Of a stretch of 64,000 nucleotides of DNA, positions 1 through 64,000 are shown in pieces. Source of the stretch: Ilex aquifolium (lineage: Eukaryota > Streptophyta > Magnoliopsida > Aquifoliales > Aquifoliaceae); contig OX637401.1 of assembly GCA_951799425.1 (NCBI GenBank), positions 32,041,780-32,105,779 of the forward strand, in the 5' to 3' direction. Numbering within the stretch: position 1 is the stretch's first letter; every line of letters starts with the position of its first letter. A model generated the notes under the pieces. It was not told the DNA's origin, searched no databases, and saw nothing but the letters and a program-made list of their open reading frames with translations. The translations under genes and the position numbers were made by a program.

Positions 1-631
1 AATAATTGGAAGATGGCACAATTAGGTTCACCAAGATGGGTCAAGTATCTAAGCAAAAAAAGTGAACAATATCCCAAATCTCAAAACACTGGTTATGACC
101 AATAAGTCATGTGATGTACCGAAAAATAATTCTTATTCATTATCCATATCATTTGAAATTTGAAGGCCCCAACAAAAGTGTCGTACAGATCCTATCAGGG
201 ATATCATGTTCTCATTGTTGTGGAACCTATCTAATGTCTATAACTACCATTAACTGCATAACACCAAAATGATAATCTACTGTTTCTATTCGCGAGGAAA
301 AGCAACCTTTCCCAGCACCATTCTTGTGTGCTTGAGATATTGTAAAAGATAATAGTCTGTAAAGTTTGCTTACCAACTACAGGAGTGTATCATTTTTATC
401 AGTCAAGTTTTGTCACAGATGCACTAACAATCTAAGGGAAAAGACCAATGACATCCATTTAGTTCTTTGTTCTTTCAGCAGAAACTCAATAATGTTCAAG
501 GGGATGGAGGGCGCAAACCTTGATTCCATGGGTTAATAATGTGGTCAATACCCTATCCTATTTCTTTCTTTTAGCTTATTTGGGCCGAGGAAAATTCCAA
601 GCACAGAACAGCTGAACTATGGAGTGAATAC
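1..631. other. Intronic or 3' sequence of RPS1
   Basis: Non-coding on both strands as far as I can read. The donor after the sixth RPS1 exon lies at 630-631 on the minus strand, so this stretch is probably the last intron of that gene. No repeat or RNA gene was seen. Confidence 0.5.
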
Positions 632-3600
632 CTCAGGCTGGAATCTTAGCATGTCAGCACGAGCCATGGCTTCTGCTTGAGCAATTCTCTGCCTGAATGT
701 CTGGGCCATCTCCTCTGCCTGTCAAAACAAATCAGAAATTTGTTTAGTTGAGTATGAATTCAAAGACGACCAGAAACAAAAGATAGTCTATGCTGAGAAA
801 CAAAAAACAGTCATAAATTTAAGGAATTAAAATGCCAGCACTATCCAATTGTAAAATAATAGTCACATCAAAATCTTTGAAACCAATGTAATTAAGTTAC
901 TCTGGAAAGAATAAAAAACCAATATTGAGCCACCTTTGAAAATAAAGAGTTTGGTTAACAAGAATTGGAACTTAAACAGAAATAAGTAGGGCAGAAATAA
1001 TTACCTTCTCAAACACAAGCTTAGGATTGCGAATCATATCCCCAGGAGTAGGCTCTAACTTCTTTGTGGAGAGGCTTACTCGGCCTCTCTCACGGTCATG
1101 GCTCAATATCATCACCTACATAAGCGTTAAGGACAGAAACATTAACTTCCCTTATGGATAACATGTTTAGTCAAGACATAACAAAATACTTCCAACACAC
1201 CTTCAAAGTGTCACCAGGCTGAAGGACGGTCGCAATATCCGAGACACGATCATGACTGATCTGGCTGACATGCAGAAGGCCATTAATCCCACCAATGTCG
1301 ATGAACGCACCATATGGCTTAAGGCTCTGAACAGTTCCCACAACGACTGACCCAATTCCGAGTTGTGCCTGACTGTCAGCCATGGCTTTGCGGTTACTGA
1401 GGACAAGCCTAGACTGTTCCTCATCTACCTCCACAAACTTAAGAGGAATCTCTTTTTCAAGAAGCTCTTCAGCACTTGATTTCTGATACATTAAAGAAGA
1501 CTTCATAAAAACTTCAAAATTCGTTATGTATTTCATGCTGAGAATCATCAGAACTAGGTAGAAAATTTACACACACTAGTGGGGAAGAAAAAAGATGATT
1601 TCATTGAAGGAAAGAGAGCAAGAGAGAAAGAAAGGAGAGTGAGAGAGAGAAGCACAAGTTATATTTCTGAAAATTTATACAAAACTCTTTGGAAACTTGT
1701 CCACTTTATTCATGACATATCTCAGCATCCTCAGCCTCATTGAACTATAAAACAATATTTCATACAAAATATGTAGCAAAACTTGTCAATAAGATACCTA
1801 TGATCAAAATCATGTGCAGTAGTTTGTAAGGAATCCGCATTTAGCTTCTTTAAAAAAAAAAGGCGATTAAACGCAAAATACAGTTGGTGTTTATGCTTTA
1901 TAAGAGCATAACAAAAATGGGAGTGTTGATGCAAAAGAACACATTTTAAACTGTTCGCAACATTAGCCGGCACATTTTGGCTACAACTATCAAAAGACAA
2001 CTCTCCAGGATTCTCCATTAAGCCAGACCAATGATTTTGCATGTGTCTGTGTGTGTGTCAATTTCATGCAGTAGGGTTGAACCACATGCAAACTTAATCA
2101 TGTGATGTATCACATCAATCCCTATCTAAGGGAAAAACAACTGATCATCAATTATAACTAAACTTGCACGCCATCACAAAAATATCGTGATTGCCTTAAC
2201 CGGAAGCAATATAGTGACCAAAATTGCATGGATGATCAACAAAACAAACTTCCTCATGCTGAAAGGTGGACAAAAGTACTTCTTTCAAATACAGACAATC
2301 ACATTGTCTTTCGATAGCTCATGGCCGATATCTGACCAACTGAAACCATTTCAATAGCGTAATCGATATAGGGCCAAAAGTTCATGCTTCTTCCTCAAAT
2401 TCAGGAAGAGGAACAGAGGATGAGGAACCAATTTTGCAGCTAAAGGAAACCAAAAACAGAACCATTAACTCAGATTTCAAAAAATGTACATAGAGTTTAC
2501 AGATTAGAATAACATGTAATTATCATTAATACAAATGCGAAAGCAGGAGTGAAGAACAAACCGTTGATATCTGCGAGAAAGGAACAAACCCACGAAGACC
2601 CTCCACCACTGCAACTACTCCACCTTTGTTTGCACCAACAACCTGCATAGGTGTTCCATAAAAAATATTAGCTAAATTATTTATCAAAACAGTAAAGTTC
2701 AAAGGCAAATAATAGGGAATGCTATAAGATTTCAACACTGGATGAACTGTCACAATTGCTCCTAAAAGCAAATGGCTGCACCCCAAGACCAAAGAAAGAA
2801 CATTTGCTCTATGGATGCATCATGGATGAAACTCACAGCGTTGGCCCTTGTCCAATTTGGCCTACTGCATTGGACATTCATACTGTAACCACTAGAATTA
2901 AATACAGATAGGAAAAATTAACAACTTAATGTTGCCACAAAAAAACCTACCTTACCCTTGAGAACAACATCCTCAGCTTGAAGTTGTCTACATCTTTCCC
3001 ATGCAAGATCATATTGGATTGAACGTAAACTCAAGATCAAACTATCATCGGCTTCATTCTCACCAATGATTACAAACTCCTCACGTAAACCGGAAACTAT
3101 GCCTGCCTCTGCCACATGCTTTATATTGTGAATGGATGCTTCTCTGACAGGTAAGTATGCTGAAGATTTTGCGGTGATGTCAACTAATGCTCCATTAGAA
3201 TCTACACTGAATACAGTTCCCTTGACCTAAACAAATATGAAACATGTTTATGAAGGAAAATAGATATGAATAAAATCTAATTGGTACAAAAAGGAAGTAA
3301 AAATTGAATCTTTTTCGTGTCTGTGTGTGCATGCGTTTCATATTAAAATTGTCTTTCTACTACATTTTTTTACATATACAATACAAGGCCTTCAAGCAAA
3401 TCCTATCTTCAAAAAATTAATGTGGTTGGAGATTGCTTGAAGTTCTTTCTACTAATTATAAACGCACACTTCAAAGTTCCTACCACTTCAACTCACTTTT
3501 AAACTCTTCAAAAATTGAACCCTCCTTCAGACTTTTTTCTCATAAAACCTCCAATGGACGCAAAACCTGTCTCAATTGGGCCAACTAAAAAGCAAGCTAT

Positions 3601-4264
3601 CTGCTTCTTAGACATCATACAACAATGACGTTTTCAGAAAAACTATTCAACCTGTTCTCATTCCCTAAATTTTATCAACAGCCAAACAGTGCTCAAGATG
3701 AGTTCACTGACTTAAATCCACAAAATAACGCATACCCAATGCAAATATAAGAGGATTAACAAATAATGGTCCACTTAACCTCATACCCATTAACTATTTT
3801 ACCTCTTTTTCTCCTTTTTTTGTCCGCAAATTCCAACAGAAAATCATCATATACACAATTGAATCGTATTTAAGTATGTATGTACATGTAATAGGCTAAA
3901 ATGCAACAAATTCCGGTTCATATCTCTAGATATATGCATAAACCTTCACACACACATGCGCGTAACAGACCTTAGTGCCAATTTCGGAATTGAAGTCGTA
4001 CTTGTCGAGCGCAGAATGGAAGTCTTCCGTAGTGAATGAAAGACCTTCCATAGGGGCAGTACGGCAACGCTCATAGGCATCTTCGAATATCTCTTTGAGC
4101 TTGAGTCTCTCTTTGGTCTGTGCATTGGTTAAGGCCACTGCGGATACTATTCTCAACGAATGAGGCTTCTGAGTGCTCTGCCTGCCGTTCAATTTTGTGG
4201 TGAGCTGAGAGATTGAGAGTGGGGAGCATTTTAGCCCACCAAATTCCAGAGCCAGAGACGCCAT
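632..4264 (-). CDS. RPS1: Plastid 30S ribosomal protein S1, 3' end missing
   Basis: Nuclear gene for the chloroplast S1 protein, which binds mRNA on the plastid 30S subunit. Exons on the minus strand are 3971-4264, 2951-3226, 2562-2642, 1201-1482, 1005-1115 and 632-718. All have GT-AG borders and all junctions are phase 0, giving 377 codons. Residues 1 to about 45 resemble a transit peptide ([10 protein letters not shown] start, rich in Ser/Thr/Lys). Three S1 RNA-binding repeats follow: near 95-165 ([18 protein letters not shown]), 187-250 ([18 protein letters not shown]), and 260-340 ([18 protein letters not shown], then GLLHVSQIS). Known plant homologues are about 410 residues, so a final exon of some 30 codons is expected beyond position 632. 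I could not find it between 1 and 631, so it probably lies outside the window. Nothing inside the visible exons is broken. Family assignment is firm. Confidence 0.93.
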
Positions 4265-4581
4265 TTACACACACACACACACAATTCTGTGGTGTTACTC
4301 CATTGATATGATATGATCAGATAAGGTGGAGGTTAGACAGTGGAAGAGGACCGGGCCCACTAAATATTGGGCCAACTGATGATGCCAGATGGGGCTCTGT
4401 AATTGGACAAGATGGCCCAAATAAGACACATTTTAGGAACAGCCCACGGAAATATAGTTCATGGGTAGAAAAAGTTTTGGGCTGGGATGGCCTGCTAAAT
4501 TGCAGCCTTGGTCCTGGGTGAGTAATCTAACATGTATTTTCATTAAGGAAATGTAATTGCCACCACATGCTCTTTTTCTTT
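4265..4581. other. RPS1 5' flank
   Basis: This holds the 5' leader and promoter of RPS1, with a short CA/TG run just before the ATG (4266-4282 on the plus strand). No clear TATA box was seen and there is no other gene. Confidence 0.4.
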
Positions 4582-5492
4582 GAGTTTTTTGGGTGTGGGT
4601 ATAAATTTTTAGACTTATTTAAGGAAAAGTGTACGGATAATATTAAGTTCAATTTTAATAAAATATATTGTGTTTAGTTACAAAATTCAAATGAAATCAA
4701 AACGTTTTTACCTAAATACCATCCCTTAAATTATGCATTCTTGATTGTCAGTTATATATCTAATCAAATATGTAAAGATTTTATTAGACTCTCTCCCCTA
4801 TTTTCTCTCTCTCCCCGTTACTTTCCCCATCTCTCTCCTATCTTCTCTCTCTATCTATCATTGATAATTTATTTCTTTTCAAATATGTAAAGATTTGATT
4901 TATTTTTTCATCTCTCTCCCCTATTTTTTTTTCTCTCTTTCCCCCTATTTTCTCTAACCGTTTCTCTCTCTCTCTCTCTCTCTCTCTACTTCTATCAACA
5001 TTACAAAAATACAATTACACTAATCAGTTACACCAATCAGTTACAATTGTCTTATAATATACCAGACAATTACTCATGCGTTCTAATAAACCAAATAGTT
5101 ACACCAAACAATTACACAAAATTATGACACTAACCCAATTTGTCACGGTTGTTTATATAAACTAAATAGTTGCACCATTTAGTATCGCGGTATCGTTACA
5201 CCAATTATATATACCAAATTTAGTATAATGGTAAAGTTTTTTGTGTAATGATAAACTCAATTTGGTGTATATAATTGGTGTAACCATGTCGTGATACTAA
5301 ATTGTGTAATTCTTTGATTTGTGTAAATAACTGAATGACAAATTAGGTTGGTGTTGTAATTTCGTATAATTGTTTAGTGTAACTGTTTGATTTATTAGAA
5401 CACATGAGTAACTGTTTGGTGTTTTATAGGGTAATTGTAACTAATTTGTACAATTGATTAGTGTAATTGTGTTGTTGTAACCTTGATATAAG

Positions 5493-5539
<47 letters not shown>

Positions 5540-5809
5540 TAGGGGAGAGTGATAAAAAAATTAAATCAAATTTTTACAGATTTAAAAAAAAAATTATCAA
5601 TGTGAGAGAAAGAGAGAGATAGAGAAATAAATAGAGAGAAAATAGGAAAGAGAGAATGAGAGAGTAATGAAGAGAGAGAGAGAATGAGAGAGAGTAATGG
5701 AGTAATAAATAGTCTTTTTTCAAAAAAATGCATTTAGGGTCAAATAAGTTTTCTCAATGTAGTTTTGCTCAAATAAGTCTAAATTTTTTCACCGACTTCC
5801 AAATTACCC
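4582..5809. mobile_element. Foldback (long inverted repeat) transposon, Mutator-like
   Basis: The element is one large imperfect palindrome centred near 5235. The left arm is CT-rich (TC run near 4963-4987) and the right arm is the matching GA-rich strand (GA run 5494-5536). The ends share the motif TTTAGACTTATTT in opposite orientation (near 4609 and 5774). It belongs to the same family as the elements at 22432 and 32998. No transposase reading frame is present, so it is non-autonomous. The target-site duplication cannot be read because both flanks are T-rich. The Mutator-like call is inferred from the 9-bp duplications of its relatives. Confidence 0.8.
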
Positions 5810-8458
5810 TTTTTTTTTTCCTTTTTTTTTTTTTTGACTCTAGCCCTAATTTTATAGATTTCAGTAGCTACAATAGAAGTTGCAGTTTAATTACACATGC
5901 AACTCCAATTTAACGGGTAAATATTTATTATAACGGTGATACTATATTTTTGATAACACATTGTGCTACTAAGAATAAGAATACATCATACATGATATTA
6001 TATGATTAGTTGATGACATCATATATCACCGCTAACGTGATATCACTGTTATCATGAATATTTTCACCAATTTAGCATACTATCACAGGGCCTAATCCGG
6101 GTGGGTGGCTTTGGATGGATTTTAAGAGGCCAATTCTCTCTCCCATTCATTATGAGATCGACTTACTGACAAAAACAATTTATTAGACAGAAGTAACACT
6201 TGTTTAAAATTGAGTTCCCATGGTTTTAAACAATACCATAATACTGATAAGGTTACGAAACCTTGTACCGTATTGAAATAGATTTTCAGCCGTTGATTAT
6301 GGTTTAAATGATCCGTAACCATTAATTGAAAAATCTTAATGGTTACAAAATATAATAAAAGACATCATCTCACTGGAATTCAGGAGGGAAAAGTTTCCAG
6401 CTTTGCTATAATGAAATGTTAGTTAGCATCAATCTCAATCGCTCAATCATGCAGTAAGCAAGAGATATCTTGAAGAATATATTAAAAGTTGTATCCAGAA
6501 GTCATGGTAATCAAACAAGTCATCATTTCCTTCTTTTTCAGTTCGCCACTAAAACAAACCTCTTCCAAAACATCATCTTACGTAACTCATGTACCAGGAT
6601 TATGAGTACCAGATAGATTATGTAACACCTGTTTGATCAAAATTGGCAAAGCATATCTTTTCGGAATATTGTTGGTATTGAGAATGAAAATGACATTCAC
6701 TATCCAAACTATAGCTATAGTTTTCATTTCCGTGCGTCAATTTCTCAAATGAATCAGAAATGGTTACTTCTTTTAATTTGGTGCCTACACGTACATGTGT
6801 CATGGTGTTTTGTGATCGTCACCATCACCACCCTGAATGATTCATCATACAAGAATTTTTTTTGGATAAGTAGAGAATTGTCACGTTGAGATTAAAGATC
6901 CTCAAGTTCATGGAGCAATGGAATTTTTCTTTTTCACTGTTCAGCGACGTGGGACGCTTTTTGCATCGATCTTGTGTATTGGTGTCTCTTTTACTTTGAT
7001 TCTGTCTTCATATACTTTATGTTATCACTTGGTCATGAGTGGTTCAGTTCCTAAGGAAAGTGCCTTTGTGAAATAATATCTCCATCCCATGCAATTCCTG
7101 AAATGAGCTGTAGTAAACGACATGGATGTCTTCATCTTGTATGCAAAGGATATAAAAGTCTAAATTATGTGTGTGGATGAATTTTCACTCTATCCTGCAG
7201 TGTTTGAAGCGTATGGAAAATTTGATTCTCCAATCGTAAAGACAAATGAAACACGTGGCGTTATCAATTTGATATACAGTTGACAAAGTCTCATCTCGCG
7301 ATATATTCGAGTGTTCTCAAAATGCTCAATATCTAGAGGGAAAAAGAATGACTTGAGCTCTGTGCATCACTCCAGGAGATTCCAAATGGTATTGGTACAA
7401 TATAAGCTAAAGATGTTATCCAACAAAGAGATCTGAATAAACCTCGAGCTACTGTCCTCTTATGACAGCTTAGAATCGTTAGAGCTACCTGATTAGCGGA
7501 TTAAATTACAAATGACTTGAATATACTTAGAACCAATCTCACTTTAATTACCTCAATGCCATCAAGGAGAATGACAATTGATATAAGTTGGACATAATTT
7601 AGCTAAGAAATTGATAATAAGACAAAAGGATTCAAGCCCATAATGGTCTCGGACCATTGTCCCATGCAATGACCCTAAACCCCAAAGTTACTCCTAAATT
7701 GGGGTCATAAGTTGGTAGATAAGAGAGGTCCCTAGTAGGAGATTTTTCGCCAGAACTCCTAGAGGGTGCTTCAAAATCAGTAGCTGCACTTGAATAGAGA
7801 GAATTTGACCCACCCCAGCATCCCTTACAATCAAGCTCCTATCCATCCAATTCGGTCTCTATCCTTCACAAAACAAAAAAGGAAATAAAAATTACAAGCA
7901 CACCACGATGTCATCTATCTTGACATTCTAGTTCATCTCAAGAATTATAATTGCAAATCGCCCTTCATAAGTGTTTGGATAATTAGAAACTGAAATACAC
8001 AACCTTATAATTGTGTGTGTTGACATGCTGTTGCTGCCGTAATTACAAAAGTTAATGTAAAAAGCTAATGACTCTTGCATGGTTAGAAGAATAGCTTTGG
8101 ATTTGGCAATATGAAGTAAACTGTAAGATACAAATTTCTTATTAAGAAGAATAATCTTTGTTTTTAACTTCTTAGTAAGATGTAAACTAGCATCGATGAG
8201 CGTTATGGATAGGATTTCCATCACTCGGCCATCCTATCCTAGCCCCAAGCCTCCTCCCAACCCAATCCCACTAGCCCACTTCCACTCACCCTACCATACA
8301 GCCTCCACCCTACCACCACGGGCATATAATCCTTCCTGCTCTATATAATCTCCTTACCCTCCACCCCCTACAAATTTAATTTATCTATTACTGTTAGAGA
8401 GAGAATAGGAGGGAAAAACAATAGACTAAAACAAGTGGAAGCGACAAGTTAAGTAAAT
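5810..8458. other. Gene-free intergenic region
   Basis: AT-rich DNA between RPS1 and the galactinol synthase. Short reading frames occur (for example 6618-6803 minus and 7928-8224 minus), but none has a recognisable domain, codon bias or exon structure. No clear repeat ends were found. Confidence 0.4.
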
Positions 8459-8642
8459 CAGTAATGCTACGCTGACCAAATTTTGGGATCAAATTAAGAG
8501 TCCAAAATGATATGGCAGCTGACTTGGGCTTTTTTATTTGGTGTCATGTCATTTGAGCTCCAATAAAGACTCCAAAAAATATGTTGTCATGTCATTTGGA
8601 CTTTTAATTTGGTCCCAAAATTTGGTCAATGTAACATTACTG
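8459..8642. mobile_element. Small MITE with long terminal inverted repeats
   Basis: This 184-bp palindromic element has ends reading CAGTAATG and, inside them, TGACCAAATTTTGGGA on both sides in inverted orientation. The sequence TAAAT abuts both ends and may be the target duplication. No coding capacity. Its superfamily is not certain. Confidence 0.7.
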
Positions 8643-9768
8643 TAAATAAATAGGCCGATTGATGATGCTACGAAACAAATTCTGTAACCCTATTCCAATT
8701 CTTTCCTAAGGGAAGTCAGAAAATAGCATGTATATTTTTTAGAAAGTAATCTTTGCACAAAATAGCAGTCAATCATTAAAAAAAAAATTCTATAGATACA
8801 TAGTAACCAAAACGGCATCGTTTGATAACCCACCTTTTTATGTCAGTATATCATCCACAAAAAGGGCCAAAAAAAAAAAAAAAAGTTTAAATTTTTTTTC
8901 TTGCCATTGATCATTGGATGACTTGTGCCAATAATGCAAATTTCTGATGCGTGTAATTACTTGTAAACCTAAAAAATTGGTACATTAAAACTCTAGTATG
9001 ATAATTGAACCTTAAAGTTTGTAATGAAGGCAGTATACTATAGACCATGAAAATAAGAAGAAGATGATAAGCTTTCCAGTGGTATTGAATCAAGACAAGA
9101 ATTGCATAACATGTATATGTGATAATTATTTCGTTTATATGTATTATTTTATTATTGGATAATGATATAACATGTTTTACTAATGATTTATTAATTTAAT
9201 GATTGATGTATCATACATAAGTATAATAACCTCGTGTCAAACCATCTTAATTAGCTACATTATAAAAATAAAATAAAAAAAATTGAACGTTTGTTATGTT
9301 AACACCACTGATTTGGTAATAATAAACAATGCAACTGATTGTAATTAAGACCATTAATTACCGCATATATCAATGAAGCCCCAAAAAAGCAACTTCCTTG
9401 TATATTAAATCCATGATTGACAAAAAAAAGTATATTATATCCATAAACCTTCAGAATCAGACGAAAATATCCCCACTCCGAGCGTCAAAACCACAACCAA
9501 ACCTTCTATCGAATCCATAATTAGGACAAAATACATGACCAAATTCGATAATTTCATATTTGACCACTATTTAAGGGAAGAAAAGAGAAATATCCATGGC
9601 CATATCTCACGTACTCGATCGATGATAAACGGACTAAAATAACAGTATATCATTGAAGGGACACATGTCCAATGGAATCAAAGTCTTTTTTAAGAAAAGA
9701 TCTTCGAATTATACGTTTGCCCACAATAGTCTCTTACCTTATGCATGCACAGCAGCACTTCAAAGGTA
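8643..9768. other. Intergenic region and galactinol synthase upstream region
   Basis: AT-rich, with no gene seen. The last 200 bases are the promoter region of the galactinol synthase. They contain a CCAAT motif near 9667-9672 and a CACGTA (ACGT-core) motif near 9608, whose role is unproven. Confidence 0.4.
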
Positions 9769-9776
9769 TATATAAA
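9769..9776 (+). promoter_or_regulatory. TATA box of the galactinol synthase gene
   Basis: TATATAAA lies about 100 bases before the ATG at 9871. A CA dinucleotide run (from about 9801) falls in the expected 5' leader. The position decides the start codon: an in-frame ATG at 9745 lies upstream of this box and should not be transcribed. Confidence 0.7.
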
Positions 9777-9870
9777 GGGGTGGAAGGCCATCTTTAATAC
9801 ACACACACACACACAGTCTTCAATATATCTTTCTGTGAATCCATCCTTGTTTTCTTTGTCCTTTGAAAAT

Positions 9871-11810
9871 ATGTCTACGGAAACGGTTATTGTGAACTGT
9901 TCAGAAGTGGGATCGGAGTCAATGGCTATGCCAAAAAGGGCTTATGTTACTTTCTTGGCAGGAAATGGAGATTATGTGAAAGGGGTTGTTGGCTTAGCTA
10001 AAGGTTTAAGGAAGGCCAAAAGTGCTTACCCCCTTGTGGTCGCTGTCTTGCCAGATGTGCCCCAAGATCATCGCGAGATCCTTGAATCTCAAGGGTGTAT
10101 TGTCCGCGAGATTGAGCCAGTGTATCCACCAGAGAATCAAACTCAGTTTGCCATGGCGTATTACGTTATCAACTACTCAAAACTTCGTATTTGGGAGGTT
10201 TGTGATCAATATTAATTTTTTTGGTTGCATGTGTGTTGCCCAATATATTGTTGCTCATGTTACATATATATTGCGCATAGAGATTTGTTTCTAAAATACA
10301 ATATAATATTTTTTTTCTATACCGAAATTGCGATTTATCCATTTGCAATCATGTTCATTGTTCATGTAAATACCAAAAGAATTAAAATTGTCAAATTAAA
10401 AGCGCAATTATCACCTTTTCTGAGATTTAGGTTTGACACGCATGCTTCGGTCATAATATGTACCGACAAAATTTGGAAAAGTAAAAACAATAGATCGTTT
10501 ATAATGTATCCTTTTTCTTCTTTTGTAGCTTAAGAAAAAATATGTAAATACTTTACCAATCAACTTATATATGAAGCTAGATTTTTTACCCGAATAATTT
10601 GTGTTGGGTATTGCATACGTGAGAATCTCATATCAGATAGAAAAACAAGGTAAAAATGTCATAATATATTATTGATAGACTCACCACATATAGTCTTAAG
10701 TTCTTAGATGGATTTGAGTTCCAAACATGTATATTGAATCTTGAATTATTGGGCTCGCAGTCTCCCAAGTCCTAACAATTCGGATTCCTTCCGTTTTCAT
10801 ACTTTCTTGATCTAAGGTGTTGACGCTACCTTTTAGTTCTGCTATAAGGTGTTGAATCAGATCTGTAGCTATATTGATCATATAACTGATGACATGATGA
10901 GATTTATTGTTGTTGAAGTTTGTGGAGTATAGCAAGATGATATACTTGGATGGAGATATTCAAGTTTTCGGTAACATTGATCACCTCTTTGAGTATCCGG
11001 ATGGGTACTTTTATGCCGTTATGGACTGTTTCTGTGAGAAAACTTGGAGAGACACACCTCAATTTAAGATTGGCTACTGTCAACAATGCCCAGAAAAAAT
11101 CCAGTGGCCAGCGGAGTTAGGTCCATCTCCACCATTGTACTTCAATGCTGGCATGTTCATCTATGAGCCAAAGTTGTCCACTTACAATGATCTTTTGAAT
11201 ACCCTCCAAGTCACCCCTACTACTGTGTTTGCAGAGCAGGTAATAACCACATACATACAAGTAATATTTTTGGTCTTTCTCAAATGGAAGTTGAAGATAT
11301 TTTTCGAATTACAATGCATGTTTCTTCAAAAAATTAACTTGTTTGGATAATAAATTACGCATGCAGGATTTTCTGAACATGTTCTTTAGGGACATCTACC
11401 GCCCTATCCCTCCAGTGTACAACCTTGTTTTGGCAATGTTGTGGCGACACCCAGAGAAGATAGACCTTGACAAAGTGAAAGTTGTTCACTATTGTGCTGC
11501 GGTGAGTGTTAGCAAACATAAATTCCATTGCATAACAAGAAAATTAATGTAAATATATAGTTAATTATCATTTAGAGCATAGTAAATAGTACCTTTACTG
11601 ATACAGGGAGCAAAGCCATGGAGGTACACTGGTAAAGAGGAGAACATGCAGCGAGAAGACATAAAGATGCTGGTGGAAAAATGGTGGAAAATATACAAAG
11701 ACGAATCGTTGGATTATAAGAACACATCAAAGGATGAGGCGAAAGCAACAATTCCGGTTCATTCAGAGAATGGTGTTCCTAGCTACATTACTGCGCCATC
11801 AGCAGCCTGA
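9871..11810 (+). CDS. GolS: Galactinol synthase, complete, four exons
   Basis: Transfers galactose from UDP-galactose to myo-inositol to form galactinol, the first committed step of raffinose-family oligosaccharide synthesis (cytosolic GT8 glycosyltransferase). Exons are 9871-10197, 10919-11239, 11367-11501 and 11607-11810. All junctions are phase 0 and the protein is 328 residues, normal for the family. Motifs visible are KRAYVTFLAGNGDYVKG near the N terminus, the metal-binding DGD in MIYLDGDIQVFGNIDH, the cysteine-rich CFCEKTW and GYCQQCPEK segments, HYCAAGAKPW across the third and fourth exons, and the hallmark C-terminal pentapeptide APSAA. The ATG at 9871 is preferred because it lies just after a TATA box and gives the usual N terminus. 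Family members are often induced by drought, cold or heat, but no specific stress element is proven here. Nothing is broken. Confidence 0.97.
10198..10918 (+). other. Large first intron of galactinol synthase
   Basis: 721 bases, AT-rich, with clean GT and AG borders. No coding segment or clear transposon ends were seen. Confidence 0.7.
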
Positions 11811-12542
11811 CTCATTTTAGGACAAAGCTAGCTACTTCTAGATTTAGTTCCACTGGTTATGCTTTTCTATCTATCATCAGTATAACCACTATAGGCTTGA
11901 CTATAGATATACTCTCGCCATTCAAATAAGTATTAGCTCTCTATTAGTTTCAGGATTGCTTTGTTTAACTTGTGTTTATCTACTTCCTTCAAACTGAGGA
12001 AACTACACCTACTATTCTTAATTTAACTATGTTGGTGTTTAATAACTATTTACTGTTTTGGGCCATTTGCATGAATGAGCTAGGGTTGGTTTGTTGGAGC
12101 AATCATTTAAATAATCTGATGGTTAATGTTATGAATCAAGTGGAAGCTTGGGAGAAGGAAGCTTTCGCCTATCCCTAGAGTTACTTTTCAATTAAGCAAG
12201 TGCAAGGTCATATAATTCTGCAATCATTCAATCTTAAATGTATGTTGCACCACATCTAAAGGACATGTTGTTGGAGTAATTGTGTGACATAGTGAAGGCC
12301 AAGATGTTCCCCAAAACGGCAGAAGTAATTCCTTTTTCAAAGAATGCCGAATGTTCAAAAGAAAAAGTTAATTCTTAATACAGCAAGTAACGTAGATTCA
12401 TAAGAGATTTATCTTCCTTGATGATGCATCAAGTGACGCAAGGTCAAGTGTGCTCTATGTCAGAGTGAATTTGATTTAGAAAGAGAAGCCAAACTAATTT
12501 AGTCGTCCAAAGGCTTGACATAGAGAAAAAAACTGAAATCAA
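11811..12542. other. Galactinol synthase 3' region and intergenic DNA
   Basis: Contains the 3' untranslated region and AT-rich spacer. The short frame at 11972-12178 has no recognisable domain. Confidence 0.4.
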
Positions 12543-12899
12543 TGCATCTCCAACCATAACTCAAATTTAAATTTGAGTAAAAAATCTAAATAAAAAATCT
12601 AAAAAACTTGCTTCAACTCTTACTCAAACTTATACCAAATCAATGGAGACTCTTTTTTGTACTCAAATTAAGGGAGACTCAAATCTTTATCCAAATCTTT
12701 AATAGTGAGATTTCACCCTCTTTTAAAGATCCAATGATTATCTTTACTCATTTAATTTTGGATTTGCCCTCATTTAAATTTAGGTTTCTCCTTCTTTAAA
12801 TTTGAGTTTGTCAATTGGAGCCATTTGTATCAAATCAAGCTTTTTACTCAAATACTAACTTAAATTTAAGTAAAAATTTGAGTCATGGTTGGAGATGTT
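12543..12899. mobile_element. MITE with CATCTCCAACCAT termini
   Basis: The terminal motif CATCTCCAACCAT (left, near 12545) is repeated inverted as ATGGTTGGAGATG (right, near 12885). It is followed inwards by ACTCAAATTTA-type sequence on both sides. The roughly 357-bp element has no coding capacity. Target duplication not clear. Confidence 0.65.
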
Positions 12900-13288
12900 C
12901 TTAATGATAATGGCAGAGCTACTAAGCAATGGGCATTAGAGTTCGAATCTCATCAATATTGATTTATATTTTAAAGGAAAACTAAAATCTCAATCAAACT
13001 GCCGATTTTCAAATTGAAGCCTTTATTAAGAAAAAGAAAATCAAAATTTAAAAAAAGGATGTTTCTTTTTTTTTTTTTAGCAAGTGAAGGCATATATGCA
13101 ACAACAAATGCACTGAATAAATATATGGCATCACAAAATTTTCGCAAAAATTCCAGAAATTCAGGCCATAGATTCACAAATGTTGTGCAATTTCATACAA
13201 TACTCCACTGGATTCTCCTACAAATGAGAAATCATTCAAATCTTAATAGTATAAATCATTGGATTAATGCTTTGAATTTTACAAATAA
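12900..13288. other. Intergenic spacer with a tRNA-like scrap
   Basis: Near 12909-12955 a TGGCAGAGCTA motif is followed by GAGTTCGAATC, resembling tRNA A and B boxes. It could be a worn SINE head, but no 3' tail or flanking duplication was found. Otherwise AT-rich and featureless. Confidence 0.3.
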
Positions 13289-14498
13289 GGGTCATTTGGA
13301 AGCCGGTACACCAAATTAGACATAATTGTAAAAAAGTACACAGAACAAAATGTTTTGGAAAAAAGTACGCAGCTGAAATACAAAGACGTAAATGACCATT
13401 TTGTAAAATTTTCTTTCCTAAAAAATGTAACAAGTCATTTATCTTAAACGCTGAAATTTAAGATCATTTAATTCGAAATCTCTAATGCACCTTGATTCGT
13501 GCGTTTTTTTTTTTTGAAAAATATTACATAACTCAAATGAAACCCAAAAATTAAAACCCAAAAGAATATCATCCCATGGATGAGTGTGTAATAAGTGGGC
13601 CCCACTGAAAAAATTGATGTGACCCACTCATCCAAGGGATGATATGCATTTGAGTTGTAACTTTTTGGGTTTCATTTGGATTTTGTAGCATTGCTCTTTT
13701 TTTTTTTGGAAAGTGGTTTTGTTTTCAAATTATATTTATGCATTAAATATCTCATAATTTTATGGGAGAACTTTAATATTCCGTTTATTTTAGGATATAT
13801 CACTTTGTTTGAATTTCAAAATTTGTTAATTATTTTTTTATATAATTTAAAATATAAAATTATTTACATGGTAACAAAAACGTAACAAATTCGTTAACTA
13901 ATAGTGTAACAAAAACAGTATAACAATAACTTGTAACAAAGACAGTGTAACAATACACCGTAACAAAAACAGTGTTCAGTGATTTGTGCATGTGGTAACA
14001 AATTCAAAACAGAGATAGACTGTTTTAAATGAAATTATATGAAAATATATGTTTGAAAAAATGTAATAGTACAATATTTTGTGTAAATGTCTTGTTACAC
14101 TGTTATTATTACACTGTTATGGAGTTCGGATATTAATATAATTTGAAAACAAAGCCAGTTTTCAAAAAAAAATACATATGAATCAAGCTGCATTAAATAT
14201 AATTTGAAAACAAAACCACTTTCAAAAAAAAAAATACGCATGAATCAAGGGAGGATATAAAAATACGGAATATTAAAGTTCTCCCATAAAACTAGGAGAT
14301 GTTTAATGCACCACTTTCCAAAAAAAAAAAACGCATGGATCAAGGGAGGATATAAAGGTCAGAAGAAAATATGGAAATTTCAAATAATGTACTTGGAAAC
14401 AAATAAGTATCAAAATTAAAGATTTTTTTACCCTACGTTTTTTTCTGTGTACTTTTTTACAATTAACTCCAATTTTGTGTACCCCTTCTAATTTCCCC
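13289..14498. mobile_element. Foldback transposon with 9-bp target duplication
   Basis: The 1210-bp element has terminal inverted repeats of about 60 bp. Both ends carry TTGTAAAAAAGTACACAGA in inverted orientation (near 13328 and 14445). The termini read GGGTCATTTGGAAG at the left and GGGGAAATTAGAAG at the right end read inwards. Flanks TACAAATAA (13280-13288) and AACAAATAA (14499-14507) match at eight of nine bases. No transposase is encoded. A nested MITE lies at about 13516-13696. Confidence 0.8.
13516..13696. mobile_element. MITE nested inside the foldback element
   Basis: CAAATGAAACCCAAAAA near 13535 is repeated inverted as TTTTTGGGTTTCATTTG near 13662. An inner palindrome around GGGCCCCAC is flanked by CATCCCATGGATGAGTG and CACTCATCCAAGGGATG. 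About 180 bp, non-coding. Borders are approximate. Confidence 0.6.
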
Positions 14499-15181
14499 AA
14501 CAAATAATATGCAAGCCCAATTGAATGGGTTCTGATTCTTAACTCTTTCCGGCCCATACATCACGAAACCTTCGACAACCCATTTGCTAACGAACTGCCA
14601 AATCTTTATATAAAAACCCAATTATATCCACATAAAATAAATAACATCAACTCTACAATAATTCATACAATTTCAGACCAACAAATATTTTTTTTTTAAA
14701 TTTATTTTTTCATAAAATATTAATTAAATGAATTTATCGTGTTAAAATTTAGTTTTTTTTTTATGATATTATCCTAAATCATTTTTTGTTTATATTATTT
14801 CGTCGTGTTATTTTTAAGAGTAATGCTATTGAGACCTAAAAATTTGATCTAATTTGTTAATCTAATGATGTGGTTTTATTATAACTATTAAATTAATACT
14901 AAGTTTCAATGTTTGATGGGATCCACAATCAATCTAAATATTATATAACAAATTAGATCAAGAAATCAAATCACTAAATTAGGTCTCAATGTTCCCAATA
15001 ACAATGGGACCTAATTTGTATTGTGTCGAACTCGTATAGAAAATTGACACGTGTCCCCCGGTCCTACTTGAGAATCGTAGTGAATGGAAGAAACTACGCT
15101 GTTAGTCATTTAATGAAAAAGAACACCATCTGAAATAAGTAGGCGAGTGTTTTAGATGGATTACCCCAAATGCAATGTCAT
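14499..15181. other. Intergenic DNA with one MITE
   Basis: AT-rich and non-coding apart from the MITE at 14828-14990. Confidence 0.4.
14828..14990. mobile_element. Small MITE with ATTGAGACCTAA termini
   Basis: An exact 12-bp terminal inverted repeat, ATTGAGACCTAA, sits at both ends. Further inverted sequence inside (TTGATCTAATTTGTTA near 14843 and its complement near 14946) supports the call. 163 bp, no coding capacity. Target duplication not clear. Confidence 0.65.
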
Positions 15182-15255
15182 GGCTGGACTCAACCCCAAG
15201 GTAGGGGACCATTCACCTGGCTGGACTCAACCCCAAGGCAGGGGACCATTCACCT
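15182..15255. repeat. 37-bp tandem repeat, two units
   Basis: Two nearly identical units, 15182-15218 and 15219-15255, each starting GGCTGGACTCAACCCC and differing at one base. Function unknown. Confidence 0.9.
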
Positions 15256-15291
15256 GCACCAATGGCTTTGGCTTTGGCTTTTGCCTTCTCT

Positions 15292-15295
<4 letters not shown>

Positions 15296-15331
<36 letters not shown>
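15296..15331. repeat. AG microsatellite
   Basis: About 18 uninterrupted AG units. Confidence 0.95.
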
Positions 15332-15336
<5 letters not shown>

Positions 15337-16204
15337 TAGTTAGCTTTGCTGTCTTCTTTGTGAGAATTTTTTGCATGGGTATTACTCACCACGTGGGTCA
15401 GTCCAGGTGGTGACAAATACCACTCAAAAATTTGCCCAGTCAAGTGCTTTTTCAAAAAATGCCCAGATTCCATGAATGGCAATACTGCATTTGCTATCAC
15501 TGAGCTTCAAGTATGGATTCCAACTATATGAATATGACTTCTCTTTTACCGTTTCATTTCTTATATATGTATTATACATTCATCTCATAAATATAATTCA
15601 TGCATAGGAGTAAGTATGATATATGTATGTATCAATATTATACATTGTAAATTAAGATTCATGTATATACATTATATATTGGTACAATGAATTATATATA
15701 ATATTAAAATGTACCAACATATTACCATATGACTATTAACTAACAGAGCACAAAGATGTGACTATGGACACGAGAGTGGTAATTGTAATTTATGGTAATT
15801 GTAACAGAGCCTCCCTCTGTATGACTTCTCCATTTTTATTTTTGATTGTATTATCAGATGATGAAAATGAGCACAAAGATGTGACCATGTCTATGAGAAA
15901 GGTAACTGTCTATTTGGTCCTCTGTATGGAAGGCTTTTCTAATTTCAGCAAGAAAAGTTGCATCATGTATTGTCGACCCAATTCCCATTCACACCATCCC
16001 TACCCTACCCCTGATAATTTCTCTACTTTATCTCCCTCTCTCTATGCAATAATTGTCTATATATTCATCCTGATCAAAAAAAAAAAAACAAAAACTAAGT
16101 GTGTATGTGTGCCCCTCTATAATATTAAGACATATTATACATTCTGCAGCTTCCCCTGCCGGTACCTCGGCCTCCATTATCAACATCACCGTCTTCTCTC
16201 TGTT
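15332..16204. other. Upstream region of the PME-like gene
   Basis: No complete gene. It contains two copies of a 21-base segment (15746-15766 and 15869-15889), each between splice-like sites. The plus-strand frame stays open from 15758 into the PME-like gene, but that part of it looks non-coding. Confidence 0.4.
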
Positions 16205-17798
16205 ATGGAAATGGATCAACAGTCACCACAAGAGATGCCCCAGTCACCTCCACCTCCACCTCCACCTCCAGCACTACTTTTACCTCCTCTTTCTCCTCCG
16301 AATACTCAAGTAGTCATTTTGCACCACAATACTTATTCAAGAGCTGCAAAGATTATCATGACTTTGGCCATCACTGCTGTATTGATCTGGCAGATTGCAG
16401 TCTTGCTAAGACATAGAGAAGTCAGCTCTTGGTGCAGTCACAAGGTGGTTGTTGCAAAAGGAGGAGGAGCCGACTTCTCTTCTATAGCAGCAGCTGTCAA
16501 AGAGGCCCCAAAGTACAGCCCCTACAGATTTTGTATTTTTATTAGAAGAGGGGTGTACAATGAAGAGGTTTTCGTAGGGCCTGAGAAAACAAACTTGGTC
16601 TTCATTGGTGATGGCATTGGAAAGACAATCATTAAGTCCAACCGAACCATTGAAGATGTCCAAGATATTGCACAACGAGCCACCTTATGTGAGTTTTCAA
16701 ATCATATTCAAATATTGATGTTACGGTTCCTATTTTGTTAGTTGTCAACATGCTTTTTCATGTTATAAATAAGCATTAAACAGTGTTTGAACTCATTTTT
16801 TGTGGTTTAAATAACCATCCATTTATTATTTACAGTTCAAAAGTGCAATATTACTTGCTTCCATAATGTGTTTCTGTTTATGTTTTCAACCATTAATCAA
16901 ATACATTTACACTAGATCATTGCAATATCGAATGATTTGAGTCCTCTGTTACTCTTAACAGCATATATAGGTCATGTTTATTCATTTGATAATTTATGGA
17001 TCTTTTGTCTTGCTTTGCGATAGATATGTCCAATGTTGTTGAACGTGTCTTTACTGCTTAGAAAATGAGAAACTTGACACAAGCTATTGTCTGTCACTAA
17101 ATTACATTAACATTGGACCTCGATTTGCAGGGATTAATGGAAAAGGATTTATGGCTCAAGATTTAACGATTGAAAGTACAGCATGGCCTGACAATAATCA
17201 AGGAGTGGCACTTGAAAATATGGCAGACCAGTCAATTTTCTATCGCTGTAGTTTCGTGGGCTACAATGCCACTATAAATGCTGTCGAAAGGAACCAATTT
17301 TACCATAGTTGTCAAATTCAGGGTAGTCATTATTTCATATTTGGAGGTGCATGTGCAATTTTTCAGAAATGCATAATAAATGCTATCAAGCAGCACCCTC
17401 AAGAAAAAATTGTGATGTCCGGCCAGTCCCGAAGAAGTGAGGCTTTTAGAACTGGTTTTGTATTTCATCTATGTGAGTTCTTTACCATAGGCGGGGTAGT
17501 AGCTTCACCAGCAACTACTTATTTAGGTGGTCCTTTAGCTGCATACTCAAGAATTGTGGTCATGCAGTCTTTTTTGGATGCCTCAATTGTTGGTTGGATG
17601 GTAAATGCATCTACACCGCCTACTGTGTATTTTGGTGACTACGAAAATAAAGGACCTGGTGCAAAAACCAGAACCAGTTCACCTGCTCTCCACTCCATTG
17701 AGGACTCATCCTTGGCATCTCAATTCACCGTGACACCCTTTTTGGCACGGCAGAATTGGATACCATCCTTTGTGGCGTATAATCCATACTTAGTGTAG
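16205..17798 (+). CDS. Pectin methylesterase-like protein lacking catalytic residues
   Basis: A CE8-family (right-handed beta-helix) homologue. Exons 16205-16688 and 17131-17798 give 383 residues, with clean GT-AG borders. Order: a proline-rich stretch (about 12-33), a membrane segment (about 50-68, ITAVLIWQIAVLL), then the PME fold from about residue 80. There is no N-terminal inhibitor domain. Landmarks kept are GVYNEE (116-121), QGVALE (185-190, oxyanion-hole Gln) and FIFG (230-233). Landmarks lost: the QDT acid/base motif reads YNATI (Asp replaced by Ala, 208), the nucleophile Asp before FIFG is Tyr (229), and LGRPW reads LGGPL (Arg and Trp gone). Catalysis is therefore very unlikely, although the frame is fully open, which points to a retained pseudoenzyme rather than a dead gene. 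Possible roles in pectin or inhibitor binding are inference. A second ATG at 16211 is possible. Confidence 0.85.
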
Positions 17799-18364
17799 TC
17801 GTGATATGTAACAATTGTTTTATACTTCAACCTCTAACATGTATGCTGCCAAAACAGATTTATAAATTTGTGTACAGTGCAATAACTAGTTTATATATGA
17901 GACACTAACTCATACACGGTTTTAAAGTGGGAGATCTGAATCTATTAATTTCTTCACATTTTTATGTACCAAGAGTGGATCCAAACCGCCCAATGTGAGG
18001 ACCAGGGCAGTTGATTGAAATGGACATGAGATGGACACTTTTGAAATAAAGCCACAGAAATCTGTCATGCTGGAAACCATTCAACCAGCTTCCTTTTGGA
18101 ATTTTCATACTCATGGATATCTAGTATCTATGATATTCAAGTTTTTGCATGGTTATGGGTGCTTTTAGAAAGTTGTTAAATAGGTTTTTCATCTCCTACG
18201 GTTACGCCATTTCTACCACTACCTTTTGTGTCCTTTTTATTCTAGTTATGAACACAGTTTTATGTTGATAGAAGATTTTTTATAAAGGTAAAATTGATAT
18301 TTATTCTGACTTCGATGAGTTGTAACCTTGATGGTAAGGTATTTAACCCTCCTTACTTTCTAGT
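17799..18364. other. Intergenic spacer between converging genes
   Basis: Holds the 3' regions of the PME-like gene (plus) and the first PMEI gene (minus). Nothing else recognised. Confidence 0.4.
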
Positions 18365-18928
18365 TTACAATTCAAGAAGATTAGAGATAACCGCGATGAT
18401 ATCACAGAGTAGCTCCAAATTGAGATTGTCACTTGAAAGGGTGGATCTGAGACCCCGTGATTTGAAGGAGTTCTCACATAAATCAGCACTGGTGCTGGCG
18501 CCTGCCGCTGCAACATTAACGTCACGGTAATAACCAGATGGCAAGTAGTCTTTAGCATCTTGAAGATCATTTCCAGCACTTTGATATTCATAAGCGCATG
18601 TGAGATAACAAGCCTTTAGACGAGGATCGCGTGCTCCCAGCAAGAGTGAGTGAATCTTGATACTAGTGCTAGAGGCATTGTAAATTGCCAATTCGATTGA
18701 GATTTGGCCGAGGACATTTAAGTTGGCTGTTCTACTACGGGGATCAGACCCCAGAGCCTTCAAGCAAAATGCTGGATTTTCCGCTTGGCGACAAACATCA
18801 TTCAGTAAGGTGCTACCAGCTGCAGCTCCCGTGCTCTGGCTGGCAAATGAAGGGCTGAGAAATAAAAGCACAATTAGGAGTGAAATCAATGAGGAGGAGG
18901 AGGAGGAACTAAGAAAAGACAAGCCCAT
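18365..18928 (-). CDS. Plant invertase/pectin methylesterase inhibitor, classic type
   Basis: Single-exon gene, 187 residues. A signal peptide (about 1-29, Ser-rich then LLIVLLFLSPSFA) points to secretion. The PMEI four-helix bundle follows, with the first disulfide pair in VCRQAENPAFC, then SDPRSRTANLNVLGQ, and the second region in CYLTCAYEYQSAGND and SADLCENSF, ending LLCDIIAVISNLL. Such proteins bind and block pectin methylesterases or vacuolar/cell-wall invertases. Which target applies cannot be told from sequence. It resembles the PMEI at 47511 (both have FCL, SDPR and QISI motifs), so the two are local paralogues. It ends about 570 bp from the converging PME-like gene. Confidence 0.9.
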   Translation of the reverse strand: MGLSFLSSSSSSSLISLLIVLLFLSPSFASQSTGAAAGSTLLNDVCRQAENPAFCLKALGSDPRSRTANLNVLGQISIELAIYNASSTSIKIHSLLLGARDPRLKACYLTCAYEYQSAGNDLQDAKDYLPSGYYRDVNVAAAGASTSADLCENSFKSRGLRSTLSSDNLNLELLCDIIAVISNLLEL

Positions 18929-19004
18929 TATTTTTTCCTTTATTTGGAAGAATGTTTACTTCCTAACGATGTTTTTGGGCAGGAGGCAGGAATTGATTAG
19001 TTCT

Positions 19005-19012
19005 CTTATATA
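19005..19012 (-). promoter_or_regulatory. TATA box of the first PMEI gene
   Basis: TATATAAG on the minus strand, 77 bases before the ATG at 18928. The spacing matches TATA boxes of the other PMEI genes here. Confidence 0.6.
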
Positions 19013-20111
19013 GAATTTCAAACTGCATGAGTGAATTTGAAAGGATTTTCAGTATCTTATTTCTTTTTGGCATGTTGTTTAATTTTTGGTATATCAAATT
19101 TTTATTTGTCAAATTTTGTAAATTAGATTTTCAAAATCTGCAACAACTAATAACGGATAACATAGTAGTTTAGCTTCATTTTGCATCTTATACTATTGTT
19201 TTTCTCGTATTGTTACAATTCCAAAGCATTTTTTGATTGCTTGTTTTGTGCAGAACAATTCCCATTAACATCCAGGGCCACAGATGATATCATCATAATC
19301 TGATGAACTTGTATGGAACTTTCAGTTTAAAATAAGTTGTCCAGATCAAAAAATAAATGAAAAAAGGTTTAAATTTTATTTATTGTTTAACAAATGGAAG
19401 CATCTTTGGCATTAAAATTCCTTAATCTGATTTAGATATGGGTAAGGCTAAGAAGATCACATGTGATGTACATGGTTTTGGTATTAAATCCTGCAAGCAA
19501 AAAGCTGGATTAGTGGCACATATCATTAGGCATATATAGCAGTTGTTGCCTTCATTTCAGACTCAACCTCGACGTTACTAATTTCTCACGTCTCTCTCTC
19601 TCTTTGGAGTTGTATTTGTCCCCTTTGTTGGGTTTCTCTCATGCTCTCTTTGAGTGTTTCTCTTTGGCTCATACTATATGTAATTTTTTCTCTGTTGTGG
19701 TTGTTGGACATTAATGTTCTGTATAGAAGCAAAAAATAACTTGCCATTTGAATTTGAGTACTCTTGAATGTTTTATTCACCATCTTTTTGGGTTGTCCAA
19801 TTACATTGATGCTTAAAGCAATTGCTTGAAGTCACCGATGAATGCCAACGGATATCCGTCGGTTAAGTCGTGCATGTAATAAAATCAAAATAATACATAG
19901 TGAAAATTTTGTATAACACTAAGCCCATCTTATTAACTTTGAGATCTAAGTCGGAGTCTCAAATCTTTATTTACCTTATCGGTGTGGTTGGAAACTATAG
20001 TCTCCAAACATAATATAATTTTGGATGGAACTAAAAACATTTCTAAAGCAATGGCATTTATGAGAACAAGGAATTATTACTAGATGGTCATGGTCAGGGT
20101 GTATGACTAAT
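19013..20111. other. Intergenic DNA with a PMEI relic
   Basis: AT-rich spacer. Apart from the relic at about 19484-19560 no coding sequence was recognised. Confidence 0.4.
19484..19560 (-). pseudogene. Fragment of a PMEI gene
   Basis: The minus strand encodes CATNPAFCLQDL, the first-disulfide motif of PMEI proteins. The bases also align with the same part of the PMEI gene at 47511 (around 47905-47970, shared GGATTAGTGG). Neither the signal peptide nor the later helices are found next to it, so it is a short relic. Confidence 0.65.
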
Positions 20112-20738
20112 CTAGTTCCTAGGCAAATAAGTTGCGACATTGTTGATAATGTTACAGTAAAGTTCAAAATCCTGAATCATTTCTGGGAGTCTTGATGAGT
20201 CAAGTGGAGTATATCCTGGAAAGCGAGGGTCATAGGGACGTCGAAAGGGACCGGGGCCGCCGAATGTATATGCCGAAACTTGAGCATTACAATCACGGAC
20301 TTCGTTCGGGGCTTGGCTTGCATCTGCAGCTACACGTCGGTAGTCACCGGATTGCAAGTGTTTGGTGGCGCGGTCGAGGTCACGGATGGCCTGGTTATAC
20401 CTTCCGGCACAGTCCCTGTAAAGTTGTCTTTGTGGATGATCATTTGTGCTTTCAACTAAATTGTCGAGCAAGTCGTGAATATCATTAGCGCTCCTGCGTG
20501 CCATGGCAATATAATTATCGGCAAGACTATAAGCATCTCCCAGGGAACCTGGAGTAACATAGCCGGGTCTCAAACGTTCCCAGCAGTTACGAGGATTGAT
20601 TGTGCCATCGCATACCCTCTTCATGTCAACATTTACTCCTCTGAATGGGTTGTAAGCATGGGAGGGACTAGTATTGAAGAACACACATGCCAGTAAAAGA
20701 AAAACCAGCAAAGAGAAGGTGTCGTAAGTGGAGGCCAT
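20112..20738 (-). CDS. PMEI-domain protein with Pro/Gly/Tyr-rich insert
   Basis: Single exon, 208 residues from the ATG at 20738. The frame is open upstream, but the protein start is set by a signal peptide (MASTYDTFSLLVFLLLACVF, cleavage after about 25) and a TATA box 84 bases before it. PMEI-type helices follow, with CDGTINPRNCWERL (first Cys pair), RDCAGRYNQAIRDLDRATKH and DYRRVAADASQAPNEVRDC. Before the last helix sits an unusual linker with GGPGPFRRPYDPRFPGYTP, then a final helix with an extra Cys (ELYCNIINNVATYL). Closely related to the gene at 46549, including the bases around the start. Secretion and enzyme-inhibitor fold are well supported. The target is unknown. Confidence 0.85.
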   Translation of the reverse strand: MASTYDTFSLLVFLLLACVFFNTSPSHAYNPFRGVNVDMKRVCDGTINPRNCWERLRPGYVTPGSLGDAYSLADNYIAMARRSANDIHDLLDNLVESTNDHPQRQLYRDCAGRYNQAIRDLDRATKHLQSGDYRRVAADASQAPNEVRDCNAQVSAYTFGGPGPFRRPYDPRFPGYTPLDSSRLPEMIQDFELYCNIINNVATYLPRN

Positions 20739-20821
20739 GTCTACCTTATCTTTTTTGTTTTGTTTTGGTTTGGTTTTCCTCGATCGTTGAAGTTGGTAGA
20801 AAATGGGGGCATGCAAGTGAG

Positions 20822-20829
20822 TTTTTATA
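20822..20829 (-). promoter_or_regulatory. TATA box of the second PMEI gene
   Basis: TATAAAAA on the minus strand, 84 bases before the ATG at 20738. Confidence 0.6.
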
Positions 20830-21600
20830 GCTCTAATATTCAAAGCGCAAAATAAGGAATTAAAGACATCAATTGCCAAAGCAGTTTGTTGTTTTAATGT
20901 TGGCAGTTTCTTGATATATTAATATAATAATGTTTATATTTATGATCCACTTAACTCTTAGGTAACACTACACTCTTATTAATGCATCACACAAGCTTTT
21001 AAATCAATGCCTTAATTACCAGTGAGAACTGTTATCAAGTGAGGCTAAACCTTATCGAACAAAGCCCGCCCTAGGGCCAGGCCAGTGGCTGCCTAAGACC
21101 CAAATATATATTCAAGCAAACTTAGGCCTCCGATGAAATTTTTTGGCTCCCTCAACTTGGTTTTTTTTTTATCTTAACTCAATTTTTAATGAAAGACGAA
21201 GTAAATAAGTTCCTTCACCAGATTTAACGGATAACTTATTATCTATCATATACTGGGATAAATTTTAACTTTGGTATCTTGGGTTAAATTTGAGACATTT
21301 TTATATAATATATAGATTGTCTTCAACCGTTTTTTTAAAAAACACATAGTGACCAAAAAATAAAGGTTAACTTTAAGGGAATTATCTCCCTCAAAATTAA
21401 TCTTAGTCCCTTCCGGGAGATAATTCCCATTTGGAGAGTGTCACATGCACCGGCCTCTAAATACATGCAATGGTCAATCAGAACTTGAATAGTAAATGGG
21501 GAGTTGAACTTATATCCAAAGCCTAGATACAATTCGTGCAGTCAATAGAGACTCATCATACAAACTAATTAAACTATGCTGACGTCTAGGAGGGTGGCCT
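20830..21600. other. Intergenic spacer
   Basis: AT-rich, with a GC-richer patch near 21060-21150 that looks like a transposon scrap (GGGCC and AGGCC motifs). No gene was recognised. It ends at the target duplication of the hAT-like element. Confidence 0.4.
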
Positions 21601-21608
21601 AAAGGGAT

Positions 21609-23928
21609 CAGGGGCGGCCCGAGCTGTTTTGGGGCCTAAAGCAAGGATTCTACACAGGGCTTTTTTTAATTTTTATTATTAATATAATTTTTTATTTATT
21701 TTATTTTTTAAAATTCAAAATTACTAATAATTTGTTTGTATGTTCTTCATAATCAAGAATTATTATATTACATTTTTTACCATCATTATAAAAAAAATTA
21801 TTTGTTATTTTTTCATCATATAATTTCAATATCTTCTAATTATTTAAGATCTATCACACTTGTTTATTTCAAAACTTTCAATTAAATCTTTTGTTATTTT
21901 TTATTACTAATAATAAATTTATTAATAGATATTTTTTTTTTTGTGATTCAATAAGTTTTTCTATTTTTCTCTTTTTTTTCAAGTTCCTTATATCTGAATT
22001 TTTGTTTTTTAGTAGCCATAGTTTTTTGACAATCCAATTTTTTTTATAAATCAATCAAATACACTCTATAAAAAACTTAATAAAAATTAAAATTATAAAA
22101 CAATAACACTTAATTTTATCATTAGTGTTCCTAAAACTTGGGATATTATAATGTGAATAAGTTGATTGAGACTATATTTTGTACAAAATAACATTGAAAA
22201 AGAGAAAGTACGAGTATAAAATAATATACCATGGCTGATTTGATGACCTTTGTTATGTGAATTAGAAAGGCGGTCACAAGCCAAAGGGAAAAGAGAATCC
22301 TTTATTTTGTTTTAGATGGAAACAAAAATTAATTGACCGGTTAATTTTGTGTTTGATTGATGTAATTGACCGGTTAGAAAGAGCAATTAATGGTATTGAT
22401 TATTGGCTTCTTCATTTTTGCATTAAAATTTGGGTTTTTTGGCTGTGGGTACAATTTTTTAGACTTATTTTAAGAAAAAGTGTATGGATAAGTTGTTTAC
22501 TTTATTAAGTTCAATTTTAATAAAACATATTGTGTTTAGGTACAAAATTCAAATAAAATCAAAACTGTTTTACCTAAATACCTCCCCTTAAATTATGCAT
22601 TTTTAATTAGCAGTTATATATCTAATCAAATCTGTAAATATTTAATTAAACTCTCTCACTATCTCTCCCCTATTTTCTCTCCATCTCTCTCTCTTTCCCC
22701 ATTACTTTCCCCATCTCTCCCCTATTTTCTCTCTATATCTGTCATTGATAATTTATTTTCTTTTCAAATATGTAAAAATTTGATTTATTTTTTCATCTCT
22801 CTCCCCTATTTTTTTTCTCTCTCTCCCACCTATTTTCTCTAACCATTTATCTCTTTATTTATATCAACATTACAACAATACAATTACAATAATCAGTTAC
22901 ACAAATTAGTTACAATTGTCGTATAATACACCAAACAATTATTCATGTGTTCTAATAAACCAAACAGTTACACCAAACAATTATAGAAATTTATAACACC
23001 AACTCAATTTGTCATTCAATTATTTATATAAACTAAATAGTTGCACTACTTAATATCGCGACATCGTTACACCAATCATATATACCAAATTTAGTATAAT
23101 GGCAAAGTCTTTTGTGTAATGATAAATCCAATTTGGTGTATATAATTGGTGTAACCATGTCGTAATAATAAATGGTGTAACTCTTTGATTTATGTAAATA
23201 ACTAAATGGCAAATTGAGTTGGTGTTGAAATTTCGTATAATTGTTTAGTGTAACTGTTTGATTTATTAGAATACATGAATAACTGTTTAGTGTATTATAG
23301 GATAATTGGTGTAACTAATTAGTGTAATTGTGTTGTGTAACGTTAATATAAAGAGAGAGAAAAAGAGAGAGAATAATGAAATAAGGGGAGAGGGAGTGAG
23401 AGAGAGAGAGAAATAGGGGGAGAGAGAGATGAAAAAATTAAATCAAATTTTACATATTTAATTTTTTTTTATCAATATGAGAGAGAGAGAGGGAGAGCAA
23501 TAAATAGAAAGAAAATAGGGAAGAGATAGTGAAAGAGTAAGGGAGAGAAAGTAATGGAGTAATAAATACCCTTTTAGTCTTTTTTTCAAAAAAATACATT
23601 TATGGCCAAATAAGTTTTTTTAATGTAGTTTAGCTCAAATAAGTCTAAATTTTTGTATCAGCTTCCCAATTACCCTTAAAATTTCATGTTTTTAACTAAA
23701 TGGGTTGTGAGCCTTTTACTTTTGCTATGCCACAAACACTTTTGGGCCCATTTTTATTAGAAATCTTTTGTTAGTTTAAAGTACATAGGACATTTTTGCT
23801 TGGACTCAATTTTATTTGAATTTACTTTTTGGTTTGGATCATACTGAAGACTTATAAAAAATGGTGCCTTCATTTTAGATGGGGCCTAAAGTGATCGCTT
23901 CTTCGGTCTAGTTATTGGGCCGACCCTA
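21609..23928. mobile_element. hAT-like element, non-autonomous, with nested foldback element
   Basis: The termini are inverted: CAGGGGCGGCCCGAG at the left and, read inwards from the right, an AGGGTCGGCCC start, with GGGGCCTAAAG further in at both ends. Flanks AAAGGGAT (21601-21608) and AAAAGGAT (23929-23936) match at seven of eight bases, the 8-bp duplication typical of hAT elements. There is no transposase frame. A foldback element occupies 22432-23675. The internal part also appears in the second duplication copy (to 36287), where the last terminal base is preserved as G. Confidence 0.75.
22432..23675. mobile_element. Foldback transposon with exact 9-bp target duplication (copy A)
   Basis: 1244-bp palindromic element related to those at 4582 and 32998. 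Flanked on both sides by TTAAAATTT (22423-22431 and 23676-23684). Terminal inverted sequence includes TTTAGACTTATTT at both ends. CT-rich left arm and GA-rich right arm. No transposase. Mutator-like by target-site length. This insertion predates the segmental duplication because copy B has it with the same flanks. Confidence 0.85.
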
Positions 23929-24990
23929 AAAAGGATAGTCAAGTTTAGAACTTAGAGCGTTTGGGTTTACACAACTCGTTTTTATCTCCACGAGTTATCC
24001 CTTTAGGTTGACCAATAAATAAATTGTATATGAATAGCTTACTGCTCAAAGTTAAACGTAATGATGGTTGGTTTGCGAAGTTTTCTCTCTTGAACATGGC
24101 ATTTTCTCTATGCTATCTTCAACAACATCCAATTTCTTCTAGAATAATTCAGAGCAAACAAGTTGTTAGATTCATCCCTCCCAAAATCTTTCATTTCATT
24201 ATTGAAATAAAATTAGTGAATAGCAGATTTAGTTATATTTGATCTCCGAATTTTATTAACAGAGCTTCCATGCACAAAACTTGAATTAAAAATTTAATTT
24301 TGATGGTGTGTTCTGCATAGCTAAGCAGAGGTGAATTGTTTGGAGATTTGAGAATCACTGGCATATCTAGTCAAAGCTTCTAGGCTCTTGGGAGTTAAGC
24401 TATAAGATGATCAAGGATGAAGGTGAATAGACAGAGGATTTATAGTGGTTCACCAGCTCGAAAGTTTGATTAATCCACTCTAATACAATCTCTTGCTCTT
24501 GGGAAATTCTCTGTTAATTGAGGAGAAGGTGATTACACAGAATAAATGCACAGATGACTGCTTGATTACAATTCCGAGGGATTTGTCCTCTATTTATAGT
24601 GTACAGTTGCCCTACGTGATTGTCTTGCGTGATCTTCCTAGTGTAATAAGTGTACTTTCTCTTGAGTCTGTTGCGACCCATATACCAGAATATTTGGCCA
24701 TTATAGTTACATTCTCTAGGCGTGACGTGGCCTTCTGGAAGGTGGCAGCTGTTGCTGTCACCGTGTGCACGAGAGTCTCATTGTTGAAGATTCTCGACCT
24801 GCGCACCCCGAGCTAGTAATCTTGAGTTGCGGGGTCCGAACTTACATGGCCAACTTGAGTGGTCTGACCTTAATCTTAACTAATTTTTGGTATCATTAAA
24901 TTTATATTTAATATTTCAAAAATATGGAGATCAAATTAAGAAAAAAACAATATTTTAAAAATTTTAATTAAGAAAAAACAATATTTTGAC

Positions 24991-25612
24991 TAGGGGTGCA
25001 ACTCGGGCGGGTTGGGAGGGTTAGACAGTCAACCCTAACCCAACCCTAGGTATATAATCTTCAACTCTAACCCTAACCCTAACCTCGGGTTGAGGAACTC
25101 AACCCGAGCATTACCAGAGTTTAATTCGGACGGGCTCGAGTTCACTGCAAGAGAGACAGAGAGAGAGGAGAATAATTACAAATTCATAAAACAATCCATA
25201 TATTTCATTCATAACCGTGCACGATTATTGATCATCTACTTTCACACCAAAAAACTAGTGATCTCAAAGCACAATCCCAGAAAATATAGAAATTAGACCC
25301 ATAAAAACATTAAACTTAAAACATCACACTATCACCACTAATCACGCATAACAGAGTAGCAAGCAATAAGAAACAGATGACGAGGGAGTAAAAATGAAAA
25401 AAAGTGCTAATACTTTATATATATATAATTATTTTTTAATTTATCGGGTTCGGGTTGAAATCGGGTTGCCGATGCCTCAACCCGAGCCCGGCCCAAAATG
25501 AATTCGGGTTAAAGTTTTTTGACCCATGTCCAACCCAAGTATTAAAAATCCTAACCCAAGCCCTAATTTATTCCGGTTGAAATCGGGTTGCCCAACCCAA
25601 GTTGCACCCCTA
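24991..25612. mobile_element. hAT-like MITE with exact 8-bp target duplication
   Basis: 622 bp, termini TAGGGGTGCAAC and GTTGCACCCCTA, flanked by ATTTTGAC on both sides (24983-24990 and 25613-25620). Copy B has the unoccupied site, ATTTTGAC once, at 37359-37366. The inside is rich in GGGTTGGG and CCCAACCC motifs. No transposase. Confidence 0.92.
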
Positions 25613-25898
25613 ATTTTGACAAGTTGAAATATTGTCTTGTCCTGTCATTAGTTTGGGCTGGACTTTTTCTTCAGGTGTTACGTGATAATAGTGTTGTTGC
25701 CATTTGAAATCATCATGGCCGGCCCAACAACAAATTTAAAAAAACTTGGGCTTTAAGCCCCATTTCAAAGGGAGGCCCAAATTTTTAAATACCATAAATA
25801 ACCCATGTAAAAAAGGCCTCATAAAAATATAAGTCCAATCAATCATTTAGGCCCATAGCCCAATATGTCTTAAATTCAAGGTTGTGTTATATATTTTA

Positions 25899-26924
25899 GG
25901 GAGAATTACACCCACACCTCCTGAGGTTTGTCACTTAATCACTCAGACCCCCTGACATTTGAAATATTACACATAGACCCCCTGAGATTTGTGCGCGCGT
26001 AACACTTAGACCGCTGCTGTAAATATAGTCATTAATAAATTACACACAGACCCCCTAAAGTTTGTAAATATATATTACTTAGACCTGTTAAGTATAAAAT
26101 GTTATATTTAGACCAAAAATATTTCAATCAAAGATAAAATATCAAATATTTTACAGTTTACAATTAAAATTCATGTTCTATTGAATCTTTTATTGAAATA
26201 AAATCAAAAATAAAAATTCCATTTTTTCTTAAAAAATCGTGATTAGTATACAATTATATTGTCTATTGAAATTTAATTTGGTTGTTTAAACGACCAAATT
26301 ACAATACCAAACTACCCAAATTAAAGCTAAAAAATATTGTGTCAATTACAGTTTGACCCCTTGTTTAATTTTTTAGTTTTATTCTAATAAATAGTATAAT
26401 TATATACTAACTATGATTTTTTTTTTTAAAAAAACTAGATTTTTATTTTTAATTTTATTTCAATAAATGACATAATAGAACATGAATTTTAGATGTAAAA
26501 TTTATGTCTATTATGAATGACTTAGACCCCTTGTTTGATTTTTTAGCTTTATTCCAATATATAATATAATTGTATACTAATTACGATTTTTTAAGAAAAA
26601 ATTAAATTTTTAATTTTAATTTTATTTCAATAAATGATACAATAGAACATGAATTTTTGTTGTAAAATTTAAAATATTTGATATTCTATCTTTAATTAGA
26701 GTATTTTTGATCTAAATATAATATTTTAAACTTAAGGAGTCTAAGTATTATATACCTACAAACTTTAAGGGAGTCTAAGTGTAATTTATTAACGGATGTA
26801 TTTACAACATGGTTTAAGTGTTACGCGCGTACAAACCTCAGGGGGTCTGTGTGTAATATTTCTAATGTCAGGCGGTCTGAGTGATTAAGTGACAAACCTC
26901 AGGAGGTCTGAGTGTAATTCTCCC
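25899..26924. mobile_element. Foldback element, GGGAGAATTACA family, member 1
   Basis: 1026 bp. The ends read GGGAGAATTACAC inwards on both strands, followed by long inverted repeats (CTCAGACC-type and AAACCTCAGG-type blocks). Exact 9-bp flank TATATTTTA on both sides (25890-25898 and 26925-26933). Copy B keeps the empty site near 39122-39130. No coding capacity. Confidence 0.92.
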
Positions 26925-27083
26925 TATATTTTAACTATACTATATATTGTTGATCAAATTTGAAAAGCTCTTGATTGTCCTCTTTTTGTTAATTTTCCTT
27001 CATATGTTAGCTTTCTACTTGACAATGTATCTCACAGTTGATATGGAGACTCTATAACCTTTCATCTTCTTCTGTATGTGCAG

Positions 27084-27814
27084 ATATATGCATGGATCGG
27101 TTGCAACTCTGCCAAATTTGGACATCTATATGCAGCTGCACCTACACGACCTGTAAGTTTACTATTTTTAGCTCTTTAGAATTGCCTTTTTGGCTGCGTT
27201 CGGAAGCATGGAATCTGCTGAAGTGGAATGGATGACCTTGGAAATAGCATTTTGGAAGATTAAATCAAATGTTGAATTAATTTTGGCCAATTGCAATCGC
27301 AAGATCTCAGTTTATAACGCACGTAGCATACATTTTATGTTGACTCATATTCCTTGCTGCAAATGCTAAGTTGATCTTACTATTTGGTGGTGCCTAGAAC
27401 AACACAGTGAGTGTTACGTCCCTACTTGGAGGGGCTTCTAATAATACCGGATCTGGTATTGCTCGTCGATTAGGTAAATTCTCAATACACAATGAATCTT
27501 TTCGGAATATTTCTTCAGATCCGCAGGCTGATATGCAACCTTTTTCACAGCATTGAAGACTGGATCTTAATGTAATGGTGGCTTGTAACATTCCAAAGAA
27601 TAGCCCCATGATTGAGGTTTAATCTCTCTCTCTCTCTCTCTCCTCATATAGTTTACCAGATGATTCAGCCTGTTGGTTCTAGTTCCTAGCTTTTGATCCA
27701 TATTTCCCCCTAATTTTTCATTGGGGCTTTCAGGCAGATGCTGAGAAAAACCTGGTGCAGAAGTAAATCAATCTGGGGTACACAAGGCCAAAATCTGATG
27801 GGACATCCTCTTAG
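27084..27814 (+). pseudogene. Proteasome assembly chaperone 4-like pseudogene
   Basis: Four decayed exons in order, with splice sites mostly intact: 27084-27152 (WIGCNSAKFGHLYAAAPTRP), 27398-27473 (NNTVSVTSLLGG, NTGSGIARRL), 27551-27616 (KTG, then VACNIPKNSP after a shift) and 27734-27814 (ADAEKNLVQK, then GYTRPKSDGTSS and stop). I recognise this as the C-terminal part of the plant PSMG4/PAC4-like protein, a helper in 20S proteasome assembly. It is broken in three ways: no 5' exon is present, one extra base in the third exon shifts the frame, and a TAA replaces a Leu codon after LVQK. Copy B keeps only the last nine or so codons (40051-40079). The identification is from memory of the family. 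Confidence 0.75.
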
Positions 27815-28513
27815 CATACAGGTGAGGCTCGCATGCTACACACGAAGAAAGGATTAGCATTTTTTGTGGTGATTCTGCTGGCACCAATGCAAGCCAAAAA
27901 AATTCCATACGTAGAGGTTATAGCACCTTTTATGGATCGTGTGAGAACCCCTCTTTTTTTTTTTCATTTTGTTTGTCCTCTAGCAATCTTTTGAAAAGAT
28001 TTGATCCAAATGTAACTGTTATATTGTAGATTATACCTTATGAATCTTAACAATATTTGTATATTGTTGTGTCATTTGCCTTCAAAGTCGTCATCGTTCC
28101 ATGCTTTCTATTAATTGGGCAGGACGATCATTTTGGAAGATTTTACTTACTGCCTTTGTACCTTTAGAAGAACCAATTCATTGCAGCTCAATTAAGACAA
28201 TGGTATATCACAAGGTTCAGTTCAAGTTCAGCAAAATAACTTTCAGCTTGCATCTTTTACGGGTATCTTTGCTATTTGAGGATGTTAGCCTGCTCAGTTT
28301 TCTGGGGATTGTCCAGATCCATATATATATATTGATAAAATACTACTCAAGCATATGATGATTAGAATGTTCTATAGAGTACTTTCATTGAACTATTTGT
28401 AAAACACCCCCACAACCATTCAGTCACTAGATATATATACATTGTGCTCTCCATTATGTGCCAATGTGCAATTATTTATATACACCCACAAATTTGACAC
28501 AATAAAGCACTTC

Positions 28514-31500
28514 TTACTGTGCACTAGCCACCCCATGGACAATGACTTCTGCTTCAACCCAGCTACTGTCTTTTACCAGAAGCCCGACGTTTGATGAATT
28601 GAAAAAACTGAGTACAGTGAATCGAGGCCAACCCAATTGTTGGTTTGATGCACTGAACCAGTAAGTCTCTGCAAGAACACAGAAATCGGTAAGCTCATTA
28701 TATGAGCATGTCGATATATAAGTGGATCAGTTTCCAATCCTGAGATTTAGGAAAGCATTGAGCCAAGACAGTTTTTATACTGCCTAACCAGTGAGTCATT
28801 AGATCAGCCAATATTTACCTTTTCCGAAGACATGATTGCCACGCGTTTGGTCTAGTATACGCAATATGAACTCTGCAAATATTTTGGAGCCAGGAGGAAG
28901 GGTTGTGGGATCAGCCAAAGCCAGATACAGAGATATATGAGTTCCTATGCCACTGTCTTTTCCCTTTGGATATAGTCGTATCTTCCTGCAACAACCCGCA
29001 ACAACAAAATATCATGTAGCAAATGATTCAATGTTGTTGCTAATATGTATGATGCATTTTAACTGAAGACTATAAATGGGATGGTTTAAAATTTGGTGCA
29101 AAATCTTTCATCAGTAACATGTAAATAAAAAAGAAGATGATATATATACATATATATATATATATGTATATATGTATATATATTCTTGAGATTTAGTCTA
29201 GATTACATCTAGGAAGAAATTCATCACTGCATTACCATTTCTGATCTCCAGCATTGAATGCTTCAGAGTCTTCATACTCTTTGTCTAACTTTGAAAATTT
29301 CTCAATTTTCCAAGTGTGCTTGTACTTAATAGCATCCTTCACCATCAATAATGACTCTTCTTTTCCCTTATTTTTCTCCTGATAGACAAAGACCTCTGCT
29401 CCAAACACACAAGTATCGTTGACAAGATAACCATTATCAGGATTGGAAAATGCAGTAAGAGGGATGAACCGATCAAAACCCCATTTCAGCTTCATTCCAT
29501 AAAAGCGTCTTCCCTTTCTCGTTGTATCTAAGCAAGTTAACAACATGATTACCAGTATCACATTTTATGGGAGTGTATTATGAAAAAGGAAACTTGATAG
29601 TTTAGACTGAAGCATGAAACTATGACATTTAACTGGCATGGCGAAATCTGACAGTGAGTCATGAAAACAATGCAACTAGTACAAAAATAGAAAAAGAGGC
29701 AATACAAAACTGTAACACTATTGCTGAATTGGAGATGACACCTTGAAGTGTTAAGTAGTTGTCCTTGTTCTGATCAAGCAAAAACAGTCGAACAACAGCA
29801 TGCACCTCCCAACCAGGACGCAATGAACTAACTTCCGATATCATCAAGTAGAAAGAGAGGTGATCTTTAATATTTTTCCTCTTGTTTCCATTTGGGTAAA
29901 GAACCAACTTCCTGCAAACACAAAAAAGATGCAGCAAATAAAATAACATCCGAAAATTGATAAAACAACAATTTGCAATCAAAAGGTGACTGTAGTCACT
30001 ATACTGAACTATTATCGCAACCACATCAAAAGTAAAGGAATGACAAAGAGATACAATCAAAGTAAATACAATACACACAAAGGGGGAGAGAGGGAGAGAG
30101 AGTACCATTTGTAACCAGCAGCTTCAAAATCATCTGAATTGTATCTCTCAATATTGTTCTTTGTTAGTAATGAAAATAGTTGAATTTTGAGGGTGTAATG
30201 AGTAGGTGGTGTGTCTGAAACTGACGTGAGAATTCCTGCGATAGCAATTATGATAATGATGATGGTGATGCAAATGATCATATTGATAGCATAAAACATT
30301 AAAATTCAAAATGATGTGTAGCATTTGGTATTTGAATTGTATTGACAAAAACTCTGGAAATCATGCACGGCACAGTCATGTATGGACTATTCACATACAT
30401 AAAATATGCATAACCATTTCCACGCAATTGTATTTAAAGCATAATATATACTGGATTAAAACTAGAGGGGCATTAGAAAACACGTAGATTAGCTAGCTCT
30501 GTTAACCATAACAAAGTTCTTGTAATAAATGTAAGGGAGAATTACATCCACACCCCTTGAGATTTGTCACTTAATCACTCAGACCCCTTGACATTTGAAA
30601 TATTACACACAGACCCCTTGAGGTTTGTACACGTGTAACACTTAGACCCCTGATGTAAATATATTCATTAATAAATTACACCCAGACCCCCTAAAGTTTG
30701 TAAATATATATTACTTAGACCTTTTAAGTTTAAAATATTATAGTTAGACCAAAAATTTTTCAATTAAAGATAAAATATCAAATATTTTAAAGTTTACAAT
30801 TAAAATTCATGTTCTATTGAATCTTTTATTGAAATAAAATCAAAAATAAAAATTCAATTTTTTCTTAAAAAATAGTTATTAGTATACAATTATATTGTGT
30901 ATTGAAATTTAATTTGGTCGTTTAAACGACCAAATTAAAATATCAAACTACCCCAATTAAAGCTAAAAGATATTGTGTCCATTATAGTTTGATCCCTTGT
31001 TTATTTTTTTTAATTTTATTCTAATAGATAGTATAATTATATATTAACTATGATTTTTTTTTTAAAAAACTACATTTTTATTTTTGATTTTATTTCAATA
31101 AATGACATAATATAACATGAATTTTAGATGTAAAATGTATGTTCTATTATGAATGACTTAGACCCCTTGTTTGAATTTTTAGCTTTATTCCAATAGATAG
31201 TATAATTATATACTAATTACGATTTTTTAAGAAAAAATTAAATTTTTAATTTTAATTTTATTTCAATAAATGATACAATAGAACATGAATTTTGGTTGTA
31301 AAATTTAAAATATTTGATATTCTATCTTTGATTAGAGTATTTTTTATCTAAGTATAATATTTTAAACTTAAGGAGTCTAAGTATTATATACCTACAAACT
31401 TCAAGAGGGTCTAAGTGTAATTTATTAATGGATATATTTACAGCAGGGGTCTAAGTGTTATGCGCGTACAAACCTCAGGGGATCTGTGTGTAATATTTCA

Positions 31501-31729
31501 AATGTCAGGGGGTCTGAGTGATTAAGTGATAAACCTCAGGGGGTCTGGGTGTAATTCTCCCTAAATGTAATGGTTTGATTCCACACAAATGATTTCATGA
31601 GAAAACGACACATGCATGCTCTAGTACTAGTTCTTCATGCAAATGTAATAAAAGCTTTCAAGAATACACATTATACAGCAGAGAGACAGAGGAGCCCGTA
31701 CCATCTTGGTCGCCAGAGAGATCTGCCAT
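28514..31729 (-). CDS. Double MATH-domain protein, copy A
   Basis: Six exons on the minus strand: 31702-31729, 30106-30235, 29742-29911, 29236-29527, 28819-28985 and 28514-28668. Together they are 942 bases, 313 residues, all GT-AG. Two MATH (TRAF-like beta-sandwich) domains fill the protein: about 22-160 (HYTLKIQLFSLL, KLVLYPNG, GWEVHAVVRLFLLDQ, GFDRFIPL, CVFGAEVFVYQ) and about 178-313 (HTWKIEKFSKL, KIRLYPKGK, ISLYLALADP, EAEVIVHGVASAQ). No BTB or protease domain is attached. MATH domains bind peptide motifs in partner proteins. Plant MATH-only proteins of this kind are a large, poorly defined family related to the N terminus of UBP12/13-type deubiquitinases. The first intron contains the foldback element at 30535-31561. 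No lesion was seen. Confidence 0.88.
29143..29182. repeat. TA-rich microsatellite in a MATH intron
   Basis: TATATACATATATATATATATG-type run between the fourth and fifth exons of MATH copy A. It is absent from copy B, where the intron is shorter. Confidence 0.8.
30535..31561. mobile_element. Foldback element, GGGAGAATTACA family, member 2, in MATH intron 1
   Basis: 1027 bp, same family as 25899-26924, with exact 9-bp flanks TAAATGTAA (30526-30534 and 31562-31570). Copy B has the unoccupied site once near 44535. It lies in the first intron of MATH copy A. Confidence 0.93.
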
Positions 31730-32997
31730 GGAAATAAAGTCGCTAAGGTAGGTAGAAATGTACCGCCCGCCCAGAACAGATTAAAACAATGAAACAATCA
31801 GATTGGGTAACATGCTTTTTATGGATGAAATAAATAAAGCTTTAATTCCAAAGTTCTTAAAGGAGTTATCCTTTTTTTTTAAAAGTGGATTGTTGTTTGT
31901 TTGAGGAACAAGAATCCATTCTTTACTTCCTTGGTGGTACAAACAATTCGCGGAAGAAATCAGTTACTAGAAAACACATACATAATTTATGGTTCAGAGA
32001 GAATATTGCTTGCTTAAAAGGTTGGGCTAAGAAATCAATGTGCTTCCTGTTTGTTTACGTTGTCTTGTCTTCCACAAAGAAAACTTTTGAAAGCACGTGA
32101 GAGCGTTTTTGGTACAGAGAAAGATGGGGGAAAAATGAGGCAACCATTGGAGCAGACTATATTATATATCCATCTCACGGCAACTATCAATCGTAGCAAG
32201 TATTTATTTATTTATTTTATTTTTTAAAATTCAAAATTACTAATAATTTTTTTTGTATGTTCTTCATGATCAAGAATTATTTTTTTACATTTTCGACCAT
32301 CATTATAAAAAAAATTATTTGTTATTTTTTCATCATATAATTTCAATATCTTCTAATTATTTAAGACCTATCACTTGTTTATTTCAAAACTTTCAATTAA
32401 ATCTTTTGTTATTTTTTATTACTAATAATAAATTTATTAATAGATCTTTTTTTTTTTTGTGATTCAATAAGTTTTTCTATTTTTCTCTTTTTTTTCAAGT
32501 TCCTTATATCTGGATTGTTGTTTTTTAGTAGCCACAGTTTTTTGACAATCCAATTTTTTTTATAAATCAATCAAATACTCTCTATAAAAAACATAATAAA
32601 AATCAAAATTTTACAACAATAACACTTAATTTTATCATTAGTGTTCCTAAAACTTAGGATATTATAATGTGAATAAGTTGATTGAAACTATATTTTGTAC
32701 AAAATAACATTGAAAAAAAAAAAGTGCGAGTATAAAATAATATACTGGGGCTGATTTGATGACATTTATTGTGTGAATTGGAAAGATGGTCACAAGCCAA
32801 AGGGGAAAGAGAATCATTTATTTTGTTTTAGATGGAAACAAAAATTAATTTTGTGTGTGTGTGTGAAAGAGAGGGGGGATGATGTTTTAACAGGAGAGAC
32901 ATAGGAGAGAGAGTGTGTTTGATTGATATAATTGACCGGTTAGAAAGAGTAATTAATGGTATTGATTATTGACTTCTTCATTTTTGCATTAAAATTT

Positions 32998-34212
32998 GAG
33001 TTTTTTGACTGTGAGTACAATTTTTTAAACTTATTTGAGAAAAAATGTATGGATAAGATGTTTGCTTTATTAAGTGCAATTTTAATAAAACATATTGTGT
33101 TTGGGTACAAAATTCAATAAAATCAAAACTGTTTTACCTAAATACATTCCCTTAAATTATGCATTATTGATTGACAGTTATATATCTAATCAAATATGTA
33201 AAGATTTCATTAGACTCTCTCACTATCTCTTCCTTATTTTCTCTCCATCTCTCTCTCTTTCCCCATTACTTTTCCCATCTTTTCCCTATTTTCTCTCTAT
33301 ATCTATCATTGATAATTTATTTTCTTTTCAAATATGTAAAGATTTGATTTATTTTTTCATCTCTCCCCCCTATTTTCTCTCTCTCTCCCCCTATTTTCTC
33401 TAACCATTTCTCTCTCTATTTATATCAACATTACAATAACACAATTACACTAATAAGTTACACCAATCAGTTACAATTGTCTTATAATACACCAAATAGT
33501 TATACCAAACAATTACACAAAGTTATAACACCAACTCAATTTGTCATTCAGTTGTTTACATAAACTAAATAGTTGCACTATTTAGTATCGCGACATCATT
33601 ACACCAACCATATATACCAAATTTAGTATAATGACAAAGTCTTTTGTGTAATGATAAACTCAATTTTGTGTATATAATTGGTATAACCATGTCGTGATAC
33701 TAAATTGTGTAACTCTTTAATTTATGTAAATAACTAAATGACAAATTGAGTTGGTGCTGTAATTTCGTATAATTATTTAGTATAACTGTTTGATTTATTA
33801 GAATACATGAATAACTATTTAGTGTATTATAGGGTAATTGTAACTAATTGGTATAACTGATTAGTATAATTGTGTTGTGTAACATTGATATAAGGAGAGA
33901 GAAAAAAGGGAGAGAATAATGAAATGAGGGGAGATGGAGTGAGAGAGAGAGAGAAAATAGGGGGAGAGGGAGATGAAAAAATTAAATCAAATCTTACATA
34001 TTTAAAAAAAAATTATCAATATGAGAGAGAGAGAAAAAAAATAGGGAAGAGAGAGTGAAAGAGTAATGGAGAGAGAGAAGGAGAGAGAGTAATGTAGTAA
34101 TTAATATCCTTTTAATCTTTTTTCAAAAAAATGCATTTATGGCAAAATAAATTTTCTTAATATAATTTAGCTCAAATAAGTCTAAATTTTTGTACCGACT
34201 TTTAAATTACAC
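32998..34212. mobile_element. Foldback transposon with exact 9-bp target duplication (copy B)
   Basis: Same insertion as 22432-23675, carried along by the segmental duplication. Flanks TTAAAATTT at 32989-32997 and 34213-34221. Both arms have drifted (the terminal GGG is now GAG, or GTG at the other end). No coding capacity. Confidence 0.85.
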
Positions 34213-34408
34213 TTAAAATTTCATGTTTTTAACTAAATGTGTTGTGAGCCTTTTACTTTTGCTATGCCACAGACACTTTTTAGCTTTTTGAGCCCATTTT
34301 TGTTAGAAATCTTTTATTAGTTTAAAGTACATAGGACATTTTTGCTTGGACTCAATTTTATTTGAGTTTAATTTTTTGGTTTGTATTGTACCGAAGACTC
34401 ATAAAAAA

Positions 34409-36211
34409 GGGTTTTTTAGATGTGAGTATAATTTTTTAGACTTATTTAGGCAAAAGTGTATGAATAAATTGTTTATTCTATTAAGTACAATTTTTATAAA
34501 AAATTTTGTGTTTAGGTACAAAATTCAAATGAATTAAAATCTTTTTTACTTAAACACTCTTCCTTAATTTATGCTCTCATCATTGACAGTTATTTGAGAA
34601 AACAAATATGTAAAAATTACATATTTGTTATCATTCATTTTTTGAATTTTGAATGAGCAATTTTTGTGGTATATCTGTAATAAAAGTGTGTCTTCAACGG
34701 ATGAGAATTTTTTTCGATATATTTCTGCAGTAAAAATCTTTTTCAACGGCCGGTTTTATTGCGATTTCGTTCAACGTACGGCTTGACGATTTATTTCTCC
34801 GGTTGAGATATATTATTAGTTTATTTTTCGGTTGAAGGTAAGTTATTAATAATTATATTTATTCTTTTATTCGGTTTTTTTTTTTTTTTGGGAATCTCAT
34901 ATGTTCGATTTTGTTTTATGTTTGTTCGTTGTTGGGATGAGGGGAAAAAAAAACTACTTTGGTTTTAATGGGTGTAACTATTTTTTCGTATATACAAAAA
35001 TGTACGTTTTTTTTTTTAAATTGTATGTTTGTATTGATTTTAATTGGTGTAACTGTTTTTCGTATAGACAGTAATGTACGTTTCTTTGTTTTTTTTAAAC
35101 TGTATGTCTGTATTGGTTTTAATTGATGTAACTGTTTTTTCATGAGTGTAACTATTTTTTCGTATAGACAGTAATGTACGTTTCTTTGTTTTTTTTAAAC
35201 TATATGTATGTATTGATTTTAATGGGTGTAACTGTTCTTTAGTCCAGACATTGGTAACTGTTTAATTCATTAGAATGGAATTCATCCAAATTTTTTAGGA
35301 GCATTATAACTCAATTGCACATGGTAACTATTTTTAGGGACACAATTAATGGTTATGAATCACTGTAGGCTATAATTAAGTTTCATACCATGAAAATATA
35401 TGTTTAACATACCATTCGACTTAACAAATACTCAACATAGTTACAACCATTTGATAATATATAATCAACACAATTACTCAATAGATACTTAAAATCACAA
35501 AATAGTTACTCAACACAGTTAAACCCATTAATTTTGGAATATGAATTGTTTATAATTTGAATCACAAATAGTTACTTAAAACAGTTACGTAACTATTTTT
35601 AATCAAAAAATTCTTGTTCCAAAGTATTTTTCCATCTGCATATGCTTTAAATTTTATAATTAGGTTAATCAATCGTTAATTAAAAACATGCAATTTTTTA
35701 CTATCATTTCACGAAAATAGGGTTTTAAGACTTTGTTTTTTTTTTCAAAATCAAATTACAAAGTTTTGTGCAAAAAAAAAAAAAACTAAATAATTAATGA
35801 ATGTCAAAAAACGAAACATCAATGTCACCTGCAATTTTCGGTGAAGAAGTGGCCGGAGATGATGAACAGTTACTGGACCGTAAGAGATGATGAACAGTAA
35901 CTATCGTATTCCTCTTTTTTTTTTGGATGATGAACAATCACAGTTATGGCATTATTTGACCGTAGAAGATGAAGAATCTTTTTTGCCGAAGAATAAGGGA
36001 TTAGATAATTAAAGCCCCTAATTTTTAAACTCTCATTACTTGATTGTAGCCAAAATTTTAGGTAGGAAGACAAATGATTTCTACCCATCAGCACTTTACC
36101 GAATGGCAATAATGTCATTTTTTAAAAATATGCACTTTACCCCAAATAAGTTTTTGTGTTATACTTTTGCATAAATAAGTCTAAAAAATTATACCGGCTT
36201 CTAAATCACCC
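34409..36211. mobile_element. Foldback transposon private to copy B
   Basis: 1803 bp, termini beginning GGG with TATAATTTTTTAGACTTATTT near both ends in inverted orientation. Flanks CATAAAAAA (34400-34408) and TATAAAAAA (36212-36220) match at eight of nine bases. Copy A has TATAAAAAA once at 23853-23861, the empty site. The middle carries a tandem repeat at 34961-35240. No transposase frame. Confidence 0.88.
34961..35240. repeat. Tandem repeat inside the foldback element
   Basis: A block holding GTGTAACT, TTTTTTCGTATA, AATGTACGTTT and TGTATTGATTTTAAT recurs about three times with units near 75-100 bases. Function unknown. Confidence 0.7.
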
Positions 36212-37487
36212 TATAAAAAATGGTGCCTTCATTTTAAATGGGGCCTAAAGTGATCGCTTCTTCGGCCTAGCTATTGGGCCGGCCCTGAAAGGAATTGTCA
36301 AGTTTAGGACTTAGAGCATTTGGGTTTACACAACTCGTTTTTATCTCCACTTGAGCTATCCCATTAGATTGACCAAAAAATAAATTGTATATGAATAGCT
36401 TACTGCTCAGAGTTAACCGTAATGATGGTTGGTTTGCAAAGTTTTCTCTCTTAAACATGGTGTTTTCTATATGCTATCTTCGACAACATCCGATTTCTTC
36501 TGGAATAATTCAGAACAAACAAGTTCTTAGATTCATCCCTCCCAAAATCTTCCATTTCATTATTGAAATAAAATTAATGAATAGCAGATTTAGTTATATT
36601 TTATTTCCGAATTTTATTAACAGAGCTTCCATGCACAAAACTTGAATTAAAAATTTAATTTTGATGGTGTGTTCTGCATAGCTGAGCAGAAGTGAACTGT
36701 TTGGAGATTTGAGAATCACTGGGATATCTAGTCAGAGCTTCTAGGCTCTTGGGAGTTAAGTTATAAGATGACCAAGGATGAAGGTGAATAGACAGAGGAT
36801 TTATAGTGGTTCACCAGCTCGAAAGCTTGGTTAATCTACTCTAATGAAATCCCTTGCTCTTGGGAAATTCTCTATTAATTGAGGAGAAGGTGATTACATA
36901 GAATAAATGCACAGATGACTGCTTGATTACAAATGCGAGAGATTTGTCTTCTATTTATAGTGTGCAGTTGTCCTGCATGATTGTCTTGCGTGATCTTTGC
37001 GATCCTCCCGTAACCAATGGCTTCCTAGCGTAATCAATGTGCTTTCTCTTGATGTTGTTGCGACCCATATACCATAATATTTGGCCATTATGGTTACATG
37101 TGGCCTTCTGGAAGGTGGTAGTTGTCGCAGTCATCGTGTGCACGAGGTCTCATTGTTGAAGATTCCCGACTTGCGCACCCCGAGCTAGTAATCGTGAGCT
37201 GCGAGGTCCGAACTTAGATGTCCAACTTGAGTGGTCTTAACTTAATCTTAACTAATTTTTGGTATCATCAAATTTATATTTAAGATTTCAAAAATCTGGA
37301 GATCAAATTGAGAAAAAAAAAAACAGTACTTTAAAATTTTTAATTAAGAAAAAATAATATTTTGACAAGCTGGAATATTGTCTTGTCCTGTCATTAGTTT
37401 GGGCTGCACTTTTTCTTCAGGTGTTACGTAATAATAGTATTGTTGCCACTCGAAATCATCAAGGCCGGCCCAACAGCATATTTAAAA

Positions 37488-38972
37488 GGGAAATTTAGAG
37501 GCTGATCTTCCTATATGGACTTATTTAAAGATAAGTCTTGTCAATGAAATTTATTTAGTTTTAAGTCTATTTTTTGTCAATTTTACTATTGTAACTCTTC
37601 CCTGTAAGAATGTTATAAACGACGTTTATGAACACAATAACCAGTCATATATATCTACTTCATAATTGCCTTCAAATTCGTCTATAATCTTCCAAGCCAT
37701 AATGTTTCCTTATCCGAAAAATAAGAAACCAGCATTTACCAAACAACGTTCATATTCAAATTTCAAATTCATTACATTCCATAAAATACAATTTCAATTT
37801 ACTATTCCAGTTTACTTTGGACTCCATCGATAAAATATTAATATTGAATATTAATATTTAAAAAATAACAATAGTAACTTACTCAACAAAGACAGTAACA
37901 TGACCACTAAAAAAATAGTAACTTGCTCACAAAAAAATAGTAACATGGTAAAAAAGTAATAACAATTAAAGATTTAATTCTGTCAAAGTATGCATTAACC
38001 TTGTAACCAAGATTCAAGAGAACTCATACATTAGTACTAAATTAAAGTGTTATAGATTTCGATTTTGTTGATTTTTTTGTTGCGCAAGACAATCGAGTAT
38101 TCCTTAATTGTGTTACTGTAGAAAAAAATTAATGTTACTATACGTGAACCGAAAAATGGAGTTCAGAATTTCGATGTTTTGATGTTCACAATTGGTGTTG
38201 AGTGTCGTAATTCAATTGTCGATTGTGTGTTATTACTCGTCATTTTGTAAATTTTTAATTTGTGGATCATATTTTCACTAAAATCATTTGAAAATTGATG
38301 TTACTGTAAAAAAAACTATTGTGTTGTATTTTGTAAAATTAAATGTGTTATTGAATACAAAATTTTGATGTTACTGTGAATATTAAAGTGTATGTTACAT
38401 AATATACGTCTCAAAATTTAGAATTGTATGTTAAAATTGACTAAAGTAACATTAGTATCAGTATAGTAATACGACTGCACTTGTAACACGACCCTAATTG
38501 TAACTTCAATCATATAGTAACATGAATGTTACTATATATTAACATTCGTGTTATTGAACTCTGTTGGCATTGTTCAGCCTCCCTATATTATGCATTACTG
38601 TTGTTAAGGAAATTTTGTGATCTCATTTTGACTTAACAAACTAACAATTTATTTGTACATTAAGTTTTTCATATATAACTATCAGAATATATAACTTCCA
38701 TATAAAACTTCCATTAATTATTATAATATTTAATAAACGGTTTACATATATAACTAATCAATGGTTTTCATATATATCTCAATGATCTAACGTATGTGAC
38801 TTTTCATAACTGGATAAAACTAACACCGTTAGAGGTAATTTTGAAATTTAAAAAATAAGTGGACTTAAGTACCGACATAAAAGTTTAAATATGGACTTAC
38901 CCCCAAATAAATTTTCTTCTATGACTCAAGTCATTATAAGTCCATCTAGGGGGACTCACCCTCAATTTTCAC
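37488..38972. mobile_element. Foldback-type element private to copy B with exact 9-bp target duplication
   Basis: 1485 bp. Imperfect terminal repeats: GGGAAATTTAGAGGCTGAT at the left and GTGAAAATTGAGGGTGAGT read inwards from the right, both leading to TGGACTTAT. Flanks TATTTAAAA at 37479-37487 and 38973-38981. Copy A has the equivalent site uninterrupted near 25732-25743. The inner sequence is AT-rich with no transposase. Confidence 0.87.
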
Positions 38973-39210
38973 TATTTAAAAAAACTTGGGCTTTATGCCC
39001 TATTTCAAAAGAAGGCTCTAAATTTTTAAATAACCCATGTAAAAAAAGTCTTATAAAAATATAAGTCTAATCAATCATTTAGGCCCATAGCCCAATATGT
39101 CTTAAATTCAAGGTTGTGCTATATATTTTAACTGTACTATATATTGCTGATCAAATTTGAAAAGCTTTTGATTGTCCTCTTCAGTTGTTTGCTGTAAGTT
39201 TTCTACTCTG

Positions 39211-40050
39211 GAAAAGAGAGTAAATAATTAGAGAAATGTACAGCACAGCGCCTGCCCACTGGAGTGAATATTCGACTTGTGCCAACCCTTGCTGCACCCA
39301 ATCCCGGCACTTGAGCTGAACCCCAATTTGACTGGAATACAAAGCACTTGGATATTGCTTTTGAAAAAAAAGGCAAGCGAGTAGATAGTCTAAGGAGCAA
39401 GATGATAGTGAGGCATGGACATCCTTAAACTATGACTAACAATTAGAAATTTGTATGATAATCATAACTTTATTGTAATTGATAACCAACCTTTTTTTGT
39501 TTCCTCGTTTCGGAGGACACAATAATAAAATTAAAAGCCCCCAGCCAGCAAAAGAAGAAAATTAAAATACAACTACAGCATTCCTGAAAAGATAAAAGGA
39601 GGTGTAAGCCAAGTACATACAGTGGATAATCCTTGTGGACCATTACTCAGGGACGGTTCAAGATAATTTGAGGCCTAAAGTAGTAATACTAAATTAGGCT
39701 TTTTTATTTTTAGTATTATTTTTAAAAAAAAAATTTAATTTTTTTTAAGTGAGAGAGGAGGATTTGATACTTTATTTTTGTTTTTTAAGAGAGAGAGAGA
39801 TAGAGAATGGATGTGAGTAAATATGAGTTGATTTTTGAATATTTTTTTTATTTGTTTTTAAAATTTTTGATTTTTGAGTTTCTAATGTTATGAATTGAAT
39901 TGTAGGCTTTAATTATTGAAATTATAATTTTTTAATTGGGCTTAAATTTTTTGGGGCTTTTTTGTAAGGCCTAAAATTTTAATTCATGGATTTAAATTTT
40001 TTATGTGGACTAGTTATACATTTAAAATTATGGGACCTTTCAAAAATTTA
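39211..40050. other. Copy-B-specific segment replacing pseudogene exons
   Basis: This stretch has no counterpart in copy A, where the chaperone-4-like pseudogene exons lie instead. It includes a CAGGGACGG and GAGGCCTAAAG motif pair near 39651-39684 that resembles the left end of the hAT-like element at 21609, but no matching right end was found. No gene recognised. Confidence 0.55.
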
Positions 40051-40079
40051 AGCCAAAATTTGATGGGACATCCTCTTAG
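40051..40079 (+). pseudogene. Last codons of the chaperone 4-like pseudogene, copy B
   Basis: PKFDGTSS and a stop, matching PKSDGTSS at the end of the copy A pseudogene. Upstream exons are gone. Confidence 0.65.
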
Positions 40080-40890
40080 CATACAAGTGAGGCTCGCATG
40101 CTACACATGAAGAAAGGATTAGCATTTTTTTTGGTGATTCTGCTGGCACCAATGCAAGCCAAAAAAATTCCATACGTAGAGGTTCTAGCACCATTTATGG
40201 ATCGTGCGAGAACCCCTCTTTTTCTTTTTCTTTTTCTTTTTTTTTTGCATTTTGTTTGTCCTCTAGCAATCTTTTGAAAAGATTTGATCCAAATGTAACT
40301 GTTATATTGTAGATTATACCTTACGAATCTTAACAATATTTGTATATTGTCGTGTCATTTGCCTTCAAAGTCGTCATCGTTCCTTGCTTTCTGTTAATTG
40401 GGCAGGAGGACGATCATTTTAAAAGATTTTACTTACTGCCTTTGTACCTTTAGAAGAACCAATTCATTGCAGCTCAATTAAGACAATGCTATATCATAAG
40501 GTTCAGTTCAAGTTCAGCAAAATAATTTCCAGCTTGTATCTTTTACCGGTATCTTTGCTATTTGAGGATGTCAGCCTGCTCAGTTTTCTGAGGATTGTCC
40601 AGATCCATATACTAAAAGAGAGTTTGCAGTGATACCCACAATTACAAAGAAAAGGACCTACCTACGTAGCCGGCGGGATCAAATCTTATCACTTTTATTC
40701 AAAAAAAAAAATGATAAAATACTAGTAAAGCATATGATGATTAGAATGTTCTATAGAGTACTTTCATTGAACTATTTGTAAAACACCCACAACCATTCAG
40801 TCACCAGATATATATACATTGTGCTATCCATTATGTGCCAATGTGCAATTATTTATATACACCCACAAATTTGACACAATAAAGCACTTC

Positions 40891-43800
40891 TTATTGTGCA
40901 CTAGCCACCCCACGGACAATGACTTCTGCTTCCACCCAGCTACTGTCTTTTACCAGAAACCCGAAGAAAGATGAATTGAAAAGATCGAGTGAAATGAATT
41001 GAGACCAACCACGTTTTTGGCCTGATGCACTGAACCAGGAAGTCGCTGCAAGAACACAGAAATCGACAAGCTCATTATATGAGCATGTTGATATATAAGT
41101 GGATCCTTTTCCAATACTGAGATTTAGGAAAGCATTGAGCCAAGACAGTTTTTATACTGCCTCACCTGTGAGTCATTAAATCAGCCTATATTTACCTTTT
41201 TTGAACACATGATCGGCACGCTTTATGTCTAGTATACGCAATATGAACTCTGCAAATAATTGGGAGCCAGGAGGAAGGGCTGTGGGATCAGCCAAAGCCA
41301 GATACAGAGATATATGAGTTCCTATGCCACTGCCATTTCCCTTTGGATATAGTTGTATCTTCCTGCAACAACCCGCAACAACCAAAATATCATGTAGCAA
41401 ATGATTCAATGTTGTTGTTAATATGTATGATGCATTTTAACTGAAGACTATAAATGGGATGGTTTAAAATTTGGTGCAAAATCTTTCACCATTAACATGT
41501 AAAATAAAAAAGAAAATATATAGTTCTTGAGATTTATATCTGGGAAGAAGTTCATCACTGCATTACCATTTCTGATCTCCAGCATTGAATGTGTCAGAGT
41601 CTTCACATTCTTTGTCTAACTTTGAAAATTTCTCAATTTTCCAAGTGTGCGTGTACTTAATAGCGTCCTTCACCATCAATAATGACTCTTTCTTCTGATA
41701 AACAAAGACCTCTGCTCCAAACACACAAGTATCGTTGACAAGATACCCATTATCAGGATTGGAAAATGCAGTAAGAGGGATGAACCGATCAAAACCCCAT
41801 TCCAGCTTCATTTCATAAAAGCGTCTTCCCTTTCCCGTTGTATCTAAGCAAGTTAACAACATGATTACCAGTATCACCTTTTATGGGAGTGTATTATGAA
41901 AAAGGCAACTTGATAGTTTAGACTGAAGCATGAAACTGTGACATTTAACTGGCGTGGGGAAATCTGGTAGTGAGTCATGAGAACAATGCAACTAGTACAA
42001 AGATAGAAAAAGAGGCAATACAAAACTGTAACACTATTGCTGAATTGGAGATGACACCTTGAAGTGTTAAGTAGTTGTCCTTGTTCTGATCAAGCAAAAA
42101 CAGTCGAAAAACAACATGCACCTCCCAACCAGGACGCAATGAACTAACTTCCGATATCATCAAGTAGAAAGAGAGGTGATCTTTAATATTTTTGCTCCTA
42201 TTTCCATTTGGGTGAAGAACCAACTTCCTGCAAACACGAAAAAGATGCAGCAAATAAAATCACATCTGAAAACTGATAAAATTGCAATTTGCAATCAAAA
42301 GGTGATTATAGTCACTATCCTGAAATATTGTTGCAACCACAACAAAAAGTAAAGGAATGACAAAGAGATACAATCAAAGTAAAAACCGTACACACACAGA
42401 GACAAACACACAGGAGGAGAGAGGAAGAGGGAGTACCATTTGTAACCTGCAGCTTCGAAATCACCTGAATTGTATCTCTCGATATTGTTCTCTGTTAGTA
42501 ATGAAAATAGTTGAATTTTGAGGGTGTAATGAGTAGGTGGTGTGTCTGAAACCGACCTGAGAATTCCTGCGGTAGCAATTATGATAATGATGATGGTGAT
42601 GCGAATGATCATATTGATAGCATAAAACATTAAAATTCAAAATGAGGGTGTAGCATTTGGTATTAGAATTGTATTGACAGAAACTCTGGAAATCATGCAC
42701 GTCGCAGTTAGGGATGTCAGTGGACCGAAGCGGGGGCGGGGGGTGTAGTCTCCATCCCCGTACCCGCTTAAAAAAATTCCGTCCATCCCCGGTCCACCCC
42801 CGTTAGCGGGTATAGTTTTCATCCCCATCCCCGTCCGCGGGTAAATTTTTAATCCCCGCCCCCGTCCCTGCTTTCCCCGTACCCGCCTAAGCCCAAGCCC
42901 AAGCCTAAACCCAAGCCCACTGAAAGGAATGCCTTTATGCAATATAACATGAAAGGAATGCCTTGCATAATTACCCATCAAAGAAACAAATTCCACATGA
43001 TAATGATTGAATGCTCTCAATATATGCAAACCAAAACATGGTAGCCTACTGAAATCATCTAGATTTGAGGATATATTCAACCATCCACTTGCTTCAAACC
43101 CACTGCCATTATGTGATTTTGGACTTGTGACTTTGGTCTATTAGATGAAACTAGTTCACATCGAACGGTTTTAGTGATTAATAAATTGGGGTGGTCTAAA
43201 GTTTGAGTATCTCAAGAGACGCTTTGGTTAACTGCCTAACTAGGGATTGTAACACAAAATTAGAAACTCGCGTAAATTCAACGGAATATGAGAAGTCCCT
43301 TGCTCAAAACGAAGTTCTACAGAATAAAAACCAAAACAAAACAAAAACTTTTGTATTCTAGGAAATGGGATACAGCAAATTGGGACAAACTAGTGTGATT
43401 TGCCATTTACAGATTCATTGGCCAGGCTTAGGAGCTGATTGCTGAGTTGTTTGTATTCCCAGTACAGATATTTCTGCTGAAAATGCACTTTCACGAATCA
43501 AATTGAACATCACAATGCTGTCTATGCAGTAAACTTTTGTAACAAGAAAAAAGTGAAAGCTCTTTTATTGATGTTCGTCATCTTTTGGGAATCCAATTCT
43601 CTTTCTTTCAATCCTTTCCCTCCATAGTGAAACCCCGAATTTCTCTTCAATCTAGAACAAGTTCCCAGAAAAACCACATGTGCAAACACCCCCTACATAT
43701 ATATATATTCCCTATTGGCTTAATACGAAAAACTCATCAATTAATCCCTTTAATCCTTCCATCCTTCTTTCTTACTTGGATTACCACTGGGAAAAAAAAT

Positions 43801-44717
43801 GGTAAGAATTAGTTTACATTTCATTTTTCTTCTTTATTGGCTAATAGATTGTAGTTCATCAGTGTGCTAATAATGTTTTACAAACTCCTCCAGTACTTGA
43901 ATGATAGTGTTATAGAGTTTTGAAAATCAAGTGAAGAAACCCACCTGATTGCTCACGTGTAGTCGGTCGGCTGAAGGCTGTGAGCAGTCGGTCGGCTGAA
44001 GATATTACACCTGTGTCGAAGATCTGCGAGCAGTTGGTCGACTGAGGAAGCTGTACAAGACCTGTGTGTCGAAGAGAGAGAGAGAGAGAGAGAGAGAGGA
44101 TGAGGTAGGCGGCTGAAGGCTGAGTGAGGAAGAGCAAAGCAAATTAGGGCTTTAAGAGTATTTATATATATATATATATATTTAACGGGTAACGGGGACC
44201 GGGCGGGGCGGGGACCGGGCGGGGATAAGGGTAAGTCCATTACCGCCTCCATTGCCGCACGGGTTTATACGGGTATCCCCGTATATATTCACCGTCCAAT
44301 ACGTATAGTTCATCCCCGGTCCAAACGGAGCGGGTTTGGACGAATAACCGTTTTCCCCCGGTCCACTGCCATCCCTAATCGCAGTCATGTATGGACTATT
44401 CACATACATAAAATATGCATAACCATTTCCACTCAATTGTATTTAAAGCATAATATATACTGGATTAAAACTAGAAGGGCATTAGAAAACATGTAGATTA
44501 GCTAACTCGGCTAACCATAACAAAGTTCTTGTAATAAATGTAATGGTTTAATTCCACACAAATGATTTCATGAGAAAACGACACATGCATGCTCTAGTAC
44601 TAGTTCTTCTTGCAAATGTAATAAAAGCTTTCAAGGATATATATTATACAGCAGAGAGACAGAGGAGCCCCTACCATCTTGGTCAGCAGAGAGATATGGC
44701 CTGGAAATAATTTCCAT
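40891..44717 (-). CDS. Double MATH-domain protein, copy B
   Basis: Exons 44675-44717, 42437-42566, 42058-42227, 41567-41843, 41196-41362 and 40891-41045, again 942 bases and 313 residues. Architecture matches copy A: MATH 1 (HYTLKIQLFSLL onward) and MATH 2 (HTWKIEKFSKL onward, ending EAEVIVRGVASAQ). Two differences cancel in length. The copy A start codon is AGG here, but an in-frame ATG 15 bases upstream (44717) gives MEIISRP before the shared LSADQD. The fourth exon lacks 15 bases, removing a Lys/Glu-rich stretch after FVYQ. The last exon has several replacements (for example SASGQKRGWSQF for SASNQQLGWPRF). The frame is open throughout. The first intron holds the hAT-like element at 42709-44377. 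Function as for copy A, target unknown. Confidence 0.86.
42709..44377. mobile_element. hAT-like element in MATH copy B intron 1
   Basis: 1669 bp. Termini TAGGGATGTCAGTGGACCG and, read inwards from the right, TAGGGATGGCAGTGGACCG. Flanks GTCGCAGT (42701-42708) and ATCGCAGT (44378-44385) match at seven of eight bases. Copy A lacks the insertion (its site is near 30363-30378). Subterminal regions are GC-rich with GGCGGGG and CCCCGTCC runs. Inside are a GA microsatellite (44071-44098), a TA microsatellite (44162-44180) and a GTCGGTCGGCTGAAG repeat (near 43970-44045). No transposase recognised. Confidence 0.87.
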
Positions 44718-45177
44718 AAGGTAGATAGGAATGTACCGCCTCCCTAGAACAAATTAAAACAATGAAACAATCAGATTGGGTAGCATGCTTTTTATGGATG
44801 AAATACATAAAGCTTTAATTCCAAAGTTCTTAAAGGAGTTATCCTTTTTTTTAAAAAGTGGATTGTTGTTTGTCCAAGGAACAAAGAATCCATTCTCTAC
44901 TTCCTTGGTGTTACAAACAATTCGTGGAAGAAACAGTTAATAGAAAACACATACATAATTTATGGTTCAGAGAGAATATTGCTTGCTTAAAAGGTTGAGC
45001 TAAGAAATCAATGTGCTTCCTGTTTGTTTACGTTGTCTTGTCTTCCACAAAGAAAACTTTTGAAAGCACGTGTGAGAGAGTTTTTGGTACAGAGAAAGAT
45101 GGGGGAAAAATGAGGCAACCATTGGAGCAGACTATATTATATATCCATCTCACGGCAACTATCAATCGTAGCAAGTA

Positions 45178-46548
45178 CTTAAAAAATTACAGTTCTCCGC
45201 AATGAATCCGAAGTCACAATTTGGTTGGGGCTGTAAACAGTAGGCTTGGCGCTAAAGCAACATGGTGGCACAAGCTGCACAGCAAGAATATTCCTTTTTT
45301 ATTTGCATTGCATCTAAAAAAGGACCCCAATAGGCACCATGATCAAGCAAGCCCCTTCAACATGGAGATTTTGTGTTTACATGACTTCAGAAATCATATG
45401 TATTAATTTGATCTTTGAGAAATTACTTGATTCTGAGGTAGATGGTTTATAACTTGTTAAGGGGATACAAGAAATTAGCGTTATCTATGCATATGATCAT
45501 TAGAGATGACCAAGAAGATACAAGAAACAATTGCAAAATAATTTTTGAACACTAATGGATATAGTTCATTTTGGCTTGTGTAGTAAGCAGAGTTCCACTA
45601 ATGCAAATTGTTGCAACCTGTATCATGCTTTGAATTGACCCTGGTGTGACTACAAATATAAAAGATCACAAATCAATTTGCAGGAAATGGTTTTGACATT
45701 AAAGCCGGGAAGTAAAAAGAACGTGTAAGGCAAAATGTCATTAATAATAGTACTTGTCACATTCAGATTCAGCCATGCCACTGAGAGACGGATCCATCAA
45801 AACACCAGTTCAAGGAACAACAGCAAAAGAGTTATCAACAGAGGGTTCCATTTGAATTGTTTGTTTCTGTTTTGGTTTTTTCTCCACTAGGATTTTCCTT
45901 CTCTAATGGAATGGAATGGCATGGCAATCTATCAGACTTTTTTCGTAAGTTTACTAAGAAAATAATGTTTATCCTTGACTTTTTTCGTAAGTTTACTAAG
46001 AAAATAATGTTTATCCTTGTTTTCTGCATTGGTGCAGGTCATTCTCTTACTTGTGCTCATATAACAGGGTCTGCACAGGTTACACCACCAGAGCAATGGC
46101 CAGGAAAAACCCAAAGGCTCTTTTAATTTTCCCAACAATCTGAACAGGAGACATTTAGAGCAAGTCTTCTGTTTGTGGTTATACACCGTGGTGGGTGGGG
46201 GATCTCACTGAATGCCGCATTGTGGTTATTGTCATTGACTTTTGCCTTCTCCCATTGAACTGACTGATTTATTGTCAGTAGATAAAATTCTTGGGTGTTT
46301 TTTTGGTCTGATTGTGTTCTTACCATATATTTGTTTTTGTGGTTGAATCTTTTTGGTGCTTAGAGAGTTGGTAATTAGTCTAATTATATTTCCAGGAGAA
46401 GTCGAAGTCACTAAGCCTGTAATGATAATGAACTGGATGCAATACAGACTAAAAATTTTGTATATATGAAATAGACCATCTGGTAATATTATTCGAAAAA
46501 ACTTGCGTCATCATAGCAAGAAACGATTAGATGGTCATGGGGGTAGAA
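45178..46548. other. Intergenic spacer right of the duplication
   Basis: Single-copy DNA with a 42-bp tandem duplication at 45936. Short frames on both strands have no known domain. Confidence 0.4.
45936..46019. repeat. Exact 42-bp tandem duplication
   Basis: Units 45936-45977 and 45978-46019 are identical, each starting ACTTTTTTCGTAAGTTTAC. The perfect match suggests a recent event. Confidence 0.95.
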
Positions 46549-47157
46549 CTAATAGTTTGTTGGAAAATAATTTGCGACATTGCTGAGAATGCTGCATCGA
46601 ACTTCAAAATCCTGCATCCTTTCCGTGAGTCTTGATGAGTCCGACAAATAACCTGGAAAGCGACCGTCAAATGGGTATCCTGGAACGCGACCGCCATATG
46701 AATATCCTGGAAATCTCTCTTTGCATTCACTGACATCCTGCAAGGCATGTGTTGCTTCGTACGCCACACGCTGATAGTCACCAGAGAGCAAGTATTTCTT
46801 GGCATGTTCGAGGTCGCGGATGGCCGTGTTATATTTTGCGGCACATGACCTGTAGAGTGTTCTTAGTTGAGGATCATTTGTGCTCTCGACCATGTTACCG
46901 AGCAAGTCGTGAATCTCTCTAGCGCTGTTACAGGCCACGTCAATGGACCCATCGGCAACGCGATAACAATCTTCTGTGGTACCGGTGCCATAACCAGGAC
47001 TCAAATTGTCCCAGCAATATTGAGGATTTATGGTGCCATCGCATATCGTCCTCAGCTCAACGGTTCTGTAGCCATGGTAATAAGGCCTTGCCAAAGAGGG
47101 ACCGATGAAGACAAACACAAGGACAAGAGAAAGCAACATAGCATTAGTGGAGGCCAT
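46549..47157 (-). CDS. PMEI-domain protein with repeated PGY-type insert
   Basis: Single exon, 202 residues from the ATG at 47157. Upstream in-frame codons lie before a signal peptide (MASTNAMLLSLVLVFVFIGP) and are not favoured. PMEI features: CDGTINPQYCWDNL (first Cys pair), then ACNSAREIHDLLGNMVESTN, RSCAAKYNTAIRDLEHAKKY, and DVSECKERFPG. Then an insert with three near-repeats (FPGYSYGGR, VPGYPFDGR, FPGYLSDSSR) before the last helix, MQDFEVRCSILSNVANYF. Closest relative in the window is the gene at 20112, which has a shorter version of the insert. Secreted inhibitor-fold protein. Target enzyme unknown. Confidence 0.86.
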   Translation of the reverse strand: MASTNAMLLSLVLVFVFIGPSLARPYYHGYRTVELRTICDGTINPQYCWDNLSPGYGTGTTEDCYRVADGSIDVACNSAREIHDLLGNMVESTNDPQLRTLYRSCAAKYNTAIRDLEHAKKYLLSGDYQRVAYEATHALQDVSECKERFPGYSYGGRVPGYPFDGRFPGYLSDSSRLTERMQDFEVRCSILSNVANYFPTNY

Positions 47158-47232
47158 TTCTATATTTCTATCTTTTTTTTTTGGCTTGTATTCTTTCCCA
47201 CTTGGTACGAAATGTGGATGATGCAATGGGGA

Positions 47233-47240
47233 CTCTTATA
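47233..47240 (-). promoter_or_regulatory. TATA box of the third PMEI gene
   Basis: TATAAGAG on the minus strand, 76 bases before the ATG at 47157. The first PMEI gene has a very similar TATATAAGAGAA. Confidence 0.6.
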
Positions 47241-47510
47241 GGTATTGCCGTAAATACCTGTGCTGTTTCTTTCAGAATTAATGTTGGTTTTATTGAGAAA
47301 TCAACTCTAACTAATGCTTATTTTTCACTTAATACGTTTAATTAAAGATTTGTAACAATGTTATATTGAAGGCAATAATAAAGAGAAGCAACACCAAATT
47401 TATGGAGACCAATACATCCCCCCCCCAAAAAAAAAAATTCCTTTTTTCCTTGTGAAAGGATAATATTGCAACAACCCATATCGTTGGGGCATACAATAAA
47501 CTAGTAGTAA

Positions 47511-48068
47511 TCAAAATATAGGGATATGATTAGAGATTGCCAAAATGATACTACATAGATCTTCAAATTTTTTATTTTTTTGCCGAAGTTGAGTTGGGTC
47601 AGCGGGTGGCACTTCTAACTCATCGCTGCATTCTTCAACGGCATTCAGAGCAGTCGATGCTTGACCATTGAGGCTTTTACCAGAGCTCAAGTGTTGCTTG
47701 GCATCGTCAAGGTCACGGACGGCATCACCATAACTTTTCGAACACACCAAATATCGCGGCTTCAGCTGAGGTGTTGCCTGTTTAATGAGTTCTCCAATCA
47801 TGGTGTAGGTTTCTTTGGCACTTGCAGATGCTAAGTCGATGGAGATTTGGGCGAGGATATTAACATCTGCCGTGGTAGTACGTGGATCAGATTTTAAAGA
47901 TTGCAAGCAGAAAGGAGGATTAGTGGTCTGGGAGCACAGTTCTTCGAGGTAAGCATCTGTTGCCATCACTATTAGCCTTGCAGATGAGCATGAGGGACTA
48001 ATGAAAACAAATACAAACACAAACACTAGTAGAAGAGAAACCTGCGAGGAAGGACTACCCAAACTCAT
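47511..48068 (-). CDS. Plant invertase/pectin methylesterase inhibitor, classic type
   Basis: Single exon, 185 residues. The first ATG is at 48068; the open frame before it starts with GTG and is not used. Signal peptide about 1-31 (SQVSLLLVFVFVFVFISPS). Conserved PMEI blocks: ELCSQTTNPPFCLQSL (first disulfide), SDPRTTTADVNILAQISIDLA, LVCSKSYGDAVRDLDDAKQHL (third Cys), AVEECSDELE (fourth Cys), and the final helix FEDLCSIILAISNHI. Most similar here to the gene at 18365. Secreted inhibitor of pectin methylesterase or invertase. Which one is not decidable from sequence. Confidence 0.9.
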   Translation of the reverse strand: MSLGSPSSQVSLLLVFVFVFVFISPSCSSARLIVMATDAYLEELCSQTTNPPFCLQSLKSDPRTTTADVNILAQISIDLASASAKETYTMIGELIKQATPQLKPRYLVCSKSYGDAVRDLDDAKQHLSSGKSLNGQASTALNAVEECSDELEVPPADPTQLRQKNKKFEDLCSIILAISNHIPIF

Positions 48069-49391
48069 GTCTTCCTCCACTCTGTTTCTATCACCTGGAG
48101 TACTGGAATATGATCAGAGAATGGGACAGTTAAATAGTAGTTCAGATTTCACAAGGTAACTAAAGGTAGGACATTGATTAGAAAGGTTCTTTGACAGCAT
48201 AATATCCTTGGATATCTCTTTGTCCAAGAACCGATCATTTTGGTAGAGAGAAATTCAAGGCGGAAAAAGGACACTGAAAGGAAGCATTATATTTGAAGAT
48301 GCCTCAAGAATGGCAGCTAGAAACTGCTGCAGTTGCCTAGGGGCGAAGATTGTTATACTCCCTGCCCTAGAGAGACTAATTAAGTGCTGCAACAATATGC
48401 TAATATCACCTACTCGAAGCACCAAAATTCTGCAATGCATAATTAAAGGCTCAACACTGGACTGATGAACCGTTCCTGGAGAAAAAGACACAGGCAGTAA
48501 CCACTATCATGCTACATGCTCATTTATGTACTGTTGCAATAACAGAACATGTGAAGATCTTATCTATATAAATTAGTCTTTTTTTTTTGGGTTCCAAAGT
48601 AAGTGAAGTCTAATTTGAACAAATAGGAATCCACCCACAACCAATCTCAAAACCATGCCAAATGTTCCCCCATCAAGAATATATTTCAAGAAGTGGTGGG
48701 CAGGTATATTTAAAAACTGTGGCAGTTTTATCCACCTGAAATTTAAATCAGTCATGGAAGAAAAAGGTATACAGGATCGTGCAATATAATCTTGAAGTTA
48801 GCCAGAAGTAGGTCTTCCATACAAACAAATACTCTACTCAGAAAGAAGATGTCGTAATTGAACTCAAGGTTCAGCAGTAATCCTTAATACCAGAAGATCA
48901 AAAGGAATAGGAACAACCATAAACGCCAATCACAGATAAGGGCTAATCTCATAGTGGATAGTGTTAAGCCTAAGATTCAAATGCTTGCAGTCATGGCTCT
49001 CTGTTGAATTACTAGCCAGAAAATTTTCCTGTTATTCATCAGAGTTAGTTCCATCTACCATCTTAATCACTGTTACGCTGCTATCTCCTAATTATCACTG
49101 TTCTACTAAAACAAAATGAAACACCATTATCTTTCATAGTAGACATAGTATTTTCAATTGCCATAACTGTGCATCACTGCAGTGGGATCAATTCAACGTG
49201 CATTTCTCATTCTTATTAAGCACATTAAACAAAGCATTCAAATGAAGTACCGTAACCCAAAAGAAGAAAAGAGATTTCTGTTCAACCACTTTATCTACTC
49301 AAGTGACACGCATGAATAAGAAAGCCCTTGCTAAGTTGTGGATAACTCTCAAAAATATAACAGAAGAAGAATAACAAAGATACCACATCAT
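48069..49391. other. Intergenic spacer
   Basis: Contains the upstream region of the fourth PMEI gene and the 3' region of the LPD gene. A minus-strand frame at 48255-48491 has no recognised domain. No repeat ends seen. Confidence 0.4.
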
Positions 49392-53796
<4,405 letters not shown>

Positions 53797-55745
53797 TTAG
53801 TTGCCTTCTAGTAAGCTTCGCAACTTGTTCCGGGCCTCCTCAGACAGACTGAAGCACCTCAACCTTGGCCTCCGCGAAGGAACTGAATCTCGACACACAG
53901 GGGAAGTGAAACACACAACAATGGCAGTGAGGTTGTCGTCGGTTTGAAGGCATAATGCCTGATTAACAAGTTCTCTGGCACACTGCTGTGGATCATCATG
54001 TTGCCTTAGCTTACGCCGAACAAGGCTGACTGCTTCCTGATTTGACATAACATCCCATATACCATCACAACCAATGATCAGGAATTCATCATCCTCCGTT
54101 AACATTATTTGTTGAACATCTGGCTCTGCAGTGAGAGGTGATGAAGACCCAATGGGAAGCTTCATATACCAGTCCCCAAGGGCACGGGTGACTGCAAGTT
54201 CACCATTAAGGTACCCATACTCAATGGAACCGCCTAACTCTTCCACCCTTGTTCTTTCTGGTAAATAAGTAGGCCTGTGATCTTGAGACATCTGCAGCGC
54301 AACTCCTTTCCTACAAAGAACTGCACGACAATCACCAGCATTTGCCACCAGTAGATGCTTGCCAAGTACAAGGGCAGTCAGTGCTGTTGTTCCACAAGAG
54401 GTGGGAACACTGCAATCATTAGCAATGGCGTAGTCAGCAAGTAAAAATGCTTTGCGATGAGAATTCTCCAAATGTTCCAAGAAAGCTTCATCATTATCAG
54501 ATGTTTGTGGCAAATCAGCATCTTCAAAGAACAATCTCATAGCATTGTTCTTGACATAAGCTGCTGCGTCAGAGCCTCCATGACCATCAAAAACAGCATA
54601 AAAGGCACTTGGATGAGGCCACTTGTATTGCGAACCCAAGTGGGCCAATAGATCATCAACTCTAATGTGTTCATCTTCATTGCATCTTCGAAGTCCAGTG
54701 TCCGTGTGGCTACCAGAGCGAATGCTTGGAACAAACTTTGTGTTGGTCGTCTCAATGACTGCAGTTGGAATACTAGTTGAGCAGCTAACAACCTGATACT
54801 CCAGAACAAAAGAAAAAGTAAGCCCATGTCCAAGTATATCCCAAGTCTGTGTAAAGCTAAGACCAGAAAAAAAAAAAAAACTGATGTAACAAGTTCTTCA
54901 ATTCTTAATGAAGTTGATTATATATTTAACAATGAAACCAAGAAGCTGATTACATAGTTTAAGGTTTCTGTTCAGCCAAAAAAAAAAACCGCATCTTGGT
55001 GTAAATTACCCAAAAAACAAGACAAACATGCCATCATCCACAAATCAGAAGAACGAACAATTTCTGCAGCAAAACTAATGCAAGCAGTATGAATGTGACC
55101 ATCAGAAAACTTATACTTAATTTTAAAAAATATCAAGATCAACTCGAGAAATTATGCCTCGAAAAATCCCAATTATTACAAGGTAACACCAATTAATAAG
55201 TGTGTTCCCATCAGGAAACATTGGATTTCGAAGAATATCAAAATCAAATCCCAATTTTGCAAAACAGTTTCAATTCATTCCAAGCATCTTCAAATCTACA
55301 TGCACGTATGTCTATGTGCAACAAAACACAACCATCAATAAAAAATAGACATCAAAACCCTAATTTCGATCAAGGAAAGGAATTTATCGTTAATACCAGC
55401 TATAGAACCCTGATATACAATTAAAACATAGTCGTAAAAATACATAAAAAAAAATATTCAAAAATATGTCCCCATATTCATCAATTAATCTTGGATCAAG
55501 AAATCAAAAGAGAGATAAGAGTAGAAAAAATAAGCACGTACCGATTCAGAGCGCAAGACTTCGGCGGACACAGGGTCGGAAGCACGGCCTTCACGGAAAA
55601 TCTGAGAGGGCGACGGCGTAAGGGCATCGAAGAAACCTTTGTCGATGGGTTTGGGGGAGCAAAGGTACTGAACGGAGATGGTTTGTTGACATAAAATCTC
55701 TGCTTCGCCTACCATATTGTAGGTCTTCATACAATCATCGAACAT
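53797..55745 (-). CDS. Protein phosphatase 2C, clade-G-like (PP2C49 type)
   Basis: Metal-dependent Ser/Thr phosphatase of the PPM family. Exons 55542-55745 and 53797-54792 join in phase 0, giving 399 residues. The N-terminal 90 residues are variable ([18 protein letters not shown] start). The catalytic domain follows: [35 protein letters not shown] (metal ligands in DGHGG, 137-141), [77 protein letters not shown] (metal-binding Asp) and [11 protein letters not shown]. All motifs are intact. Resemblance to Arabidopsis At3g62260 (PP2C49) is from memory. Clade G members are linked to salt and ABA responses, which is family knowledge only. The intron is 749 bp. Confidence 0.92.
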
Positions 55746-57940
55746 AAAAAACCCGATAGATATAATTGTTGTTGATTGATCGTGTAAATGATTGAATGCT
55801 TGATTAATTCTAAAGCAGTTTCAGATAGATAGATATAGATATAGATAGATTGAGAATCTGGGGAATATTGGGAATTGAGAGAGATTAGGGTTTTGTATCG
55901 TGAGACACGATCGCTGAACTAACACATTAAGAAAATGGAGGCTGCTGCCTGCTTTTCTTTTATATTGGGAATTCCAGAAGAAGAAAAAAAAAATAGAGTC
56001 CTACTGCTACACGCAAAAAGAACGCGGGGTAGATTTGTAATGTAATGTTCAATGTGAATCCATTACCCAGGCGGCCTGAATTATATTCCTTTTTATTGAC
56101 ACCCCGCCCTTTCCCCCCCTTAGGTCGGTTTCCTACTCTTATACGGAAAATGTTTTTTTTTTTTTTAATGATCAGTAATGTTCGAATCAAATTTTTTTTT
56201 TAATCCGGTCAAAGAGAAGTCATCTATACTGAGACTAAAGTATTCATAAAAGACAAATCCTCGTAACCTGACTCAAAAATTTTGCCAAAATTTAAAATTT
56301 AAGACTTTCAAATTTATCATTTATCTCTATTAATATGTTACCATTTAAGCTACCTCCCGAAGAAAAATGTTATACATACAGCTACCAAAATTTGAGAAAC
56401 AATTAGTTCAATAATCAAAATTATGTTTTGACCCCCGAGTTCGGGTTACTTGGCACCTCAAAGAAGATTTGATTTCACAAAAGAATGAGCGTCTAAATGC
56501 ATCATATTTCTTTGTTATATTTTGTTCTTACACCATAATCATTGAATCACTTTTTATGTCTTATTTCAATTTTCTAAAAATTACAAGATCTGTTTTTTTA
56601 TTGTATAGCCTTGATTAATTCACCACTAAGAATAAGATGAAGGTCTCAACTCCAAGTTATACATCGATGAAAACTTCTTAACCATTGGAGAAGATTCATT
56701 GTGCTAAAAAAAAAAAAAAAACAGAGAGATTATTATTTACATCTCCATCATTGCATATTCAAAATGATAAGTGAACATTGTGTTCGTTCATCCTTTTTAT
56801 GCTAACTAACCTATAATAATATTCATTGTACTTGTTAGCATGTTAGGACCACAACAAACCTTTTGAATAGGAGACTCAACTAGCATTTTCCATAGCTAGT
56901 GTTGTATGACTCTGCACTCCATATTTTTAGTGGTGAATTTCAGGTAAAGTTAGCACTATGTCAACTCATCTTTTACATATTTATCGTGGCACTTCTTCTC
57001 ACCACTAATCCAAATCCAAATCCCATCCCATGTTTCTTTTTTTCTTGGACTCTAATCTTTCACCTCTTCTAGGACAGAATTGGTACATCCAACTTAAACT
57101 AGTAGGTAACCAGGATATTACTTTTTTAAATGTGGCAAAAATATTTATCAATATCTATTTGTCAATGTTTTACTTGACCGTTTTATTTTAAGTGGTGTGA
57201 AAATGAATATTAATTATAACAATAAAGGCCAAACCCTCAATCGATTGTTTTGGATGGGAATCAAGATACCACATTTGAGATGTATGCATCGTGTTACAAT
57301 GGTACCTCTAGGTGACTAATTAATTCCATTAGATGCGAAATTTCAAATTAAAGAAAGACCATAAGCTGTTCAGGACAAGACAATACGTAGAATAATGGTA
57401 GGTAAAACAATTATGGATCAACTGCTTCCTATTTTAAAAATATATGCACTGGATTAGGTATCAAGGCATATGATAAACATTCTAGTCATTGGAAAACCAA
57501 ATTATTATTTAATAAATGCAGCACCTCCCTCCATCAGTGGTAGGCCCAATTTTTGTTGATATGTGCTTGTGGACATTACAAGACTAAGATGAAATTTTAA
57601 TTCTCAACCACTAAATACAAAATCAAGTACATGTCTTTATGACAACTCCCATTCATCTATTTTAACCCCAAAACCAATCAAAGTAGCTTACCTGGTAAGT
57701 CTTCTTTCCTTTTCTTTGATGACTTGTGATGAAAAGTGAGCTTATATGCCCATCAAGCCTGACCCACAATTTCTTATTCAATACTATGTAACCAGAGAGA
57801 GAGAGAGATTAGCTAAAACAAGGAGTAGAATATTCCACAGAGTTGGAGAAACAAGGGGTAGAATATTCCACAGAGTTGGAGAAACAAATGAAATGACATT
57901 ATGGAGCCCAAACTAGGTGAGGTATTTCATTTCGGGTACT
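55746..57940. other. PP2C upstream region and intergenic DNA
   Basis: A GATA-type repeat lies near 55826-55851, in the likely 5' leader or promoter of the PP2C gene. Beyond it the DNA is AT-rich, with a worn SINE piece at 56205-56274. No gene found. A 30-base segment (GGGGTAGAATATTCCACAGAG and neighbours) is repeated near 57821 and 57854. Confidence 0.4.
56205..56274 (-). mobile_element. Degenerate SINE fragment
   Basis: The plus strand CCGGTCAAAGAGAAGTCATC and the following CCTCGTAACCTGACTC match the body of the SINE at 57941-58158. A T run lies on the tail side. The tRNA-derived head is not recognisable. Confidence 0.6.
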
Positions 57941-58158
57941 ACTTTTTTTTCTTTTTTTTTTATATCCGGGCTAACTTACGCACATTTCAACTAGTCCCTT
58001 CTTTGGTCCGGTCAAAGACAGGACATCTGCACCAGGACTAGGGGATTCATAAGAGATAAATCCCTCATAACCTGACCTCAATGAGTTGTCACGATTCGAA
58101 CTCAGAGCATCTAGGTTTATAGTTTGTTCCTGTTACCATTTGAACTACCCTTTAAATT
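57941..58158 (-). mobile_element. tRNA-derived SINE with 12-bp target duplication
   Basis: Read on the minus strand: a Pol III head with an A-box-like TAGTTCAAATGGTAA (58133-58147) and a B box GAGTTCGAATC (58093-58103), then a body with GACCGGACCAAAGAAGG, ending in an A-rich tail (T run at about 57943-57961 on the plus strand). An exact 12-bp direct repeat, ATTTCGGGTACT, flanks it (57929-57940 and 58159-58170). Length 218 bp. The subfamily is not certain. Confidence 0.87.
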
Positions 58159-58203
58159 ATTTCGGGTACTTTTGTTTGGTGCTGATGTTACACCAAAATG
58201 AGG

Positions 58204-60345
58204 TTGTTTCGATTGGACCCCAACATTTTAAGATCTAATCGTAATTTTTTTTTATTTTCAAATTTAATTGTAATTTGACCCCAAAAAAAACTCCCAAAAA
58301 TAAAAAACCCAAGGCAGCAGTGATGCAGCCCAAGTTAGTCCAAAAGCTTTTCCAGCAGAGTCTGTGGCATGTAAATCATTATTCCCAAGGTTATATACAA
58401 GCCTACTGGTATGCACAATAAAAGTTTCTTGAATCATCTCCTCTGACTCCTTGTGCCATTTGTAGCTTCGGTCTCTCCATATGATTGTTGTATTTGAGAA
58501 AAATCATATATATATATATATATATACCAGTTATTATTTGTGCCTGAAGGCACTGAGTAATAAAAAAAATTGTCAACAATAAATATATTTGTATTCACAC
58601 TTAAAATAAAATCACAAATATAGAGGAGAGATGAATGAATTTAAGCACCGGTTGTAGTGGAGGTCAGCGGTGATAGTAGTAGTGGGCGACAGTGGTGGTG
58701 ATGGGAGACAATGATGGTTGTGGTAGGTGGCGACGACCGTAGTGATGGTGTCAATCATGGATGGCAACGGTGATGGCGGTGATGGGTTTTGGGTGACGAT
58801 GATGGTAGTGGCAATCATAAATGACAGCGGTGGCGGTGGTGGGTGTAGGTGGTGATGGGCGACGGTAATGGTGGTTGGCAGTGGTGGTGGTGGGGTGACG
58901 ACGGGTGTTTTTGGACAACAATATGATGGGTAGTGGTGAATAGTGGTGGTAATGGTGGTGGTATGTATGGTGGGGGGTGGATGATAGTGGGTGGCGACAG
59001 TGGTGGGCGATAAGGGGGAGGGGGTGGTGGTGGGCGGTGACGATGATAGTGGTAGGCGACGATGGGTATTTCTGAGAGACAGTGTGATGGGTGGTGGCAA
59101 ATGACGGTGGTGGTAGGTGCGATGAAATGGGTGACACTGGGTGGCGGCAGTGGTGAGTGATTATGGGTGGTGGTGATTGGTGGTGGTAAGTGTGGAAGGA
59201 GTGAGTAATAGTGACTGGCGGTGATGAGTTTTGGGTGACGATGATGGTAGTGGCAATCATAAATGACAGCGGTGGCGATGGTGGGTGTAGGTGGTGATGG
59301 GCGACGGTAATGGTGGTTGGCAGTGGTGGTGGTGGGGTGACGACGGGTGTTTTTGGACAACAATATGATGGGTAGGGGTGAATAGTGGTGGTAATGGTGG
59401 TGGTATGTATGGTGGGGGGTGGATGATAGTGGGTGGCGACAGTGGTGGGCGATAAGGGGGAGGGGGTGGTGGTGGGCGGTGACGATGATAGTGGTGGGCG
59501 ACGATGGGTATTTCTGAGAGACAGTGTGATGGGTGGTGGCAAATGACGGTGGTGGTAGGTGCGATGAAATGGGTGACACTGGGTGGCGGCAGTGGTGAGT
59601 GATTATGGGTGGTGGTGATTGGTGGTGGTAAGTGTGGAAGGAGTGAGTAATAGTGACTGGCGGTGATGGTGGGCGACGACGGGTGGTGGTGGGTTGTGGT
59701 AGTGGATGTTGGTGGGTGTTAACGGTGGGCGACAGTAATAGTGGGATGATGGTAGTAGTGATAATAAATATAATAATGAGATGACGATGGTGGTGGGTGG
59801 TGGCAATGGACAACAGTGGTAGCAATCAGTAGTGACTGGTGATGGGGGTGGGGGTAATGGTGGGGTAGTGGTTGTGGTGAGGTGACGATGATGGTGGTAA
59901 TGGTGGTGGTGGTAGTGGTGGTGGTTTTTTGTGGCAGAGCTGATGGTGGGGTGACGACGATAGTGGTAGTAGTGGTGGTGGTGGGGCAATAGTGGTGGCA
60001 GTGGCAGTAGTTGTGGTGGTTGTTGTGGAAGAAGTCGTGGTAGGGTGGCGACGACGGTAGTGGTGATGGTCGTGGGACGGTGGGGGTGGTTGTGGGGCGG
60101 TTTCAAATACTAATTTTTTTTTTTTAAGTACTTATGAGAAGTCATAAGTTCTAGAAACACTTTTAAAAAATCTTCTCAAACACATCCTTAGATGTCTAAT
60201 TTTCCTATTAAATTTGGAGTTTTAATATTAGCCGTTGGATTAATTTTAAAGTAAAATTTAAAGAGATATCAACAACGAAAAATAAAAATTATTTTATTTA
60301 TTTTTAATATTTAAATTGTATTATACTTTATTATATAAATATTTA
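58204..60345. repeat. Tandem segmental duplication with GTG satellite, unit 1
   Basis: Starts at GTTTCGATTGGACCCCAA, runs through a unique-looking 400 bp, a TA microsatellite (58506-58527), the GTG-rich satellite (about 58640-60105) and an AT-rich tail with CATAAGTTCTAGAAACAC. The same order is repeated in unit 2. Confidence 0.88.
58640..60105. repeat. GTG-rich satellite, first block
   Basis: Mostly GGTGGTG, GGCGACG and GTGATGG motifs on the plus strand. Within it a 442-bp unit occurs twice in tandem (about 58779-59220 and 59221-59662), seen for example from the TTGGACAACA marker at 58911 and 59353. The minus strand has long open frames rich in His, Pro and Thr, which come from the repeat composition. 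Confidence 0.9.
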
Positions 60346-62265
60346 AATTGTTTCGATTGGACCCCAATATTTTAAGATCTAATCTTAATCTTTTTTTTTT
60401 ATTTTCAAATTTAATTGTAATTTGACCCCAAAAATAAAAAACCCAAGGCAGCAGTGATGCAGCCCAAGTTAGTCCAAAAGCTTTTCCAGCAGAGTCTGTG
60501 GCATGTAAATCATTATTCCAAAGGTTATATACAAGCCTACTGGTGTGCACAATAAAAGTTTCTTGAATCATCTCCTCTTACTCCTTGTGCCATTTGTAGC
60601 TTCGGTCTCCCCATATGATTGTTGTATTTGAAAAAAATCATATATATATATATATATATATACACACTAGTTATTACCTGTGCCTGAAGGCACTGAATAA
60701 TAAAAAAAATTGTCAACAATAAATATATTTGTATTCACACCTAAAATAAAATCACAAACATAGAGGAGAAATGAATGAATTTAAGCACCGGTTGTAGTGG
60801 AGGTAAGCAGTAATAGTAGTAGTGGGCGACAGTGGTGGTGATGGGAGACAGTGATGGTTGTGGTAGGTGGCGACGACCGTAGTGATAGTGTTAATCATGG
60901 ATAGCAACGGTGATAGTAATGGTGATGGTGATGGTGATGGTGGTGGTGGTGGTGGTGGTGGGTTTTGGGTGACGATGATGGTAGTGGCAGTCATGGGTGA
61001 CAGCGGTGACAGTGGTGGTGGTGGGGCGACGACGGGTGTTTTTAGACAACAGTGTGATGGGTAATGGTGAATAGTGGTGGTAATGGTGGTGGTATGTATG
61101 GTGGGGGGTGGGGTGACAGTGGGTGGCGACAATAGTGGGTGACGAAGGGTGGTGGTGGGGCGACCACAGTGGTGATGGCGGTGATAGGTGGTGGCGGTGA
61201 TAGGTTGTGGTGGTGGGCAGTGACGATGATGGTGGTGGGCGACGACAGATACTTCTGAGCGACAGTGTGATGGGTGGTGGCAAATGATGGTGGTGATAAA
61301 TGCGGTGGAATTGGTGACAGTGGGTGGCGGCGATGATAGGTGGTGGTAATTGGCGGTGGTAGGTGTGGTAGGAGTGAGTAATAGTGGCTGGCGGTGATGG
61401 TGGGGCGACGACGGGTGGTGGTGGGTGTTGACGGTGGACGACAGTAGTAGTGGGATGATGGTGGTAATGGTAATAAATATAAGAATGAGATGACGATAGT
61501 GGTGGGTGGTGGCAGTGGATGACGGTGGTAGCAATCGGTAGTGGGTGGCGATGGTGGTGATGGTAGTGGGATAGTGGCGGTGGTGACAGCAGCGATGGGG
61601 GTGGTGGTGAGGTAATGGCGATGGTGGTCGTGGAGTGGTGGCAGTGGTAGTAGGGTGGCGGTTATGCTGGTAGTAGTGATGGTCGTGGTGGGGCGGTGAG
61701 TGGTGGGGGTAGGGGTGATGGTGGGATAGTGACGGTAGTAGTAAGATGGCAGCAACAATAGTGGTGGTGATGTGGGTGATGATGATGGTGGTAGAGCGGT
61801 GGTGGTGGTTTTTTGTGGCAGAGCTGGTGGTGAGGTGACGGCGATAGTGGTAGTAGTGATGGTGGTGGGGCAATGGCAGTAGTGGTGGTGGTTGTTGTGG
61901 CAGAAGTGGTGATAGGGTGGCGACGACGATAGTAGTGATGGTCGTGGGACGGTGGGGGGTGGTGGTGGGGCGATTTTAAATACTATTTTTTTTTTTTTAA
62001 GTACTTATGAGAAGTCATAAGTTCTAGAAACACTTTTAAAAAGTCTTATGAGAAGTTTGTAAGTCTTAGAAAGTATAAACACTTCTAAAAAGTTTTCTCA
62101 AACTCACCCTTAGATGTCCAATTTTCCTATTAAATTTGGAGTCTTAATATTAGCCATTTGATTAATTTTAAAGTAAAATTTAAAGAAATCTCAACAGCTA
62201 AAAATAAAAGTCATTTTATTTATTTTTGAGATTTAAATTATATTATATTTTATTATATATATAAA
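60346..62265. repeat. Tandem segmental duplication with GTG satellite, unit 2
   Basis: Same order as unit 1: GTTTCGATTGGACCCCAA start, TA microsatellite (60641-60662), GTG satellite (about 60790-61975), and a tail with CATAAGTTCTAGAAACAC. The satellite part is shorter, and the tail has an extra piece near 62044-62095. Confidence 0.88.
60790..61975. repeat. GTG-rich satellite, second block
   Basis: Same composition as the first block, with a run of GGTGAT and GGTGGT units near 60915-60962. The 442-bp unit is not repeated here. Open frames on the minus strand are a composition effect. Confidence 0.9.
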
Positions 62266-62778
62266 TATTTTAAGAATCCTGAGGACTCTAGTTAAATTTG
62301 TTGGGGCGAGGGTCGTCATTCTGTGCTGACAAACGACTGTAACGCAATTGCATGTCCAAACAAATTTCCCATGCACGGCCTAACTTGATAATTATTGTTC
62401 TCCTTCACCTATTGGCTCAGTTGGAAAATTGGGAATCGAAAAATCTTTGAATCCAATGCTTAAGGACCAGACCAGACCCTTTCAGCTTCATCGTCTCTAG
62501 AGCTCAAATCAGCAACAAATTTTCAAACATTATATCTCGTAGTATTTACATCAATCATTACAATTTCGTAACCAGTTAATAACAATTTGTGAGACCAAAC
62601 CTGTGGATCTAAATACAAAAGCTAGTAACGATAAGAACAAAAGAGAAAAATCCAATCCACCATGGTAGAATTGAAAAGACAATGAATGAAGCTCTCCAAA
62701 GCCTACAGGATCAACTTCGCAAAGACTACAATTCAGCTGTCAATACCGCTGCCTATTTGGGGTTTATAGCCTTACATT
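62266..62778. other. Spacer downstream of the galactosyltransferase
   Basis: Likely holds the 3' untranslated region of the minus-strand gene. No repeat or other gene recognised. Confidence 0.4.
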
Positions 62779-63861
62779 TCATTCACAGCAATTAGGCTCA
62801 TGCTCTTTTTGCAGCTTCTCCCACAGACATAACACCATCCTTGGATTCTGATAATGGGCGAGGATATAATCTGTCTCGCATCCAGCATTGTGAAATCGGT
62901 CATCGTTAATGTACTGCACTTTGTGACCATGTTCCTTGAATTGCTCAATCCATATGCCCATGGCAACATCTTCCAATTTAAAAAGCTGAGAAGACATAAG
63001 ACAGTAGGGAACTCTGGTGATTTGGGTACGACGGAACTTTGAAATTCAGAAACACTATGATGTGGTAATTTTTGGTACTAGTGTGAGGTTTATGTAACAC
63101 ATTCTAAGCCGTACAACCGAGAATTTTAAGTGACATGTTTTAAGTCCAAACAGTACAATGATGTCAAGACTCAAATCAGTTCCTGAGTATACCATCAAAA
63201 AATGGTTCAGTGTTCAACATCTGAGTTATTCATTATAACTTAGCCTATTGGATACCAAGGAGCCTTGACGATGAAGTCAAGGGCTGAAATAACGGAATTG
63301 AGCTTTAAATATTTCATAAACTATAGCCTCAACAGTTTATCAAAAATAAATATTTCCAGAGACAGACGAGCAGTACTCTCTAATCCATAAAAGAGGAAAA
63401 TCTTTTGGCAACCAACGCCGACATAATGAGGAAAGACAACATGTGGACATAGTGCTGTTTTGCCCACATTAGTTGTAGATGAAACTTACCTTGAGGACCC
63501 TTTCTTGGTGGCCTTGAACAATGAATTTTGCAATGTCTTGTGAAATTATATAACCTGGACCGTGTGCCCATGGCGGGAAGGAAGAATGTGGCCATTCCTA
63601 AATAAGCGTTCAAATGAGTTATTTGCTAACAAAAGCCGGTAAATTCCACTGAGATTATTATGAGAAAACGGAAACGATTGATACCTCTGTACTGATATAC
63701 CATTTGTTGTCTTTGTCCCTATGGGGCTCTGATTTAAAGGATATCTGGCCATATAAGAGGCCATTAGAATCCTTTCCCTTGAGACTAGATAGAACTTCAT
63801 CAATCCGAACAAAAGCATCATCATCCGTTTTCATTATATATTTGGCAGAGAGGATTTTTGT
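62779..63861 (-). CDS. Hydroxyproline O-/beta-1,3-galactosyltransferase, C-terminal exons only
   Basis: Golgi GT31-family enzyme of the plant GALT group, which adds galactose to hydroxyproline of arabinogalactan proteins or to beta-1,3-galactans. Three exons are visible on the minus strand: 63685-63861, 63490-63597 and 62779-62985. All are phase 0, together 163 residues and a TGA. The DxD metal site is in [15 protein letters not shown]. Then [41 protein letters not shown], the family motif [22 protein letters not shown], and the end [15 protein letters not shown]. The N-terminal membrane anchor, lectin domain and first part of the catalytic domain must lie beyond the right edge. The GALT group is clear; the exact member is not. 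Confidence 0.9.
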
Positions 63862-64000
63862 CTGCAGATTCAAAGTACAAGTAATTCATCTGTGAACCCA
63901 AAATTAGAGAACGGAATGAAGATTCTGAAAGGTTTGTTACGGAAAAATGAAACAAAAACTTGATCCACCAAATTCTATAGAAAAAATCTTAAAGCCCTGG
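63862..64000 (-). other. Intron of the galactosyltransferase gene
   Basis: Upstream of the acceptor at 63862-63863 on the minus strand. No coding segment recognised up to the window edge. Confidence 0.5.

Follow-up and report, generated by a model that had tools for sequence, protein, structure and literature searches.

The PME-fold gene and its parts

The window, by which we mean the whole stretch of 64,000 nucleotides analysed here (32.04-32.11 Mb of contig C11 in the 800 Mb Ilex aquifolium genome), carries on its forward strand a gene of the pectin methylesterase (PME) fold at 16205-17798, referred to below as the dead PME gene. Its two exons splice into an open frame of 383 codons and a stop, in agreement with the intact gene read earlier from the letters alone. 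Exon 1 (16205..16688, +) starts with an ATG, stays open up to a GT donor at 16689 and encodes amino acids 1-161 and the first base of codon 162, and its start region recurs in the sister copies described below. The intron (16689..17130, +) has GT...AG borders, keeps the frame and has the same position and phase in a paralogue on contig C7, while exon 2 (17131..17798, +), matched by PF01095, carries the larger part of the PME beta-helix domain and includes the stop codon.

The spliced protein matches the Pfam profile PF01095 with an E value of 1.6e-73 (amino acids 81-367, profile positions 2-296 of 298), its top relatives of solved structure are the PMEs of tomato (1xg2_A, E 3.1e-51) and carrot (1gq8_A, E 6.8e-48), and on this homology it is predicted to belong to the CE8 fold. 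The fold had been called intact, a description that stands as far as homology goes, given the profile match and the retention of 52 of 79 near-invariant columns, and that is qualified by the loss of the other 27; these columns were defined from 18 active PMEs, 17 of the Ilex genome and that of tomato. The C7 paralogue keeps 44 and loses 35, and 42 are kept by both. Losses fall on six of nine functional positions and on 21 of the 70 other near-invariant ones, a borderline difference (Fisher P 0.056) that we do not claim as significant, and a structure prediction made for exon 2 alone, not for the spliced protein, gave a pLDDT of 31, too low to be informative. Cysteines C125, C166 and C200 are retained in both dead genes, that of the window and that of C7, and C166 and C200 presumably form a disulfide.

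Ahead of the PME domain, the proline-rich tail and the membrane anchor recognised in the earlier note are both present. The proline-rich N-terminal head spans amino acids 1-32 (16205..16300, +), resembles the head of the C7 protein, and is followed by a single hydrophobic segment at amino acids 50-68 (16352..16408, +) with a Kyte-Doolittle mean of 2.5 (2.0 in the equivalent segment of the C7 paralogue); after residue 90, no segment above 1.6 was seen in either protein. When amino acids 29-80, which cover the anchor and the last part of the head, were used as a query, the genome returned five matches, all of them copies of the dead PME gene. The idea that these elements had been swapped in for the usual inhibitor domain is right in so far as a Pfam profile search of the window protein found no PME inhibitor (PMEI) domain (PF04043), but the lack of such a domain is not peculiar to this gene, as it is likewise missing upstream of active PMEs on the same contig, at distances of about 115-325 kb. 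With neither a PMEI pro-domain nor an RRLL-like cleavage motif, the window protein does not have the layout of a type I PME. An anchored protein with a lumenal or apoplastic PME domain is suggested by the hydrophobic segment, by the lack of a type I cleavage motif and by two sequons shared with C7 (N146 and N320, matching 142 and 316 there); the charges flanking the anchor are positive on both sides and do not fix the topology.

Loss of the catalytic site

Residues are numbered here as in tomato PME1, and the list of 11 critical residues is the one given in the available part of PMC4008260. Eight of the 11 are altered in the window protein, including all three catalytic ones. By alignment to the tomato numbering, Q131 and the catalytic D132 have become Asn207 and Ala208 (17265..17270, +), the catalytic D153 has become Tyr229 (17331..17333, +), and the catalytic R221 and the substrate-binding W223 have been erased in Gly295-Pro-Leu297 (17529..17537, +), so that D132, D153 and R221, by which an active PME (EC 3.1.1.11) is recognised, read A208, Y229 and G295. 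The four lost active-site positions claimed from the motifs (Ala for the Asp of QDT, Tyr for the Asp before FIFG, and LGGPL for LGRPW) are all correct, corresponding to D132A, D153Y, R221G and W223L, and the alignment adds Q131N, F80A, Y135N and the deletion of W248; F156 and Y218 are retained. The sole stabilising Gln retained is Q109 (Gln185, 17199..17201, +). The oxyanion-hole Gln earlier described as intact is in that sense still there, but the second Gln, Q131, is now Asn, and the sister gene on C7 has lost both. Together with Thr209, Asn207 and Ala208 make up an N-glycosylation sequon (NAT, 17265-17273), which Q131N has created where the catalytic residue used to be; the window gene and a decayed copy on contig C1 have it, and the C7 gene does not.

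Such losses stand out against the other PMEs of the genome. Exon 2 was compared across 48 other copies, a survey that left aside several incomplete matches and those PMEs whose domain is spread across further exons, and D132, D153 and R221 are kept in all 47 that are fully readable; the 48th (L080) keeps both of the catalytic positions that it covers. Three of the 48 (L047, L074 and L079, the last with four stops) carry stop codons, yet none has lost any of the three catalytic residues; stops go with an unchanged catalytic set in these broken copies, and the dead PME gene shows the reverse. One further copy with its catalytic residues kept (L073, C13:17.614 Mb) has Lys in place of Q109, the sole altered stabilising residue among the 48.

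Sister copies in the genome

Searching the whole genome with the protein turned up an intact paralogue on the minus strand of C7 (1473104-1475961). It shares 62% identity with the window gene in exon 2 and 57% in exon 1, and carries the identical replacements D132A, D153Y and R221G. The same trio of replacements occurs in a C1 copy (48.298-48.300 Mb) that also contains several stops and a frameshift; a second C1 copy was found as exon 1 alone, and further scraps of a dead PME on C7 (1.488-1.493 Mb) are broken. The duplication on C1 is wider than the gene: about 6 kb including the dead PME (window 11600-17900) recur at C1:48.296-48.306 Mb (L041) in pieces 72-90% identical, with the gene decayed there. 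Judged by what is shared, the window gene and its C7 copy look like a small retained pseudoenzyme family, and the decay of several sister copies implies that the family is partly dispensable.

Because both intact genes share the three replacements, the head and the anchor, the catalytic losses would have preceded their split (dS 0.86), and the simplest reading is that they occurred once, before the C11 and C7 copies separated. In trees built from exon 2 (30 rows) and from the PME domain (19 rows), the two dead genes form a pair (100/100) at the end of a long stem, which has no settled place among the active PMEs. Three placements were compared by AU tests and none was rejected: beside the C11 cluster p is 0.518, beside L016/L018 0.513 and beside L003/L008 0.231. 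The argument for descent from the C11 cluster therefore draws on architecture and neighbourhood and not on the tree.

Selection after catalytic loss

Over 378 codons, the two intact dead genes differ by a dN of 0.275 and a dS of 0.859, giving a dN/dS of 0.32 (bootstrap 95% 0.24-0.43; lnL -2512.29 with the ratio free vs -2542.34 with it set to 1). For exon 2, the ratio is 0.257 (bootstrap 0.17-0.36), and this interval overlaps those of three pairs of active PMEs from the nearby cluster (dN/dS 0.178-0.241 at dS 0.76-0.86). There is thus good support for continued constraint on this pair after its catalytic loss. The overlap with active neighbours and the retained fold match could also be accommodated by a new or relocated esterase, or some other enzymatic activity, but Ala, Tyr and Gly occupy the catalytic sites in both copies, no replacement set is seen and Q109 is gone from the C7 protein, and we consider a surviving enzyme highly improbable.

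For the window copy alone, constraint is only moderately supported. A three-branch fit that includes the decayed C1 copy gives dN/dS values of 0.41 for the window branch (P 0.027 vs 1), 0.32 for C7 (P 5.5e-12) and 0.54 for C1 (P 0.11), which do not differ significantly from a common value (lnL -3098.87 vs -3100.34). The selection for a non-enzymatic role proposed in the earlier note is thus upheld for the family, whose paralogue shares the losses at a dN/dS of 0.32, and is weaker on the branch of the gene itself; the ratio near 1 that had been named as evidence to the contrary did not appear, the values computed between paralogues being 0.32 pairwise and 0.41 on its own branch.

A rival reading takes the window copy for a recently silenced pseudogene, its frame unbroken so far, with the family functioning as a pseudoenzyme in the C7 copy only. 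It is in keeping with the broken state of two other C1 descendants and of several copies on C7 (1.488-1.493 Mb), with a rejection of neutrality on the window branch only at P 0.027, and with single-base changes whose ratio of nonsynonymous to synonymous is 38:24 on that branch, much like the 47:26 of the decayed C1 branch. Divergence from the C1 copy can be read both ways, since the flanks (5' 0.105, 3' 0.085) have changed no more than codon positions 1 and 2 (0.113), whereas third positions (0.201) and the intron (0.158) have changed more; these site-class figures count BLAST-aligned pieces only, which favours conserved flank, and in them coding sequence is not clearly separated from flank. 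A line of evidence that does not enter the codon model comes from an approximate neutral simulation of 2000 runs, in which 3.7 stops are expected on the window branch and stop-free drift occurs in merely 3.1% of runs, and in which 16 stops are expected on the C7 branch and zero stops occur in 0 of 2000. Neither of the marks of a pseudogene, a broken frame or a dN/dS near 1, is found in the window gene, and we hold its recent silencing to be unlikely. Retention as a pseudoenzyme is the reading that we prefer: the predicted fold, the catalytic loss and the retention under selection together point to a pseudoenzyme for the family, with evidence of moderate strength from the window branch itself.

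Neighbouring inhibitor genes

The earlier note had placed PMEI proteins next door, and one does adjoin the dead PME gene: PMEIa, a free-standing convergent gene of 187 amino acids (18365..18928, -; PF04043, E 4.9e-18), lies 0.6 kb downstream, tail-to-tail. Its closest solved relative is the kiwi PMEI 1xg2_B of the tomato PME-PMEI complex (E 1.2e-30). The C7 orthologue holds the same convergent position and is 55% identical (support 100/98), and both genes are intact, with a dN/dS of 0.48 between them (lnL -1233.23 free vs -1239.28 at 1). In the window as a whole there are four PMEI-like genes on the minus strand, PMEIa-PMEId (18365-18928, 20112-20738, 46549-47157 and 47511-48068), all with PF04043, of which PMEIb and PMEIc form a pair (100/100) with an extra Pro/Gly/Tyr-rich stretch preceding the last helix. 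Between 58600 and 62000, long overlapping minus-strand open frames, Pro/Thr/His/Ser-rich in several frames, look like a repeat array and not like genes.

The order of dead PME, PMEIa, another PMEI match, PMEId and a dehydrogenase gene is colinear on C11 and C7. The C7 partner of PMEId has a support of 85/87, and the dehydrogenase gene, which we take to be a dihydrolipoamide dehydrogenase, is 94% identical between the two; C7 carries two further PMEI matches at 1469494 and 1462347. The dehydrogenase gene (window 49392-50657; C7:1.458 Mb; C11:9.094 Mb) serves as a marker of duplicate blocks, and a third block at C11:9.09-9.12 Mb has PMEI matches and a dehydrogenase copy with one stop, the dead PME being unmatched there. 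The dS between the C11 and C7 blocks is uneven, at 0.30 for the dehydrogenase, 0.41 for PMEId, 0.72 for PMEIa and 0.86 for the dead PME, and for that reason the dead genes are not claimed to be direct products of one block duplication; a more ancient tandem pair that underwent different losses could account for them as well.

The pairing with a convergent inhibitor gene extends to active PMEs. In a count based on 51 of 141 PME matches and 79 of 121 PMEI matches, a convergent PMEI within 2 kb accompanies 8 of the 14 PMEs that lack a PMEI match in the upstream 6 kb, with both dead genes counted in the eight, and 1 of the 37 that have one. The Fisher P of 3.7e-5 is too small, because tandem copies are not independent; in one of the 14 (C5:16527772), a PMEI match on the same strand lies just past the 6 kb limit. 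Free tail-to-tail PMEIs are seen at C11:31.73-31.94 Mb, at C7:6.68 Mb and at 16205-18928 of the window. It looks as if the inhibitor, once part of the same protein, has been relocated to an adjacent gene. The arrangement, which active PMEs share, was probably inherited and is by itself no evidence that the dead PME acts as a decoy.

Candidate binding partners

In the tomato-kiwi complex, as set out in the available part of PMC4008260, F80, Y135 and W223 of the PME contact T73, E76, N77, T113 and D116 of the PMEI, and salt bridges join D116 to K224 and E76 to R81. The three PME contact residues are A, N and L in the window gene and T, R and P in the C7 gene. R81 and K224 are Q and A in the window gene and are also altered in the C7 PME, at two positions that vary among active PMEs too. 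On the inhibitor side, PMEIa keeps T73 alone of the five PME-contact residues and the C7 PMEI keeps E76 alone; among seven other PMEIs used for comparison the number retained is 0 to 2, so that nothing special attaches to the PMEI-side change. Going by these residues, the dead PME does not appear to be a canonical PMEI-binding PME.

This bears on the suggestion that the protein serves for tying up PMEIs, that is, as a decoy that would sequester ordinary inhibitors through the canonical PME-PMEI interface and so free active PMEs. Its attraction lies in the position of the PMEI gene 0.6 kb downstream and of the orthologue that likewise adjoins the C7 copy. The loss of F80, Y135 and W223 in both dead genes makes the canonical decoy a weak reading, the neighbouring PMEI has changed four of the five matching residues (for which the seven other PMEIs offer the comparison just given), the salt-bridge partners are changed as well, albeit at variable positions, and active PMEs are flanked by tail-to-tail PMEIs too, in a neighbourhood that is probably inherited. 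We regard such a decoy as very unlikely.

Binding pectin, the other role put forward earlier, has likewise lost ground, as four of the six pectin-contacting aromatics are gone from the window gene. Here the beta-helix groove of a membrane-tethered protein would hold homogalacturonan and anchor the wall to the membrane. The groove residues F156 (W in C7) and Y218 are kept, as is Q109 in the window copy, but both intact dead genes lack F80, Y135, W223 and W248, and a pectin-holding groove seems to us quite improbable.

Proposed function and significance

Taken as a whole, the evidence leads us to give a probability of roughly 0.7 to the explanation that the window gene encodes a membrane-anchored CE8 pseudoenzyme that has been retained and acts by binding instead of catalysis. 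The CE8 beta-helix would no longer de-esterify pectin. An uncleaved N-terminal signal anchor may hold the protein in the plasma membrane or in a membrane along the secretory pathway, with the proline-rich tail most likely cytosolic and the PME domain lumenal or apoplastic. Function would then come from the binding of a partner, most likely some protein of the PME/PMEI system, alternatively a wall polymer, and a tethered dead PME could hold this partner at the membrane or relay its state through the cytosolic tail. The adjacent, co-retained PMEI is the first candidate; that it is the partner, through a rewired interface, is a tentative proposal with the odds somewhat against it. More speculative, and in our judgement improbable, is the further step in which the anchored dead PME and a dedicated tail-to-tail PMEI with a rewritten interface would work together at the boundary between wall and membrane without any enzymatic role, as receptor and ligand or as a tether.

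If this explanation is true, a CE8 pseudoenzyme family has long been under selection (dS ~0.86), and the PME beta-helix is useful beyond pectin de-esterification, with the repeated pairing with a PMEI supplying a concrete candidate partner. A PF01095 match alone would also be a poor basis for predicting wall-modifying activity.

PMEs that lack catalytic residues have been met before in family surveys, of which the available parts were consulted. The flax survey counts members without catalytic residues, with D132 found in 91 of 105 PMEs (PMC4008260), the tomato survey removes such members (PMC7063471), and in the tobacco survey the conserved regions are incomplete in some members. Among the open-access matches listed, judged by title and the start of the abstract, none was a study of a natural catalytically dead or retained plant CE8 pseudoenzyme, and a module of an anchored dead PME with a dedicated PMEI is not described in the literature searched. 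Measured against the literature searched, what appears to be new is not the existence of PMEs without catalytic residues, already counted in flax, but a retained CE8-fold pseudoenzyme in plants.

Comparison with known systems

The window protein resembles the plant PMEs of known structure, those of tomato (1xg2_A) and carrot (1gq8_A), in its PME domain, where it keeps three cysteines and 52 of the 79 near-invariant columns, and differs from them in the absence of the catalytic residues, in the loss of four of six substrate aromatics, and in a proline-rich head and anchor where neither PMEI pro-domain nor cleavage motif is present.

Closer to home are the PMEs of the cluster at 31.73-31.94 Mb of C11, which lie on the same contig and, like the window gene, are without an upstream PMEI domain. 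A hydrophobic segment precedes the PME domain in all four that were read, as in the window gene, for five of the eight a PMEI gene in convergent orientation lies no more than 2 kb away, and a joint clade with the dead genes is unrejected (AU p 0.518). They differ in that catalytic residues are kept in all six examined of the eight, and in that none of them was matched by the query of amino acids 29-80.

In flax, LuPME32, a transcribed gene for a protein of 386 amino acids with a transmembrane segment and none of the three catalytic residues (PMC4008260, available part), is like the window protein in length, in its predicted membrane segment and in catalytic residues that were not found. The likeness is one of description and not of sequence: LuPME32 is listed as type 1 with a PMEI domain, and its residues may be missing through truncation. 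Outside the PMEs, the iRhoms offer a parallel in mode of action, for although their fold and pathway differ from those of the window protein, they are, as the available part of PMC3149277 presents them, likewise membrane proteins without key catalytic residues that act without catalysis.
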